A program made the translations under genes and the position numbers. The notes under the pieces were generated by a model. It was given only the letters and a program-made list of their open reading frames with translations, was not told where the DNA came from and ran no database searches. Shown here piece by piece: positions 1-64,000 of a stretch of DNA of 64,000 nt (its first letter is position 1; each line of letters starts with the position of its first letter). The DNA comes from Bacteroidota bacterium (GTDB lineage: Bacteria; Bacteroidota; Bacteroidia; UKL13-3): contig JAIXWD010000005.1 in the NCBI GenBank assembly GCA_027482225.1, positions 128,957-192,956 of the forward strand, read 5' to 3'.

Positions 1-123
1 GCTTGTGCTGATAACAAAGAATTGGAATTAGGTTTAAACGTTGTTGATGGAAAAGTGGTATACAAAGGAGTTGCTGATGCCTTTAACTTACCTTTTGTAA
101 ATGTAAATGAAGTTTTAAACTAA
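1..123 (+). CDS. ald: 3' end of probable alanine dehydrogenase (partial)
   Basis: Frame 1 is open from the window edge to a TAA at 121-123 and gives 40 residues. The tail has the pattern ELELGLNVVDGKVVYKGVAD followed by a hydrophobic/acidic end. This resembles the C-terminus of alanine dehydrogenase, the NAD-dependent enzyme that interconverts L-alanine with pyruvate plus ammonia (seen in Bacillus-type proteins as a GLNVVDGKVVYEAVA-like stretch). No catalytic or NAD-binding residues lie inside the window, so the assignment rests only on this short tail. A strong terminator follows 20 bases after the stop, so this is the last gene of its transcript. Confidence 0.55.
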   Translation, partial: ACADNKELELGLNVVDGKVVYKGVADAFNLPFVNVNEVLN

Positions 124-143
124 GTTTAGTTTAACAAAATAAT

Positions 144-179
144 AAAAAGCGACCTTGATTAACTTCAGGTCGCTTTTTT
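144..179 (+). terminator. Rho-independent terminator after the ald-like gene
   Basis: A perfect 12-bp stem, AAAAAGCGACCT (144-155) pairing with AGGTCGCTTTTT (167-178), encloses an 11-base loop and is followed by a T run. It lies directly downstream of the partial gene on the same strand. Confidence 0.9.
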
Positions 180-268
180 ATTTTAAGAAGCACAGAATGT
201 CCATTAAATGCGTGATTTAAATTTTAATTGAAGATTGATTGGTAAACATTAATTCAACATCTTGCAGC

Positions 269-1600
269 ATGAATTTATTGAGAAAAATTGGTTTGTACAT
301 ATTTATTTTAGGCTTAACTATCGCTCCAGTATTTGCACAAAATAACGCTGCAGATATTACCCAAAGCGTACTTACCTATTTTAAAACACAACAATTTGAT
401 AAAATTTATACCATCCAAGATGCAACAATGAGGCGTTACATGGATGCAAACCAACTTGAAGTAACCTGGAATAGTTTAATTGAAAACTATGATTCTTTGC
501 AATATATTAACGAAACTATTATAACTCAAAAAGATTCGTTTAAAATTACTGAAACCAAAATTGATTTCGTTAAAAAGAGTTTTTTGTTCAAACTCACTAT
601 AAATAGTAAAGGCGAAATATCTGGGATGTATTTTTTAAATACCAAACTAAAGTACACCCCTCCCGATTACATTAATACACTTAATTTTATTGAAACAAAA
701 TTTGCTGTACCTGCGGAAAATATTATTAGTGAAGGGGTTTTAAGTTTACCCAAAGCACAACAAAATTTGCCATTAGTAATTATTGTTGGTGGCAGTGGAG
801 GCACTGATAAAGATGGCACATTAGGCCCTAATAAACCATACAAGGATATTGCTTGGGCACTTGCAGCTAAAGGAATTGCAGTATATCGATACGATAAAAG
901 AACAGCTAACCCTGCGAATTTAAAAGGCATTAAAAATCTAAATGACTTTTTATTATATGAAGAATATGTTGAAGACATAAAAAACATTGTGGCATGTTTT
1001 TCAGAAGACAAACGAATCAACCCAAAACAAATATTTATTGCTGGCCACAGCCAAGGCGGATTTATGTTGCCTTATTTTGCAAAGGCGTGCCCTAAGATTA
1101 AAGGTGTAATTAGCTTGGCTGGTAACTATAGCAATGTTGTTGATTTAATGGCTTATCAGTTTGAATATTTAAAACAGTTTTTGCCTGACAGTGCATCAAC
1201 ACAAGCCTATGATGTAATGATTAAAAAAGCTGAATACATGAAACGAAATATATCTTCAAACCAAATTAATAAAGACTCGATGATACTAGGTTTAACTATG
1301 CCTTATGTAAGAGATATGATGGCCAATGGACCAGGGAAATTACATACTGTTTTGGATAAAAAACCTGCTTTATTTATTCAGGGAGAAAGAGATTATCAAG
1401 TTCCCATGAGTGAATTTGAGTTTTGGAAAAAAGCCATGCAAAAAAGTTGTTGTTCTATTTTTATCTCGTACCCAAAATTAAACCACCTACTTATGGAAGG
1501 TGAAGGTATTTCGCAACCAACTGAATATAATAAACCCAACAATGTTCCAGAATATGTTGTAGACGAAATTGCCACTTGGGTTAAAAAGCAATACAAGTAA
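269..1600 (+). CDS. Secreted alpha/beta hydrolase with DUF3887-like N-terminal domain
   Basis: 443 residues from the ATG at 269. The open frame extends 30 bases upstream to a TTG, but the signal peptide begins at this ATG, with a hydrophobic core and a cut after FAQ near residue 24. Residues about 27-115 look like the DUF3887 domain that often precedes hydrolases. The rest is an alpha/beta hydrolase: an oxyanion-loop GGSGGTD at 174-180, the nucleophile elbow GHSQGG with Ser at about 261, an acid in GERDYQVP and a His in KLNHL near the end, so a full Ser-Asp-His triad is visible. Substrate is unknown; an ester or acyl-peptide in the periplasm is likely. It stands alone between a terminator and a convergent gene ending 4 bases away. 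Confidence 0.85.
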   Translation: MNLLRKIGLYIFILGLTIAPVFAQNNAADITQSVLTYFKTQQFDKIYTIQDATMRRYMDANQLEVTWNSLIENYDSLQYINETIITQKDSFKITETKIDFVKKSFLFKLTINSKGEISGMYFLNTKLKYTPPDYINTLNFIETKFAVPAENIISEGVLSLPKAQQNLPLVIIVGGSGGTDKDGTLGPNKPYKDIAWALAAKGIAVYRYDKRTANPANLKGIKNLNDFLLYEEYVEDIKNIVACFSEDKRINPKQIFIAGHSQGGFMLPYFAKACPKIKGVISLAGNYSNVVDLMAYQFEYLKQFLPDSASTQAYDVMIKKAEYMKRNISSNQINKDSMILGLTMPYVRDMMANGPGKLHTVLDKKPALFIQGERDYQVPMSEFEFWKKAMQKSCCSIFISYPKLNHLLMEGEGISQPTEYNKPNNVPEYVVDEIATWVKKQYK

Positions 1601-1603
1601 TTT

Positions 1604-3541
1604 TTATCGTCCTTTATAATCGGTGCTTAATACCCTAAAAGTTGTTCTTCTGTTCTCTTGATGTTGGCCTTCATTACACTCAACTCCATCTGCACACTCA
1701 TTAATTAATTTACTTTCTCCATAACCCACAGCAGTTAAACGTGGTTTTGCAATTCCCTTTTTAAGTAAATAATCAACGCAACTTTGTGCCCGCCTCTGAC
1801 TAAGCTTGAGGTTATATGCTTCATCAGCCCTACTATCTGTATGCGAAGCCAGCTCGATGGTAATGGTGGGGTTGTTTTTCAAGATTAATACCATCGAATC
1901 TAACACGCGAGCAGCTTCTGGTCTAATATCAAACTTATCTAAATCATAATAAATTCCTTGTAAGGTAAACTCAACACCTTGATCAGGTATTGGATTTAAG
2001 TATAAAGTCAATTCAATGGTTGTATCAGCTTTAATATTTTGAGATGATACAGTAAGTGGTGTACTCTTGAAAAACTTTTCTTTGGCAGCGCTTAATTCTA
2101 TATTTTGATTGAGGTCCAATTCTGACACAAAATTCCCATTAACATCCGTTTTAACCAATTTTATGGGCATGTTTGATGTAGCCGCAGATACTTCGGCATT
2201 AGCCAAAGGTGTATTATCCTCTTGATTAATTATTTTACCTTTTACTAGAAATACAAACGGCTTAACACTTAAGCTATATATATCATCATCGCCTAGTCCT
2301 CCTTCGCGGTTACTAGTAAAATATGCGAATGGTTTTTGTGGTTCAGTTTGATTACCCCAAAAATTAATTCCAAAATCGTCTGCTCCACTATTTATAGGAC
2401 TTTTTAAATTAATGGCTTTTGTAAATCCACCAACAGAATCTATGGTATAAAATAAATCTAAACCACCCATACCAAAATGACCCTTACTGGCAAAATATAT
2501 TTTCCCATCAGGGTGAATAGCGGGGAACATTTCGTCCTCTGTACTATTAACATTTGGACCTAAATTAACAGGAATGCCCCATTTGCCAGTTAATGGGTTA
2601 TGGTTAATGTAATAAATATCTTTTTCGCCAATACTTCCGGGCATGTTACTTGCAAAATACAAACGTTTCATATCTGAAGTAAATGCGGGATGACCAACAC
2701 TAAAACTATCACTACAAAATGGCAATACTTGTGCTGAACTCCACTGGTTATTTTGCTTATAGCTTACATATATTTTACAATTCATTCCTTTACCATCTAA
2801 GCCATTACATTGAGTAAAATACATGGTTGTATTAGTGCTATCAATCCAAGCTACACCCTCGTTATAATTGCTGTTAATTAAACCATTTGGTTTAGTAACA
2901 GTGCCAAATGAATTTTCATTGATATTGCTTTGAAAAATGTCTGCACACTTTTGTCCAGTCCATTCAAAAATAATATTTCCTGTAGCCTCTGTTCTTGATG
3001 AACTCCAATATATTTTTCCATCAGATAGAAAAGGAGCATAGTCGCTGTATACCGTGTTTAAAGATTTAACATTCTCTACCGAAAATTTTAACGGATTTAA
3101 CTTCCAATCACCAGCAATTTTGCATGCTTCTACTTCGCGTTTTGCCTCAGCATCATTTGGCATTTCGAATAAATAATCGTTAAATTGTCTTGCAGCATCT
3201 CCATATCGCTCATAGTTTTTTAATAGCAAGCCATAAGAGTATAAAATTTTAGGATCAGGATATTTGGTATTTATTAATTTTTCATACCACTCAAAAGCTT
3301 GCTTAAAGTTATTACTCAGTCTATAACTCTCGGCTATTTTAAAATTTATCGTTGCTTGTTGTTCTTCGTCTTTAACTTTAGAGTAAATTTTTTTATAAGA
3401 GGTTGCTGCCGAATTATATTTTTTGTTCATAAATAGAACATCAGCTTTTTGTATCTCAATGTCAATAGGAGTTACAGTAGTTGTTTGTGCGATAGCATTT
3501 AAAAAAAAACAAAATAAAAACAAAAGTATGGATACACGCAT
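1604..3541 (-). CDS. PorE-like OmpA-family protein (TPR, PD40 propeller, CRD, OmpA)
   Basis: 645 residues. In order: signal peptide (1-19, cut after IAQ), TPR-type helices (about 25-140), a WD40-like PD40 beta-propeller (about 165-420, with repeated phrases such as IYFASKG and DDDIYSLS), a carboxypeptidase-regulatory-like beta domain (about 430-510), and an OmpA C-terminal peptidoglycan-binding domain with a SHTDSR motif and an NRRT ending. This domain order is that of PorE, the T9SS accessory protein thought to tether the secretion machine to peptidoglycan. It has a type I signal peptide rather than a lipobox, unlike its neighbour at 3830-5878. A TAGCTTTG -7 element lies 7 bases before the start. 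Whether it serves T9SS or only shares its architecture cannot be decided here. Confidence 0.85.
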   Translation of the reverse strand: MRVSILLFLFCFFLNAIAQTTTVTPIDIEIQKADVLFMNKKYNSAATSYKKIYSKVKDEEQQATINFKIAESYRLSNNFKQAFEWYEKLINTKYPDPKILYSYGLLLKNYERYGDAARQFNDYLFEMPNDAEAKREVEACKIAGDWKLNPLKFSVENVKSLNTVYSDYAPFLSDGKIYWSSSRTEATGNIIFEWTGQKCADIFQSNINENSFGTVTKPNGLINSNYNEGVAWIDSTNTTMYFTQCNGLDGKGMNCKIYVSYKQNNQWSSAQVLPFCSDSFSVGHPAFTSDMKRLYFASNMPGSIGEKDIYYINHNPLTGKWGIPVNLGPNVNSTEDEMFPAIHPDGKIYFASKGHFGMGGLDLFYTIDSVGGFTKAINLKSPINSGADDFGINFWGNQTEPQKPFAYFTSNREGGLGDDDIYSLSVKPFVFLVKGKIINQEDNTPLANAEVSAATSNMPIKLVKTDVNGNFVSELDLNQNIELSAAKEKFFKSTPLTVSSQNIKADTTIELTLYLNPIPDQGVEFTLQGIYYDLDKFDIRPEAARVLDSMVLILKNNPTITIELASHTDSRADEAYNLKLSQRRAQSCVDYLLKKGIAKPRLTAVGYGESKLINECADGVECNEGQHQENRRTTFRVLSTDYKGR

Positions 3542-3548
3542 ATACTTT

Positions 3549-3556
3549 CAAAGCTA
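3549..3556 (-). promoter_or_regulatory. -7 element TAGCTTTG of the PorE-like gene
   Basis: Minus-strand TAGCTTTG matches the Bacteroidota TAnnTTTG element exactly and ends 7 bases before the ATG at 3541. No clear TTTG -33 box is seen 17-23 bases upstream. The start point would fall within a few bases of the start codon. Confidence 0.45.
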
Positions 3557-3605
3557 ATAGAAAAACATGTAATATGTAACGTAAACTTATTGCTTTTATT
3601 ATAAA

Positions 3606-3636
3606 AAAAGGACGACTCGTTAACAGAGTCGTCCTT
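3606..3636 (-). terminator. Hairpin terminator read on the minus strand
   Basis: AAGGACGACTC (3608-3618) pairs perfectly with GAGTCGTCCTT (3626-3636) across a 7-base loop. On the minus strand the stem is followed by a T run (the A run at 3603-3609 on the plus strand). It lies upstream of the gene at 1604-3541 and is separated from the preceding gene by another terminator at 3778-3809. Confidence 0.8.
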
Positions 3637-3777
3637 AAAATGTAGTGTAATTGAGGTATAATTTGTTTGTTATTATATCCCGTTAATTGGTAAAATATTT
3701 TTATTAAACCAGCTTATTTGCACATACAATATATAATTTATTAATACAAAAACAACTTTTTAATTTAAAGTTCTTAA

Positions 3778-3809
3778 AAAAAGCCCACGAATTTCTTCGT
3801 GGGCTTTTT
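3778..3809 (-). terminator. Terminator of the PorE-like lipoprotein gene
   Basis: A 13-bp stem, AAAAAGCCCACGA with TCGTGGGCTTTTT, encloses a 6-base loop. It lies 20 bases past the stop of the gene at 3830-5878 and has T runs in both directions. Confidence 0.9.
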
Positions 3810-3829
3810 AGGTATAATTATTTTTGATG

Positions 3830-5878
3830 TTACCTTCTTGGTGTAGGTGTAGTTCCTGGTTTAGCTCCTGGTTTTGTTGTTCCAGGTTTTGCTTTAAGAT
3901 CAACAGGTACTTCTTTAGGTTTAGGACGGTAGTCGTTACCTAATAATTTAACCGTTGTTCTACGATTCATTTGATGCTCTTCTTCAGTACATTGGCGTTT
4001 TACATAGCTACCTTCACAAGCACAATCATTAACTAATTTACTTTCGCCATAACCTTTTGCTACTAAACGAGCCGAGTCGATACCTTGACGAATAATATAT
4101 GAAACGGCAGAATCTGCACGTCTTTGTGATAGATTTTCATTGTATGCAGAATCTGCACGACAATCCGTATGAGAACCTAATTCAATGCGTACCTTTGGAT
4201 AACGATTTAAAGTAATTACTAATGAGTCTAATATTCTTGCAGCATCAGGACGAATACTAGCTTTATCCAAATCATAATAAATACCTTCTACTTTAATGGC
4301 ATTTTCATAATCAAAAGGATTTAAATCTAAATCTTGAACCAAATCAGTAGATACATCTAAACCTTTTGTAGTTTGAAATGCAATCTTACTATCATAATAA
4401 TCTTCGTGCGAACCATACAATTCAACATCTGATTTAGGCTTTAAATTTATTTTGTATGATCCTGCAGCATCTGTTTTAACAACAATTTTTCCAGTATCAA
4501 CACTTGTAGTTAAAGTAATAAAAGTATTTGCAAGTATTTGCTTTGTTTTTACATCACGTGCAACACCACTTAATGTAAACACCAGAGGATCCATGTAAAA
4601 ACGCCAAATATCATCTTGACCTTTTGTGCCTTCACGGTTACTAGCTAAATAACCACTTTCTTTATCTTTTGATAGTATAATTGAAAAGTCGTCACCACCT
4701 GAATTTATTGGTGATTTCATGTTTACAGGAGTACCCCAATCTGTTGTTGAGCCAGTAGTATAAAAAATATCCATAGCTCCTATACCTGTATGGCCGTTTG
4801 ATGAAAAGTATAATGTTCCATCTTCATGTATAAATGGATAAACTTCATCTTTGTCTGTATTAACTGTTGGACCAAGGTTAACCGGATCACCCCAAGTTTT
4901 GCTGCGTTTACTATATGTTACAAACCAAATGTCTTTTCCTCCCTCGCCTCCAGGCATATCTGAAGAGAAATACATGATTTGATTATCTTTTGATAATGAC
5001 GGGTGCCCACTATTGAATGAATCAGAGGAGAATTCTAATGGTTTAATCTCAGTCCACTCTTGCCCTGATAGCGTTGCTGTCCAAATACGGCAGAACTTTC
5101 CTTTTCCATCTTTGCCGTTACATTGTGTGAAATACATAATTCCACCTTTGTTATCAAAAGCAACAGTACCATCGTTATAGGGTGAGTTTACCTTATCTTT
5201 ATCAACCAAAGTAGGTATTTCATATTTAATACTATTTGGATTTTTCTTATCTACTTTGTATACCACCTTATAAACATCCGTAAAAAAGTTTGCAGTCCAA
5301 CCATATGCTTTATTGCTTGCACCTTTCTCCCTATCACTAGTAAAAAAGAGTTGGTCCTTTTTGTAGAACATTGGCGCAAAATCACTCCATTTACTGTTAA
5401 TTGACTTAACGTTCTCAATCTTATAACGGGTTTTTTCGTTTTTCCATTTCAAAGCCAATTCACAACCACGAATTTTGCTGTCAACTTTAGTATCAGCTGG
5501 GGCAAGCTTTTTATAGTTATTATATTCAATAATTGCTTCAGAAAAACGGCCTTGAGACTTAATACTCTCGGCAAGTTTAAGCTGTGCATCAACATTTTTA
5601 GGATCAGCCTTCACTGTTTTTTTATACCAACCTTCAGCATTTTTCATGTCGTTGGCCATGTAATAACACTCTGCAGTTTGAAAGCATGATTCGTTTTTCT
5701 CGTCTTTGTTTTTAGTCTTGCTATACACAGCCTTGTAGTTTTCACCAGCTACTGCATACTCCTTTTTTGCTAAAGCCTCACGAGCGGCTTGCATCGAACC
5801 TTTTTTGGCTCCACACGACAACATTGTTGAGGTAAGTATAATGGCAAGAAAAGAGAAAATAATATTGCTTTTTTTCAT
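3830..5878 (-). CDS. porE: PorE-like OmpA-family lipoprotein (TPR, PD40 propeller, CRD, OmpA)
   Basis: 682 residues. The N-terminus has a lysine start, a hydrophobic core and the lipobox LSCG with Cys 22, so it is a predicted lipoprotein. It then shows TPR helices (about 30-140), a PD40 propeller (about 160-430, phrases such as IMYFSSDMPGG and DDIWRF), a carboxypeptidase-regulatory-like domain (about 435-520), and an OmpA C-terminal domain with SHTDCR and NRRTTVKL. A Pro/Lys-rich tail of about 30 residues (KPGTTKPG repeats) follows. Lipoprotein plus this domain order matches PorE of the type IX secretion system, which links PorP to peptidoglycan. It is a clear paralogue of the next gene downstream, from which it is separated by two terminators. 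The symbol is by architecture and not by proven orthology. Confidence 0.85.
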   Translation of the reverse strand: MKKSNIIFSFLAIILTSTMLSCGAKKGSMQAAREALAKKEYAVAGENYKAVYSKTKNKDEKNESCFQTAECYYMANDMKNAEGWYKKTVKADPKNVDAQLKLAESIKSQGRFSEAIIEYNNYKKLAPADTKVDSKIRGCELALKWKNEKTRYKIENVKSINSKWSDFAPMFYKKDQLFFTSDREKGASNKAYGWTANFFTDVYKVVYKVDKKNPNSIKYEIPTLVDKDKVNSPYNDGTVAFDNKGGIMYFTQCNGKDGKGKFCRIWTATLSGQEWTEIKPLEFSSDSFNSGHPSLSKDNQIMYFSSDMPGGEGGKDIWFVTYSKRSKTWGDPVNLGPTVNTDKDEVYPFIHEDGTLYFSSNGHTGIGAMDIFYTTGSTTDWGTPVNMKSPINSGGDDFSIILSKDKESGYLASNREGTKGQDDIWRFYMDPLVFTLSGVARDVKTKQILANTFITLTTSVDTGKIVVKTDAAGSYKINLKPKSDVELYGSHEDYYDSKIAFQTTKGLDVSTDLVQDLDLNPFDYENAIKVEGIYYDLDKASIRPDAARILDSLVITLNRYPKVRIELGSHTDCRADSAYNENLSQRRADSAVSYIIRQGIDSARLVAKGYGESKLVNDCACEGSYVKRQCTEEEHQMNRRTTVKLLGNDYRPKPKEVPVDLKAKPGTTKPGAKPGTTPTPRR

Positions 5879-6005
5879 TTTATAAATGTCGATTTTAAAT
5901 ACGCTTGCTAATATTTAGTGTAAAAAGTTTAAGCTAATATAACTACAAAATATTTAAAATATCAAGCGTATTTTAGAAACTAACTATAAATGCATGCCGA
6001 TTTCT

Positions 6006-8192
6006 CTACTTAATAAAGAGTAACTCTCTGTATTTGGGCAACTTCCACAAATCATCTTCAATCATAAATTCTAAATCATCACTAGCATTTCTTATTACAT
6101 CAAACAATGGTTTTACTTTATGACAGAATGCTAAAGCGCGTTTATGGGTATCCTCAATATGATGAGCCTTTTCTGTTTCTGATACTAACTTTTTTGTAAA
6201 CTCATGAATGTTGTTAATGTGCTTTGATATGGTTTGCACCATTTCAAGCTGTGCACTATAAAGTGATTTTTGAACTCCTGCTGCTTTAAGACTAGATATA
6301 CAAGCTGCTAATTTTGTTTGATACTCTACTGCGGCAGGAATAACATGCGAAGTGGCTAATTGAGCCATAACTTTTGCCTCAATATCAATTTTCTTTACAT
6401 AACTCTCTTGCATGATATCGTAACGAGCATCTAGTTCACGCACATCAAAAACATTATTATCTGCAAATAACTTTTTTGATGCTGGGGTAATGTATGCGTT
6501 CAATGCTTCAGGCGTAGTTTTGATGTTACTCAATCCGCGTTTTTTTGCTTCTTTAACCCACACATCACCGTAACCATTTCCTTCAAAAAGAATCTTCTTG
6601 CTAGATGTGTAATACCCTTTCAGTATCTCTAATATGGCATCTTCCTTCTTTTTACCTTTTTTAATTTGAGCATCTACATCTGTTTTAAATAATTTTAATT
6701 GCTCAGCCATAATGGTATTTAAAACAATCATTGCATTGGCAGAGTTTGCAGAGGACCCAACAGCACGGAATTCAAATTTATTTCCGGTGAAAGCAAAAGG
6801 TGATGTTCTGTTTCTATCAGTATTATCTAATAAAATTTCTGGAATCTTTTGAATATCAATTGTTGTTTTTGAAGTTTTTAAGGCCGCCTTTGCTTTAGGT
6901 GATATCAAATCTTCTAACACACGCGTTAATTGTGTTCCGATAAATACAGACATGATTGCAGGCGGTGCCTCGTTAGCACCCAAACGGTGATCGTTAGAAG
7001 CTGATGCGATACTTGCACGTAATAAATCGGCATGGTTATGTACCGCCTTAATGGTATTAATAAAAAAAGTTAGAAACTGTAAATTAGTATGTGGCGTTTT
7101 ACCTGGAGCCAATAAGTTAACACCAGTGTTTGTAATTAAACTCCAGTTGTTGTGTTTACCACTTCCGTTAACACCAGCAAATGGTTTTTCGTGTAACAAT
7201 ACTTTTAAACCATGTTTAACTGCTACCTTATCCATCACATCCATTAATAATTGGTTGTGATCAATGGCTAAGTTTACTTCTTCAAAATTTGGAGCACACT
7301 CAAACTGCCCCGGAGCAACTTCATTATGTCGGGTTTTTAAAGGAATTCCTAGCTTATAACATTCTACTTCAAACTCAACCATAAAATCTAATATTCGAGG
7401 GGGAACAGTCCCAAAATAATGGTCTTCCAATTGCTGTCCTTTTTCAGGCAAATGGCCAAGCAATGTGCGTCCTGTTAACATTAAATCTGGTCGTGCATTA
7501 TAAAATGCGGCATCAACCAAAAAATATTCTTGCTCTATACCTAAGCTTGCTAATGCCTTTGTTACGTTTTTATCAAAGTAGCTCGAACACACATCAACTA
7601 CAATATTTTCTACAGCATTTAGTGCCTTTAATAATGGTGCTTTATAATCTAATGCTTCACCTGTGTATGAAACAAAAATGGTAGGTATACACAATGTTTT
7701 ACTGTTTTCACCTTCCATAATAAATGCAGGCGATGAAGGATCCCAAGCTGTATATCCACGAGCTTCAAAAGTATTTCTTAAGCCTCCGTTTGGAAAACTT
7801 GATGCATCAGGTTCTTGTTGAACCAATGCACTTCCTGCAAATTTTTCTATTGAGCGTCCATCTTCTGTGGGTTCAAAAAATGCATCATGTTTTTCGGCTG
7901 TTGAACCTGTTAATGGCTGAAACCAATGTGTATAATGGGTTACACCATGGGTCATGGCCCAATTTTTCATTCCAGATGCTACTTGATTAGCTACTTTACG
8001 ATCAATTTTTTCGCCATGTTTAATTGCGCTACAAACCGCTTCATAAGCTTCTTTATCTAAAAAGTTTTTCATCGCTGCATCACTAAACACACGCGAATTA
8101 TAATAATCAGAAACTACTGTTGATGGTATATTAACTTTTACACTGGTACGGTTAAGTACTGTTTCAATTGCTTTAAAGCGTAATGAAGACAT
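6006..8192 (-). CDS. glnN: Glutamine synthetase type III
   Basis: 728 residues from the ATG at 8192, the usual GSIII length of about 730. The frame extends 14 codons further, but the family begins with an MSSLRFKAIE-like start. The enzyme makes glutamine from glutamate, ammonia and ATP in the cytoplasm. Visible family blocks include LGIEQEYFLVD, the EVAPGQFE segment, the NGSGKHNNWS substrate loop and DRNRTSPFAFTGNKFEFRAVGSS, all typical of GSIII and not of GSI/II. A long C-terminal helical extension also marks this class. It is divergent from the small HTH gene at 8405, with 212 bases between them. No PII or nitrogen-regulator gene is adjacent. Confidence 0.97.
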   Translation of the reverse strand: MSSLRFKAIETVLNRTSVKVNIPSTVVSDYYNSRVFSDAAMKNFLDKEAYEAVCSAIKHGEKIDRKVANQVASGMKNWAMTHGVTHYTHWFQPLTGSTAEKHDAFFEPTEDGRSIEKFAGSALVQQEPDASSFPNGGLRNTFEARGYTAWDPSSPAFIMEGENSKTLCIPTIFVSYTGEALDYKAPLLKALNAVENIVVDVCSSYFDKNVTKALASLGIEQEYFLVDAAFYNARPDLMLTGRTLLGHLPEKGQQLEDHYFGTVPPRILDFMVEFEVECYKLGIPLKTRHNEVAPGQFECAPNFEEVNLAIDHNQLLMDVMDKVAVKHGLKVLLHEKPFAGVNGSGKHNNWSLITNTGVNLLAPGKTPHTNLQFLTFFINTIKAVHNHADLLRASIASASNDHRLGANEAPPAIMSVFIGTQLTRVLEDLISPKAKAALKTSKTTIDIQKIPEILLDNTDRNRTSPFAFTGNKFEFRAVGSSANSANAMIVLNTIMAEQLKLFKTDVDAQIKKGKKKEDAILEILKGYYTSSKKILFEGNGYGDVWVKEAKKRGLSNIKTTPEALNAYITPASKKLFADNNVFDVRELDARYDIMQESYVKKIDIEAKVMAQLATSHVIPAAVEYQTKLAACISSLKAAGVQKSLYSAQLEMVQTISKHINNIHEFTKKLVSETEKAHHIEDTHKRALAFCHKVKPLFDVIRNASDDLEFMIEDDLWKLPKYRELLFIK

Positions 8193-8340
8193 ATGATTGG
8201 TAATTAAAAATTTGTGGTACAAATAACTTAACAAGTCAGAAAATTAACACGTTACAAAAAGCAACTTAGCAACTACAACTTATAAAGTGTTGGAAATTAG
8301 GTTGGTTATTTTATTCAATTTTAAATTTTGTGTATTATAA

Positions 8341-8404
8341 TGCATATCAATTTAAGTTTTATTGGTAAATAATTCCAGAATATGTATTTTATTGCATATT
8401 AATT
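8341..8404. repeat. Direct repeat TGCATATyAATT, likely operator of the HTH gene
   Basis: TGCATATCAATT at 8341-8352 is repeated as TGCATATTAATT at 8393-8404 (11 of 12 identical), 52 bases apart. The second copy abuts the ATG of the HTH gene. Position and spacing, about five helical turns, suit binding by that regulator; this is inference. Confidence 0.4.
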
Positions 8405-8608
8405 ATGAATTCATTAGAAATTTCAATAATAATTAGAAAAAAACGCGACCAAATGGGTATTACGCAGCAAGATTTGGCTGATAGAAGTGGCATACACCTA
8501 CGCAGTATCAATAACATAGAGGGTGGAAAATCAAACCCATCATTAGATACGTTACTAAAAATTGCTGAGGTTTTGAAGCTAGAGGTGATTGTTAGGTCGC
8601 AATTATAA
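8405..8608 (+). CDS. Small XRE-family HTH regulator (HipB-like)
   Basis: 67 residues, almost only a Cro/C1-type helix-turn-helix: IRKKRDQMGITQQDLADRSG, then SINNIEGGKSNPSLDTLLKIAEVL. This is the compact form seen in HipB antitoxins and Y4mF-like regulators. In such pairs a hipA kinase gene usually follows at once. None is present here: the next 130 bases hold no frame and then the gapA terminator appears. It is therefore an orphan regulator. A near-identical 12-base direct repeat lies before it, suggesting autoregulation. It shares its upstream region with glnN, so control of glnN is possible but unproven. Confidence 0.85.
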   Translation: MNSLEISIIIRKKRDQMGITQQDLADRSGIHLRSINNIEGGKSNPSLDTLLKIAEVLKLEVIVRSQL

Positions 8609-8741
8609 ATTGCCAGTTTGGTTAATATCCATTTGGGTATGATTAATACCTCCTTTTCAAGTTTTTGTAATTTAACATATTTTAATTGTTGTAAAATACG
8701 ATCATTACCTCTGGCTTCATTTTTTCTGAGTGAAATCAAAT

Positions 8742-8778
8742 AAAAAACCGCCTTATCAAAAATTGAAAAGGCGGTTTT
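8742..8778 (-). terminator. Terminator of gapA
   Basis: AAAACCGCCTT (8744-8754) pairs with AAGGCGGTTTT (8768-8778). On the minus strand the stem is followed by a T run. It lies 20 bases past the gapA stop. Confidence 0.9.
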
Positions 8779-8797
8779 AAAAGTTATAGTTTACGGA

Positions 8798-9823
<1,026 letters not shown>

Positions 9824-9834
9824 TTAAAGTTTGG

Positions 9835-9865
9835 CAAAGGTATCCTTTGGATTTTTTTTTGCAAA
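9835..9865 (-). promoter_or_regulatory. gapA promoter
   Basis: Minus strand TTTG (9862-9865), 19 bases, TACCTTTG (9835-9842): an exact match to the Bacteroidota primary sigma consensus. Start of transcription is expected near 9829, giving a leader of about 33 bases. Confidence 0.85.
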
Positions 9866-9869
9866 TTAT

Positions 9870-9899
9870 TTTGCGTTTTAAAAAATGTACGTACATTTG
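9870..9899 (+). promoter_or_regulatory. tRNA-Glu promoter
   Basis: TTTG (9870-9873), 18 bases, TACATTTG (9892-9899). The -7 element overlaps the perfect palindrome ATGTACGTACAT (9885-9896). The predicted start lies about 15 bases before the mature tRNA. Confidence 0.85.
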
Positions 9900-9919
9900 C
9901 ACTCCCGAAAACAACAAAT

Positions 9920-9991
9920 GGTCCGTTGGTCAATCGGTTAAGACGCTTCCCTTTCACGGAAGAATGAGGGGTTCGATTCCCCTACGGACTA
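9920..9991 (+). tRNA. tRNA-Glu (anticodon TTC)
   Basis: 72 bases fold as a cloverleaf. The acceptor arm GGTCCGT pairs with ACGGACT (one G-U at the end) and A is the discriminator. The anticodon stem is CTTCC/GGAAG with loop CTTTCAC, so the anticodon is TTC. The T arm is GGGGT-TCGATTC-CCCT-like. No CCA is encoded. It is a single tRNA with its own promoter and terminator. Confidence 0.96.
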
Positions 9992-9997
9992 CAAAGC

Positions 9998-10031
9998 AAC
10001 CCTGTAAACCAATTGTTTATGGGGTTTTTTT
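9998..10031 (+). terminator. Terminator of the tRNA-Glu unit
   Basis: AACCCTGTAAAC (9998-10009) pairs with GTTTATGGGGTT (10015-10026), two G-U pairs included, followed by a T run to 10031. It starts 7 bases after the tRNA. Confidence 0.85.
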
Positions 10032-10229
10032 ATGCTCGGTTATACTTTTGGAGAATACATTCCCCTCTATCTTGACTATTTAGGCAATAATTGGAATCAA
10101 AAAAGAACAATTATACTAGTTTTAGATTAAATAATTTTTTCATTAAATAAAGTAAGTTTGATGTATAATTGAAACTTAAAAATCATTTAAACCTATTATT
10201 ATAAAATCTGAATAGCCAAACTTTACAAT

Positions 10230-10853
10230 ATGAAACCAACCACGACAAATGTTTTTAAAAGAATTAAAAGGATAGTTTTTTCAATTTTTCTTTTATCTAT
10301 TACTTCACAAAATTTTGCTCAAACTACTATTGATGAGAAAACTAAAGTTAAAAATTATGTAACCAATCAAATAAAAAATTCACTTGAATTCCCAAAACAC
10401 TTCAAAACTGAAAAAATAACTATAGAATTAATCAGTAAAGGCAAACCAGCTAATATTCCTTTCGGCTCAAGTGAGGACATAGTTTCAATCGATAAAACGC
10501 CAAAATATTTCAAAATAAAAGTTGATACATTATTTGGAATCGGATTTCAAAAAAATAAACTAAATGAAATATTCAAATTGGCCCATGATTCGGAATACAA
10601 TTACTATACTATATTTTATAAAAAATTCGACAATGTCCTTGATAGTTTTATTTATGAAGGGAGTAATGATATTGTATTGTATTCTAAAAAGTCGGTTATT
10701 ACATACTTAGATAGTGAATACAGTGTAAATCTTTGGTATTGGGCAATGTCAAAAGGAGGGAAAATTAACCTATACAATGATAAAGGAACGGCCTATGTAA
10801 ATAAAAAAGGTGTTGTAGTATCTTTTTATATTGATGAACCAATAGAAGAATAA
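10230..10853 (+). CDS. Secreted protein of unknown function
   Basis: 207 residues; not recognised. It has a long positively charged N-terminus followed by a hydrophobic segment and a cut after FAQ near residue 31, so it is likely exported. The rest is rich in Lys, Asn, Ile, Tyr and Phe without a clear repeat, and has the look of a small alpha/beta domain. The codon use is more A/T-rich than that of flanking housekeeping genes. It stands alone between the tRNA terminator and the MerR gene, with about 200 non-coding bases on each side. The gene may be a recent arrival or a fast-evolving lineage-specific gene. Confidence 0.75.
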   Translation: MKPTTTNVFKRIKRIVFSIFLLSITSQNFAQTTIDEKTKVKNYVTNQIKNSLEFPKHFKTEKITIELISKGKPANIPFGSSEDIVSIDKTPKYFKIKVDTLFGIGFQKNKLNEIFKLAHDSEYNYYTIFYKKFDNVLDSFIYEGSNDIVLYSKKSVITYLDSEYSVNLWYWAMSKGGKINLYNDKGTAYVNKKGVVVSFYIDEPIEE

Positions 10854-11076
10854 ATAATTGCTGAGAACAAAATTGATAGTATAGTTAATTTCGATAATTC
10901 TTCTGTTATTATGCTTTATTTTTTTAAAGCTTTCCCTCTTTAAGTATTACTATTCGTTGTATTTTATGGTGTAAGGTTCGTTTGATTATTCGCACATGTT
11001 AGGTATTATCGTTTAATTTTAGGTGATTTTCTCAAATAATAAATACATTCTAAAATCTCAATATTTTAGTTAACCC

Positions 11077-11988
11077 CTAATTCAACACCTCACCCTTGTT
11101 CATGGAAATACTATCAACTAACGTAATGAAATCCTCCATGCGTTTTATCACACGGGCACTAGGAGGTAATTTAAGTGCAGGATCTAGAAATTGTCCACCA
11201 GATAAGATTAACTGCGCATTACCCCAATAGTTAGAAATATCATCAATAAAACGCTGTTTATCTACGTTTATGTGTGCTGCAGTTAATTGTGTTAATACGT
11301 AATCTGGTTCATTATCAACAAAAGCATCTTTTAAATCAAGCAGTGGTACTTCTTGTCCAAGGTATAATACGTCTTGTCCGCGCGTTCGAAGAATATAATT
11401 TGCAAATAATAATCCTATTGAATGCTGCTCGTGTTCCGGTAAAAAAAGTAAAAATCGTTTTCTGTTTTCAGCATAACGTCCCACATTTCCATCAATTGCA
11501 ACATATAATTTTTGGCGAATGATGTTTGAAGCAAAATGCTCGTGAGATGGGTGGATGGAGCCAATTTGCCAAAGCAAACCAACCTCGGCAAGAAAAGGGA
11601 ATATTATATTAATAACAGTCTGCTCCAGACCTAATTGTATTACATTGGTGCTAATTACCTTATGAAATCCATACTCGTCAAAACTAAGCATGGCAGAAAT
11701 CAATCCTTTTATGTGGGTATCATAATTTTCGGAGAAAAGAGCACTATCTTTTAAAATCGCTTCGGTAATCTCCTCCTTGCTCATGCGGGCAATCTCTGAA
11801 ATCTTAATGCCCTGTCTGTTTAAAATACTAATGTTTAGGATGTGTTTTAAATCATCATCATCGTAGTACCTAATATTAGACTCCGTACGTTTAGGTACAA
11901 TAATACCATATCGTTGCTCCCATATGCGCAACGTGTGGCTTTTTATGCCCGAAACAGCTTCAATATCTTTAATAGAAAATATTCCCAA
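11077..11988 (-). CDS. CarH/LitR-like MerR regulator with cobalamin-binding domain
   Basis: 303 residues. Residues 4-70 form a MerR winged helix (FSIKDIEAVSGI, HTLRIWEQRYGI, RYYDDDDL). Residues about 85-165 are the four-helix cap of the B12-dependent photoreceptors, with the W-x9-EH signature (Trp 140, Glu 150, His 151). Residues about 175-295 are the cobalamin-binding Rossmann domain with the ExHxxG motif (Glu 187, His 189, Gly 192), His 189 being the expected lower cobalt ligand. In CarH the dark tetramer binds DNA with adenosylcobalamin and light breaks it. The residue after the Trp, a His (H132 in Thermus CarH) that caps cobalt after light, is Gln 141 here. Divergent from a TIGR01777 epimerase across a 94-base region with a tandem repeat. 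Confidence 0.92.
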   Translation of the reverse strand: MGIFSIKDIEAVSGIKSHTLRIWEQRYGIIVPKRTESNIRYYDDDDLKHILNISILNRQGIKISEIARMSKEEITEAILKDSALFSENYDTHIKGLISAMLSFDEYGFHKVISTNVIQLGLEQTVINIIFPFLAEVGLLWQIGSIHPSHEHFASNIIRQKLYVAIDGNVGRYAENRKRFLLFLPEHEQHSIGLLFANYILRTRGQDVLYLGQEVPLLDLKDAFVDNEPDYVLTQLTAAHINVDKQRFIDDISNYWGNAQLILSGGQFLDPALKLPPSARVIKRMEDFITLVDSISMNKGEVLN

Positions 11989-12009
11989 TGTTTAATGCCT
12001 CAGTTTTTG

Positions 12010-12025
12010 TTAACTATTTAACTAT
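12010..12025. repeat. Perfect tandem repeat TTAACTAT x2 between divergent genes
   Basis: Two exact adjacent copies (12010-12017 and 12018-12025) lie in the 94-base gap between the CarH-like gene and the epimerase gene. A self-binding site of the CarH-like protein is the natural guess. The known CarH operators are 11-base direct repeats, so the 8-base period does not match them. Confidence 0.45.
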
Positions 12026-12082
12026 CTTACACAAACATAAATACACTAAAGATTGTTTTTAATTAAATACTAAAAATAAATA

Positions 12083-12985
12083 ATGACTAAGGTAGTAATA
12101 GCAGGAGGAAGTGGGTTGGTTGGCAAGAGATTAACTCAAATGCTGATTGATAAAGGACATGAGGTAGCTTGGCTAACTCGAAAAAGCAAACCAAGCCTAC
12201 TCATAAAGCAGTTTGAATGGGATGTAAAAAAGCAAACCATTGATAATGCCGTTTTTGATTTTGCTGAAGTAATTATCAATTTAGCGGGTGCAGGAGTTGC
12301 TGATAAAAAATGGACGGAAGCGTATAAAAAAGAAATATATGACAGTCGAATTTTAGCTACGCAGCTATTTGCCCATGCATTGGGTCAACATAAAAATACC
12401 GTAAACACATTTATTTCTGCTTCTGCAATAGGTATTTATGGCAACAATACCCAATTAAATACCCCAGAAAACAGTCCTGCAGCAAATACCTTTCTGGCTA
12501 AGGTATGCGAAGACTGGGAGACAGCAGTTAAGCCTATTGAAAATCTTGGTATAAGAACAGGAATTATTCGTGTTGGTGTAGTTTTAGCCAAAGATGGTGG
12601 ATTTATAAAAGAAGTATCAACCCCTATTAACCTATTTTTTGGCGCTGCACTTGGTAGTGGTGAACAACAAACCAGCTGGATTCATATTGATGATTTGTGC
12701 CGTATGTTTATTGTTTTAGTTGAAAACAAAAGCCTAAGTGGTGTTTTTAATGGTGTTGCTCCAAACCCCGAAACCAACAAAAAACTTACCCAACTATTGG
12801 CCAAACAACTCGGCAAACCGCTTATTTTACCGAACGCTCCGGCATTTGTAATTAAACTTTTATTTGGTGAAATGGGCACCATGTTGTTGGGCAGTCAACA
12901 TATCTCGGCACAAAAAATATTGGATAGCGGTTTTACTTTTCAGTTTCCTACAGCGCAAAAAGCCATGGCCGACTTGGTACAATAA
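12083..12985 (+). CDS. TIGR01777-family NAD(P)-dependent epimerase
   Basis: 300 residues of the extended SDR type. The nucleotide-binding GGSGLVGKRL is at 7-16, the conserved VIINLAGAGVADKKWTEAYK segment follows, then SAIGIYGN (the family keeps a Tyr here) and WIHIDDL. A C-terminal DUF1731-like block with HISAQKILDSGF ends the protein. The family (YfcH, sometimes mis-called SulA-like cell division inhibitor) has no firm substrate. It faces the CarH-like regulator, and in many Bacteroidota TIGR01777 genes sit beside such regulators and light-related genes. Light- or B12-linked control is therefore plausible. Confidence 0.93.
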   Translation: MTKVVIAGGSGLVGKRLTQMLIDKGHEVAWLTRKSKPSLLIKQFEWDVKKQTIDNAVFDFAEVIINLAGAGVADKKWTEAYKKEIYDSRILATQLFAHALGQHKNTVNTFISASAIGIYGNNTQLNTPENSPAANTFLAKVCEDWETAVKPIENLGIRTGIIRVGVVLAKDGGFIKEVSTPINLFFGAALGSGEQQTSWIHIDDLCRMFIVLVENKSLSGVFNGVAPNPETNKKLTQLLAKQLGKPLILPNAPAFVIKLLFGEMGTMLLGSQHISAQKILDSGFTFQFPTAQKAMADLVQ

Positions 12986-13027
12986 ATTGCAGTACAATTC
13001 GTAATTATACCGCATATTTGCAACACC

Positions 13028-14440
13028 TTGAAGCCAATAAAATACATACTTATACTAACAGCTATTTTTGTAAGCGGAATTTTTCACGCTTGCAGAATTG
13101 AAGATGAATTTACCACCGATCCTTCGGCAAAACTTCAGTTTTCGGTTGATACGATTTATTTTGATACGGTATTTACACAATTAGATTCGAGCGGTGTAAG
13201 GCCTATTTCCGTTACCCAACAAATTAGGGTTACAAACCCCAATAAAAATGCGGTTAAAACAAACATCCGTTTAAGTGGTAACTTTCCAAGTGTATTTAAG
13301 TTAAACATTGATGGCCAAAGTACAAACCAGGTTTATGGCAAAGAAATTTATGGCAAAGACAGCTTGATTATTTTTGTACAATGTTACATTCCGGCAGGTA
13401 GTCAAAACTTGCCATTTATTGTTACTGATCAAATTTTGTTTGAAACCAATGGCAATATTCAGGATGTGGATTTAGTAGCTTGGGGACAGGATGCAAATTA
13501 TTTATTTAATGATGTGTTGGATTGTAACAGCGGAAACCTGCGCTGGACAGCTGATAAGCCATATGTAATATACGACAGCATATTAGTTCCAGAAGGTTGT
13601 GTATTGACAATTGATGCAGGTGCTAGAATTCACTCTTACAATAAATCGAGCATTTTAATAGCAGGTACTTTAATTGTAAATGGTACAGCAAATAATCCTG
13701 TAATATTTGAAGGCACCCGTTTAGATGGGGATTACAAAGAACTTAGCAACCAGTGGGCAGGTATTAGGTTTTTACCCAGAAGCAAAAACAATGTAATTAC
13801 AGGAAGTATTATTAGAAATGGATTTATTGGTGTTGAGGTTGACTCGCAATCGGTTAACAGCAATCCTAATTTAACCATTACACAAAGCCACATTTATAAC
13901 ATGTCGGCTTTAGGTATAGTTGGGTATTCATCACATATTGTAGCAGCTAATAACATAATAAGTGATTGCGGACAGTTTGGTTTTTTTGGAGCTTTGGGTG
14001 GTAAATACCAATTGGTACATAATACCATTGCATCATATAATACCAAATTTAACAGACAAAACCCTATTTTGGTGTTTGATAATACACCTTATTTCGACCA
14101 ACAAAACAATATTGTTGCGCGTTATAATTTGAGCTTTGAATTGGTAAACAATATTGTGTATGGAAGTTTAGAGGAAGAGTTTTTAATTAACTCTCACCCT
14201 CAGGGTTTGCCTATAACAACCCCCATTATTCAAAGTAATTTAATTAGAACCAAACAAAGCAGTTTAAATACCAACGGAAACGTAATAAACCGTGATCCTT
14301 TATTTGAAAACTTTATTATAAACGACTACCGATTAAAAGCCAACTCACCTGCAAAAAACACAGGTACACAAACCAATATTTTAGTTGATTTTAAAAACAA
14401 CCCACGCAGCAATACACCAAGCATGGGATGTTGGGAGTAG
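13028..14440 (+). CDS. Beta-helix lipoprotein with TTG start
   Basis: 470 residues. The only in-frame start ahead of the lipobox is the TTG at 13028: a Lys-containing N-terminus, a hydrophobic core and FHAC with Cys 22 make a lipoprotein signal, and no other Met precedes it. After a beta-rich N-terminal domain (FDTVFTQL, VTNPNKNAVKTNIRLSG, resembling a cohesin/Ig-like module) comes a right-handed parallel beta-helix (about 170-440, repeated N-x-I/V phrases such as NNIISDCG and NNIVYG). The C-terminus is DFKNNPR..GCWE, common to Bacteroidota surface beta-helix proteins. It starts 42 bases after the epimerase gene. Likely an outer-membrane-attached binding or polysaccharide-active protein; no catalytic residues can be assigned. 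Confidence 0.85.
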   Translation: MKPIKYILILTAIFVSGIFHACRIEDEFTTDPSAKLQFSVDTIYFDTVFTQLDSSGVRPISVTQQIRVTNPNKNAVKTNIRLSGNFPSVFKLNIDGQSTNQVYGKEIYGKDSLIIFVQCYIPAGSQNLPFIVTDQILFETNGNIQDVDLVAWGQDANYLFNDVLDCNSGNLRWTADKPYVIYDSILVPEGCVLTIDAGARIHSYNKSSILIAGTLIVNGTANNPVIFEGTRLDGDYKELSNQWAGIRFLPRSKNNVITGSIIRNGFIGVEVDSQSVNSNPNLTITQSHIYNMSALGIVGYSSHIVAANNIISDCGQFGFFGALGGKYQLVHNTIASYNTKFNRQNPILVFDNTPYFDQQNNIVARYNLSFELVNNIVYGSLEEEFLINSHPQGLPITTPIIQSNLIRTKQSSLNTNGNVINRDPLFENFIINDYRLKANSPAKNTGTQTNILVDFKNNPRSNTPSMGCWE

Positions 14441-14442
14441 TA

Positions 14443-14904
14443 TCAATGCTTATGGTCTTCACCACTCAAGAATTCAAAAGTGGCAATCATTTCTTCTACT
14501 TCTTGTTTTTCTTGTTGTAAAGCGGGTAATGCTTTTAACTCGGTTTGAGCTGTAAATGTGTACAGCACTACTTTATCATATTTAGCAGTAGCCCAATAAT
14601 AAACCGTAAAAGAACCACCGTTTATATCGTGCTCTTTTACAAAAGAAACAAAACGGTTATCACCCACAGCTATTAAAGCAGGATCAAAGTCTTTGTTTTG
14701 TTTATATACTTCTTCCAACATTTTTACCGCAGCACCTTCACCCTCAAACTCATTAGGCAAAAGCATAATGCGTAAAGCACCTTTTCCACCATTGTTGTTG
14801 TAAAAAATATAATGACCAGCTTCATCGGTTTCTTCAACCCAGTGGATGGGATAATCAAATGCAAAAAATCCGTACAGAGATACAAAACGTTTGGTGTTAA
14901 TCAT
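14443..14904 (-). CDS. DUF3805-like protein
   Basis: 153 residues, no signal peptide. It begins with a short beta domain (YGFFAFDYPIHWVEETDEAGHYIFYNN) of the DUF3805 kind, a small alpha/beta fold known in Bacteroidota without a function, and ends in a Glu-rich helix. The assignment is from memory of the family pattern. It converges on the lipoprotein gene with 2 bases between the stops, and it lies 58 bases after the start of the nucleotidyltransferase unit, so it may be the second gene of that transcript. Confidence 0.6.
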   Translation of the reverse strand: MINTKRFVSLYGFFAFDYPIHWVEETDEAGHYIFYNNNGGKGALRIMLLPNEFEGEGAAVKMLEEVYKQNKDFDPALIAVGDNRFVSFVKEHDINGGSFTVYYWATAKYDKVVLYTFTAQTELKALPALQQEKQEVEEMIATFEFLSGEDHKH

Positions 14905-14962
14905 GGTGCAATTATAAAATGTAATGATTTATTAAAGACAAATGTTATTTGTTGAAACGTTT

Positions 14963-15952
14963 TTACCCAAAATTAATCTCAGTACTATCACCAATATTTA
15001 AGCTTTGTTTCATGCCTTTTAGCAATGCATCATTACCAATAACAGAACGGTCTAAAATTGCATATTCTATTTGTGCATAAGGGCCAATAATACTGTCTTT
15101 TAAAATAGCATAATTTAAAATAGCATGCTCGCCAACAGATACATTTGGACCTATAATTGAATTACTGATATTACAGTTTTCGCCAATAAAAACAGGCGGA
15201 ATAATAATGGTATTTTCAAACTTATACTTTGATGTATCGTAACTTAAACGTTTTAATAAAGTGGCGTTTGTATCTAATAAAATTTCTTTCTTACCGCAAT
15301 CAAACCAATTGTCAACGTCAACCGTAAGCATTTCAACTCCTGTTTCAATCATTCGCATCAAAGCATCTGTTAAATGATACTCATTTTGCGTGGTAATTTT
15401 TTCTTGTATGTTGTACTCAATGGCCTCAAATAACTTAGCCGATTCTTTTATGCGGTAAATGCCCACCAAAGCTAAATTACTTTTCGGGATTGTTGGTTTT
15501 TCAACTAACCTTTTAATTGTACCATTATCATTCATTTCGGCTACGCCAAACAAACGAGGGTCATCCACTTTCTTAACACACAGGGTGGTTTGAGGTTGGG
15601 CAATTAATTTACCAATATTTACATCGGCAATGGTATCACCCAAAACAATTAGTAACTCATCATTTTGTAATTGTTCTTTAGCAAGCCAAATGGCGTGTCC
15701 GGTTCCTTTTCCAGTGGTTTGAATAACAAAATGTGAATTAATGTTAGGGTAATTTTTGGTAATATAGTTTTCAATTTTATCACCCATATAACCAATAATA
15801 AAAACATATTCTTTTATACCCGCTTGTACAAGCGTATCTATAATATGTCCAATAATGGGCTTCCCAGCTATAGGAATTAAAGCCTTTGGTTGTGTATGGG
15901 TATGAGGACGAAGACGTGTACCAATACCTGCTACCGGAATTACTGCTTTCAT
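14963..15952 (-). CDS. Sugar-1-phosphate nucleotidyltransferase with left-handed beta-helix
   Basis: 329 residues. It has an N-terminal nucleotidyltransferase domain with the signature AGIGTRLRPHTHTQPKALIPIAGKPI (5-30), the metal-binding LGDTIAD (about 118-124) and VEKP. The C-terminal part (about 245-325) shows hexapeptide-like turns (IGENCNISNSIIGPNVSVGEHAIL). It activates a sugar-1-phosphate to an NDP-sugar for envelope or exopolysaccharide synthesis; whether glucose or another sugar, and which NTP, cannot be read. A consensus promoter lies 41 bases upstream (TTG, 19 bases, TAACTTTG). It is divergent from glyA. No other sugar genes are nearby. Confidence 0.9.
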   Translation of the reverse strand: MKAVIPVAGIGTRLRPHTHTQPKALIPIAGKPIIGHIIDTLVQAGIKEYVFIIGYMGDKIENYITKNYPNINSHFVIQTTGKGTGHAIWLAKEQLQNDELLIVLGDTIADVNIGKLIAQPQTTLCVKKVDDPRLFGVAEMNDNGTIKRLVEKPTIPKSNLALVGIYRIKESAKLFEAIEYNIQEKITTQNEYHLTDALMRMIETGVEMLTVDVDNWFDCGKKEILLDTNATLLKRLSYDTSKYKFENTIIIPPVFIGENCNISNSIIGPNVSVGEHAILNYAILKDSIIGPYAQIEYAILDRSVIGNDALLKGMKQSLNIGDSTEINFG

Positions 15953-15993
15953 TTGATTAGTTAAATATTGTAATTTCTATAAAAAGAAAGTGT

Positions 15994-16023
15994 CAAAGTT
16001 AGTGGTTTCACTTTTGCATTCAA
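15994..16023 (-). promoter_or_regulatory. Promoter of the nucleotidyltransferase gene
   Basis: Minus strand TTG (16021-16023), 19 bases, TAACTTTG (15994-16001). Spacing and -7 element fit the Bacteroidota consensus. Confidence 0.7.
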
Positions 16024-16060
16024 GCAGAAATACTAAATTGCGCCTGCTAAAAGTAAAATA

Positions 16061-17332
16061 ATGAAACGCGACACAATAATTTTTGATTTAATTAACGATG
16101 AATTAAACCGTCAAGAACACGGTATTGAGCTTATTGCTTCAGAAAATTTTGTTACCAAACAGGTAATGGAGGCAATGGGTAGCGTATTAACCAATAAATA
16201 TGCCGAAGGCTTACCAGGAAAACGATATTATGGTGGCTGTGAAGTGGTTGATAAAGTAGAGCAATTGGCTATAGATAGGTTAAAAGAATTATTTGGAGCA
16301 GCTTGGGCAAACGTTCAGCCGCACAGTGGTGCGCAAGCCAATGCCGCTGTTATGCTAGCTTGTTTAAATCCTGGTGATGCTATTTTAGGGTTTGATTTAT
16401 CTCATGGAGGACATTTAACACACGGATCATCTGTTAACTTTTCGGGTAAATTATATGCTCCAAACTTTTATGGTGTAGAAAAAGAAACCGGTTTAATAGA
16501 TTATGATAAAGTAGCAGCTAAAGCACTTGAAGTAAAACCTAAATTGCTGATTTGTGGTGCATCTGCATATAGTCGTGATTGGGATTACGCACGCTTACGT
16601 AAAATTGCAGACAGTGTTGGAGCCTTATTGTTAGCTGATATTGCACATCCTGCTGGTATGATTGCTGCGGGCATATTAACCAATCCATTACCACATTGCC
16701 ATATTGTAACATCTACAACACATAAAACATTGCGCGGTCCGCGTGGTGGAATTATTATGATGGGTAAAGATTTTGAAAATCCATGGGGACACAAAACGCC
16801 TAAAGGAGAAGTAAAAATGATGAGTGCACTATTGGATGCAGCTGTTTTCCCGGGCACACAAGGTGGGCCATTAGAACATGTTATTGCTGCTAAAGCCATT
16901 GCTTTTGGAGAGGCATTAACACAAGAGTATAAAGATTACATGAAACAAGTGCAGGTTAACGCGCAAGCTATGGCAAAAGCTTTGGTTGAAAAAGGGTACC
17001 AAATTATTAGTGGCGGAACAGAAAACCATTTAATGTTAATTGATTTACGAAATAAGAACATTAGTGGCAAAGCAGCGGAAAATGCGTTAGTAAAAGCAGA
17101 CATTACATTAAACAAAAATATGGTTCCATTTGATGATAAATCGCCATTTGTTACCAGTGGTATACGTATTGGAACTGCTGCAATTACCACACGTGGTTTA
17201 AAAGAACAACACATGGCAGAGATTGTGGAGTTGATTGATGAAGTAATTATGAACCATGAGAACGAAGCTATATTAAGTAGCGTAAGTTCACGTGTTAAAG
17301 TAATGATGAAAAACTTCCCGTTATACAACTAA
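16061..17332 (+). CDS. glyA: Serine hydroxymethyltransferase
   Basis: 423 residues, usual length. The PLP enzyme converts serine plus tetrahydrofolate to glycine plus methylene-THF. Visible: IELIASENF near the start, [15 protein letters not shown], the PHSGAQAN loop, [18 protein letters not shown], and the PLP lysine in [13 protein letters not shown] (Lys 222). It has a strong shared terminator and a likely own promoter with a CACTTTTG -7-like element near 16009. It is divergent from the nucleotidyltransferase gene and convergent with infB. Confidence 0.98.
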
Positions 17333-17353
17333 TTATTTAAAATCAGATAATAT

Positions 17354-17384
17354 AAAAAACGCGCGAAGTAAACCTTCGCGCGTT
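17354..17384. terminator. Shared terminator between glyA and infB
   Basis: AACGCGCGAAG (17358-17368) pairs perfectly with CTTCGCGCGTT (17374-17384) over a 5-base loop. The T run is best on the minus strand (infB side), but the hairpin can serve both convergent genes. Confidence 0.88.
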
Positions 17385-17416
17385 ATTTAATTCTATTACA
17401 ATATAAAATTGTTATC

Positions 17417-20400
17417 CTATTTTAAGGTACGTTTTACCTCCACAATTTCATATGCTTCTATCATATCTCCCACTCTAATATCATTAAAATTATTAAAGTT
17501 CAATCCGCACTCGTAACCATAAGCTACTTCTTTCATATCGTCTTTAAATCGTTTTAATGAAGCCAACTCACCTGTATGAATTACTACACCATCGCGTATG
17601 ATTCGTACTTTAGAGTTACGGAATATTTTACCCTCGGTAACATAGCATCCTGCAACTGTACCCACTTTAGTAATTTTAAATACTTCACGTATTTCCACAT
17701 TACCAGTAATTTTTTCCTCTTCTTTAGGAGCCAACATGCCTTCCATTGCATCTTTAATTTGTGCAATAGCATCATAAATAATACTGTATAAACGAATATC
17801 AATTGCTTCAACTTCGGCTAACTTACGTGCTTGTGGAGAAGGGCGAACCTGGAATCCGATTACGATTGCATCTGAAGCAGAAGCTAACAATACATCGCTC
17901 TCTGAAATTTGACCAACTCCTTTATAAATTACATTAATTGCAACTTCCTCGGTTGATAATTTAATTAACGAATCACTTAACGCTTCTACTGAACCATCAA
18001 CGTCACCTTTAACAATAACTTTAAGTTCTTTAAAGTTACCAATAGCCAATCGTCTACCAATTTCATCAAGGGTAATGTGTTTTTGTGTGCGTATACCTTG
18101 TTCGCGTTGTAGTTGCGATCGTTTATTACTAATTTCTTTTGCTTCTTGTTCTGATTTGGTTACCAAAAACTTATCACCAGCTTGTGGTGCACCATCAAAA
18201 CCTAATAATACAACAGGAGTTGAAGGACCTGCAATGGTCATTTTTTTACCACGCTCATCAAACATAGCCTTAACCTTACCACTATGTGTTCCAGCCAAAA
18301 TAGGATCACCTATTCTTAGCGTACCAGATTGTACCATTACAGTTGTTGTAATACCGCGGCCTTTATCTAAAGTTGCCTCAATTACACTACCCACTGCGCG
18401 TTTATCAGGATTGGCTTTAAGATTTAACATTTCAGATTCTAGCAATACTTTTTCAAGTAAAGAATCAATGTTTAAACCTTTTTTGGCTGAAATTTCTTGA
18501 CATTGATATTTACCTCCCCATTCTTCAACCAAAATATTCATTGCTGATAATTGTTCACGAATTTTATCAGCATTAGCACCATCACGGTCTATTTTGTTAA
18601 TTGCAAATACTATTGGTACGCCTGCTGCCAAGGAATGGCTAATTGCCTCTTTGGTTTGTGGCATTACACTATCATCAGCTGCAATAACAATAATTACGAT
18701 ATCTGTTATTTTGGCACCACGTGCACGCATTGCTGTAAAAGCCTCGTGACCCGGAGTATCTAAGAAAGTTACATGTTTACCGTTAGCTAAAGTAACCTCA
18801 TAAGCTCCAATATGCTGCGTAATACCACCTGCTTCACCAGCAATAACATTTGCTTTACGTATATAATCTAATAAAGATGTTTTACCATGATCTACGTGAC
18901 CCATTACTGTTACAATTGGTGGACGAGAAACCAAATCCTCTTCAGCATCCACTTCCTCTTCAATGGTTTCAATTAAATCAGTGGTTACAAATTCTACTTC
19001 AAAACCAAACTCCTCAGCTACAATTGCAATCGTTTCAGCATCTAAACGCTGATTTATACTTACCATTAATCCTAACGACATACATGCCGAGATGATATTG
19101 GTAATAGGTAAATCCATCATTTGAGCCAACTCGTTGGCCGTTACAAATTCTGTTACCTTGATTTTCTTCTGTCCTTCAAGCTCCATCGCCACCTCTTCAC
19201 GTCTATCGGCAGCAGCATCACGTTTTTGTTTACGGATTTTACTACGAACCTGGCCAATGTTTTGTTGGCCATTAATACGTGCTAAGGTTGCTTTTAATTT
19301 ATCTTGAATTTCCTTATCGGTGATTTCCGCCTTTTCAGTTGGTTGCCCAGTACGTGGTTGAAAGTTTCCTTTTCCGCCTTTGTTAAAAGGTGGGCGTGGT
19401 GCATTGGGATTAGTTCCTGCAGGACCACGGTTGTTATTGCCTTGATAACCACCCCCAGGGCGGTTTCCACCACCTTGGTTATTTCCACCAGGACCACGGT
19501 TATTGTTTCCTTGATAACCACCACGATTTTGAGGTGGAGGATTAGTTCCTTCAACCTTTTTAATATCTATGTTGTCGCTTCCGCCAACAAAGTTTTTTCT
19601 GCGTCTTTTCTTTTTGTTTGTGTCATCACTACTTGCAACAGGCTGAGGCTTTTTAGGCTGTTCAACTGGAAGTTGAATTTTTCCCATAACCTTCAAACCA
19701 GAAAGTTTTTCGTAGTTTGGTTCGGTTACTTGAGCCTCATCGTTTTCAACTGAGGGTGCAACAGCTATTGTTTCAACATTATCCTCAATTATCTTTATTT
19801 CGTGAACTATTTCAGGCGTAGATTCGATTGGTTTTATAACCTCTTCTTTTTTAGTTTCCGCAGTAACTGTTTTTGCCTTTGATTTCTTATCTTCTATCTT
19901 TTTTTGTGCTTTCGGAGATGCGATTTTCTGCGGTGGTGTTTGTTCACTTTTTTTCTTTTTCTTGGTGTTAAAGTCTTCTAGATTAATTTTACCTAAAACT
20001 TTTAATCCCCCTTTTTCTTCGCTTGTATCAGTTTCTTTAATTTCAGCAACTTCTTCCTTTTTAGATTCAATTGTAGGAACAGGCTTTACATCTTCTATTA
20101 ATGGTATTGAGTCTTCATTTTTAGGCTCAATTGGTTTTACTGAAGTAGTGGTTGGTGCTAACCCAGATTTAATTAAAATACCGTCATCATAATCTTCATC
20201 TTCAGTTAAAGATTCTTTCTTAACTGTGGGTTGAACAACTACTTCTTCTTTTTTAACTTTGGCTTTGATTAATGCTTTCGCATCATCTTTAACTTTTTTG
20301 TCCGACTGGAAAGCACCAAGTAACACTTGGTACATTTCACCAGTGATTTTGGTCGTAGGCTTATTTTCCACCATAAAACCTTTTTTGGCTAGGTGTTCAA

Positions 20401-20473
20401 CTAGGGTTTGTATCCCTACGTTAAGCTCTTTTACTACTGCGTTTAAACGGACAGATTCTTTGTTTTCGCTCAT
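17417..20473 (-). CDS. infB: Translation initiation factor IF-2
   Basis: 1018 residues. It brings initiator tRNA to the ribosome with GTP. Order: an N-terminal IF2_N-like helical module (1-55), a Lys/Glu-rich linker (60-300) in which [10 protein letters not shown] (155-164) recurs as [10 protein letters not shown] (259-268), a Gly/Asn/Arg-rich stretch (317-371) with [11 protein letters not shown] twice, a second IF2_N module (about 438-500), the G domain with GHVDHGKT (525-532), DTPGHEAF and NKID, then domains II-IV. Last gene of rimP-nusA-infB. The 121-base gap from nusA holds two inverted repeats. The long basic linker is usual for Bacteroidota. Confidence 0.98.
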
Positions 20474-20494
20474 CTAATGTTTTTAAAACTATAC

Positions 20495-20579
20495 TTTTGG
20501 CGATGACGGATGCGCCAAAAAGCGCCTCAAATATAAGGCTATTGCCTGCATAAACCAAACAATCGTTTAGCTTATGCAG
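20495..20579 (-). promoter_or_regulatory. Two hairpins between nusA and infB
   Basis: TTTTGGCG (20495-20502) pairs with CGCCAAAA (20513-20520), and CTGCATAA (20546-20553) pairs with TTATGCAG (20572-20579) with further inner pairing. Neither has a terminal T run on the minus strand, so mRNA processing or translational control is more likely than termination. Confidence 0.45.
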
Positions 20580-20594
20580 ATATTAATCAATATT

Positions 20595-21830
20595 CTATTC
20601 AAATTCTGATTGCAATATCCTGCGAACCTCATTTACTGTCTCTTCTTCTAACTCAGTTCTACGAACTAAATCTGCAACTGTTAAATTAAGTACGCTACGA
20701 GCGGTATCACAACCAATATTTTTAAACTCGTCTAAAATCCAACCATCAATTTCATCTGCAAATTCGTCTAAATCAATATCACCTTCATCTTCATCACTTT
20801 CACGATAAACATCAATCTCCATGCCTGCTAGTTTACCAGCAAGTTTAATGTTATGACCTCCTTTACCAATTGCTAATGAAACTTGATCAGGTTTTAAATA
20901 AACAGCTGCTCTGCGACTTTCTTCGTCTAATTTAATTGATGAAACTTTAGCAGGGCTTAATGCGCGTTGGATAAGCAATTGTAAATTTGATGTGAAGTTA
21001 ATTACGTCAATATTTTCGTTGCGTAACTCTCTTACAATACCGTGTATCCTCGATCCTTTCATACCTACGCATGCACCTACTGGATCAATTCTATCATCAA
21101 AGCTTTCAACTGCAACTTTGGCACGCTCACCTGGCTCACGAACTATTTTCTTTACTGCTATAATACCATCAATAATTTCAGGCACTTCCATCTCGAATAA
21201 ACGTTCTAAGAAAACTGGCGCTATACGACTAAGTAATATACGTGGAGAGCCATTGTACATTTCCACTTTTAACACAACTGCTTTTATTGCATCACCTTTT
21301 TTGTAATGATCTGCAGGAATCATTTCTGTTTTTGGCAATAGCAGTTCGTTACCCTCGTCATCCAAAATCATGATTTCTTTTTTCCAAATTTGGTATACCT
21401 CTCCGCTAATTACCTCTCCAACTCTATCCTTATATTTACGGTATAATTCGTCTTTTTCAAGTTCAAGAATTTTACCCATTAAGGTTTGACGAGCCGCCAA
21501 AATAGCTCTACGCCCAAAACTTTCCAGGGTTACTTCCTCCGTAACCTCTTCACCAACCTCAAAATCGGGCTCGATTTTACGTGCTTCAGCAAGTGATATT
21601 TCTTTACGGATATCTTCTACTTCACCATCATGAACAATTTCACGGTTATGCCAGATTTCCAAATCCCCGCTGCTATCGTTAACAATTACACTAAAAGACT
21701 CATCACTGTTGTACTTCTTACGAAGCATGCTACGAAATACGTCTTCTAATACGCGCTGCATTGTTGCGCGATCTATGTTTTTAAATTCTTTAAACTCACT
21801 AAATGAGTCAATTAAGCCAGAACTATGCAT
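20595..21830 (-). CDS. nusA: Transcription elongation/termination factor NusA
   Basis: 411 residues. Order: N-terminal RNA polymerase-binding domain (about 1-125), S1 domain (about 135-200, GEVISGEVYQIWKKEIMILDDEGNELLLPKTEMIP), KH1 and KH2 with GACVGMKGSRIHGIVREL and LAIGKGGHNIKLAGKL, an acidic linker (DEDEGDIDLDEFADEID), and one helix-hairpin-helix (LDEFKNIGCDTARSVLNLTVADLVRRTELEEE). It lacks the two C-terminal acidic repeats of the 495-residue E. coli protein. It starts 25 bases after rimP. In E. coli NusA acts back on its own operon leader; a hairpin in the rimP leader here could be the target. Confidence 0.98.
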   Translation of the reverse strand: MHSSGLIDSFSEFKEFKNIDRATMQRVLEDVFRSMLRKKYNSDESFSVIVNDSSGDLEIWHNREIVHDGEVEDIRKEISLAEARKIEPDFEVGEEVTEEVTLESFGRRAILAARQTLMGKILELEKDELYRKYKDRVGEVISGEVYQIWKKEIMILDDEGNELLLPKTEMIPADHYKKGDAIKAVVLKVEMYNGSPRILLSRIAPVFLERLFEMEVPEIIDGIIAVKKIVREPGERAKVAVESFDDRIDPVGACVGMKGSRIHGIVRELRNENIDVINFTSNLQLLIQRALSPAKVSSIKLDEESRRAAVYLKPDQVSLAIGKGGHNIKLAGKLAGMEIDVYRESDEDEGDIDLDEFADEIDGWILDEFKNIGCDTARSVLNLTVADLVRRTELEEETVNEVRRILQSEFE

Positions 21831-21855
21831 AGTATTTATATTTAATATTTGTTTA

Positions 21856-22320
21856 TTATTTAAATGATAAAATTACACTTGCTTCAACTATTTCAGCAAA
21901 TGAAATTGTTTGTTCAGGTGCATTAATGTAACCTTTTTTCTTGTCTTTCAATGCTATAGTTATAGCATCTTCGGTTGCAGCAACTAATTTACCTGTCACT
22001 TCTGTTTCTGCTAGTAATTTTACCAACAACTCTCTGCCAACATGTTTTGGATATTGACGAAATTTTAGCAATGGTCTATCCGCTCCTGGTGATGAAACTT
22101 CTAAATAGTAAGGCTCTTCCCCATAATTTTGCTCATCAAGTTTGTCTGATAAATGGCGAGACAATTTTTGACAAGCAGGTATATCAACACCTTGATCACC
22201 ATCGATTAATATACATATTTTGTCACTACCTATTTTGGTTTCTATATCAACCAAAAACAACTCTTGCGGCAAAAAAGCTTCTGTCCATTCTTTAATTTGC
22301 GATACAATCTCCATGTTCAT
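21856..22320 (-). CDS. rimP: Ribosome maturation factor RimP
   Basis: 154 residues. It acts in 30S subunit assembly. It shows the typical N-terminal alpha/beta domain (EELFLVDIETKIGSDKICILIDGDQGVDIPACQKLSRHLS, read in parts), the EVSSPGADRPL signature (YYLEVSSPGADRPLLKFRQY-like), and a C-terminal SH3-like domain ending in the EIVEASV strand. First gene of rimP-nusA-infB. Two Met codons lie at the start (22320 and 22314) and either could be used. A consensus promoter and a short leader with a terminator-like hairpin lie directly ahead. Confidence 0.96.
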   Translation of the reverse strand: MNMEIVSQIKEWTEAFLPQELFLVDIETKIGSDKICILIDGDQGVDIPACQKLSRHLSDKLDEQNYGEEPYYLEVSSPGADRPLLKFRQYPKHVGRELLVKLLAETEVTGKLVAATEDAITIALKDKKKGYINAPEQTISFAEIVEASVILSFK

Positions 22321-22328
22321 TATTAGGT

Positions 22329-22358
22329 AAAAAGAGAGGGGACTTTTGGGGTCCCCTC
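22329..22358 (-). promoter_or_regulatory. Attenuator-like hairpin in the rimP leader
   Basis: GAGGGGAC (minus strand, 22358 to 22351) pairs perfectly with GTCCCCTC (22343 to 22336) over a 7-base loop and is followed by TCTTTTT on the minus strand. The shape is that of an intrinsic terminator. It lies between the rimP promoter and the rimP start, about 9 bases before the ATG, where no upstream gene exists to terminate. Confidence 0.7.
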
Positions 22359-22384
22359 ATCAACTAATTTTCAATAAAGTATTG

Positions 22385-22415
22385 CAAATATAGGTTTGTT
22401 TTTTATATATGCAAA
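22385..22415 (-). promoter_or_regulatory. Promoter of rimP-nusA-infB
   Basis: Minus strand TTTG (22412-22415), 19 bases, TATATTTG (22385-22392): exact consensus. Expected start near 22379, giving a leader of about 59 bases that contains the hairpin. Confidence 0.85.
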
Positions 22416-22774
22416 CTTGCCCCTGATATATAACCAATTCCAACAGTGACATATTCAATAATAGCGAGGTATTATCCAAGGTAATTTAAAATGTATTTTA
22501 AAATTTCAATTTGATGGTTAGTGCCAATATTATAAATCCTGTTTAAAAACTATTTAACACAATTGCATAAATAGAATTTAAAACCAATTTTATGTAAAAG
22601 CCAAGCTAATAATATAATTTAAAGGCTTGATAAATTTATTGAATTACAGATTATTAACTGATGGCGTTAAATTAGTTTAATCATTAAAACATAAAATTAA
22701 AAACAAACAGATCAATTACAAGCTTGTTAAATTTAATTAATTTAAAGTTAATATTTAATCAAAACCAGACTAAA
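22416..22774. other. AT-rich intergenic region without a visible gene
   Basis: The remainder of the 518-base gap between rimP and the DUF2723 gene. It is very A/T-rich with many TAAATTT-like runs. No open frame, RNA fold or repeat that I can support was seen apart from the two promoters at its ends. Confidence 0.6.
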
Positions 22775-22805
22775 TTTGGTTAATTAGCCACAGCACATAT
22801 ATTTG
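22775..22805 (+). promoter_or_regulatory. Promoter of the DUF2723 gene
   Basis: TTTG (22775-22778), 19 bases, TATATTTG (22798-22805): exact consensus, 33 bases before the ATG. Confidence 0.85.
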
Positions 22806-22838
22806 CTAACCTATATATTAACCGAATTAACGTAAAGC

Positions 22839-25800
22839 ATGAATCGTTTTAACTTAGTAAATAACGTTTTAGGATGGATAACCTTCGTTATTGCACTGGT
22901 AACTTACACCTTGACATTAGAGCCAACCGTAAGCTTTTGGGATTGTGGTGAGTTCATCTCAGCATCTTTCAGATTACAAATTTGTCACCCACCAGGTGCA
23001 CCATTATTTTTAATATTAGGGCGTTTGTTCTCATTATTTGCTGGTGGCGATGTAACACAGGTTGCATTTTGGGTAAATATGGTATCAGCTACTACAAGTG
23101 CCTTGTGCGTTATGTTTACCTTCTGGACAATTACACATCTAGGTCGTAAGTTAATTATTAAGTCGGGTGATGCATTAAGTGTACAACAGATTTTGGCTAT
23201 AAGCGTATCAGGATTAGTTGGTGCTTTAGCATTAACTTGGAGTGATACATTTTGGTTTTCTGCCGTTGAAGCAGAAGTATACGCATCATCTAGTTTTTTT
23301 ACTACATTAACGTTTTGGTGTATTTTAAAATGGGAAAACAATGCCGATGAAAAAGGCAGTGAACGCTGGTTGGTATTAATTGCTTATTTAATAGGATTAG
23401 CTATTGGCGTCCATTTATTGAGTATACTAGTTATACCTTCAATTGTTTACGTTTATTATTTCCGTAAAAACAAATTTACTCGTGGCGGATTTATTAAAGC
23501 CACTATGGTAGCTTTAGGAGCAATTGCTATTGTTCAATTTGGTATTATTCCGGGCATGCCATCATTAGCAACTAAATTTGATTACATATTTGTAAACTCT
23601 TTTGGTACAAGTTTTAATACTGGCGCATTTTTTATGCTTTTTGTTATTGCAGGTACTTTGGCTGCTGCAATACACTTCACACAAACCGAAAGCAAAACCA
23701 GTTTTTACATTGCTGCTGCATTATATGCCATCATGGTATTGGCCACATTCTCTCTTAACCCATCCGCATCAGGTATTATTTTCTGGGGCGCGATAACCGC
23801 ATTGTTGTATTATTATGTTATTAAGAATAATGCTTCCAAAAGTGTAGTTAATGTTGCCATCTTAAGTGTAACATTTATTATTATAGGATACTCATCTTAT
23901 GCAATGGTGTTAATACGCAGTAATGCAAAACCACCTATAAACATGAATGCTCCTGACAATCCGTTTAGTTTACTATCTTACTTAAACCGTGAGCAGTATG
24001 GTGAAAACCCGTTGGTATACGGACAGTATTTTTATGCTAAGGTAATTGACGAGAAAAAAGGTGCAATGACCTATGCAAAAGGAGACGGAAAATACGAAGA
24101 ATCGGGCGAAAAAGTTGAGCGTATTTATGACCCTAAAGATTGTACTATTTTCCCGCGAATGTGGGCAGATAGACCCGATTATATTCAATCGTATCGCCAA
24201 TGGGAAAATATACCTGAAGGTAAAAAAGCAACCTTTGCCAAAAACATTGATTTCTTGCTAAGTTACCAAATGGGCTTTATGTACTGGCGTTATTTTGCTT
24301 GGAATTTTATTGGCAGACAAAACGATGATCAAGGATTTGGTGATATTACTAGAGGTAACTGGATTAGTGGTGTGACATTTTTAGATGCTATGCGCTTAGG
24401 TCCTCAAGACAATATTCCTGATACTATTAAAAATAATAAAGCACGAAATACTTATTATTTCTTACCACTGTTATTAGGTTTGATTGGTTTGATTTATCAT
24501 TTCAAAAAATCAAAAGAAGATGCAACTGTTGTATTAACCTTGTTCTTGTTTACAGGTGCATTTATTATTCTATACCTAAACTTCCCGGCTCACCAACCAC
24601 GTGAACGCGATTATGCTTATGTTGGTTCATACCAAACCTTTATCATTTGGATTGGACTAGGTGTATTGGCATTAATTGATTGGTTAAGTAAAAAAATGAA
24701 TGCTACTATGGCAACAGGTGTTGCTTCTATAGCAACTATAGCAGGTGTACCTGTATTGATGGCCTCACAAAACTGGGATGATCATGATCGTAGTAATCGT
24801 TTTGCAGCACTAGATTTTGCTTACGATTACCTAAACTCTTGTGCCCCAAATGCGGTGTTATTTACTAATGGAGACAATGATACTTACCCATTATGGTATG
24901 CTCAAAATGTTGAAGGCATTCGTAGTGATATTAGGGTAATTAACTTAAGTTTATTAAATACGGATTGGTATGCAGATGCTTTAAAAACTAAAATATATGA
25001 CTCAGAACCGATACCATTTAGTATGGCTCCAAGTCAATACAAACAAGGTGTAAGAGATTATGTAATCTTCTATCAAAACCCAGAAGTGGAAAGACAATTT
25101 GGTATCAACCAAACCGATTTCTATCCTTTAAGCAGTATCATTAAGTTTATGACTGATGATACTGATCCTATGGCTAAGCTAAAATCAAACAGCGGTATGG
25201 AGTTTAGCTACTATCCAACCAAAAAATTCTATATACCTATTGATAAACAACATGTATTAAAGCAAGGTACAGTGCAAGCCAAAGATGCGAATATTATTGT
25301 TGATACCATGAAATGGGAAATTGGAAATGGTACTTTAATGAAAGCGGATTTGGTAGTGCTTGATATATTAGCAACCACCAATTGGACACGCCCTATTTAT
25401 TTTGCCATTACTACTGGAAGTGATGTTTATTTAAACATGATGGATTATTTCCAATTAGAAGGTTTAACATACCGCATTGTACCTATTAAAAATACAGATC
25501 CAGTAGAAGGTGGAACATACGGACACATCAACACAGATATTTTATATACTAACCTGGTTGAGAAGTTTAAGTGGGGCAATATGGATAAAGAAGGTGTATA
25601 TTTAGATGAAACCACTTTACGCCAAACACGTAATTTCCGTAATTTATTTTACCGTTTAGCAATGAAACTAGTAGCAGAAGGTGATAATACCCGTGCCATT
25701 AAAGCCATTGATCGTTGCATAGAAGTAATGCCTAAAAACACGGTTCCTTACGACATATTCATCATTCGTTTATCAGAGGCTTACTATGCAGCAGGAGCTC

Positions 25801-26039
25801 CAGAAAAAGCCAATACATTAATAAACGGCATGGTTAATCAAGCTATTGAAAAATACCAATACTATAGCAGATTTAAAGGTAGTAAGGCAAAAGGTGTAAG
25901 TACTGAGTTAGAAGAAAATACCAATATATTGATGTATGCGCAACAAGTAGCTCAATTTAACAAACAAGATGCATTGTTAAAAGATATACAAGCAAAATCT
26001 CAAAAGGTATTAGGAGCACAAATGCCTCCAATGCAGTAA
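22839..26039 (+). CDS. DUF2723 multi-pass membrane glycosyltransferase-like protein (GT117)
   Basis: 1066 residues. It begins with a membrane helix and the family signature [27 protein letters not shown] (read in parts; DCGEF is the key acidic loop, as in protein O-mannosyltransferases of the GT-C fold). About 12 hydrophobic segments fill residues 15-660, with the second conserved block [19 protein letters not shown] soluble region follows (about 690-920, [14 protein letters not shown]), then TPR-like helices (about 930-1040). The family is annotated as GT117 and is widespread in Bacteroidota, where protein O-glycosylation of exported proteins is common. Glycan transfer outside the cytoplasm is inferred. 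It has its own promoter and a GC-rich terminator, so it is a single-gene unit. Confidence 0.9.
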
Positions 26040-26060
26040 TTTATTCATTGACAGACTTAA

Positions 26061-26094
26061 GCAAGGCCGCCCTGTGGGCGGCCTTGCTGTTTTT
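26061..26094 (+). terminator. Strong terminator of the DUF2723 gene
   Basis: GCAAGGCCGCCC (26061-26072) pairs perfectly with GGGCGGCCTTGC (26076-26087), loop of 3, then a T run. Unusually GC-rich for this genome. Confidence 0.92.
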
Positions 26095-26133
26095 ACTGCA
26101 ATCAAATGTTTAGTTAAATTAAACACTCCCACT

Positions 26134-26141
26134 TATCTTTG
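26134..26141 (+). promoter_or_regulatory. -7 element of the prfC gene
   Basis: TATCTTTG matches TAnnTTTG and lies 25 bases before the RF3 start. No good TTTG box at the right distance, so the -33 part is weak. Confidence 0.5.
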
Positions 26142-26166
26142 TGGGCATTTTTATTCCTCTAATTAC

Positions 26167-27759
26167 ATGAGTACAGCAGCAGTTATCGCATTACAAAAAA
26201 GAAGAACGTTCGGTATTATTAGTCATCCCGATGCGGGTAAAACCACTTTAACTGAAAAGTTTTTACTGTTTGGCGGTGCCATTCAAACAGCAGGAGCAGT
26301 AAAAAGTAATAGAATAAAAAAGGCTGCCACTTCAGATTTTATGGAAATAGAAAAGCAACGTGGTATATCAGTTGCAACTTCTGTAATGGGTTTTGACTAC
26401 AAAGATTATAAGATTAACATTTTAGATACCCCAGGCCATAAAGACTTTGCCGAAGACACATACAGAACGTTAACAGCTGTAGATAGCGTAATATTGGTGG
26501 TAGATTGCGTAAAGGGTGTTGAGGACCAAACACGCAAATTAATGGAAGTTTGTAGAATGCGTAACACACCAGTTATTGTATTTATTAATAAATTAGATCG
26601 TGAGGGACAAGACCCATACGATTTATTAGAAGAGATTGAAAAAGAACTGAACATACATACCCGTCCACTTACATGGCCAATTGGTATTGGTAGCGATTTT
26701 AAGGGTGTATATAATTTATATGAAAAGAAACTCAATTTATTTCAACCTGATAAAACCAAAATATCAAAGGAGGTTATAAAAATTAATGACCTAAATAGCG
26801 AGGAGCTTGATGGAATTATTGGTAAAAGAAGTGCGGATAAATTGCGTGAAGATGCGGAGTTGATTGAAGGAGTATACGAGCCATTTAGTAGTGATTTGTA
26901 CTTAGATGGTTATTTGGCTCCCGTTTTTTTTGGAAGTGCCATTAATAACTTTGGTATACAAGAGTTACTAGATACATTTATACAAATAGCACCAGAACCG
27001 CGCAGCCGATTTACTGAAGACCGCGAGGTAAAACCGGAAGAAAAAACCTTCTCGGGCTTTATATTTAAAATACATGCAAATCTTGACCCAAACCACCGCG
27101 ATAGAATTGCTTTTTGCCGTATTGTATCTGGTAAATTTGAACGTAATAAATTTTATTACCATACGCGTTTAAATAAGAAGTTACGATTTAGTAACCCTAC
27201 CAGTTTTATGGCTAATGATAAAAGCGTTATTGACGAGGCATATCCGGGTGATGTGGTTGGTTTATATGACAACGGCAACTTTAAAATTGGCGATACATTA
27301 AGCGAAGGTGAAAATATTTCATTTAAAGGCATTCCAAGTTTTTCACCAGAAATTTTTAAAGTACTTGAGAACAAAGATCCACTTAAAACCAAGCAACTTG
27401 AAAAGGGTATTTTACAACTAACCGATGAAGGTGTAGCGCAGCTGTTTACACAGCAACCTGGGAATGTACGCATTATTGGTACAGTGGGTGAGTTACAGTT
27501 TGAAGTAATTCAATTCCGTTTATTACATGAATACGGTGCATCTTGTGCCTTTACTCCTTTAAGTTATCAAAAAGCATGTTGGTTTACCAGCGATGATAAA
27601 GCCGAACTAGATCGTTTTAATGTAATTAAGCGATACAATATTGCAACAGATAAAGATGGTAGGCCAGTATTTTTTGCAGAAAGTATGTGGAGTTTAAAAA
27701 TGACGCAAGATACTTTTCCAAAAATAAACTTCCATTTTACTTCTGAGTTTGATAAGTAG
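26167..27759 (+). CDS. prfC: Peptide chain release factor 3 (RF3)
   Basis: 530 residues from the ATG at 26167, the usual length. The frame runs further upstream, but that part overlaps the preceding terminator and -7 element. A translational GTPase that removes RF1/RF2 after termination. Visible: G1 SHPDAGKTT (19-27), the RGISVATSV switch, [14 protein letters not shown] (G3), NKLDREG (G4), domain II with GDTLSEGE, and the C-terminal [12 protein letters not shown]3 is patchy in bacteria and not essential, so its presence is informative. Confidence 0.97.
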
Positions 27760-27781
27760 AACGACTTTATCTAGAAGTCAA

Positions 27782-28957
27782 TTATAAATAACTTAACCAC
27801 CACCTTTTATGGTGTATTTTATAACTGTAATAACGTTTGCATAACGGATATAAAATAACAACTACCAATATCCAAACTGCATAAACACCATATAAATTAA
27901 ATCCCAAAACATCGGGCCTAAACCAAAATGGGCGCTGTATAATATCAGCTACAGTATAACCTTGAGCGAAAAACAAAGGGACTACGAGTAAGTGTATTGC
28001 ATAAATGTGCACTATGTAAAAGAAAAATGGTACGCTACCAAATACTTTTAATTTATTAGTTATAATATTTTGTGTAGTTTCAAACCATGCTAGAAACAAT
28101 AATGCTGGACCAAGCATCAGCAAAATGTACATTAATGAAGGAGGGTATTTGCTTACATCTAAAAAAGATAAAATAGTATTTGTTGTATTATTTTGAATTA
28201 CAAAGGGAGTTGGATCACCATAACCATTAATTATGCGTAACACAAAAAATAAAACTAACATCCCAAAACCTGATATGAGTAAGATTTTTCTTCTTTGTAT
28301 TGAATTGTAATTGCGTTTAAAAATAAAGGCTAATCCAAAACCTAAGCACATAATACCAAACCATGGTAATACACCATAAACAGTAACAATGCTGTAGTTT
28401 TCGGTAACCTGAAAACGTTTAAAACCACTGGTATGAAAAATGTTATAAAGAAAGCTATCTTGAAATGATGCGGGTAAAAAATCTAACACATTGTGTAAAC
28501 CAATGATGGTAATACCTAACGCTAGTATTAAATTTTTATCTAACCTTACAACCAATGCTAGTAATACCATGCAGGCACCGATTGCCCATATTACTTGAAG
28601 TATAGACGCATTAAAATACGGATTGAACATCCATCCGAAATTTACAACAGTAAGTTCAATCAATATTAACCATGCTCCACGCTTTAATAAAAACAATTGC
28701 AGCTCTAGTGGAGATTTTTTACTGCCCGATAAGTATGCAGAAATACCTGCTAAAAAAATAAAAATGGGTGCACAAAAATGAGTTATCCATCGGGTAAAAT
28801 ACAAAGCAGGTGTAGTTGTATTTAAATCCATCGGGTCGTGAATAAAAGCATCATTATGAAAATAATCTCGCACATGATCAAGTGCCATAAGCACTATTAC
28901 TAGGCCACGTAGCACATCAATAGATAAAATCCTATCGGTTGGGTTTTCTGTTTTCAT
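27782..28957 (-). CDS. DUF1624 / HGSNAT-like membrane acyltransferase
   Basis: 391 residues with about 10 membrane segments. The N-terminus RILSIDVLRGLVIVLMALDHVRDYF carries the Asp, Arg and His pattern of the DUF1624 (heparan-alpha-glucosaminide N-acetyltransferase-like) family, with HFCAPIFIFLAGISAYL next. The family moves an acyl group across the membrane onto a sugar. The substrate is unknown. It lies 42 bases after the sucA stop behind a terminator, and converges on prfC with 22 bases between. Conserved alone in many Bacteroidota. Confidence 0.85.
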   Translation of the reverse strand: MKTENPTDRILSIDVLRGLVIVLMALDHVRDYFHNDAFIHDPMDLNTTTPALYFTRWITHFCAPIFIFLAGISAYLSGSKKSPLELQLFLLKRGAWLILIELTVVNFGWMFNPYFNASILQVIWAIGACMVLLALVVRLDKNLILALGITIIGLHNVLDFLPASFQDSFLYNIFHTSGFKRFQVTENYSIVTVYGVLPWFGIMCLGFGLAFIFKRNYNSIQRRKILLISGFGMLVLFFVLRIINGYGDPTPFVIQNNTTNTILSFLDVSKYPPSLMYILLMLGPALLFLAWFETTQNIITNKLKVFGSVPFFFYIVHIYAIHLLVVPLFFAQGYTVADIIQRPFWFRPDVLGFNLYGVYAVWILVVVILYPLCKRYYSYKIHHKRWWLSYL

Positions 28958-28960
28958 AAC

Positions 28961-28988
28961 AAAAAACGGAGGCTTAAAAACCTCCGTT
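28961..28988 (-). terminator. Terminator of the 2-oxoglutarate dehydrogenase E1 gene
   Basis: AACGGAGG (28965-28972) pairs with CCTCCGTT (28981-28988). On the minus strand a T run follows. It sits between sucA and the DUF1624 gene and ends just before the latter's ATG. Confidence 0.8.
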
Positions 28989-28999
28989 ATATTAACTTA

Positions 29000-31723
29000 T
29001 TATTTAACATCAAATGCTTCATCAACTATTTGAAGTTGCTCCTTGGCATGTACTTTACTAAAACCTGTGGCTGGAGAAGCACTTGCTTTACGTGAAATTA
29101 ATCGCAACTTAAAATTCTCTTCTCTACGTAATAAATATGTCCAGCTACCCATGTTTTTAGGCTCTTCTTGTACCCAGCAAAACTCTGCTCCACTGTATTT
29201 AGCAAAAACATCATCCATTTCCTTTTCAGGCATCGGATAAATTTGCTCTAAGCGAACAATAGCCACATCTTTTCTATTGTCTTTTTGTTGACGTTCTAAC
29301 AAATCGAAGTAAATTTTACCACTGCAAAACAATACGCGCTTAACATCTTTTGCCTTTACGCTATCATCATCAATTAATTGTTGAAATCCAAGTTGAGTGA
29401 AATCTTCAAGCTTACTTACACAAGCTGGATGACGCAATAAACTCTTTGGTGTCATCACTACCAATGGCAAGCGTGTTGTGCGATGCAATTGTCTGCGTAA
29501 TGCATGGAAATAATTTGCAGGTGTTGTGATGTTACAAACTTGTATATTCCAATTTGCACACAGTTGTAAAAAGCGTTCTAACCTTGCAGACGAATGCTCT
29601 GGTCCTTGTCCTTCATATCCATGAGGTAACATCATAACCAAACCACTGTATGTTTTCCATTTTGCTTCTGCGCTACTGATGTATTGATCAATAATAATTT
29701 GAGCACCATTTGCGAAATCACCAAACTGGGCTTCCCAAATCGTTAAATCATTAGGCGTAATCATACTAAATCCGTATTCAAAACCCAGTACTGCATACTC
29801 CGATAAAAGCGAATTGTAAAACTCAACATTGGCTTTTTTATCTTCACCTAAACTATCAAATATATTGTGCGATAATTCACTTTCTTCCTGTTTAATAATA
29901 GCATGTCGGTGCGAGAAAGTTCCACGTTCAACATCTTGCCCTGTCATTCGAACAGCATGACCCTCTTTAGCCAAAGTTGCGTATGCCATCAACTCGCCCA
30001 TAGCCCAATCATAGTTATCGTTTTTGATCATATTTTTACGATCTTTAAACAACTTTTCTACTTTACTAAAGGCTTTAAAGCCCTCAGGTATATTGGTTAT
30101 TTTATCTGCAAGTGATAGAAACAATTTTTTATCAATGGCAGTTTTAGGTTGATTCTCGAAATCTTTATCTGTAGCGCCATGAAAACCATCCCAAATCTCT
30201 TCAATAAATGAACGAACAGCTGGTTTTTCTGCCGCTTTGGCTTGTTCTAGTTTTTGCTGTAATAGACCACGGAATTCTTTTTCCATTTCCTTAGCCAAAT
30301 CAGCCTCAACACTTCCAGCACTTAGTAATTTTTGATTGTAAATTTCACGTGGATTTGGATGCGCACCAATGGCTTTGTATAAAAGTGGTTGAGTAAAACG
30401 AGGTTCGTCACCTTCGTTATGGCCATATTTACGGTATCCTAATAAATCAATAAATACATCCGTGTTAAATTCTTGGCGGTATTCCATAGCCAACTTAACT
30501 GTATATACTACAGCTTCAACATCATCAGCATTAACATGGAAAACAGGGCTTAATGTGGTTTTAGCAACGTCTGTACAATATGTACTTGTACGAGCATCGT
30601 GGTAATTGGTAGTAAAGCCGATTTGGTTGTTGGTAACAATATGTATACTACCGCCAACATTGTATGCTTTCAAACCAGCCATTTGTACCATTTCGTATAC
30701 AACACCTTGACCTGCAATAGAGGCATCACCATGAATTATAATCGGTGCTACTTTGTCTATATCACCTCCATGTTTTTTATCAAGTTTAGCACGAGCTAAA
30801 CCCTTCACAACAGGGCCCACAGTTTCTAAATGAGAAGGATTTGGAGCTACACTTAAATTCACTTTTTTACCTGTAGAAGTAATAATCTCTGTGGCATAAC
30901 CTAAATGGTATTTAACGTCACCTTCAAAAAGTGCTTCTTCTAGAGCATCACCTTCAAACTCTTTAAATATTTGTTCGTAGGTTTTATTTAAAATATTGGC
31001 CAATACATTTAAACGACCACGGTGAGCCATACCTAGAACAAATTCTTGCACACCCAATTCAGCACCATATTGAATAACAGAATCTAGCGCAGGAATAAGC
31101 GTTTCCAAGCCTTCTAAAGAAAATCGTTTTTGACCAACAAATTTGGTATGAATGAAATTCTCGAATATGGTTGCCTGATTTAACTTACCTAAGATATGAC
31201 GCTTTTCGTCAATACTACATTTAGGCGTGTTACGAACAGATTCCATTTTTTTCTTAAGCCAATCTATTTTACGTGGTTCACGCACATACACAAATTCAGC
31301 ACCTATACTTTGACAATATGTTTGCTCTAATAGCGTAATAATGTCTTTCAATTTTGCAACACCCAAACCAACCTCAAAACCTGCATTAAATGTCTTATCC
31401 ATATCAGCAGGTTCCAAACCAAAGTTTTTAAAATCTAAAGTTGGTTCATACTTCCTACGTTCGCGAACAGGATTTGTTTTAGTAAATAAATGTCCACGAG
31501 AACGGTAACCTTGTATAAGATTTAAAACATTTATTTCTTTTAATGCATCTTGGCTTAAAGTAACACCTTTGGTATTGCCATCAAATTTTTGTTGACCTAA
31601 TTCGAAGCCTTCAAAAAATTTCTTCCAGCCAAAATCTACCGATTCGTTGTTTGCTAAATATTGTTGATATAAATCTTCTATTGCATTTACATCAGCATTT
31701 GAAATATATGAGAATTTATCCAT
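29000..31723 (-). CDS. sucA: 2-oxoglutarate dehydrogenase E1 component
   Basis: 907 residues from the ATG at 31723 (MDKFSYISNADV); the frame runs 15 codons further, but the family starts here. The thiamin-diphosphate E1 subunit of the TCA-cycle complex. Visible: an N-terminal OGDH segment (YQQYLANNESVDFGWKKFF), IDEKRHILGKL, MAHRGRLNVLANI, the ThDP-binding GDASIAGQGVVYE and NNQIGFTTN, GYRKYGHNEGDEPRFTQP, the C-terminal transketolase part with MTGQDVERGTFSHRHA and ERFLQLC, and an acceptor-like end PRxxLxxSPATGF. The E2 gene (sucB) is not adjacent in the window. A probable promoter is at 31747-31779. Confidence 0.98.
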   Translation of the reverse strand: MDKFSYISNADVNAIEDLYQQYLANNESVDFGWKKFFEGFELGQQKFDGNTKGVTLSQDALKEINVLNLIQGYRSRGHLFTKTNPVRERRKYEPTLDFKNFGLEPADMDKTFNAGFEVGLGVAKLKDIITLLEQTYCQSIGAEFVYVREPRKIDWLKKKMESVRNTPKCSIDEKRHILGKLNQATIFENFIHTKFVGQKRFSLEGLETLIPALDSVIQYGAELGVQEFVLGMAHRGRLNVLANILNKTYEQIFKEFEGDALEEALFEGDVKYHLGYATEIITSTGKKVNLSVAPNPSHLETVGPVVKGLARAKLDKKHGGDIDKVAPIIIHGDASIAGQGVVYEMVQMAGLKAYNVGGSIHIVTNNQIGFTTNYHDARTSTYCTDVAKTTLSPVFHVNADDVEAVVYTVKLAMEYRQEFNTDVFIDLLGYRKYGHNEGDEPRFTQPLLYKAIGAHPNPREIYNQKLLSAGSVEADLAKEMEKEFRGLLQQKLEQAKAAEKPAVRSFIEEIWDGFHGATDKDFENQPKTAIDKKLFLSLADKITNIPEGFKAFSKVEKLFKDRKNMIKNDNYDWAMGELMAYATLAKEGHAVRMTGQDVERGTFSHRHAIIKQEESELSHNIFDSLGEDKKANVEFYNSLLSEYAVLGFEYGFSMITPNDLTIWEAQFGDFANGAQIIIDQYISSAEAKWKTYSGLVMMLPHGYEGQGPEHSSARLERFLQLCANWNIQVCNITTPANYFHALRRQLHRTTRLPLVVMTPKSLLRHPACVSKLEDFTQLGFQQLIDDDSVKAKDVKRVLFCSGKIYFDLLERQQKDNRKDVAIVRLEQIYPMPEKEMDDVFAKYSGAEFCWVQEEPKNMGSWTYLLRREENFKLRLISRKASASPATGFSKVHAKEQLQIVDEAFDVK

Positions 31724-31746
31724 GACTGCGTTAAGAATTTTAGATG

Positions 31747-31779
31747 CGAATATATAGTTTCTAGGCACAAGTGCACAAA
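31747..31779 (-). promoter_or_regulatory. Probable sucA promoter
   Basis: Minus strand TTTG (31776-31779), 21 bases, TATATTCG (31747-31754). The -7 element differs from consensus at one position. The same TATATTCG occurs before the DUF2795 gene at 45448-45455. Confidence 0.5.
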
Positions 31780-32023
31780 TAATGCGTGGTGTATTTTAGC
31801 TTTAGAAATCAATATTTTAGGCAAGACCTAAATTTATTTTGTATCTATTTCAACATTTTTTTTGCAACAATTAGCTCATTAAGAAATAGATAGTGTAGTT
31901 AGCCAATAAAATCCATAATGAATATGTTATCTGATCTTGTAAATTAATTATTTGCGATTGCGCAACTATTTTTAGTTTTATTTCACGTTTCTTTTCCTAA
32001 TTTTAACTTTTATTTGAAAAACT
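31780..32023. other. Intergenic region between sucA and the beta-helix protein gene
   Basis: AT-rich. It must hold the promoter of the 32024 gene, but only a weak -7-like TTTATTTG at 32009-32016 was seen. No gene or RNA was recognised. Confidence 0.5.
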
Positions 32024-35000
32024 ATGAGTTTAAAATATTACATACGTTTATTTACTTTTTTGTTGATTATCAGCATTAAAACCGAAGCTCAGACCATAAC
32101 AAACTATGCTTTTAGTTCATCACAGAGTGTATACTTGCCGTTAACTGGCGCAAATACTCCATCGCTTACAGGTGGTGATTTTGACGAAGGATGGTACTCA
32201 CGTATACCAATAGGTTTTGAGTTTTGGTTTATGGGTAACTTAATAACCGAAGTTCACGCTAGTACCAATGGTTTGCTATCTCTATCCACGATTCAGCCAA
32301 CTGCAGCTGCGTCAAACAATAACCTTTCTACATTTTCTGGATCATTTAATAGGCCTATAATTGCTCCGCTTTGGGACAACTTAGATGTAGATACCTTGTC
32401 AGGAGCTTTATTTTCATACCTAACAACAGGAACGGCACCCAATAGAGTATTTACTGCAGAGTGGAAAAATGCAGAGTGGAATTGGTTTGCAAACGCAGCA
32501 ACTATATCTTTCCAAGTTAGGTTATATGAATCGAGCGGAGTTATTGAATACATTTATAACCCAGAAACGGGAACATTATTTTCACCTTCAGCATCGATTG
32601 GTATAGGAGGGGCTGTAAATAATCAATTTCTTTCGCTAAGCAATAGTAGTGCAACACCTAACATTAGCAGCACAGTTTCTACTAATAACATTAATTCAAA
32701 ACCATTATCAGGGCAACAATATACATTTACCCCTCCAATTCCCAGCAGTGTATCTAGTATTAACTTTAGCAATTTAACACCTACGTCAATTACTGTAAAT
32801 TGGACAGCTGTAACTGGTGCAGTTAAATATGCCGTTTTCCAATCAATAGATAATGTAAATTTCACTTACAGCGGAAATAGTATTAGCAATAGTTTACTTG
32901 TAAACGGTTTATTTCCAAGCACAACATATTACTTCAAAGTATACAGTATTTCAGAGGGAGCATACGGAATAAATCCCGCTTCAGGATTTGCCACTACTCA
33001 AAATGGCGTGGTATCAGGGGTAATTAGTATACCGACTCAAGCAGCCTCAATTACTTCTGTTTTAGACTCTATAAAACAATATGGTATTGGAGGTCCAGTT
33101 ACTATCGAATTACAGAATAGTTATTTGCCTACATTTGAGAGATTCCCAATTACATTAAGTGATACATTGGGCACATCAGCTAATGCACCATTGGTAATTA
33201 GGGCATCATCGGGTTCTACTAACGTAGAAATTTATTCATCCCAAAATAGTTTTGCAACCATACTATTTACAGGTGCTAGATTTATAACTATAGATGGTAG
33301 ACCCGGAGGTTTGGGGGTTGATAGGGCATTAACCATTAGAGCGCCCAATAATGGAAATGCAATAGAAATCTATTCGTCTAACAACAATCAAACCAATGTA
33401 GAAATCAAATATTTAAACTTGAAGGCAGCAACTGGTGCTGTGAATATTCCAGCGTTATTAGAAATATACGGTTATAATAACAACCTATCATCAAACATCA
33501 ATATTAATAACTGTTTTATAGGTGATTCAAATATTGTATCTAACATGGGAATCAGAATCTTTTCATTCAATCAATCAAATACACATAATAATATCATAAC
33601 CGATAACATTATATTCAATACAGGCAGTAATTTTACCGGATATGGAATAAACATCACTGGAAACAATAACAATACTTGGTTTATAGAGCGTAATCAATTC
33701 TTCAATTTATTACCATTAAGTGGTGCATCATCTACACTAAACTATTATGCTATTTATGTTTCGGGGGCAAATGCTCATATTAAAAATAACTTTATAGGTG
33801 GATCAGAAATAAATTGCGGTGGTGCTGCTTTTGAGGTTGGTCCTGCTGCAAATAATAACTTGTATTATGGTATTTTCTTTGCTGGAACAACCAATCAATT
33901 TGCCAATATCCAAGGTAATACTATTGCTAACTTTTTTTGGCCAGGCACATCAGTTCAACCATGGACAGGCATATTCATACAAAGTGGGCGAGCCTTTATA
34001 GGTGATACTTTAGGAAATGTAATTGGTAACCCACTTAGTGGAAACACATCAATTTTTGTTCTTTCTCAAACCATACTTGGTTCACCTGTAGCATATGGAA
34101 TAAGGACTATTACCAACGGAAACGTAATTATTAAGAATAATAATATTTCGGCCATTAATGCAACAGGTGTTAATGCTACTTTTCCGTGTGGAGTAAATGC
34201 CATAAATGTATCAAATACCACACAAGCAAATATAAGCGATAACATAATTGGAAGTACGACCTTTTCTAACTCGGTTCGAGCGGCATCTCCAAATGGATTT
34301 TACCCTCAAACTGCAATAGGTATCGTTGTTACATCCAACAATTTTGGCACGCTAAATATCACCAACAATACCATTGCAAATCTTGGCAACTCTAGCACAT
34401 CAACTTCTTTACAAAATTATGCCTCTGCCATTTTCGTTACTGGAAATTTGTCAGCTAATATTAATAATAATAATATCAATAATATTTTTTCAGCAAGCGG
34501 TAATCCTTCGGCAAATGGAATTACTTCGCTTACGGGTATTTATTATAATACCACTTCAAGTGTATCAACTTCAATAAATAACAATCGTATTCACACACTC
34601 AGAACCACATCAACAAATACTCCAGCCTCATGTATTGGTATTAATGTGATTTCTACAAGTGGAAATACAATAAACGTGGATAGAAACTTTATACATAGTT
34701 TCAGTACAACATCTTCATCTTTACTAGCCAATATGTGTGCATTGTATTTGCAAGAAGGAATAATAAATGCGACTAATAATATGATTAGACTAGGCATTGA
34801 TCATAACGGACAAAGCAATAATATGAGTAATCCAATTATTGGAATAAACAAAGTTACAAGTTACAATACCAGCATAATAAATAATAGTGTATACATTGGA
34901 GGAACTGCAACTGGTACAACAGCAATTAATACATACGCCTTTAGGAAATCCACTGATGGTTATGATGAAGTAAAGAATAATATTTTTATTAATCAACGTA

Positions 35001-35944
35001 GTAATTCAACTACAGGTGGTAAGCATTATGCTATGGGTTTTAATACTGTAAATAATGTTGCCTCTAACAACAATCTATTTCTGGCTTCTGGAAATAACGG
35101 AAGATTATTTCAACTTGGCTCTGTTGATTTTAATACTAGACTTTCTTGGTTTACATCAACATCATTAGATGATAACAGTGACAGTGCTCAAATGTATTTT
35201 ATAAATCCAACAGGAAATGCCAATAATGTTGACTTACATATAAATGCAGGAATACCGACTAAGGTGGAAGGGAATGGGGCTACAACATTCCTAATTACAG
35301 ATTTCGATGGAGATTCTCGTTTAGGTTTAACACCAAACGATATTGGTGCCGATGCAGGTAACTTCATCAAGTTAACAATTAATCCGGTTCCTGTAGAATG
35401 GCTTTGGATTAAAGGGGAGAAAAATAATCATGATGCCAATATTTCATGGAAGGTCTCATCACAACTAAACAACCAAATGTATTATGTTGAACGTTCTTTC
35501 GATGCTAAAGAGTTTACTGCCCTTCATAAAATTAATGGTGACGGAACATTATACATACCCAAAGAATATAGCTATACAGACAACGATGTATTCAGCGAGG
35601 CCAATATGGTTGTTTATTACAGGATTACTCAATTTGATTACAGTGGAAAGTTTAGTCACTCAAATGTTATAAGTGTCTCGAACTTTAAAACAATTAAAGA
35701 ATCTACACAAATTTGGCCTAATCCTGCTAATGAAAAATTATTTATTAAACTACCAGCTGAAATAACCGGTAAAAGTGTTAATTTATCTATAACAGACATG
35801 AGCGGAATGTTGGTTTACAATCAAAAAACAGACTACGAAACTTTAATTGAATTGGATATAAAATCGTTAAAGCCTGGTATTTATTTTACTAGCGTAAAAA
35901 TTGATGATGAAGTACCAACGAACAAAAAAATAATTATCGAATAA
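32024..35944 (+). CDS. Large secreted beta-helix protein with fibronectin III domain and T9SS type A sorting signal
   Basis: 1306 residues. Signal peptide 1-22 (cut after EAQ). Residues about 25-235 are a beta-sandwich (FEFWFMGNLITEVHASTNGLLSL, read in parts; FSGSFNRPIIAPLWDNLD) of the kind seen in nidogen-like extracellular domains. A fibronectin III domain follows (about 240-325, SITVNWTAVTGAVKYAVFQS). The long middle (about 330-1080) is an Asn-rich right-handed beta-helix with many NNN-I and N-I-x-N repeats. The C-terminus (about 1225-1306) is the T9SS type A domain, with IWPNPANEKL, SGMLVYN and LKPGIYF. Exported, then anchored to or released from the surface by T9SS. Likely adhesive; no catalytic residues can be assigned. 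Confidence 0.9.
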   Translation: MSLKYYIRLFTFLLIISIKTEAQTITNYAFSSSQSVYLPLTGANTPSLTGGDFDEGWYSRIPIGFEFWFMGNLITEVHASTNGLLSLSTIQPTAAASNNNLSTFSGSFNRPIIAPLWDNLDVDTLSGALFSYLTTGTAPNRVFTAEWKNAEWNWFANAATISFQVRLYESSGVIEYIYNPETGTLFSPSASIGIGGAVNNQFLSLSNSSATPNISSTVSTNNINSKPLSGQQYTFTPPIPSSVSSINFSNLTPTSITVNWTAVTGAVKYAVFQSIDNVNFTYSGNSISNSLLVNGLFPSTTYYFKVYSISEGAYGINPASGFATTQNGVVSGVISIPTQAASITSVLDSIKQYGIGGPVTIELQNSYLPTFERFPITLSDTLGTSANAPLVIRASSGSTNVEIYSSQNSFATILFTGARFITIDGRPGGLGVDRALTIRAPNNGNAIEIYSSNNNQTNVEIKYLNLKAATGAVNIPALLEIYGYNNNLSSNININNCFIGDSNIVSNMGIRIFSFNQSNTHNNIITDNIIFNTGSNFTGYGINITGNNNNTWFIERNQFFNLLPLSGASSTLNYYAIYVSGANAHIKNNFIGGSEINCGGAAFEVGPAANNNLYYGIFFAGTTNQFANIQGNTIANFFWPGTSVQPWTGIFIQSGRAFIGDTLGNVIGNPLSGNTSIFVLSQTILGSPVAYGIRTITNGNVIIKNNNISAINATGVNATFPCGVNAINVSNTTQANISDNIIGSTTFSNSVRAASPNGFYPQTAIGIVVTSNNFGTLNITNNTIANLGNSSTSTSLQNYASAIFVTGNLSANINNNNINNIFSASGNPSANGITSLTGIYYNTTSSVSTSINNNRIHTLRTTSTNTPASCIGINVISTSGNTINVDRNFIHSFSTTSSSLLANMCALYLQEGIINATNNMIRLGIDHNGQSNNMSNPIIGINKVTSYNTSIINNSVYIGGTATGTTAINTYAFRKSTDGYDEVKNNIFINQRSNSTTGGKHYAMGFNTVNNVASNNNLFLASGNNGRLFQLGSVDFNTRLSWFTSTSLDDNSDSAQMYFINPTGNANNVDLHINAGIPTKVEGNGATTFLITDFDGDSRLGLTPNDIGADAGNFIKLTINPVPVEWLWIKGEKNNHDANISWKVSSQLNNQMYYVERSFDAKEFTALHKINGDGTLYIPKEYSYTDNDVFSEANMVVYYRITQFDYSGKFSHSNVISVSNFKTIKESTQIWPNPANEKLFIKLPAEITGKSVNLSITDMSGMLVYNQKTDYETLIELDIKSLKPGIYFTSVKIDDEVPTNKKIIIE

Positions 35945-35945
35945 T

Positions 35946-35975
35946 AAAATGGCTCCTATTAAGGAGCCATTTTAC
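35946..35975. terminator. Shared terminator between convergent genes
   Basis: AAAATGGCTCCT (35946-35957) pairs perfectly with AGGAGCCATTTT (35962-35973) over a 4-base loop. It lies between the beta-helix gene stop and the stop of the TPR gene at 35978. Confidence 0.9.
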
Positions 35976-35977
35976 TT

Positions 35978-36892
35978 TTATCTGCCACAAAACTTTTTTA
36001 AATACATTAGCGCTTCTGTATAACCTAAGTTAACAGCTTCTTGTAGGTCAGCACAACCGCGTTCTTGTTGGTTAACTTCTAACTTACTCAAACCCCTCTT
36101 AAAATAAGCCAATTCGAAATCGGGACGTAATGCCAAACAAACATCGAAAGCATCAATAGCCTTAGCATAATTGCGCGATAAGTGATATACATTGCCTAGC
36201 CCAAACCAAGCGTGAACATTTTTTTCGTTACGCTGAATGATTCGCTCATAGATTTTCTCGGCATCCTTAAACCGCTTCAAGCCAATTAAAGCTAAGCCCC
36301 TATTTATAAACTGCTGTTCGTTATATTGTGTAATTTTTAGCGAGCTGTCTATATCGCCTAATGCTAAATAATACTGCTGCGTTTTTAAATATAAATTTCC
36401 TCTTGCCTGTAATGCCAATACAAATATCGAATCAATATTTAAAGCTTCCGTTAATGCGTTTATTCCATCATGATAACTTCCAATTTGTTGGTAAGTAAGC
36501 CCAAGATAATACCAATTCGTTTTGTCATCGGGTAACATTCGGCAAACATCCTCCCACTCGTATCTTGCCGATTTGTATTCTTTAGCATAATAATAACAAA
36601 GCGCTCGCTTTTTATAAATACGTTTATTTCCTTTTAATAAGAATAAACTCTCTGTGTAACGTTGAGCTGCATTGCCAAACAAACTCATTTCATAATAGGC
36701 ATCACCACATAATTCTAAGGCTACAGTATCTTGTTGATGATATTTCAAGTAATCATCAAGTAAAACCACAATTGTTGCATAATTTTTCTGACCAAACAAA
36801 TTGTTACATGTGTTTAATGTATCTTGTGCTTGCGTTTTTACTAATACCAATACGAAGCATAATACAATAAGGTAATTCAATTTATTCATCAA
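35978..36892 (-). CDS. Exported TPR protein
   Basis: 304 residues. It has a signal peptide (about 1-23, cut after TQAQ) and then seven or so TPR units (LELCGDAYYEMSLFGNAAQRY, ALCYYYAKEYKSARYEW, YYLGLTYQQIGSYHDGINAL and so on, each read in part) to the end. Probably periplasmic or outer-membrane associated. Its ATG overlaps the last 4 bases of the histidine kinase gene, so the two are translationally coupled, and it ends at the shared terminator. Coupling to the kinase suggests a role in, or a product of, the same signalling unit. No enzyme domain. Confidence 0.85.
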   Translation of the reverse strand: MMNKLNYLIVLCFVLVLVKTQAQDTLNTCNNLFGQKNYATIVVLLDDYLKYHQQDTVALELCGDAYYEMSLFGNAAQRYTESLFLLKGNKRIYKKRALCYYYAKEYKSARYEWEDVCRMLPDDKTNWYYLGLTYQQIGSYHDGINALTEALNIDSIFVLALQARGNLYLKTQQYYLALGDIDSSLKITQYNEQQFINRGLALIGLKRFKDAEKIYERIIQRNEKNVHAWFGLGNVYHLSRNYAKAIDAFDVCLALRPDFELAYFKRGLSKLEVNQQERGCADLQEAVNLGYTEALMYLKKFCGR

Positions 36893-38925
36893 GCCTCTGT
36901 AGGTAGTGTAATTTGAAAGATACTTCCATTGCCTTCGGAACTGCTAACCGATATTGTTCCTTTATTTTGTTCAATAAACTCTTTGCATAATAGAAGACCT
37001 AATCCAGTACCTTTTTCATTTGCTGTTCCTAAGGTAGAAGGATTAATGTTTTTAGTAAATAATTGCTCAATAGCAGAAGCACTTATTCCAACTCCTGTAT
37101 CAGTTACAAAAATTTGCACTTGTTTATCCAATTGTGTTGATGAAACTGTTATGTTTCCACCTGAATTTGTAAATTTAATAGCGTTTGAAATTAAGTTGCG
37201 AAGCACCAAATTAATCATATCTTCATCTGCAAACACCAGATGATTTTTTTGTACTTGATTAAGCAAATGGATTCCTTTTTGGTGGGCAGTTCCGCCTAAT
37301 AGACCAAAGTTAGACTCAACCACTTGATTTACATTTAAGCGCTGAGGTTTAGCCTTAATACCATTAACTTGTGCTTGCGCCCAAATCAATAAATTTTCAA
37401 GTAAATCAATCGTATTTTCTACTGATGATGATATTTGTGAAGTGAGTTCGAAGGTGTCCTCATCTGATGTGTAATCTTTGTTTCCAACTAAATCGAAATA
37501 GAGTTTCATGGTTGTAAGGTTATTCCTTAAATCATGAGATATAATTGAAAAAAAACGATCCTTAACCATATTTAATTGCCCAAGCTCTTCTTTCTGTTTT
37601 GTAATTGCAACAGCAGTTTGCTCTAATTCCCGCTTCTGAATTTCTAAGCTTTTCGCAATATTTTTGTTTTGGGTGTATAAATAAATAAACACACTCAAAC
37701 CAAGTAAAACAAGCAACAATAGTATTGCAATGTAGTTTTTGGTTTGTCTTTCTCTAAGCAATTCCGAGGCTAGAATCTCTTGTTCTTTTTGCTGCAATTC
37801 AATTTGTTTTTGATCTTTCTCACTTTCATAACGAAGCTGTAAGTCGGCCAAACGAGCTAATGCACTATCGTTATACAACGAATCTTTTATTTCTTTACTT
37901 AGGTTTTGAAAAGTGGTGGCCTTATCTAACTTACTGGTTAATTTATAAAGCCTAGAAAGGGTTTCGTAAGCCATCTCCAGTTCAATTCGAAGGTTTGATG
38001 ATTTAGAAATTTGTTCAGCTTGTTTTGCAGAAAAAATGGCATTATCGTATAGCTTTTGTTGCTCGTAAGTTTGAGCTAAACCGTTGTAATTGGCTGCTTG
38101 CAAAGGCAACATATTTAGTTGCTTTGATATGATAAGGGATCGCTGATATTGAACTATTGCATCTTCGTAATTTTTTGACTCGTAGCTTATATTTCCGAGT
38201 TGAAGTAGTGTTGAAGCAACACCAGCCTTGTTATTCAACTCTTTGTACAACTTTAACGAACGAGTGAAATATTCTTTGGCCTTAACATAGTTAGCTTGTT
38301 TTACATACAAACTACCAACTTGATCATAGCTCATTAGGGTTTTAAACTTATCGCTAGAAGCCTCGTAAATACTTGTTGCCTTTAAGTTATATTCTAAAGC
38401 CTTGCTGAAATTATTTTGTTTAGCATAAATGGCCGACAAACCACTTAGCACATTTACCATACTGGTTTTATCATTTTGTGCCTCGTAAAACCTTAAAGCT
38501 TGAAGGTAATTATATAACGACTCACCTAAATTACCAATTATAAAATATGCGCCACCCAAAGCTGTTTGAGCTTTTGCTGTATTGGTTTCATTACCACTTT
38601 CAATACTAATTTGTAATGCATAACGATAACAATCAATGGCTTTATTCATATTACCAATACGGTAATACAAACTACCAAGATGTTGATTGATTTTACCACG
38701 CTCAATTTTATTATTTGATTTTTCGAGCGCCTGCTCTGCCCAATCTATAGACTTGGCAGGATTTGAATTGGCATACAGTTGTGATATTTTAAATTTTAAT
38801 TCACTTTGTTTTGTATCATCAGCTTGCTGTATGGCAAGCATTAAACTATCTATTTGCTGCTGTGGTTGCGCTTTGGCAAACAGCATACAACAGCCAATTA
38901 GAATTATTAATGTGAACCGAAACAC
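36889..38925 (-). CDS. TPR sensor histidine kinase
   Basis: 678 residues. Signal peptide (1-19, KAQ cut), periplasmic TPR units (about 35-350), a coiled coil, one membrane helix (398-418), a short coiled coil, then HisKA with ISHDLRNNLTT (phospho-acceptor His 464) and HATPase_c with the N box NLISNAIKFT, DTGVGIS and GTGLGL. This is the membrane TPR-kinase design common in Bacteroidota. Its partner regulator lies 3 bases upstream of its start. The ligand is likely a protein or peptide bound by the TPRs. Confidence 0.95.
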   Translation of the reverse strand: MFRFTLIILIGCCMLFAKAQPQQQIDSLMLAIQQADDTKQSELKFKISQLYANSNPAKSIDWAEQALEKSNNKIERGKINQHLGSLYYRIGNMNKAIDCYRYALQISIESGNETNTAKAQTALGGAYFIIGNLGESLYNYLQALRFYEAQNDKTSMVNVLSGLSAIYAKQNNFSKALEYNLKATSIYEASSDKFKTLMSYDQVGSLYVKQANYVKAKEYFTRSLKLYKELNNKAGVASTLLQLGNISYESKNYEDAIVQYQRSLIISKQLNMLPLQAANYNGLAQTYEQQKLYDNAIFSAKQAEQISKSSNLRIELEMAYETLSRLYKLTSKLDKATTFQNLSKEIKDSLYNDSALARLADLQLRYESEKDQKQIELQQKEQEILASELLRERQTKNYIAILLLLVLLGLSVFIYLYTQNKNIAKSLEIQKRELEQTAVAITKQKEELGQLNMVKDRFFSIISHDLRNNLTTMKLYFDLVGNKDYTSDEDTFELTSQISSSVENTIDLLENLLIWAQAQVNGIKAKPQRLNVNQVVESNFGLLGGTAHQKGIHLLNQVQKNHLVFADEDMINLVLRNLISNAIKFTNSGGNITVSSTQLDKQVQIFVTDTGVGISASAIEQLFTKNINPSTLGTANEKGTGLGLLLCKEFIEQNKGTISVSSSEGNGSIFQITLPTEA

Positions 38926-38928
38926 TCT

Positions 38929-39633
38929 TTATGTAATAAGATTTTCTGCTAATTTAAAGCCTGCACCGTGAATATTCACTATTTCTATGGTTTCGTCTTC
39001 TTTAATTAGCTTTCTAAGTTTGTTAATATATACATCCAAATTACGTGCTGTGTAGTAATCATCGCGGCCCCACACATTTAATAAAATGGCATTTCGACTC
39101 AACAAATTATTTTTATTGGTTATAAATAATTTAAGTAATTGAGCCTCTGTAGTGCTTATACGTTTATCAATACCTAGTACTTTTAGTTTATGATTGGTAA
39201 AATCTAAAACAACACCTCCTAATTCAAAAACCTCATCAATACTCGCCACTTTTTGAGGAGCGTATTGTGTGCGTTTTAAAATGGCTTTCATACGAGCAAC
39301 TAATTCTTCTAAATTAAATGGTTTAGTAATGTACTCATCAGCACCATAATCAAAACCTTTTATTTTATCATCATGGGCCGAGTTAGCCGTTAAAAAAATA
39401 ATTGGCACTACATCGTTTTTCTCTCTTATATGTTGAGCCAATTCAAATCCATTCATTTTAGGCATATTAACATCAAGTATGCAAAGGTCAAAGCGCTCGG
39501 TTTTAAAAGTATTCCAACCCTCTAATCCATCTTTGCATAGCTTAATAGTAAACCCTTTTGCTTTTAAGTTTTCTTTTAGCAAAATACCCAAAGCTTGCTC
39601 GTCTTCAACTATAAGTATATGTGGCTTTTCCAT
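38929..39633 (-). CDS. OmpR-family response regulator
   Basis: 234 residues from the ATG at 39633 (MEKPHILIVEDEQ). The frame runs 24 codons further, but the family starts at this Met and a promoter lies directly ahead. Receiver domain 1-120 with the acidic pair ED, phospho-acceptor Asp 54 (LDVNMPKM), Thr in FLTAN and Lys in YITKPF. A winged-helix DNA-binding domain follows (about 135-232, STTEAQLLKLF, RNLDVYINKLRKL). First gene of the unit RR, TPR kinase, TPR protein. It is divergent from the UbiA-like operon at 39809, with 175 bases between, so it could act there. Confidence 0.95.
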   Translation of the reverse strand: MEKPHILIVEDEQALGILLKENLKAKGFTIKLCKDGLEGWNTFKTERFDLCILDVNMPKMNGFELAQHIREKNDVVPIIFLTANSAHDDKIKGFDYGADEYITKPFNLEELVARMKAILKRTQYAPQKVASIDEVFELGGVVLDFTNHKLKVLGIDKRISTTEAQLLKLFITNKNNLLSRNAILLNVWGRDDYYTARNLDVYINKLRKLIKEDETIEIVNIHGAGFKLAENLIT

Positions 39634-39647
39634 AATCAGGTTTTTAA

Positions 39648-39680
39648 CAAATTTATTTAAAAACACGCTGCTAGTGCCAA
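39648..39680 (-). promoter_or_regulatory. Promoter of the response regulator / kinase operon
   Basis: Minus strand TTG (39678-39680), 22 bases, TAAATTTG (39648-39655), 14 bases before the ATG. Confidence 0.6.
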
Positions 39681-39808
39681 TTGATGGAGATAAGTATAGA
39701 TTCAACTCTTAATATTTTACTAACAAGCTTATCAAATATACTAAATACCAATACATTCAAGCGATTAATAAAATTTTCTTAAATGTATTTAATACTTTAA
39801 TTTTCGCC

Positions 39809-40666
39809 ATGGATAAACACAACCATTTGTTAAAAACAAGCTTCTTGTTTTCTTTTATTTATTTACCCTTATTTCTTTTCGTTATCAGTCAAACGCATGA
39901 TTTAAACTGGCTGCACACAGGTTTGTTTTTTGTTATACTACAGGTATTGATACATCCAGCAAACCAACTGCAAACTGCAAATGCCAACATGATATTTTCT
40001 GATAACAAATCTGACATATCCAAACAGGGAAAAAAACTTATTTCTACAAGTATGTCAATGAATAGTGTAGCGGTGGTTTTATCTATGCTTATCATATCAC
40101 TTGAAGTTGGAGTGGGAGTACTTGTTTACTTGTTACTTTCTAAATTACACAACAACAATCCAATTAGGCTAAGAAAATACGCTATTATCTCAATACTCCT
40201 AACAATGTCTATGCAAGGTGTATTGCTATTTGTACTTACACAATACGCTACAGGTAAGCTTATGTTAATAACAAATGTATTTGCTATACAAGCATGTGCA
40301 TTTTTTGTTGGATTTGTTTATCCGTTAACCCAAATACATACACATACTGATGACCTAAAAAGAGGTGATCTTACAATTAGCATTCGCCTTGGCCTTAAAG
40401 GTACTTTTGCACTAAGTTTAGTTATGTTTTTAATAGCAATTTCTTTTATGGGATTGCATTTTTATAATACCAGAAATGTATTTCATTTTTATTTATTTCT
40501 ATTCTTTCTTTCACCAGTAGCAGCTTACTTTTTTTGGTGGCGTAAAAACACCAGACTCGAACCCTTGGTTGCTAATTATAGATTTACGCAGTTGTTTGTT
40601 ATGATCAACACAATTTGTATGAGCTTATTCTCTTTGTTGCTTATTTATCTTAATCACTTGAACTAA
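39809..40666 (+). CDS. UbiA-like membrane protein
   Basis: 285 residues with about 8-9 membrane segments. The second half carries a UbiA-type second Asp motif, QIHTHTDDLKRGDLTISIRLG, which in the family binds Mg-prenyl diphosphate. The first motif (usually NDxxDxxxD) appears only as the loosely similar NQLQTANANMIFSDN. It may be a divergent prenyltransferase acting on an isoprenoid, or a relative that has lost one metal site. First of four closely spaced genes (gaps of 31, 40 and 12 bases) ending with a photolyase. Substrate is unknown. Confidence 0.65.
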   Translation: MDKHNHLLKTSFLFSFIYLPLFLFVISQTHDLNWLHTGLFFVILQVLIHPANQLQTANANMIFSDNKSDISKQGKKLISTSMSMNSVAVVLSMLIISLEVGVGVLVYLLLSKLHNNNPIRLRKYAIISILLTMSMQGVLLFVLTQYATGKLMLITNVFAIQACAFFVGFVYPLTQIHTHTDDLKRGDLTISIRLGLKGTFALSLVMFLIAISFMGLHFYNTRNVFHFYLFLFFLSPVAAYFFWWRKNTRLEPLVANYRFTQLFVMINTICMSLFSLLLIYLNHLN

Positions 40667-40697
40667 ACCTTTTATGGTTTATGTTGTTTGATTAACT

Positions 40698-41384
40698 ATG
40701 AAACATTATGTAATAGTTGGCGCAAGCAGCGGCATCGGGTTTGAGTTGGCAAAAATATTAAGTACTTCAAATAACATTACTGCGCTTAGCAGAAGTGAAA
40801 AAGATGTAAACAACCTATCCAATACCACTTTTTATTCATTAGATATTAGTGAAGAGAACCCAAATTTCCCGGTTTTAGATAAGCCTATTGATGGGTTAAT
40901 TTACTGCCCTGGAACCATCAATTTAAAGCCATTTCGCTCGTTAAGGTCAGAAGATTATTTAAATGAGTGGAATATTAATTTTTTAGGTGCAGTAAAAACA
41001 ATCAAACATTTTTTACCGCAGTTACAACATGCTGAAAATTCTAGTATAGTTTTATTTAGTACAGTAGCCGTTCAAACAGGTATGGCTTTTCATGCCAGCA
41101 TAGCAGCAGCAAAAGGTGCTGTAGAAGGTTTAACAAGAAGTTTAGCTGCAGAATTTGCTCCAAAAATTAGGATAAATGCCGTTGCGCCTTCACTAACCAA
41201 TACCCCACTAGCAGATAAGTTAATTAATGCGGAAGCGAAACTTAAAAGTGCAGAAGATCGTCATCCATTAAAAAAAATAGGTACACCAAATGATATTGCC
41301 AACGCAGTACAATATTTGTTAAATGCCAATTGGGTAACCGGTCAAATTATTAGTGTTGATGGTGGAATGAGTGCCTTAAGATAG
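40698..41384 (+). CDS. SDR-family protein lacking the catalytic tyrosine
   Basis: 228 residues of classical short-chain dehydrogenase form. The cofactor loop GASSGIG is at 8-14, a Ser is at 121 in the LFSTVAV strand, and the C-terminus is VTGQIISVDGGMSA. The YxxxK active-site motif reads I135-A-A-A-K139, with the sequence FHASIAAAKGAVEGL, so the tyrosine is replaced. The cofactor is likely bound, but normal SDR catalysis is doubtful. Same operon as the UbiA-like gene, flavin-reductase-like gene and photolyase. Confidence 0.9.
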   Translation: MKHYVIVGASSGIGFELAKILSTSNNITALSRSEKDVNNLSNTTFYSLDISEENPNFPVLDKPIDGLIYCPGTINLKPFRSLRSEDYLNEWNINFLGAVKTIKHFLPQLQHAENSSIVLFSTVAVQTGMAFHASIAAAKGAVEGLTRSLAAEFAPKIRINAVAPSLTNTPLADKLINAEAKLKSAEDRHPLKKIGTPNDIANAVQYLLNANWVTGQIISVDGGMSALR

Positions 41385-41424
41385 GATTTACAAAAAAGTA
41401 AAAGATTACAACGATAAGCTTAAA

Positions 41425-42051
41425 ATGAAAATAACCCTTTCACTAGATGATATACTCCAACTGGAGAAACAACACCGCACTAATTTAATCAATTCGCTAC
41501 CAGGTATACGTGCTGCTAATTTAATTGGCACATACAATAAAAATGGTGAAACTAATTTAGCTATTTTTAATTCTGTGATGCATATTGGTGCAAATCCTCC
41601 ATTCATGGGTTTTATTATGCGACCTGTAAGTGTTGCTAGAGGCACGTATCAAAACATTATAGAAACAGGATTTTTCACCATCAACCAAGTACATGCTTCT
41701 ATTTATAAACAGGCGCATCAAACTGCTGCCAGATATGATACTTCTGAATTTGATGCCACAGGATTAACACCAGAATATACACTAAATATAAAAGCACCTT
41801 ATGTTAAAGAAAGTAAGGTAAAAATTGGATTGCGTTTTGTGGAAGAACAGCACATTAAAGTAAACGGAACCATTTTAATGATTGGTGAAATTCAAGAAGT
41901 TATTTTAGAAGAAAATTATTTAAATGAATCAAATATCATACAATTACAACAAACCGAAGCTATTGGTGTAAATGGTTTAGAAACGTATTATAGGTTAGAA
42001 AAAATAACTGAGCTTCCCTATGCAAAACCAGATGGTAATATTTTAAAGTAA
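41425..42051 (+). CDS. Flavin reductase-like FMN-binding protein
   Basis: 208 residues. It matches the DIM6/NTAB split-barrel flavin reductase family: RAANLIGTYNKNGETNLAIFNSVMHIGANPPFMGFI (read in parts), a GFFTINQVH strand and a C-terminal YYRLEKI. It has no signal peptide and is cytoplasmic. It could supply reduced FMN or FAD, and it lies 12 bases ahead of a photolyase that needs reduced FAD. The link is inference. Confidence 0.88.
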   Translation: MKITLSLDDILQLEKQHRTNLINSLPGIRAANLIGTYNKNGETNLAIFNSVMHIGANPPFMGFIMRPVSVARGTYQNIIETGFFTINQVHASIYKQAHQTAARYDTSEFDATGLTPEYTLNIKAPYVKESKVKIGLRFVEEQHIKVNGTILMIGEIQEVILEENYLNESNIIQLQQTEAIGVNGLETYYRLEKITELPYAKPDGNILK

Positions 42052-42063
42052 TTTAATTGCCGC

Positions 42064-43596
42064 ATGAAAACATTACGTTTAATTTTAGGTGATCAACTTA
42101 ATCATAACCACCCTTGGTTTAATAAAACTGATAAAAATATAGTGTATTGCCTTTTTGAAATGAGGCAAGAAACAGACTACGTTAAGCACCATATTCAAAA
42201 AATTGTTGGATTTTTTTCGGCTATGCGCAACTTTGCTTCCGAGTTATCAAAAGCTGGACACGAAGTTATTTATTATAAAATTAACGATAAAATAAATACC
42301 CAATCTTTGGTTGATAATCTGCAACAAATCATCCTCCAAAAAAATATTGGCAAATTTGAGTATCTATTACCTGATGAGTATAGATTAGATAAACAATTAC
42401 AAGATTATTGCAAGCTTCTTACCATTCCATATTCGGTTACAGACACTGCACATTTTTTAAGTACACGCGATGAAGTAAAAAATTTATTTGAAGGCAAAAA
42501 ACAAATTTTAATGGAAACCTTTTATAGGACCATGCGTAAACGTTATAACTTATTAATGGATGGCGAAAAACCTGTTGGTGGTAAATGGAATTACGATGAA
42601 GATAACCGCAAAAAATGGAAAGGTACGCCACCAGCACCACAGCATAATTTACTAAACATTGATGTAAGCGAGGTATTAAAAGATATTGAAAAAAGTGATG
42701 CAGCCTATTTTGGCAACATCAATGCTAAGGCTTTTACTTGGCCTGTTTCAAGGCAAGACGGTTTAACCTTATTAGACTATTTTGTAACAGAAAATTTACC
42801 CTATTTTGGGCATTTTCAAGATGCAATGAGTACCAAAGAAAACTACTTATTCCATTCTCGATTATCGTTTGCATTAAATATCAAACTTATTTCACCGATA
42901 GAGGTTGTTCAATGTGCCATTGCAAAGTGGCAGCAAAATCAATCTAAAATTACATTGCCCCAAATAGAAGGTTTTGTAAGGCAAATTATTGGATGGCGTG
43001 AGTATATGCGAGGTATTTATTGGTGGAAAATGCCTGAGTACGAAACAATGAATTACTTTAATCATCAAACCAAATTGCCACACTATTTTTGGGATGCGGA
43101 TACCAAAATGAACTGCATAAAACACGCAGTACAAAATAGCCTAGATAATGCTTATGCCCATCACATACAACGACTAATGGTTACAGGGAATTTTGCTTTA
43201 CTGGCAGGTATACATCCAACCGAATTGGACGAATGGTATTTAGGCATTTATATAGACGCGTTACAATGGGTTGAAATTACCAATACCAGAGGCATGAGTC
43301 AGTTTTCTGATGGAGGAATTGTAGGCAGTAAGCCATATGTATCATCAGCGAATTACATAGATAAAATGAGTGATTATTGCGGTAGTTGCCATTATAAAAA
43401 AACAGTAAAGTATGGAGAAAAAGCTTGTCCATTTAATAGTTTATACTGGCATTTTTACGAACGCAACCATCACTTATTAGGCAATAACAACCGTATTGGA
43501 ATGATGTATAATGTATTGCACAGAATGAAACCAGATGAAAGAGAAAAACTGATTGAACAAGCAGAGACATATTTAAATGATTTGGAAAAACTATAG
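42064..43596 (+). CDS. phrB: Fe-S bacterial (6-4) photolyase / cryptochrome (PhrB type)
   Basis: 510 residues, the FeS-BCP subfamily. The four cluster cysteines are at 351, 439, 442 and 455 (CGSCHY and KACPFNS), each exactly one more than in Agrobacterium PhrB (350, 438, 441, 454). The repair signature H-H-x-x-R is His 366, His 367, Arg 370, again shifted by one. An N-terminal antenna-like Rossmann domain starts LRLILGDQLNHNHPWF. It should repair (6-4) photoproducts with blue light, using FAD and a 4Fe-4S cluster. Last of four co-directional genes. A cryptochrome-like signalling role cannot be excluded. Confidence 0.95.
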   Translation: MKTLRLILGDQLNHNHPWFNKTDKNIVYCLFEMRQETDYVKHHIQKIVGFFSAMRNFASELSKAGHEVIYYKINDKINTQSLVDNLQQIILQKNIGKFEYLLPDEYRLDKQLQDYCKLLTIPYSVTDTAHFLSTRDEVKNLFEGKKQILMETFYRTMRKRYNLLMDGEKPVGGKWNYDEDNRKKWKGTPPAPQHNLLNIDVSEVLKDIEKSDAAYFGNINAKAFTWPVSRQDGLTLLDYFVTENLPYFGHFQDAMSTKENYLFHSRLSFALNIKLISPIEVVQCAIAKWQQNQSKITLPQIEGFVRQIIGWREYMRGIYWWKMPEYETMNYFNHQTKLPHYFWDADTKMNCIKHAVQNSLDNAYAHHIQRLMVTGNFALLAGIHPTELDEWYLGIYIDALQWVEITNTRGMSQFSDGGIVGSKPYVSSANYIDKMSDYCGSCHYKKTVKYGEKACPFNSLYWHFYERNHHLLGNNNRIGMMYNVLHRMKPDEREKLIEQAETYLNDLEKL

Positions 43597-43712
43597 CTTT
43601 ATAACTAAACTACATATCAATATTTGTCGCACTGCAACATCGTTAAGCATTGTTTATACACCAATTCTCCACAGATAATTTTTAATGCTGTCTAGTTTTT
43701 AAGAAGGCGTTA

Positions 43713-45005
43713 ATGTCGCATTTATCAAGACTTTACATTCACTTAACATTTAATAAATCACCTTTAAAAGCAATATCCACGAAATGCAGAAAGCGCACCA
43801 ACTTAAAAGTAATTGATGTGGCGTGTAGTTTTGGTGTTATGATATTGGTAAATAAACTAGAACCGGCAATAACTATTGAAAGTCATCATTACGATTGCTT
43901 TCATCAATATGCCGAACTACTTAAAATATACGATTTTATAGATTTGCCCGAGAACATTAAGCAAATTGAACAAAGTAATAGCGCGATCTTGCGCACATAT
44001 TACGCCAATGCACTAGATCATAACTTGGTTGACATTAAAACTGTTAAATATATTGTTGAAGGAAAGATTAAACCTAAAGTACTTAATGAGAGAAGTATTG
44101 AACAATATATTAAAGCAGAAGATTGGTTGAACACACAATTAAATCAGCCTTTAAATATTGGTATGATAAATCAACTCCAAAAAATACTGATACTTGATTT
44201 ATACAACAACCGTGATGATGTAAATTTATTTACAGTAAATGCTACTCGTGCAGCAGAAAGAATTAGCCCTAATTCAGAAATGGAATTAGAAAGCTTATTT
44301 GAATACATGAATAACGATACTGAAAACCATGCTTTGGTTCAGAGCTGGGTATTATATTTTAAATTGTTACAAATTAAATTGTTTAGTGAGGCAAAATCTA
44401 AAATTGCAACTTTATTGCAAAACTTTTGGTTAGCTAAGCACAACTTAACCATGAATGGTTTATTGAGTTTAGAACATGAGTTTTATACCAATAAAAACTA
44501 TTATCAAGCGTATTTAGGTGAAACAAGGGATGTAGAAAAAATTGCGGCAACCGAGCAACAACAATTAGATTTTGGTATGATGTTGTTTGGCGGACAATTA
44601 GATCGATTAAAAACATTATTACGCTCATACTTCCGCCAACAAGTAGAGTTTGATAAATTAAATCCTCGTCAGAAAAATATTATGAACTACGTATTTGAAC
44701 GTGGTTACAGGCTAAAAGAGTTTGATGATAGTGTTCTTAATCAGCGACAAAAATTGATTATGTACATTATACAGCATAAAGGGTTTATAAGCACCAAAGA
44801 ATTGGTTACAGAATTTGATTGTAACCGCAAAACTATACAACGTGATTTTACCACCTTGCTAGAATTAAATTTAGTAAAAGTTATTGGTAAAGGGGCGGGC
44901 TTACGTTATGCAGTAAATGTTGCCGAGAGTAAAAACGATTTCTTATCGAAATACCAAAGTGAGCTTGTTGCCGAAGACACAGATGGCGTACCATACGATT
45001 TATAG
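43713..45005 (+). CDS. Fic-fold-like protein with lost active site and C-terminal winged helix
   Basis: 430 residues. The middle (about 140-310) follows the Fic helical pattern: SWVLYFKLLQIKLFSEAKSKIATLL and YYQAYLGE correspond to the Fic blocks that normally read IHPFxDGNGRxxRLL and YYxAL. The motif residues are K-L-F-S-E-A-K-S-K, so the catalytic His and the Gly-Asn-Gly-Arg anchor are gone. Residues about 345-430 are a DeoR/HTH-type winged helix (FISTKELVTEFDCNRKTIQRDFTTLLELNLVKVIGKGAGLRYAV, read in parts). Most likely a transcription regulator built on a dead Fic scaffold. It follows the photolyase by 116 bases. Confidence 0.7.
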   Translation: MSHLSRLYIHLTFNKSPLKAISTKCRKRTNLKVIDVACSFGVMILVNKLEPAITIESHHYDCFHQYAELLKIYDFIDLPENIKQIEQSNSAILRTYYANALDHNLVDIKTVKYIVEGKIKPKVLNERSIEQYIKAEDWLNTQLNQPLNIGMINQLQKILILDLYNNRDDVNLFTVNATRAAERISPNSEMELESLFEYMNNDTENHALVQSWVLYFKLLQIKLFSEAKSKIATLLQNFWLAKHNLTMNGLLSLEHEFYTNKNYYQAYLGETRDVEKIAATEQQQLDFGMMLFGGQLDRLKTLLRSYFRQQVEFDKLNPRQKNIMNYVFERGYRLKEFDDSVLNQRQKLIMYIIQHKGFISTKELVTEFDCNRKTIQRDFTTLLELNLVKVIGKGAGLRYAVNVAESKNDFLSKYQSELVAEDTDGVPYDL

Positions 45006-45026
45006 TTTATTATTTAAGTAAAAGAA

Positions 45027-45062
45027 AAGGGAACATCCAAATTGGATATCCCCATTCTTTTT
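45027..45062 (+). terminator. Terminator after the Fic-like regulator
   Basis: GGGA and ATCCAA pair with TTGGAT and TCCC (ATCCAAATTGGAT is a near-perfect palindrome), followed by a CTTTTTAC T run. A second hairpin, CTTAGCA with TGCTAAG (45070-45087), lies just after. Confidence 0.6.
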
Positions 45063-45202
45063 ACCCAAACTTAGCAGGTTTGCTAAGCGATGAAAAGTTT
45101 ATAATCGTCAATTTTATAAATTGTCGTACAAATTCAAAATCGGGGTAAATCCAACTAAATCAAATAGTGCACTTTTAAAAGCATCTATTGATTAATTTGG
45201 AA

Positions 45203-45424
45203 CTAAAGTTCGTCTTCGTTGTAGAAGTAATCTTCGTTAGTTGGATAATCAGGCCAAACCTCTTCAATACTTTCAAAAGGTTCTCCATCATCTTCCATCT
45301 CTTGTAAGTTTTCAATTACTTCAAGTGGTGCCCCACTGCGAATTGCATAATCAATTAATTCGTCTTTTGTTGCAGGCCATGGTGCATCGTCAAGATATGA
45401 GGCTAATTCTAATGTCCAATACAT
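45203..45424 (-). CDS. DUF2795 family small acidic protein
   Basis: 73 residues. The start MYWTLELASYLDDAPWPATKDEL and YAIRSGAPLEVIENLQEME match the DUF2795 family, which is conserved in Bacteroidota and Chlorobi and has no known function. The second half is very acidic. It has a TATATTCG element 23 bases upstream and is a single gene. High conservation suggests a basic cellular role. Confidence 0.9.
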   Translation of the reverse strand: MYWTLELASYLDDAPWPATKDELIDYAIRSGAPLEVIENLQEMEDDGEPFESIEEVWPDYPTNEDYFYNEDEL

Positions 45425-45519
45425 AGTGGTATAATTTTATTTAAATGCGAATATAAAAAACTCTACTTTTAAAAAAAGTTATTTTTAGGTAAAGGTTAAC
45501 CTACTAGTATATCAGGTAT

Positions 45520-46605
45520 CTAAGCCTTATTTATTACCTTCTGCAAGGTTGATTTCTTGTCTAATTTACCACTTTCTAACTTTTCAAACTCATTTACAAA
45601 GAAAAACTGTTTGGGTGCTGCGTATTTTCCAAGCGTTTGTTTGCAGTGTTCAACCAATTGCTCAATTAACTCATCACTCAATTTTTCGCCCATCATTACT
45701 ACCACAACTGTTTCACCAAATTTATCATCCGGTTTGCGGCAAACAAACATTGGTTTAGGTGGCATTTCAAGGTCGTTCATTTTTTCTATTATGGCATGCT
45801 CCACATCATAGCTAAAAATTTTAATACCACCACTGTTAATTACATCATCAATTCTACCAACCAATTCAAAGTGTGTATCATCAATTAAATTCACCACATC
45901 GTTGGTAAGTAACCATTGGTCGTCTGTTATTGGCGAACTAATGCACAAACATTTTCTTTCATCAGTTTTTATATGAACGCCATCTAAAACTTTGTAGTAT
46001 TTATCCTTACCAATTCTTCTTAAAGCAATATGGCTTAAGGTTTCTGTCATGCCATACGTTTGCCACACTTCGCAAGTTAGTTTAGCCAAAGCTTGCAAAG
46101 TGTTTTCGTTGGCAGGAGCACCACCTAATAAAATATGTTTAAACCGATTTAATTTTAGTTGAATAGATTCATCTGTTTGAACCTCGAAAACCTGCATCGG
46201 TAAAAACGAAACAAAGGTATATGGGTGGTTTTCATCTATAATGTCTAATGGATTTGATGAAGGCGATACAATGGTAATATCACAGCCTAATTCCATGGCG
46301 CGAACCAACATCATCGCACCACCAATCATTTTACTGCTGATGCATAAATAAACATGTTCTGCTGCTGTTAATTGAATCGCTTTAATAGTGCCACTTGCGC
46401 TAAGAAGCATGTGCGCCCTGTCAGCAACTATGGCTTTAGGTGAACCAGTGCTACCCGAAGTGGTAAATGTAAAATGCGTTGTAACACTTAACCAGTCTTT
46501 GCAAAAGTTTAAGGTATATTTTAAATACTCATCTTCAATCGCAAAATTACCAGAACGAATTTCATCAAACGAAAAATAACCTTCAGGAGTGTAAATTTTT
46601 TGCAT
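45520..46605 (-). CDS. menE: AMP-binding acyl-CoA ligase, MenE-like
   Basis: 361 residues, a short acyl-adenylate-forming enzyme. Core motifs: the P loop TFTTSGSTGSPKAI, QTYGMTETLSHIA, ELVGRIDDVINSGGIKI, and the catalytic C-terminal Lys in SGKLDKKSTLQ. Short proteins of this type in Bacteroidota are usually o-succinylbenzoate-CoA ligase of menaquinone synthesis. No other men gene lies in the window, so the substrate is not proven. A TAAATTTG element ends 4 bases before the ATG. Confidence 0.75.
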   Translation of the reverse strand: MQKIYTPEGYFSFDEIRSGNFAIEDEYLKYTLNFCKDWLSVTTHFTFTTSGSTGSPKAIVADRAHMLLSASGTIKAIQLTAAEHVYLCISSKMIGGAMMLVRAMELGCDITIVSPSSNPLDIIDENHPYTFVSFLPMQVFEVQTDESIQLKLNRFKHILLGGAPANENTLQALAKLTCEVWQTYGMTETLSHIALRRIGKDKYYKVLDGVHIKTDERKCLCISSPITDDQWLLTNDVVNLIDDTHFELVGRIDDVINSGGIKIFSYDVEHAIIEKMNDLEMPPKPMFVCRKPDDKFGETVVVVMMGEKLSDELIEQLVEHCKQTLGKYAAPKQFFFVNEFEKLESGKLDKKSTLQKVINKA

Positions 46606-46650
46606 ACTACAAATTTATATAACTGTGTACCAAAGATAACATCATATCAA

Positions 46651-47388
46651 TTATAACCCCGTGCTTTTGCCCTCAGCTACCATTTTTAATCGTTCATTTT
46701 CAAACCACACTTCAAAACCAGCTGCTTTTTCTTCTTGCAAATTATCTAAATTAAAACGGGTAAATTTTATAGTTTTCCCTCTTTTAAGGAATAAAGTCTC
46801 GTAATAGGTGCAGACATTTTTAAGCATTGGTTCAGCATCGGGATTTTCATGCACATTAAATTCAACAACTTCGGGGGTAATATTTAAGTATTGCAACATG
46901 TTTTGTGTAAATGCAAACAACTCATCGCTATCTGTTTTAAAATTAATAACACCTCCAGGCTTTAGAATTTGTTTGTATAAACGTAAAAAACGGGTATGCG
47001 TTAAACGATTTTTGGCGCTGCGGTGACGTACAAATGGATCGGGGAAAGTTATCCAAATTTCGGATACTTCACCTGGAGCAAACAACTCGCTAATTCGGTG
47101 CATTAAGGCACGCATAAAACCCACGTTATTCATGTTATTTTCCAACGCTTTTTTAGCACCTACCCACATGCGGTTACTTTTAATATCAATACCAATAAAG
47201 TTTTTTTCAGGATGTTCTTGGGCTAATGCAACCGTATACTCTCCTTTACCACAACCTAATTCTAATACAATTGGGTTATTGTTTTTAAACACTTCTTGGT
47301 GCCATTTACCTTGTAATTCATAAGCAAAATCGAAAGTATGCGGATAGTCAGCAAACTCGGCAAAGCGCTTTAGTTTTTGTTTAGCCAT
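46651..47388 (-). CDS. trmB: tRNA (guanosine(46)-N7)-methyltransferase
   Basis: 245 residues from the ATG at 47388 (MAKQKLKRFAE). The frame runs 10 codons further, but that part crosses the promoter region. It methylates G46 of tRNA with SAM. Visible: ELGCGKGEYTVALA (SAM loop), the GIDIKSNRM acidic loop, and FPDPFVRHRSAKNRL, which corresponds to the family FPDPWxKxRHxKRR. A consensus promoter lies 27 bases upstream (TTTG, 19 bases, TACATTTG). Confidence 0.96.
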   Translation of the reverse strand: MAKQKLKRFAEFADYPHTFDFAYELQGKWHQEVFKNNNPIVLELGCGKGEYTVALAQEHPEKNFIGIDIKSNRMWVGAKKALENNMNNVGFMRALMHRISELFAPGEVSEIWITFPDPFVRHRSAKNRLTHTRFLRLYKQILKPGGVINFKTDSDELFAFTQNMLQYLNITPEVVEFNVHENPDAEPMLKNVCTYYETLFLKRGKTIKFTRFNLDNLQEEKAAGFEVWFENERLKMVAEGKSTGL

Positions 47389-47415
47389 TAATTTGGTAAT
47401 TAATTTTAAAGGCGG

Positions 47416-47446
47416 CAAATGTAAGATAGCTTAATGATATCGCAAA
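47416..47446 (-). promoter_or_regulatory. trmB promoter
   Basis: Minus strand TTTG (47443-47446), 19 bases, TACATTTG (47416-47423): exact consensus. Confidence 0.85.
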
Positions 47447-47498
47447 TTGATTTTTATGTTCTTATAGAACCCTTGCCAAATTCATTTAAATTCGCATC

Positions 47499-47948
47499 AT
47501 GATGAATTTATATGCCTTGCAAACGGAAATTAATGGCAAAGAAAACACCATGCTTACTTTGCTTGATGCTGATACCATTGCACAAGTTAAAAATCAACGC
47601 GCTATTGTTGGTTTGCTTAAAAATCAAAAAGGACCTATTACCCACGAAAACATTTTGTACAATCCAACATTTATAGATTTTTTTCATAAAACCATGTTAG
47701 TATTTGCAGAGTTTGCTGCGGGCACTCATGCCATTAAATCAAACGGTTTTATGTATGTAGTTGATGAGCGTTGTAAAACTCCCGATAAACCTGAGCAAAA
47801 AGATATTATTGGTTCGTTTGAAGTACAGGCCGGTGTAGTACTTAAAGATACTTACATGGCCAATACCAATTATCAGTTTATTAGCGATGATGGCTTGTTT
47901 ATGTTACCAGCCCAAATAGAACGTGTTTTATTTATGGCATTGGTGTAA
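47499..47948 (+). CDS. Conserved protein of unknown function
   Basis: 149 residues; family not recognised. No signal peptide or membrane helix. It has an alpha/beta look, with a central FFHKTMLVFAEFAAGTHAIKSNGFMYVVDERC segment (read in parts) and a C-terminal DGLFMLPAQIERVLFMAL helix. It is followed after 8 bases by a SAM methyltransferase gene on the same strand, so the two form a pair. It may be a partner or substrate adaptor of that enzyme. Nothing firmer can be said. Confidence 0.75.
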   Translation: MMNLYALQTEINGKENTMLTLLDADTIAQVKNQRAIVGLLKNQKGPITHENILYNPTFIDFFHKTMLVFAEFAAGTHAIKSNGFMYVVDERCKTPDKPEQKDIIGSFEVQAGVVLKDTYMANTNYQFISDDGLFMLPAQIERVLFMALV

Positions 47949-47956
47949 GTTGCAGT

Positions 47957-48925
47957 ATGGCATTAGTTACCTATTTAGATGTAGTCGACCTTTGGTTTAA
48001 GGTGAAAGAACGCGGGGCTGCATATGCAGCTAAAAAATTAGTAAGCGATACAGAAACACGTATTAAAAGCACCTGGAACGAAGACGATTTACCTGGAAGT
48101 AATTGGTGGCAGGTGGATGCCGTGAGGCAACGTTGGAATGAAATAATTACAGGCAGCAAAACAAAAATTTATCCTGATTATGTTGCCGAAAAATGGCTAA
48201 ACAATAAAAGTAACTTAAACATGTTAAGCATAGGCTGCGGCACTGGTCAGCGAGAGTTAGAGTTTGCCGTACACACTAACTTTAATAAAATAGATGCCTT
48301 TGATATTGCACCCAAAGCCATTGAGGATGCGAACAAAACAGCTAAAGAACGTGGCATATACAACTGTAATTTTTTTGTAGGTGATGTTTACAACGACCAA
48401 TGGCCTGAGGCATATTATGATGTTGTTTTATTTCATTCGTCATTACATCATTTTAAAAACATTGATGCCATTTTAAAAAAAGTAATAAATACACTTAAGC
48501 CAAATGGGGTTCTAATATTGAACGAGTATGTTGGTGCAAATCGTTTTCAATTTCCTTTATCCCGTAAAAAATTAGTGGGGAAAATTTATGAAACAGTAGT
48601 TCCTTCAAAATTTAAAATCCGTAAGAATTCATCCATTATAAAAAACAAGGTATACTTCCCTGGGTTCTTACGTATGGTCATCTCCGATCCATCAGAGGCT
48701 GCTGAATCTGAAACTATTTTACCTTTAATACAAAAGCACTTTACTTTATTGGAACAAAAAAACTACGGAGGAAACTTGCTAACTTTTATTCTAAAAGATA
48801 TTGCGCATCATTTTAATAAACCCGAGGCACTGCCTACTTTACAAAAGCTATTTAATTTAGAAGATGAAATATTGAAACAAGAGCAACAAAGTGATTTTGT
48901 GTTTGCAGTATATCAAAAAAAGTAA
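47957..48925 (+). CDS. SAM-dependent methyltransferase
   Basis: 322 residues. A class I methyltransferase core starts at about residue 90 with MLSIGCGTGQREL (SAM loop), FDIAPKAIEDA (acidic loop), VGDVYNDQWPEAYYDVVLFHSSLHHF and KPNGVLILNEY. The N-terminal 85 residues and the C-terminal 110 residues are extra. Target unknown; a metabolite or small molecule is possible. Second gene of a pair with the 149-residue protein, and convergent with the lamin-tail protein gene. Confidence 0.9.
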   Translation: MALVTYLDVVDLWFKVKERGAAYAAKKLVSDTETRIKSTWNEDDLPGSNWWQVDAVRQRWNEIITGSKTKIYPDYVAEKWLNNKSNLNMLSIGCGTGQRELEFAVHTNFNKIDAFDIAPKAIEDANKTAKERGIYNCNFFVGDVYNDQWPEAYYDVVLFHSSLHHFKNIDAILKKVINTLKPNGVLILNEYVGANRFQFPLSRKKLVGKIYETVVPSKFKIRKNSSIIKNKVYFPGFLRMVISDPSEAAESETILPLIQKHFTLLEQKNYGGNLLTFILKDIAHHFNKPEALPTLQKLFNLEDEILKQEQQSDFVFAVYQKK

Positions 48926-48931
48926 TTACCT

Positions 48932-51900
48932 CTATAATTTAGTAGCAACTACACCAACTGTTTTATATGCTTTTACTTCACCTTTAAGGTTAAATATTTC
49001 CAGGTAAAAAACATATAAACCAACAGGAGCTTTTTGTCCATCATCTGTTGTTCCATCCCAAGTATAAGTGCCGCTGGTACCCATAATATTATTCTTAATT
49101 AATTGTTTAACCAACTTACCCGCAGCGTTAAAAATAGTTAGTGTTCCAGTATATCCATTTTCATTTAACAGATAATTAATATTCATTACATCTTCATACC
49201 CATCACCATCAGGTGAAATGGTTTTAGGTTGTAATTCCATCACACTTTCGGTTCGTTCTGTTTTTAAATATTGTGAATTTTTATAAGTAGGTGTAGCATA
49301 GCCAATGCTTGCTGCTGCTGATGTCCAGTTAGTTCTTTCGTTTGCTGCACGCGCAACATCAATCCGTTCCAAACTCACCCCATCTTTATCATCTAATAAA
49401 GGCACATGCATTTTATCATCGTACACCAACTCATCTAAAACAGTACCTTGAGTATTTAATAAAATTATATTCCCAGCATCATCATTCATACTAGGTGTAT
49501 TTGCCTTTATCATTTGCTCAGGGAACTTACAATAATATTGTTGTTGTAAAATTTGAAGATCAGAGGCAATAACAACATGCGAATTCGGATTAATTGTAAA
49601 CCCTGTAGGGGCAATATTTTCTATTTGATTTATATTACCCTGCTCATCTCGTTTGGCCAATAACAAATCTTTTACATCAATTAACTTGTTGCTGCCATTA
49701 TATAGCTCAACAAAATCTACTCCACCACTACGCGGGTTAAATAATACTTCATTTATAAAAAGTTGATTGCTATCAGCTAAATAAGCTAATCCGAATTCTG
49801 CACTTCGATAATCTTGGATAAAATTACCAGCACAATCTTTAACACTATCAATTAACAACTGATATGTTTTATCGCGCACAAATACACTGTTAAATTGCAA
49901 AATGGTACTTCCATAAAATGGATTATTACCACTAATATTAAAAGGATTAAAAGAAGCGTTAACTAAAAAACGATTGTTTAAAAAAGAAGTAGAATCCATG
50001 GCTTCATTAAAAAACAGTTCTACCTTATTTTCATCAGGCGCGTAAACACGCAATAACCTTGGCGGTATATTATCTACATTAAATCCCTTTACGCTATTTT
50101 TTTTTGATGGCGTACCCCCATTGCTACTTACACTTGCTTTCCAATTGTTAGATCCGCATGGATTATCTGCATCAACCAACTCTAAACTCCATCCACCATT
50201 AAGTTTTAATGCATCGTTAAACCAAGCAGAGGTATAATTTACAGAATGAATAACTTTACCCGATTCGTTAAACAAAGTTATCAAATCTGCATCATTACCT
50301 AATGATGGAAAACCTGATACACGCAAAACATTTACATCAAAAGGCAAAGCATGACTAGATGAATTGATGGTAATAAAACTATCTGGTAGTAATAAAAAAT
50401 TAGGCAACGTTGCCCTACTTGAGCCATCAGCCAAAACCCAATTTTTTAAATTTATAATTTTATTACTTCTATTATACAACTCAACATATTCAGCATTGGG
50501 CAAGCCTTTAACCGGATCTGGATCGGCCATAATTTCGGTAATGAGCACATCATAATTTTGAGCTGTATCGGGCAAAACGTAATTAAAAGAAAATTGTAAT
50601 GCAGTATCGTTAGCGCTGCAATCAATAATATTTGTAAGTGTTACCGTGTATTGTGTTTTGTTGGCAAACGCATTTTGTGTAGTGATGAGCAAAGTGTCTA
50701 AACCAAAAACTTGTATGTTATTAATGTCGATATTGGGTGAAAATCCAACACCAATTAAACCAATAGATGCGGTATCTAATGTTTCGGTAAAATGTATGCG
50801 AATGGTTTTATCATTAACCAATGTAAAGGTGTTGATACTTGGTGGCAAAACATCAGGCAAAATATTCCAAACAGAATTAATACCACCCGGAGTTCCTCCA
50901 TTTACAGCTACTGATGAGGTATAGTTTTGTTTACCTTTGCACAATTGCTTCGGGCTTTTAAGTTCAATGGTCCAACCGCCATCATCTTTTATTGCATCTT
51001 CGTACCAACTTAAATCGTAATTAAGTTGGTGTATGGTTTGCGAATTGTTGTCTTTTAAAATAATATTATCGCTACTGTTGTTTAACGAAGGCATATTACT
51101 TACCCCAATGGTTTTCCCGTAAACACTTAATAATGGAACATTTGCAGTTGCACAAACTATAACAAAACTATCTATGCCAAGAATAAATTCGGGTAAGGTA
51201 GCAGTGCTTGAACCATCGCTTATCGTAAATCCTTTTAAATTTACCGTTACACCCGAGTTGTTGTAAAGTTCAATAAACTCTTGCTCAGGTAAGGATATTG
51301 GCGGTGATGGATCAGGAAAAAACTCAGTGATTAAAACATCATGCACTTGCGGTGCATAAAATAAAAATGAATGCGAAGACAAAACAATACCATTGCCTTC
51401 AATATCTTTAACACCCTTTATATCTAAAATATAATTTTGCTTTGTAACAAAATTTTGTCCGAAACTGACTTGCACCAATCGTGCATTTAAGCGTTGTATT
51501 TGTGTTGGATTTAAATTACCAGCTTGTAATACATAATTATTGGTTTGATTAGCGGAAGCACTATCAACTGCCTCGTTAAAAAAAACCAATATACTATTGG
51601 TCCCTTGCACGGTTATGCTATCCACATTGGGAGGAATGGTATCATAAATTGGTTCGCTTGCACTTACATCATCCAAATAAAAATTTTGGCTGTTGCCCGC
51701 TGTGTACCTCATCCACCAACCTAAGTATTTACAAGTGGTATGGGTATTGTCAAAAGCTGTTCCTTCTAATATAAAGTTTGTGCCACCAGTGGTATCACTA
51801 TAAAGTTGCCAATTACCCAAGTTATCGCGAAATAATTTTATTCGAACCAGGTTATTTGTTTTACTTACGGTAGATGGCCTACCCGCAATGAGCCTAACTC

Positions 51901-52297
51901 GATTATTTCCGGTTTGTTTGTATAACGTAATGCTATCGGTATTTCCAGTAATACCGCCTAACTGAACGTAATAACCATTTAACTGCCCTTCTATATTTGA
52001 GGTATCACTCATCACATAAAAACGCGAAAAATTTTGCGTACTAGGGCTTAAAGCAAAACGAGTATAAAATTGCCATGTTACACTGTCTGATTGCAAATGA
52101 GATGTTACTAAATAAGCTTCGCTAGAAATGGTACCTTTTAGGCGTAATTGCCCAGAGGTTACCTGAAAAATACTATCATCGCCTAACCAATTCGGATTTT
52201 GTGTGTAGTTTCCATCAGTAAAGTTGTCAGCAACTTGGGCATTAGTTAAACCATAACAACCTAATAAAAGCAACGTTAAACAAATTTGTTTCATCAT
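48932..52297 (-). CDS. Lamin-tail-domain secreted protein with T9SS type B-like C-terminus
   Basis: About 1121 residues from the ATG at 52297 (a second ATG at 52294 is equally possible); the frame extends 13 codons further. Signal peptide, cut after NAQ. Residues about 20-220 look like a lectin/concanavalin-like jelly roll. Next come Ig/SbsA-like strands (VFFNEAVDSASANQTNNYVLQAG) alternating with three lamin tail domains (VLITEFFPDP..EQEFIELYNNSG, VLITEIMADP..AEYVELYNRS, LFINEVLFNP..GVDFVELYNGS). The C-terminus is a FlgD-like Ig fold (TLTIFNAAGKLVKQL, WDGTTDDGQKAPVGLYVFYLE) typical of gliding/T9SS type B cargo. A surface protein; lamin tail domains often accompany exported nucleases, but no enzyme is seen here. 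Confidence 0.88.
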   Translation of the reverse strand: MMKQICLTLLLLGCYGLTNAQVADNFTDGNYTQNPNWLGDDSIFQVTSGQLRLKGTISSEAYLVTSHLQSDSVTWQFYTRFALSPSTQNFSRFYVMSDTSNIEGQLNGYYVQLGGITGNTDSITLYKQTGNNRVRLIAGRPSTVSKTNNLVRIKLFRDNLGNWQLYSDTTGGTNFILEGTAFDNTHTTCKYLGWWMRYTAGNSQNFYLDDVSASEPIYDTIPPNVDSITVQGTNSILVFFNEAVDSASANQTNNYVLQAGNLNPTQIQRLNARLVQVSFGQNFVTKQNYILDIKGVKDIEGNGIVLSSHSFLFYAPQVHDVLITEFFPDPSPPISLPEQEFIELYNNSGVTVNLKGFTISDGSSTATLPEFILGIDSFVIVCATANVPLLSVYGKTIGVSNMPSLNNSSDNIILKDNNSQTIHQLNYDLSWYEDAIKDDGGWTIELKSPKQLCKGKQNYTSSVAVNGGTPGGINSVWNILPDVLPPSINTFTLVNDKTIRIHFTETLDTASIGLIGVGFSPNIDINNIQVFGLDTLLITTQNAFANKTQYTVTLTNIIDCSANDTALQFSFNYVLPDTAQNYDVLITEIMADPDPVKGLPNAEYVELYNRSNKIINLKNWVLADGSSRATLPNFLLLPDSFITINSSSHALPFDVNVLRVSGFPSLGNDADLITLFNESGKVIHSVNYTSAWFNDALKLNGGWSLELVDADNPCGSNNWKASVSSNGGTPSKKNSVKGFNVDNIPPRLLRVYAPDENKVELFFNEAMDSTSFLNNRFLVNASFNPFNISGNNPFYGSTILQFNSVFVRDKTYQLLIDSVKDCAGNFIQDYRSAEFGLAYLADSNQLFINEVLFNPRSGGVDFVELYNGSNKLIDVKDLLLAKRDEQGNINQIENIAPTGFTINPNSHVVIASDLQILQQQYYCKFPEQMIKANTPSMNDDAGNIILLNTQGTVLDELVYDDKMHVPLLDDKDGVSLERIDVARAANERTNWTSAAASIGYATPTYKNSQYLKTERTESVMELQPKTISPDGDGYEDVMNINYLLNENGYTGTLTIFNAAGKLVKQLIKNNIMGTSGTYTWDGTTDDGQKAPVGLYVFYLEIFNLKGEVKAYKTVGVVATKL

Positions 52298-52372
52298 AGA
52301 AATATAAAAGTAAATAAAAATTATTGAAACTCGCAAAACACACCATATTAAATTGTTAATTTAGCAGCGAAT

Positions 52373-52738
52373 ATGGATGTAGCGAATTTTGAATTAGATG
52401 AGGCCACAAAAATGAAGTGGTATAAAATTGTATTTCAATTAAAAAAGCAGTTTGGTAAAAAGCCCGATATGAACGGAATTTTATTTTTAATTGGTATGAG
52501 GGAAAAAGGCACATCTAGTGTATTAGGTAAGGATGAAAGAATGGACCTTTTTCATATTGCTACATGTAAATTGTTAAGTTATGATGGATATTATAAGTAT
52601 ACACACATAGATGAAGATGGTTGGCCACATTATGATTTGGTGAAAAAACCAGCCTTTACCGATTTAATGAGTCAGGAAATGTTATTACGAAAATTAGTAG
52701 TTGCTTATTTTGATGAAAACGAACTTTACGAAGATTAA
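52373..52738 (+). CDS. Conserved Bacteroidota protein of unknown function
   Basis: 121 residues. The start MDVANFELDEATKMKWYKIVFQLKKQFGKKPDM (read in parts) and the core MREKGTSS, DLFHIATCKLL, DGYYKY..DEDGWPHYDL are a pattern I recall as widely conserved and uncharacterised in the phylum. No signal peptide or membrane helix. Divergent from the lamin-tail protein gene and 51 bases ahead of a cyclophilin gene. A cytoplasmic housekeeping role is likely. Confidence 0.85.
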   Translation: MDVANFELDEATKMKWYKIVFQLKKQFGKKPDMNGILFLIGMREKGTSSVLGKDERMDLFHIATCKLLSYDGYYKYTHIDEDGWPHYDLVKKPAFTDLMSQEMLLRKLVVAYFDENELYED

Positions 52739-52789
52739 TATGCTTAGTTATAAGCTATATATTGAATGAAATAATTAGGGAAGAAAAAC

Positions 52790-53614
52790 ATGATAAAAAG
52801 TGGATTGATAATAGGTTTGATGATTGTTTTAACGATAATAATATCTGCAACCACAAAACAACCAGAGCCGAAAACAAAATACGTTGAAATTATAACAAAA
52901 TTTGGTGTAATGAAAGTGCTTTTATATGATGATACACCTTTGCACCGCGATAACTTTTTAAAATGGGTACGAGCAGGATTTTATGATAGCTTAACTTTTC
53001 ATATGGTAACACCTGAGGGCACTGCTCAAGGTGGTGATATAAAATCTAAATATGCAACTGAAGATAGTGTAATTGGAGATAGCGATTTTGGCTATAGAAT
53101 ACCTGCTGAATTTAGACCACATCATTTTCATAAATACGGTGCACTATCTGCTGCCAGAGATATTAACCCAGAGTTTGCTTCTCACCCAACACAGTTTTTT
53201 TTAGTACGCGGTACAAATTACAATATCAAAGACTTGCAAAAAATGGAGGGTTACAAAAACCAAATGATTCGTACAAATATTTTCTATGCGTTAATGAATG
53301 CCGACTCTACTCAAAAACGCATTGCTGATTTTGGATTGCGTGGAGATAAAGAAGGTTTAAGGGCTTATACAAAAACTTTCCAAACCATAACCGACTCTAT
53401 TTTTGCTATGCGTGCACCTTTTACTTTTACAAGCGAACAATTAAAAACCTATAATGCCCTTGGTGGCATTCCACCACTTGATAGCGGATATACAGTATTT
53501 GGTGAGGTAATATCGGGCTTGCATATTATTGATTCTATTTGCAATCAAAAAACCGCAAAAAATAAACGTCCGATTAAGGACATCAGAATGAAAATTAGAG
53601 AAGTGAAGAATTAA
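52790..53614 (+). CDS. Cyclophilin-type peptidylprolyl isomerase, exported
   Basis: 274 residues with an N-terminal hydrophobic segment (about 5-20), so periplasmic or membrane-tethered. Cyclophilin blocks: VEIITKFGVMKVLLYDDTPLHRDNFLKWVRAGFYDSLTFHMV, GTAQGGD, FFLVRG and GYTVFGEVISGLHIIDSI (read in parts). An insertion of about 65 residues lies between the FFLVRG strand and the C-terminal part (about 150-215). It overlaps the next ATG by 1 base, so it is coupled to the DUF5686 outer-membrane protein and may help fold exported proteins. Confidence 0.92.
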   Translation: MIKSGLIIGLMIVLTIIISATTKQPEPKTKYVEIITKFGVMKVLLYDDTPLHRDNFLKWVRAGFYDSLTFHMVTPEGTAQGGDIKSKYATEDSVIGDSDFGYRIPAEFRPHHFHKYGALSAARDINPEFASHPTQFFLVRGTNYNIKDLQKMEGYKNQMIRTNIFYALMNADSTQKRIADFGLRGDKEGLRAYTKTFQTITDSIFAMRAPFTFTSEQLKTYNALGGIPPLDSGYTVFGEVISGLHIIDSICNQKTAKNKRPIKDIRMKIREVKN

Positions 53615-56145
53615 TGTTTAGGAAGCACACCATACACTTTATTTTTTTGTTGCTAACTTATGCTGTAAATGCACAGCAGACCATGGTTACTGGTCGTGTT
53701 ATCGAAAAAGGAACAAATGAAGCCATCCCTTTTGCTAGTGTAGCTTTTAAAGGAACAACAGTTGGCACAACTACTGATTTTGAAGGAAATTTCAAAATTC
53801 ACACCGCTAAACAAGTTGATTCGCTTGTGGCCTCATTTATGGGATATAAATCGGTTGTTGTAAAAATAAAACCACACACAACACAACACATTACTATTCA
53901 ACTTGAAGAAAATGTGCAACTAATGAATGAAGCAGTTATTAGGGTGAAGGTTAACCCCGCATTGCGCATAGTTAATCAAGCAGTAGCCAACCGAAAAACA
54001 AATGATTTTAGTCTGCTGAAAAGTTACGAGTACGATTGTTATAACAAAACCGATGTATCAATGAACAACATATCGGATAAATTAAAAAATAATAAATTAT
54101 TACAGCCTTTAAAACAGTTATTTGATACAACCAACCAAATGAAAAATGAGGATGGAATATCAATACTTCCTATTTTTATAAGTGAAACAAAATCTAAATA
54201 TTATTACCATGCCAATCCTTCTAAAACTAAGGAAGTGCTTATGGCAAATAACATCATGGGATTTGGCATTAACGAAGGAAGTTACATTGTGGATATGCTT
54301 GGAACTAGCTTGTTACAATTTAACTTCAATGAAAACTGGATGCGCTTTTTAGGTAAAGATTTTATTTCACCAATCTCATTAAATTGTCACAACTATTATT
54401 ACTATACCTTACGTGATTCGGTTGATATTGATGGGATTAAATGCTACGAAATAAAACTACAATTAAAACGCGAATCTGATTTAGGTTTTTTAGGTACCAT
54501 TTGGATTGCCGATTCTACTTTTGCCATACGTAGAATATTAGTCGAAATTTCACCAAATGCAAATCTGAACTTTATTGCACGTTTAAAAATTCAGCAAGAA
54601 CAATTACCAACTATTACCGGTCACTGGATTCCTACCAAAACCAGGGCCATTGTTGAACTATCAAGATTTACAGAAAACACCAGCGGTTTTGTAGCCAAAA
54701 TGTATCGGGCAAATTCTAACATTATTGTTAATCAACCCAAACCTGATAATTTTTATGATGTTGCTGTTGAAAGACAAAATGAAGATATTACAAAAGATAC
54801 CAATTATTGGAACAACAATAGACCCGAAAAATATACTGCTACTGAACAACACATGTATAAAATGATTGATTCGGTAAAAAACCTACCTATTGTGCATACC
54901 TACACCGAAATTATTCAATTAATTACAGAGGGTTATTACCGCACACCTAAAGTGGATTTTGGCCCTTACGGTTTTTTATTAAACTACAACCAGGTAGAGG
55001 GATTTAGAACACGGATTGGGTTTAAAACCAATCAGTTTTTTTCTCGTAATTGGTATTACAGAGGTTATGTTGCTTATGGTTTTAAAGATAAACAGTGGAA
55101 ATATGGATTAGGTATTGAAACCATCTTATCTCATAAAAAATGGTCTACAATTGGCATACATTACAAAAACGATAATGATATTTTAGGAGTCACAGATCCT
55201 TCATCTGCTCCCATGATTAATTTTGGTGCAGGTAACAACCCTGTTTTTGGCGCTCTTAACATGGCCTCACCCCTAACACGAATTAACCGCACTGTTGATT
55301 ACCGCTTGGTATATTTAAAAAAATTAAATAGAGATTTTACAATAAGACTTAGCGCTCAAAACACCTACTTTAAACCTTTAGGTAATTTTAAGTTTGCTTA
55401 TTTGATTGATGAAAATAAACCCGCTAGTAATGGTAACATTAGTGAAACATTTACCTATACAGCAGCTACCATTGATTTTAGATTTGCATACAAAGAAGTT
55501 TTAGTGAGTAAAGGAAACAATCGCATACGCGTTAAATTGGCAAAAGCTCCTGTTGCCACCCTTTCCTATACCCGAGGATTTAAAGGAATAGCAAATGGTA
55601 ATTTTAACTTCGATAAAATTCAGCTAAACCTTAACCAACACATTACCACAGGCATTTTAGGTAATGCCGATTTTAGTATTACTGCTGGAAAAATATTTGG
55701 CCGTTTACCATATCCAATATTAGAGGTGATGAGAGGTAACACAACCATTATTGGAGCCGACAATAATTTTAACTTAATGAATTTGTACGAATTTGTTGCC
55801 GATGAGTATGCTCATTTTTGGTACATACAGCATTTTGAAGGGTTATTCTTTAATAGAATACCGTTACTAAAAAAATGGAAATTGCGTAACTATGCATTAA
55901 TAAAAGGGGCCTATGGAATGTTAAGTGAGGCAAACAAAAACATACAGCCCACAACTAATATTTATGGTGTGAACTACCTACCCATTAATGAGTTTAAAAG
56001 CAATATACCATATGCAGAAGTTGGCTATGGAGTTGAAAACTTATTTAGATTTGTTACTTTGGGTATGGTGCATAGATTGACGTACCTGAACAATCCTGAT
56101 GTAAGAAAATGGGGCATCAACTTGGGGTTGGTGTTTAAGTTTTAG
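53614..56145 (+). CDS. DUF5686 outer-membrane protein with carboxypeptidase-regulatory-like domain
   Basis: 843 residues. Signal peptide (about 1-20, cut after NAQ), then a carboxypeptidase-regulatory-like domain (about 22-105, VTGRVIEKGTNEAIPFASVAFKGTTVGTTTDFEGNF in parts), then the DUF5686 region to the end, which looks like a beta-barrel (alternating aromatic strands, final LGLVFKF). In Bacteroidota such proteins are outer-membrane proteins without a TonB plug. It is coupled to the cyclophilin gene by a 1-base overlap and ends on the SET-domain gene stop. Confidence 0.9.
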   Translation: MFRKHTIHFIFLLLTYAVNAQQTMVTGRVIEKGTNEAIPFASVAFKGTTVGTTTDFEGNFKIHTAKQVDSLVASFMGYKSVVVKIKPHTTQHITIQLEENVQLMNEAVIRVKVNPALRIVNQAVANRKTNDFSLLKSYEYDCYNKTDVSMNNISDKLKNNKLLQPLKQLFDTTNQMKNEDGISILPIFISETKSKYYYHANPSKTKEVLMANNIMGFGINEGSYIVDMLGTSLLQFNFNENWMRFLGKDFISPISLNCHNYYYYTLRDSVDIDGIKCYEIKLQLKRESDLGFLGTIWIADSTFAIRRILVEISPNANLNFIARLKIQQEQLPTITGHWIPTKTRAIVELSRFTENTSGFVAKMYRANSNIIVNQPKPDNFYDVAVERQNEDITKDTNYWNNNRPEKYTATEQHMYKMIDSVKNLPIVHTYTEIIQLITEGYYRTPKVDFGPYGFLLNYNQVEGFRTRIGFKTNQFFSRNWYYRGYVAYGFKDKQWKYGLGIETILSHKKWSTIGIHYKNDNDILGVTDPSSAPMINFGAGNNPVFGALNMASPLTRINRTVDYRLVYLKKLNRDFTIRLSAQNTYFKPLGNFKFAYLIDENKPASNGNISETFTYTAATIDFRFAYKEVLVSKGNNRIRVKLAKAPVATLSYTRGFKGIANGNFNFDKIQLNLNQHITTGILGNADFSITAGKIFGRLPYPILEVMRGNTTIIGADNNFNLMNLYEFVADEYAHFWYIQHFEGLFFNRIPLLKKWKLRNYALIKGAYGMLSEANKNIQPTTNIYGVNYLPINEFKSNIPYAEVGYGVENLFRFVTLGMVHRLTYLNNPDVRKWGINLGLVFKF

Positions 56146-56543
56146 GCTTCAAGCATAGCATTCCAATAAGCTTTGCCGTATGCTACTAATACTTCACTAC
56201 CTGCTTTTATATTCCGTGTTGCTATAATAAACGCTCTGCCTTTAGATATTTTATATTGCGCATTATTACGCAAACCTTTTACACGACCCATACCTGCAGC
56301 ATCATTTGCATATCTACCAAGTGCCCACAAACAGTATTCTGCATCAATACAATTCTTATCGTTTATATGAAAATAATATGCGCCTTTTTCTTTTCCTTTC
56401 TTATTCTCATTGCGCTCCTGGCATTGTTTCCAAGTTAAGCGCTCACCCTCGTATTCGGTTATTATTTCGCCTTTTTTAAAATCTTTTGCAACAAATAATC
56501 CCTTGCCTGCTTTGGGTATGGTTGATTTTTTAACGTATAGCAT
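56142..56543 (-). CDS. Bacterial SET-domain protein (lysine methyltransferase-like)
   Basis: 133 residues, almost entirely a SET domain: GKGLFVAKDFKKGEIITEYEGE at the start, RYANDAAG (the usual RFxNHxC motif, here with Asn-Asp-Ala), NAQYKISKGRAFIIATRNIKAGSEVLVAYGKAYW at the end (read in parts), including the AYG loop. No signal peptide. In eukaryotes and some bacteria SET enzymes methylate lysines with SAM; the bacterial target is unknown. Its stop overlaps the DUF5686 stop by 4 bases. Confidence 0.88.
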   Translation of the reverse strand: MLYVKKSTIPKAGKGLFVAKDFKKGEIITEYEGERLTWKQCQERNENKKGKEKGAYYFHINDKNCIDAEYCLWALGRYANDAAGMGRVKGLRNNAQYKISKGRAFIIATRNIKAGSEVLVAYGKAYWNAMLEA

Positions 56544-56668
56544 AAACAGTTGCGAAGATGCACTATTTAAAAATAAAGTAAATCAATTTTTTTCTGCAAA
56601 TTGTTGATAGTTATCCTTTGTACTTCATCATTAAGTTTACTTCTTTTACAACTGTAAAACAAAACAAT

Positions 56669-57430
56669 ATGGATATCGTATCATACAATGTAAATGGCAT
56701 TCGTGCTGCAATAGGCAAAGGACTTTTAAATTGGATGGAAAGTCGCAAGGCCGATGTATATTGTTTTCAGGAAACCAAAGCTGAAAAAAACCAAGTTGAT
56801 TTAAGCTCGTTTGAACTTTTTGGATACAACAGCTATTGGTTTAGTGCACAAAAAAAAGGCTATAGTGGCGTAGCCATTTTTACCAAACATAAACCTAAAA
56901 ATGTAGTGTATGGTTTTGGCAACGATAACTACGATGCAGAAGGCAGAATAATACAAGTAGATTTTGATGATTTAAGTGTAATAAGTGTTTACATCCCATC
57001 GGGTACAACAGGTGATGAACGCCAAGAATACAAAATGCAATGGTTAGATTTTTTTAATGCCCACATTAATAAAGTTATCCATGAACAACCTAACTTAGTG
57101 GTTTGTGGTGATTACAATATTTGTCATCAACCCATAGATATACATGACCCAATTAGTAATAAAAATAGCAGTGGTTTTTTACCAGAAGAGCGAGGTTGGT
57201 TAAGTAATTTTATTGATGGAGGTTTTATCGATAGTTTCCGTCATTTTAACAAAGCACCACATCAATACAGTTGGTGGACATACCGCGCTAATGCACGTGT
57301 AAATAATAAAGGTTGGCGTATTGATTATTGTATGGCTTTTTCTACGCTTGAACACCGCCTATTAGATGCGGGTATTCATCCTGATGTAATGCATTCTGAC
57401 CATTGCCCAGTTTGGGTAAAACTAAAGTAA
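56669..57430 (+). CDS. xth: Exodeoxyribonuclease III
   Basis: 253 residues from the ATG at 56669 (MDIVSYNVNGIRAA); the frame extends to a TTG 17 codons earlier, not used by the family. An AP endonuclease and 3'-5' exonuclease for base excision repair. Visible: YNVNGIRAA, CFQETKAEKNQ (metal Glu), GYSGVAIFTK, VCGDYNICHQPIDIHDP, RIDYCMAF and the final SDHCPV with the catalytic Asp-His. A TATCCTTTG-like element lies about 35 bases upstream. Confidence 0.97.
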   Translation: MDIVSYNVNGIRAAIGKGLLNWMESRKADVYCFQETKAEKNQVDLSSFELFGYNSYWFSAQKKGYSGVAIFTKHKPKNVVYGFGNDNYDAEGRIIQVDFDDLSVISVYIPSGTTGDERQEYKMQWLDFFNAHINKVIHEQPNLVVCGDYNICHQPIDIHDPISNKNSSGFLPEERGWLSNFIDGGFIDSFRHFNKAPHQYSWWTYRANARVNNKGWRIDYCMAFSTLEHRLLDAGIHPDVMHSDHCPVWVKLK

Positions 57431-57434
57431 TAGG

Positions 57435-57893
57435 CTACTGAATATTGGTAACAAATAATATGTTACCCTCTTGCCTTACAAAGTACTGTTTTAGTGCTCG
57501 TCTTGCAGCACCTTCAATTGGTGTACCTGTAGCTTGGTCAAACTTACTGTTACAACAGCCTTTCCAAAAAGGGTCGTATTGTCCGCACCGGTAAAATGAA
57601 CTGGTGCTGTCCATGCTGATATAGCTACAAGCTTCTGTTGGATTATTCGGGCAAGTTCTATCAAATGCAACGTACTCGTTATAAATAGTACGGTAAATGA
57701 TAATTCCCTTATTACCCCCTGGCTCATAAACAAAACCTTGTGGTATGGTTAATGGCGCATAAGATGGTAAACTTAAATTAATATTTAAATAAACCTGTAT
57801 TGGGGTAAAAAAATCTTGATTATTTAAGTTGTTATCTTTGCAACCTTGGTTGGTATATAGCAACAACAAAATAATCCATGTAAGTTTATTCAT
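57435..57893 (-). CDS. Rieske-like lipoprotein without histidine ligands
   Basis: 152 residues from the ATG at 57893. An N-terminal hydrophobic segment and Cys 18 suggest a lipoprotein, though the lipobox NQGC is imperfect. The rest keeps the Rieske fold pattern: YRTIYNEYVAFDRTCP, then GCCNSKFDQATGTPIEGAARRALKQY, which corresponds to CPCHGSxFDxxTGxPxxGPAxxxLxxY. The cluster histidines are absent (no His in the mature part), while five cysteines remain (81, 89, 103, 113, 114). It overlaps the 3-hydroxybutyryl-CoA dehydrogenase gene by 8 bases. Either a changed metal site or a disulfide-held fold. Confidence 0.75.
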   Translation of the reverse strand: MNKLTWIILLLLYTNQGCKDNNLNNQDFFTPIQVYLNINLSLPSYAPLTIPQGFVYEPGGNKGIIIYRTIYNEYVAFDRTCPNNPTEACSYISMDSTSSFYRCGQYDPFWKGCCNSKFDQATGTPIEGAARRALKQYFVRQEGNILFVTNIQ

Positions 57894-58734
57894 AACTATA
57901 AAATCCTTTACCTGTTTTACGTCCATGATGTCCGGCATCTAACTTTTGTTGCTGTATACGGCTTGGTCTAAACTTTCCATCTTGGTGAAACAAATTATAA
58001 ATAGATGTTGTAACTGAGAAATTAGTATCAACTCCAATTAAATCCATTAATTTAAACGGACCCATTTTAAACCCGCTACTTTCCATCAAAGCATCAATAG
58101 TATCAAAATCGGCAATACGTTCTTCGGCAATTTTTAGTCCCTCAACATAATAATGACGTGCCACACGATTTACAATAAAACCAGGAGCATCGGCTGCCAT
58201 AACACATGTTTTACCCATGCCTTCAATTAATTGTTTACATTGATTTGCAATAGATAAATTTGTTTCAACACCACAAATAATTTCCACCAATTTCATAATT
58301 GAAGCAGGGTTAAAAAAATGTATACCCAAAAAACGTTTTGGGTTAGGCACTTTAGCTGCAATTTGTGTTACAGGTATACTTGATGTATTGGTAGCCAAAA
58401 TGGTTTCGGAACTATTAACCGCTGCCACCTCATTAAAAAATTGTTGTTTAATGTCTAAACGCTCTATAATAGCCTCAATAATTAAATCAGCTTTAAGTTG
58501 TGTTACTTGATTTATGTATTGAATTCGAGAAATAATTTCAGCTTTTTTATCACTGGTTATTTTTTGTTTTTGCACCAACGATTCCAAACTTTTTTCAATA
58601 CCTGCTTTTGCTTTGTCAAGCATATTTTCGTTTACATCAAACAAAATGGTTTGATAACCGTGAGTAGCGGATACTTGTGCAATTCCAGCACCCATTGTTC
58701 CAGCTCCTGCAATACCAATGGTTTTAATTTCCAT
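57886..58734 (-). CDS. hbd: 3-hydroxybutyryl-CoA dehydrogenase
   Basis: 282 residues, usual length. It oxidises or reduces the 3-hydroxyacyl-CoA step of fatty acid and butyryl-CoA metabolism. Visible: GAGTMGAGIAQ (NAD loop, 10-20), an EAI..RLDIKQ segment, NTSSIPVTQIA, RFLGIHFFNPASIMKLVEII (with the catalytic His), DAPGFIVNRVARHYY and GRKTGKGFY at the end. A TATATTTG element ends 4 bases before the ATG. First gene of a two-gene unit with the Rieske-like protein. Confidence 0.95.
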   Translation of the reverse strand: MEIKTIGIAGAGTMGAGIAQVSATHGYQTILFDVNENMLDKAKAGIEKSLESLVQKQKITSDKKAEIISRIQYINQVTQLKADLIIEAIIERLDIKQQFFNEVAAVNSSETILATNTSSIPVTQIAAKVPNPKRFLGIHFFNPASIMKLVEIICGVETNLSIANQCKQLIEGMGKTCVMAADAPGFIVNRVARHYYVEGLKIAEERIADFDTIDALMESSGFKMGPFKLMDLIGVDTNFSVTTSIYNLFHQDGKFRPSRIQQQKLDAGHHGRKTGKGFYSYE

Positions 58735-58738
58735 GCAT

Positions 58739-58746
58739 CAAATATA
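58739..58746 (-). promoter_or_regulatory. -7 element of hbd, 4 bases before the start codon
   Basis: Minus strand TATATTTG is an exact -7 match. No TTTG box was found at the right distance upstream. Confidence 0.45.
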
Positions 58747-58773
58747 CATTTTTAAAGTTTGTGTTGATATTTA

Positions 58774-58781
58774 TACCTTTG
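58774..58781 (+). promoter_or_regulatory. -7 element of the DUF4286 gene, 4 bases before the start codon
   Basis: TACCTTTG is an exact -7 match. A TTTG lies only 12 bases upstream (58758-58761), too close for the usual spacing. Confidence 0.4.
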
Positions 58782-58785
58782 AAAC

Positions 58786-59091
58786 ATGATAATTTATAAT
58801 GTAACCATAAACATAGAAAACGATATTCAAGATACTTGGGTAACTTGGATGAAAGAAACGCACATACCACAAGTAATGGCCACAGGTTTTTTCACAACGT
58901 TTAGCTTTAACAAATTATTGAGCAGGCAAGAAGATGAAACAGGAACAACCTACGTAATACAGTATGCTACGCCTAGCATGCAACATTACGATGAATACCA
59001 AGCCAACCATGCACCAGACTTACAAGCTGAAACCAAACGTTTATTTGAAGGGAAATTTGTTGCCTTTAGAACTTTAATGGAGAAAGTTTAA
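58786..59091 (+). CDS. DUF4286 family protein
   Basis: 101 residues, a dimeric alpha/beta-barrel (ferredoxin-like) fold by pattern: MIIYNVTINIENDIQDTWVTWMKETHIPQVMATG (read in parts) and HAPDLQAETKRLFEGKFVAFRTLM. A Bacteroidota family without a known function. Coupled to the next gene by a 1-base stop/start overlap. A TACCTTTG element ends 4 bases before the ATG. Confidence 0.9.
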   Translation: MIIYNVTINIENDIQDTWVTWMKETHIPQVMATGFFTTFSFNKLLSRQEDETGTTYVIQYATPSMQHYDEYQANHAPDLQAETKRLFEGKFVAFRTLMEKV

Positions 59092-59897
59092 TGAAAAAGA
59101 TTGCCTTCTCTGTATTTACTCTACTCTACAGTATTACAATCTACTCACAAGTTGATACCAGCTATTTTTACTACAATATTTTTGGAAATGCCACCGAAAA
59201 AGGAGCTGCTGATTTATATACAACTCAAAAGGTATACTGGCAAAATGCGTGGTTTATAAACGACTATTATACCAATGGAAAACCCAAGAGCAAAATGCAA
59301 TTTAAAGATGCTGCATATACAATAGCACAAGATACATTATACGAATATCACGAAAACGGACAATTAGCAGAAAAAGGATCCTACAACAATGGATATAAAG
59401 TTGGTGTTTGGTTAAGTTGGTTTGATGATGGCAAACCCAACAGTAAATGCACTTATAAAGACGATAGCACATCCAAATGTGTTTACTATCATTATAATGG
59501 TGAGGTAAGTGCTGTTGTAGAATACAAATATGATAGCATTATTCTTAAAGCGCGTATGTGGGATTCAACAGGTGTGCCGTCAGCAAACGAATACTTAATT
59601 ATTGCACCAACACTATTCGGTTTTGAAGATGGTTGGAAAAGATTCCTAACAGAAAACATGAAATTTCCAGAAGATGAAGATGGAAAACGCATAAAAGCCA
59701 ATGTTTCGTTTTGGATAAAAATAGATCGATTAGGCAAAGTACATTGGGGAGATGTTATAGGATTTTCCCATCCATACTTAGCACTGGAATTAGAGAGATT
59801 GATTAATAAAATGCCACTATGGAAACCTGCTATAAATCAAAATCGACCAGTTGATTACATTTTAAATCTTAACCTTTCTTTTAATTCAGGGAACTAG
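59091..59897 (+). CDS. Exported MORN-repeat protein with TonB-like C-terminal domain
   Basis: 268 residues. Signal peptide (about 1-20, cut after YSQ). Residues about 60-145 carry MORN-variant repeats (YEYHENGQLAEKGSYNNGYKVGVWLSWFDDGKPNSKC in parts; YYHYNGEVSAVVEYKYD), the fold sold in annotations as YwqK antitoxin. The C-terminus (about 200-268) has a TonB-CTD pattern: VSFWIKIDRLGKVHWGDVIG and WKPAINQNRPVDYILNLNLSF. No membrane anchor beyond the signal peptide. The antitoxin name should not be taken literally. Tail-to-tail overlap with rbfA. Confidence 0.8.
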   Translation: MKKIAFSVFTLLYSITIYSQVDTSYFYYNIFGNATEKGAADLYTTQKVYWQNAWFINDYYTNGKPKSKMQFKDAAYTIAQDTLYEYHENGQLAEKGSYNNGYKVGVWLSWFDDGKPNSKCTYKDDSTSKCVYYHYNGEVSAVVEYKYDSIILKARMWDSTGVPSANEYLIIAPTLFGFEDGWKRFLTENMKFPEDEDGKRIKANVSFWIKIDRLGKVHWGDVIGFSHPYLALELERLINKMPLWKPAINQNRPVDYILNLNLSFNSGN

Positions 59898-60253
59898 GCC
59901 TCTTCGTCTTTTTTCTTAATCTCGTTAAACAATTGCTCCATCTTAAATACGTAATCCAAACTGTCGTCAATTAAAAACTGAAGCTCGGGGATAACGCGAA
60001 CTTGTTTGCGGATACGGGCTGCCAACTCTCGTCTAATGGGAACTTTTTGCAAATCAACTACACGCAAAAGTTCGTCTTTATTTTTTTCGTTAAAAAAACT
60101 GAGGTATACTTTGGCAAAACTTAAATCGGGCGATACCGTAACATTGCTAATGGTAATAAAAGCATTGTTAAACATCTCAGAACGGTTTTGTGTAAACACA
60201 TCTGCCAATTCTTTTTGTATTAATCTCCCAAATTTTTCTTGTCTGATACTCAT
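59894..60253 (-). CDS. rbfA: Ribosome-binding factor A
   Basis: 119 residues, usual length. A KH-like protein that matures the 5' end of 16S rRNA in the 30S subunit. Visible: MSIRQEKFGRLIQKELADVF, VTVSPDLSFAKVYLSF (the D-L-xx-A-x-V-Y-x-S signature) and LAARIRKQVRVIPELQFLIDDSLDY (read in parts). It lies 45 bases after the 60299-61480 gene and could be the last gene of that unit, though a CATATTTG element ends 4 bases before its own ATG. Confidence 0.96.
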   Translation of the reverse strand: MSIRQEKFGRLIQKELADVFTQNRSEMFNNAFITISNVTVSPDLSFAKVYLSFFNEKNKDELLRVVDLQKVPIRRELAARIRKQVRVIPELQFLIDDSLDYVFKMEQLFNEIKKKDEEA

Positions 60254-60298
60254 GCTACAAATATGCGCAATTTATAGCTGCAATAAAAATGCTTATCG

Positions 60299-61480
60299 CT
60301 ACAGTTTTCTATTCAGCCTATAACTTAAATACACCGAGTAACTGAACTCTATCAAGCTATTGCGCACATCGTAATATGGCTCAAACCTAACGTTTAAGTA
60401 TAAATCAGGAGCAACTGTTTTACCGTAAATAAACCTAACAAAAAATAGCTCACGCATTTTTTCGGTATATCCGGGCTTATCCAACGAAACCGATTGGTAC
60501 AATGTTGTTCCCCTATCGGCAATAAAACCATTGCCCAACCAATAAGTAGGGTTGATGCTGAAACCATTTTTTGCCACAATTACATGGGCCAAAAATCCGT
60601 TTCCGTTACGGTATGGATAAAATCCGCTGTTGGTATTTTCTTGGTATAAAACAGCGTAAGCTTCCGTTTTAAAACTATAATTATTCGTAGTACTAAATTG
60701 ATATGATAAACCAGCTGTACCATTAAACTGCATCACCATATTGGATGTATCTTTATCAATTTGTCCGCCACGGTGGTGTGCCGTAAATTGTAAAATCGGT
60801 TTGAGTAAATGATGTGTTTTGGTTGGTGCAACTTCTATTCCATTTGGGTTTAATGCTTTTGTTTCGTTTGTTTTGGTTTGATACAAAACCAAGTGTGCAT
60901 TTAAACCTGCAGTAAATTGTTCTTTATGCTGTGAACCTCTATCAATAAAACGTTCCCAATTAATCCATGTATCAAGCCAAACATTTTTGGTGTTGAGTTT
61001 AAATTGTGCACCATTTTCAATCCATCTTAAAATTGCAGAATTGATGTCAAACAAAGGCTCTATTAATTGATGTGCAAGCGCACCTTCTAGCGTTCCGAAA
61101 ATAAATGTACATTGGTTGTTTTTGCTTTTTAACTTTACACTAAACGTAGGTAAGACATAAGTTAAATTTGGAACAGCACCAAAATCTTGCTGTAAAAAAA
61201 CACCCGCTTGTAAAGTAGTTTGTGCATTGGGTTGATAGGATAAACGCGTATGAAGTTGCGAACCAAACAAGGTACGTCCAAACTCAATGTTGTTGAAGTA
61301 TTCGGTATTGCGCAGGTAATTAAAATTAGTTACCGTTAAACCCAACTTACCGCTATCATTAGGGTTAATATATATTTCATCACTTAAAGCTGAGTTGTTT
61401 ATTTGAGCAAAAAGTGTTGCATGCAACAACATCAAACCCAAGACAAAGCTTAACTTTATGTGCAGATGAAATTTTTTCAT
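60299..61480 (-). CDS. Outer-membrane beta-barrel-like protein of unknown function
   Basis: 393 residues. Signal peptide (about 1-26, cut after FAQ). The rest has alternating amphipathic strands with aromatic girdles (LGLTVTNFNYLRNTEYFNNIEFGRTLFGSQLHTRLSY, read in parts) and ends in a Tyr/Leu-rich strand, YSVYLSYRLNRKL. This fits a beta-barrel of about 16 strands, but the family is not recognised. Its start lies 1 base after the stop of the Fe-S protein gene, so the two are one transcript. Confidence 0.75.
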   Translation of the reverse strand: MKKFHLHIKLSFVLGLMLLHATLFAQINNSALSDEIYINPNDSGKLGLTVTNFNYLRNTEYFNNIEFGRTLFGSQLHTRLSYQPNAQTTLQAGVFLQQDFGAVPNLTYVLPTFSVKLKSKNNQCTFIFGTLEGALAHQLIEPLFDINSAILRWIENGAQFKLNTKNVWLDTWINWERFIDRGSQHKEQFTAGLNAHLVLYQTKTNETKALNPNGIEVAPTKTHHLLKPILQFTAHHRGGQIDKDTSNMVMQFNGTAGLSYQFSTTNNYSFKTEAYAVLYQENTNSGFYPYRNGNGFLAHVIVAKNGFSINPTYWLGNGFIADRGTTLYQSVSLDKPGYTEKMRELFFVRFIYGKTVAPDLYLNVRFEPYYDVRNSLIEFSYSVYLSYRLNRKL

Positions 61481-61481
61481 C

Positions 61482-62270
61482 TTACAAATCCATAGCTGTT
61501 GCTACCAACTCAGCAATATCTTTTACTTCAATTTCTTGCTCTTTGTTATGGTGTTTAACTCCATCGCGCAACATGGTCATACAAAACGGACAAGCTGCAG
61601 CAACCACATTTGATTGGGTTTCCAACATATCATCGGCACGTTCAATGTTTACTTCTTTTTTTCCATTTTCAGCATCTTTAAACATTTGTGCACCACCTGC
61701 ACCGCAACATAAGCCGTTGGCTTTACTGCGTTTCATTTCTATTAAAGCGCCATCTAATTTTTCAATTACTTCGCGTGGTGCTTCGTAAATATTATTAGCA
61801 CGACCCAAGTAACAGCTATCGTGGTAAGTAATACGTTGGCCTTTAAATGCACCACCTTTAATGGCAATTTTACCATCGTTTAAAAGTTGGTTAATTAAAG
61901 TGGTATGATGCAATACCTCGTAGTTACCGCCCAGTTCAGGGTATTCGTTTTTAAGTGTATTAAAACAGTGTGGACAACCCGTAACAATCTTTTTTACACC
62001 ATACATATTTAGTGTAGTGATATTTTGCATGGCCATCATTTGAAACAAAAACTCGTTACCCGCACGTTTTGCTGGATCACCAGTACAAGCTTCTTCGGTA
62101 CCTAAAATGGCAAAGTTTATTTGCGCTGCATGCAATATTTTAGCTACTGCTTTGGTTATTTTCTGCGCACGTTCATCAAAGCTACCTGCACAACCTACCC
62201 AAAATAATATCTCAGTTTCTTCTCCTGCCGCAATCATATCGGCCATTGTACGTACCCTAAATTCGCTCAT
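61482..62270 (-). CDS. CCG-domain (Fe-S) oxidoreductase subunit
   Basis: 262 residues. The CCG domain family (HdrB, GlpC, LutA, succinate dehydrogenase-linked proteins) binds unusual Fe-S clusters by cysteine-rich motifs. Here: FWVGCAGSFDERAQKI, EEACTGDPAKRAGNE, CPHCFNTLKNEYP, YHDSCYLGR, LCCGAGGAQMF and AACPFCMTMLRDG. It is probably the electron-transfer subunit of a larger membrane or flavin complex. The usual partner (an Fe-S/membrane subunit) should lie upstream, but the 467 bases before it hold no gene. First gene of the unit with the barrel-like protein. Confidence 0.9.
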   Translation of the reverse strand: MSEFRVRTMADMIAAGEETEILFWVGCAGSFDERAQKITKAVAKILHAAQINFAILGTEEACTGDPAKRAGNEFLFQMMAMQNITTLNMYGVKKIVTGCPHCFNTLKNEYPELGGNYEVLHHTTLINQLLNDGKIAIKGGAFKGQRITYHDSCYLGRANNIYEAPREVIEKLDGALIEMKRSKANGLCCGAGGAQMFKDAENGKKEVNIERADDMLETQSNVVAAACPFCMTMLRDGVKHHNKEQEIEVKDIAELVATAMDL

Positions 62271-62713
62271 ATTCTCGGTTTATTTTCAGCAAGGCAATTT
62301 AGTAAAACTATTTAAATTCTTGCAAGTTTGGTTTAATTGACACAAAGCCCTAGTTCATTTATCTATTACTAACAATTGACATAAGTGACTGATAAAAATA
62401 TTTCAATAAACACCATTTTTAATTTGGCATACAAATTAAAAACAAATGAAAAAATCTAACTGTAATTATCATCACTATTCATAGAAACTTTTTATAAAAT
62501 TTAGTGTGAATAACAATTTAAGGTTTTAGTGGTATTATTTATTCAATAATTTGTTCTTTTTTGTAATAAAAAGGAACTATTTTGTATAATATTGATTAGC
62601 TTTGTGTATATTTATTGTTTATAAATTTGATATTCAAACTTTTATATAAAAAAGCAAGAAAATCTTTCATTTAGAATTATTTTATTTTAGTTTCAATAAC
62701 ACTTTGAATATAA
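62271..62713. other. AT-rich intergenic region without a visible gene
   Basis: About 440 bases between the divergent Fe-S gene and the Ig-like protein gene. No frame, repeat or RNA fold that I can support. It must hold both promoters, of which only the one for the right-hand gene is partly visible. Confidence 0.6.
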
Positions 62714-62721
62714 TAACTTTG
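62714..62721 (+). promoter_or_regulatory. -7 element of the Ig-like repeat protein gene
   Basis: TAACTTTG matches TAnnTTTG, with a TTTC 19 bases upstream (62691-62694) as a weak -33 box. It ends 16 bases before the ATG at 62738. Confidence 0.5.
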
Positions 62722-62737
62722 CATAAATTGCTTGATT

Positions 62738-64000
62738 ATGAATTATAGTATACCCAATAGGATTTTGTTCTCCTTGTTTGTTGTCATTTTAACGCTAAGC
62801 GCTAAAGTGGTTAATGGGCAGTGCCCTACTGCAGTTTCTATAACAGCTCCCGCCAATAAGTTTTGCCCAGGAGGTAATGTTACACTAACCGCAAACGTTA
62901 CTGGTGGTTCAGGAAATTTCACCTATTTGTGGAGGAACCTTGGTACCGTAGTTGCAGGCAGCGGAAGCACACTTAATATAACTACTCCAGGTTTTTATAC
63001 AGTAAGGGTTACTGATAATACAAACATTTGTTCAAGAACATCAGCAGGATTTGCTGTAAGTGTTTCTCCTACTGCGGGTTTAGTTATTTCGGGCCCACTA
63101 AGTTTTTGTACTGGTAACAACGTTTTATTTACAGTTGATAGCGCAGCAAACTATACTTTTCAATGGAAAGAGAGTGGCGTAAATATATTTGGATCAACAT
63201 TAAGCAACTTTACTGCAACTACAAGCGGGAACTATTCGGTTGAAGTAACTGACAATAGTTTGGCATGCAGTCTTATTTCAGACACACAAACAGTAACTGT
63301 TTATCCAACAACGGTTGCAGGAACCATAGCTGCACCTTCTGCAATTTGTGCAGGAGTAACTGCACCAGCATTAACATTAACGGGTTATACAGGAAGCATT
63401 ATTCGTTGGGAATCTTCTTTAAATGGTACTATTTGGAGTACTATAGCGAATACTACTGATACATACAATCCAGGCACTCCATCACAAACCACACAATATA
63501 GAGCCGTAGTTCAAAGTGGAACATGCGCAGCTGCAACATCAAATACAGTTACATTAACTGTTCATCCATTACCTAATGCTACAATAACACCAAGCGGTTC
63601 ATTGGCATTGTGTAGTGGCGGCTCAGTTACATTGAGTAATAGCAATGGCGTTTCTTATGTATGGAGAGAAGGTGGAGCTCCAATTGGAGGTGCAACTAGC
63701 AATTCACTTGTGGTAAATACTGCAGGAAGTTATACAGTAACCGTTACAGATGGTAATACTTGTTCGGCAACAACTGCAAGTCCATCCGTAGTTACTGTTG
63801 ACCCAATAACAGTTCCTGGATCTGTTTCAGGAGGTACTACTGTATGCGAAGGAAGTACATCTGGTTTATTAACCTTAAGTGGAAACACTGGAAGTATTTT
63901 ACGTTGGGAAAGTTCTGTAAATAGTGGAGCTACCTGGAGTACAATTGCCAATACTAATTCAACATACACATCAGGAGCTTTAGCAAATAACACACTTTTT
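62738..64000 (+). CDS. Large Ig-like repeat surface protein (5' part, runs off the window)
   Basis: 421 codons from the ATG at 62738 to the edge, with no stop. Signal peptide with a hydrophobic core and a cut after NGQ near residue 29. Then two kinds of beta-sandwich modules alternate: a PKD/Ig-like one (C-x-G-G-x-V-T-L, W, AGSYTVTVTD, C) and another with the pattern GSI-RWESS-N--WS-IANTT-TY-YRAVV-SG-C. The second occurs at 63385-63465 and again at 63890-63967. The C-terminus, expected to carry a T9SS or gliding-type sorting domain, is outside the window. Typical of Bacteroidota adhesins of several thousand residues. Confidence 0.85.
   Translation, partial: MNYSIPNRILFSLFVVILTLSAKVVNGQCPTAVSITAPANKFCPGGNVTLTANVTGGSGNFTYLWRNLGTVVAGSGSTLNITTPGFYTVRVTDNTNICSRTSAGFAVSVSPTAGLVISGPLSFCTGNNVLFTVDSAANYTFQWKESGVNIFGSTLSNFTATTSGNYSVEVTDNSLACSLISDTQTVTVYPTTVAGTIAAPSAICAGVTAPALTLTGYTGSIIRWESSLNGTIWSTIANTTDTYNPGTPSQTTQYRAVVQSGTCAAATSNTVTLTVHPLPNATITPSGSLALCSGGSVTLSNSNGVSYVWREGGAPIGGATSNSLVVNTAGSYTVTVTDGNTCSATTASPSVVTVDPITVPGSVSGGTTVCEGSTSGLLTLSGNTGSILRWESSVNSGATWSTIANTNSTYTSGALANNTLF

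Follow-up and report, generated by a model that had tools for sequence, protein, structure and literature searches.

A conserved terminator-type hairpin in the short rimP-nusA-infB leader of Bacteroidia, a probable attenuator of the operon

The window analyzed here, a 64,000-nt stretch of a Bacteroidota genome, carries the rimP-nusA-infB operon on its minus strand, preceded by a promoter of the Bacteroidota sigma-A type and by a very short leader in which a terminator-type hairpin is found. The features of the locus, in window coordinates, are the following.

17417..20473, minus strand: infB, 1018 aa, encoding IF2 (Pfam IF2_N, GTP_EFTU, IF-2)
20595..21830, minus strand: nusA, 411 aa, encoding the candidate feedback factor (Pfam NusA_N, S1, KH_5, KH_2)
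21856..22320, minus strand: rimP, 154 aa, first gene of the operon (Pfam RimP_N, DUF150_C)
22321..22380, minus strand: predicted 5′ leader of ∼60 nt, its start site inferred from the promoter
22329..22335, minus strand: U tract UCUUUUU, 3′ of the stem, predicted termination region from sequence
22336..22358, minus strand: 8-bp terminator-type hairpin GAGGGGAC-CCCAAAA-GUCCCCUC, kept in 107 of 107 leaders
22385..22415, minus strand: sigma-A type promoter, TTTG at 22415-22412, N19, TATATTTG at 22392-22385

A promoter of the form TTTG-N19-TATATTTG, a leader of about 60 nt and an 8-bp GC stem with a U run before rimP had all been described in an earlier, sequence-only reading of this DNA, and all are present on the minus strand. 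The stem-loop of the window (8 bp, −14.0 kcal/mol) is followed by the tail UCUUUUUACC and then by the rimP ATG at 22320 (−), and transcription is predicted to start at ∼22380 (−). The U tract does lie directly 3′ of the stem, with the small correction that the run, UCUUUUU, is broken by a C at its second position. It had also been stated that there is no upstream gene for the hairpin to stop, and this holds, since the gene on the other side of the leader (22839-26039) is on the plus strand and divergent from rimP, and on the minus strand no gene of the annotated type directly precedes the leader. A 22-codon open reading frame (22360-22292, minus strand), whose ATG adjoins the stem, runs through the hairpin into rimP. 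It was considered as a leader peptide and rejected, as such an ATG is shared by the window with close relatives, yet is present in only 14 of 107 leaders and is thus not conserved.

Single-sequence statistics are modest, and it is the comparative evidence that decides that the hairpin is not a product of chance. In 20,000 mononucleotide shuffles of the 65-nt leader, an 8-bp hairpin with six or more GC pairs and a T tract never arose, the leader hairpin was the sole site in a generic terminator scan of 3 kb (1.7 expected in shuffles), and the fold z-score of the 83-nt stretch containing it was −1.4. The genomic background was taken from the window and twelve further stretches, ∼300 kb with 242 open reading frames in all, in which 29 terminator-like hairpins are found at gene ends and two in 5′ leaders, those of rimP and at 3634. 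The latter hairpin (window 3634-3610, minus strand, GGACGACTC...GAGTCGTCC followed by T7) lies ∼70 nt before a minus-strand gene (1604-3541) that seems to encode an outer-membrane protein of the OmpA type, and a similar gene upstream of it (3830-5878, minus strand) has its own terminator at ∼3804-3783.

A comparison of the leader in related genomes, as had been proposed earlier, was made with leaders found through RimP matches within the same family and NusA matches across Bacteroidota. These gave 110 loci, three of which end before rimP, leaving 107 complete Bacteroidia rimP leaders, and four automatic hairpin assignments among them were corrected by eye. The hairpin and U tract are present in all 107, with the consensus GAGGGGAC-loop-GUCCCCUC-UUUU. 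Stem pairs 3-6 are complementary in every leader and the other four pairs in 100-106 of them, pair 1 is C-G in 99, and T is found at U-tract positions 1-4 in 103, 93, 106, and 99 leaders, respectively, while the loop varies in length, mostly from 3 to 7 nt. Of 105 leaders, 87 have a perfect copy of TAnnTTTG, a motif reported from F. psychrophilum as the −7 box recognized by its main sigma factor (PMC9723704), no more than 40 nt upstream of the stem, compared to 2.8 expected from shuffles. Across Bacteroidia rimP leaders the median distance is 18 nt from the −7 box to the stem and 16 nt from the end of the stem to the rimP start codon.

The stem varies in ways that preserve its pairing. Replacements in pairs 3-6 include AT, CG, and GT, and compensatory stems such as GGAGAC/GUCUCC, GGGAAC/GUUCCC, and GGGGGC/GCCCCC are found, as is an inverted stem, GAGCCCCGA/UCGGGGCUC, with a C-rich 5′ arm and a G-rich 3′ arm in two Daejeonella leaders (L049 and L061). 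In a gap-free subset of 32 leaders the covariation score was 0.126 versus 0.096 in shuffles, which carry no correction for relatedness, with 2 of 500 as high, and it was also above those of all slid versions. G-U pairs outnumber A-C pairs by 28 to 3 distinct cases, and because G-U is so much the commoner, selection acts on the sense-strand RNA. The 5′ arm is also strongly biased in composition, with 416 G and 3 C in pairs 3-6 of the leaders, counts that are inflated by relatedness, compared to 76 G and 107 C in the 5′ arms of 3′-end terminators in the genome of the window. Allowing for relatedness, this bias suggests that the stem may be recognized by its sequence as well as maintained by pairing.

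The specificity of the hairpin was assessed with a covariance model built from a 32-row alignment of leaders with loop-4 forms. Of the 59 family genomes that have rimP, 49 gave a match to the model at the rimP leader, and the leader was the top match in 41 of the 53 family genomes with any match. Six of the ten missed leaders belong to the set of 107 and do have the hairpin; a model built from loop-4 forms scores the other forms lower. When the search was extended to the phylum, 15 of the 17 best matches examined from genomes of the same class were at rimP, compared to none of the 13 best matches examined from other classes, and hence the claim is limited to the class Bacteroidia. A second site of a regulon was considered and rejected, as most of the other model matches examined in family genomes are terminators located between genes or at their ends, and the GGGGAC-N(3-12)-GUCCCC core occurs only once in the 2.7-Mb genome of the window. 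A known Rfam element at the site was likewise rejected, as no match exceeded chance even when the threshold was permissive. The Rfam model RF01770, which is 102 nt long and describes the tandem form of Gammaproteobacteria (E. coli metY-rimP t1/t2), scores 102 bits in E. coli, and at its gathering cut-off of 47 bits it had no match in the window or in the eight Bacteroidia loci searched; the matches listed in the genome of the window are elsewhere than the rimP leader and below the cut-off.

The hairpin appears able to terminate transcription. Leader hairpins have a median stability of −14.3 kcal/mol versus −15.2 kcal/mol for 3′-end terminators, and bidirectional terminators between convergent genes of relatives have nearly the same stem (for example AAAAAAGGGGACCUAAGUCCCCUUUUUU), which argues that such a stem is termination-competent. 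No means of switching it is apparent in the leader itself. A CCCC, TCCC or CTCC able to pair with the 5′ arm was found within 35 nt upstream in none of the 107 leaders, and the lack of such a C-rich partner, together with the rarity of the adjoining ATG, makes both a riboswitch-like switch and a leader peptide unlikely, which leaves a terminator whose leak is either fixed or set by elongation factors. Since the genes downstream are thought to be essential and would be silenced by a terminator of full efficiency, substantial readthrough is needed. An interruption of the U tract at position 5 is seen in 64 of the 107 leaders compared to 10 of 28 3′-end terminators from the same loci (p = 0.03), and for the longest T run the same kind of comparison gave p = 0.06. 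Weakness of the U tract was considered as proof of NusA dependence and rejected, as the difference is strong relative to the terminators of one genome but modest relative to matched loci. NusA-dependent terminators of B. subtilis tend to be suboptimal, whereas the leader hairpin of Bacteroidia is not weak.

The earlier proposal that the hairpin attenuates the operon was based on a terminator-shaped structure with no upstream gene, and this much stands, now with conservation and sense-strand selection behind it. Given the shape and position of the hairpin, its conserved U tract and a stability equal to that of gene-end terminators, transcription is probably terminated prematurely in the leader, attenuation being the most economical reading. 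The preferred interpretation, to which we assign a probability of roughly 0.7, is that the hairpin is a terminator-only attenuator of rimP-nusA-infB, the form that the rimP leader takes in Bacteroidia, probably with feedback by NusA. RNA polymerase would initiate ∼22 nt upstream of the hairpin, the GC hairpin would fold in the exit channel while the polymerase transcribes the U tract, and a fraction of complexes would release a short RNA of ∼50-55 nt without entering rimP-nusA-infB. As the leader has neither the room nor the sequence for an antiterminator, elongation factors most likely determine how much readthrough occurs. Three points make NusA the best candidate: its gene belongs to the operon, it has been proposed as the effector of rimP leaders, and in B. 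subtilis it regulates its own synthesis by stimulating termination in the leader of its operon, according to a review (Mondal 2016, per PMC12288461). An increase in NusA would then increase termination and so decrease NusA, RimP and IF2, and both this feedback and the dependence on NusA are plausible by analogy. In E. coli, transcripts of the operon increase when NusA-mediated termination is reduced (PMC6511841).

In 11 loci of the Bacteroidales type (L057, L058, L062, L064, L073, L085, L089, L092, L095, L102, and L103), the rimP operon begins with a tRNA-Gln(UUG) gene located 17-73 nt before the hairpin, and in these the TAnnTTTG promoter precedes the tRNA. The layout is the same as that of metY-rimP in E. 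coli, with a different tRNA.

An attenuator that responds to something other than NusA, such as RimP, NusG, IF2, nucleotide supply or another RNA-binding protein, or that simply passes a fixed fraction of polymerases, is a possibility of lesser weight. It would fit a stem sequence far more constrained than pairing needs, a hint of sequence-specific recognition to the extent that the G and C counts are not inflated by relatedness, and NusG too stimulates intrinsic terminators in B. subtilis (PMC8060035). However, NusA is a product of the operon and is backed by the precedent from B. subtilis, and the C-rich 5′ arm in both Daejeonella leaders indicates that a G-rich arm is not strictly needed. 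The hairpin might instead act without termination, as an element of mRNA stability or translation that protects the 5′ end from nucleases or controls ribosome access to rimP, as would fit a hairpin that in most leaders is close to the predicted 5′ end and ∼16 nt ahead of the start codon, but we consider this unlikely since conservation of U-tract positions 1-4 would be superfluous for such a role and the hairpin is internal in the 11 loci where it is downstream of a tRNA.

Those same loci, with tRNA-Gln 17-73 nt upstream on the same strand, would fit a hairpin that is the terminator of an upstream transcript, either the tRNA or an unannotated RNA, with incidental readthrough into rimP. This is very improbable, as the upstream gene in the window is divergent and the promoter abuts the hairpin, and most leaders have the TAnnTTTG box directly upstream with no gene in between. 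A perfect 8-bp inverted repeat just downstream of a promoter could also be a DNA operator that binds a repressor, but the spacing of its half-sites varies freely, mostly 3-7 nt, the G-U pairs break the DNA palindrome while keeping the RNA pair, and the T tract is on one side only, all of which make an operator scarcely credible.

If the terminator-only attenuator with NusA feedback is correct, autogenous attenuation of rimP-nusA-infB reaches the class Bacteroidia, where it takes a very short form that is easy to manipulate and escapes Rfam, and this leader would offer a defined place to test NusA-stimulated termination in a phylum in which the machinery of termination has been little studied. 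A more speculative extension, which we hold to be rather improbable, is a minimal class-wide sensor of NusA (or RimP) consisting of a promoter and one sequence-specific terminator hairpin, in which the protein would read the GGGGAC/GUCCCC arms directly while the RNA is leaving the polymerase, within ∼50 nt of initiation.

The Bacteroidia element belongs to the known rimP-leader kind and is not a new kind of element. The rimP-leader is the most widespread attenuator in the survey of Naville and Gautheret 2010, where NusA was proposed as its effector and where it is known in Firmicutes and Gammaproteobacteria (PMC2965389); the main text of that paper does not mention Bacteroidetes. The Bacteroidia leader shares with it the same operon, a lone terminator with no visible antiterminator, and a G-rich 5′ arm with a C-rich 3′ arm, closed by C-G and followed by a U stretch. 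The published form is GGGc...gCCC with a U stretch 4-130 nt before the gene (PMC2965389), from which the Bacteroidia stem GAGGGGAC/GUCCCCUC differs by one inserted A-U pair, and the Bacteroidia form is also distinguished by a hairpin that begins ∼18 nt downstream of the −7 box and by a leader ∼60 nt long. A structured, transcribed 5′ element upstream of rimP in F. psychrophilum, conserved in other Flavobacteriaceae and lacking an Rfam match, is listed in a single sentence that gives neither sequence nor mechanism (PMC9723704), and going by this description it is probably the same element.

The sequence-only reading had set the leader of the E. coli operon apart as different, and it is less distinct than was claimed, since the same operon there also has terminators before rimP, the last of which is a hairpin of the GGGC-UUUA-GGCCC-U7 type just before the start codon. 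The inverted stem of the two Daejeonella leaders resembles the upstream terminator of this same E. coli leader. With the nusA operon of B. subtilis the Bacteroidia locus shares an intrinsic terminator in the leader of an operon encoding NusA, and the two differ in that the leader is ∼180 nt in B. subtilis (PMC2965389) and ∼60 nt here, and in that the dependence on NusA is experimental in B. subtilis according to the review (Mondal 2016, per PMC12288461) and inferred for the leader of Bacteroidia.
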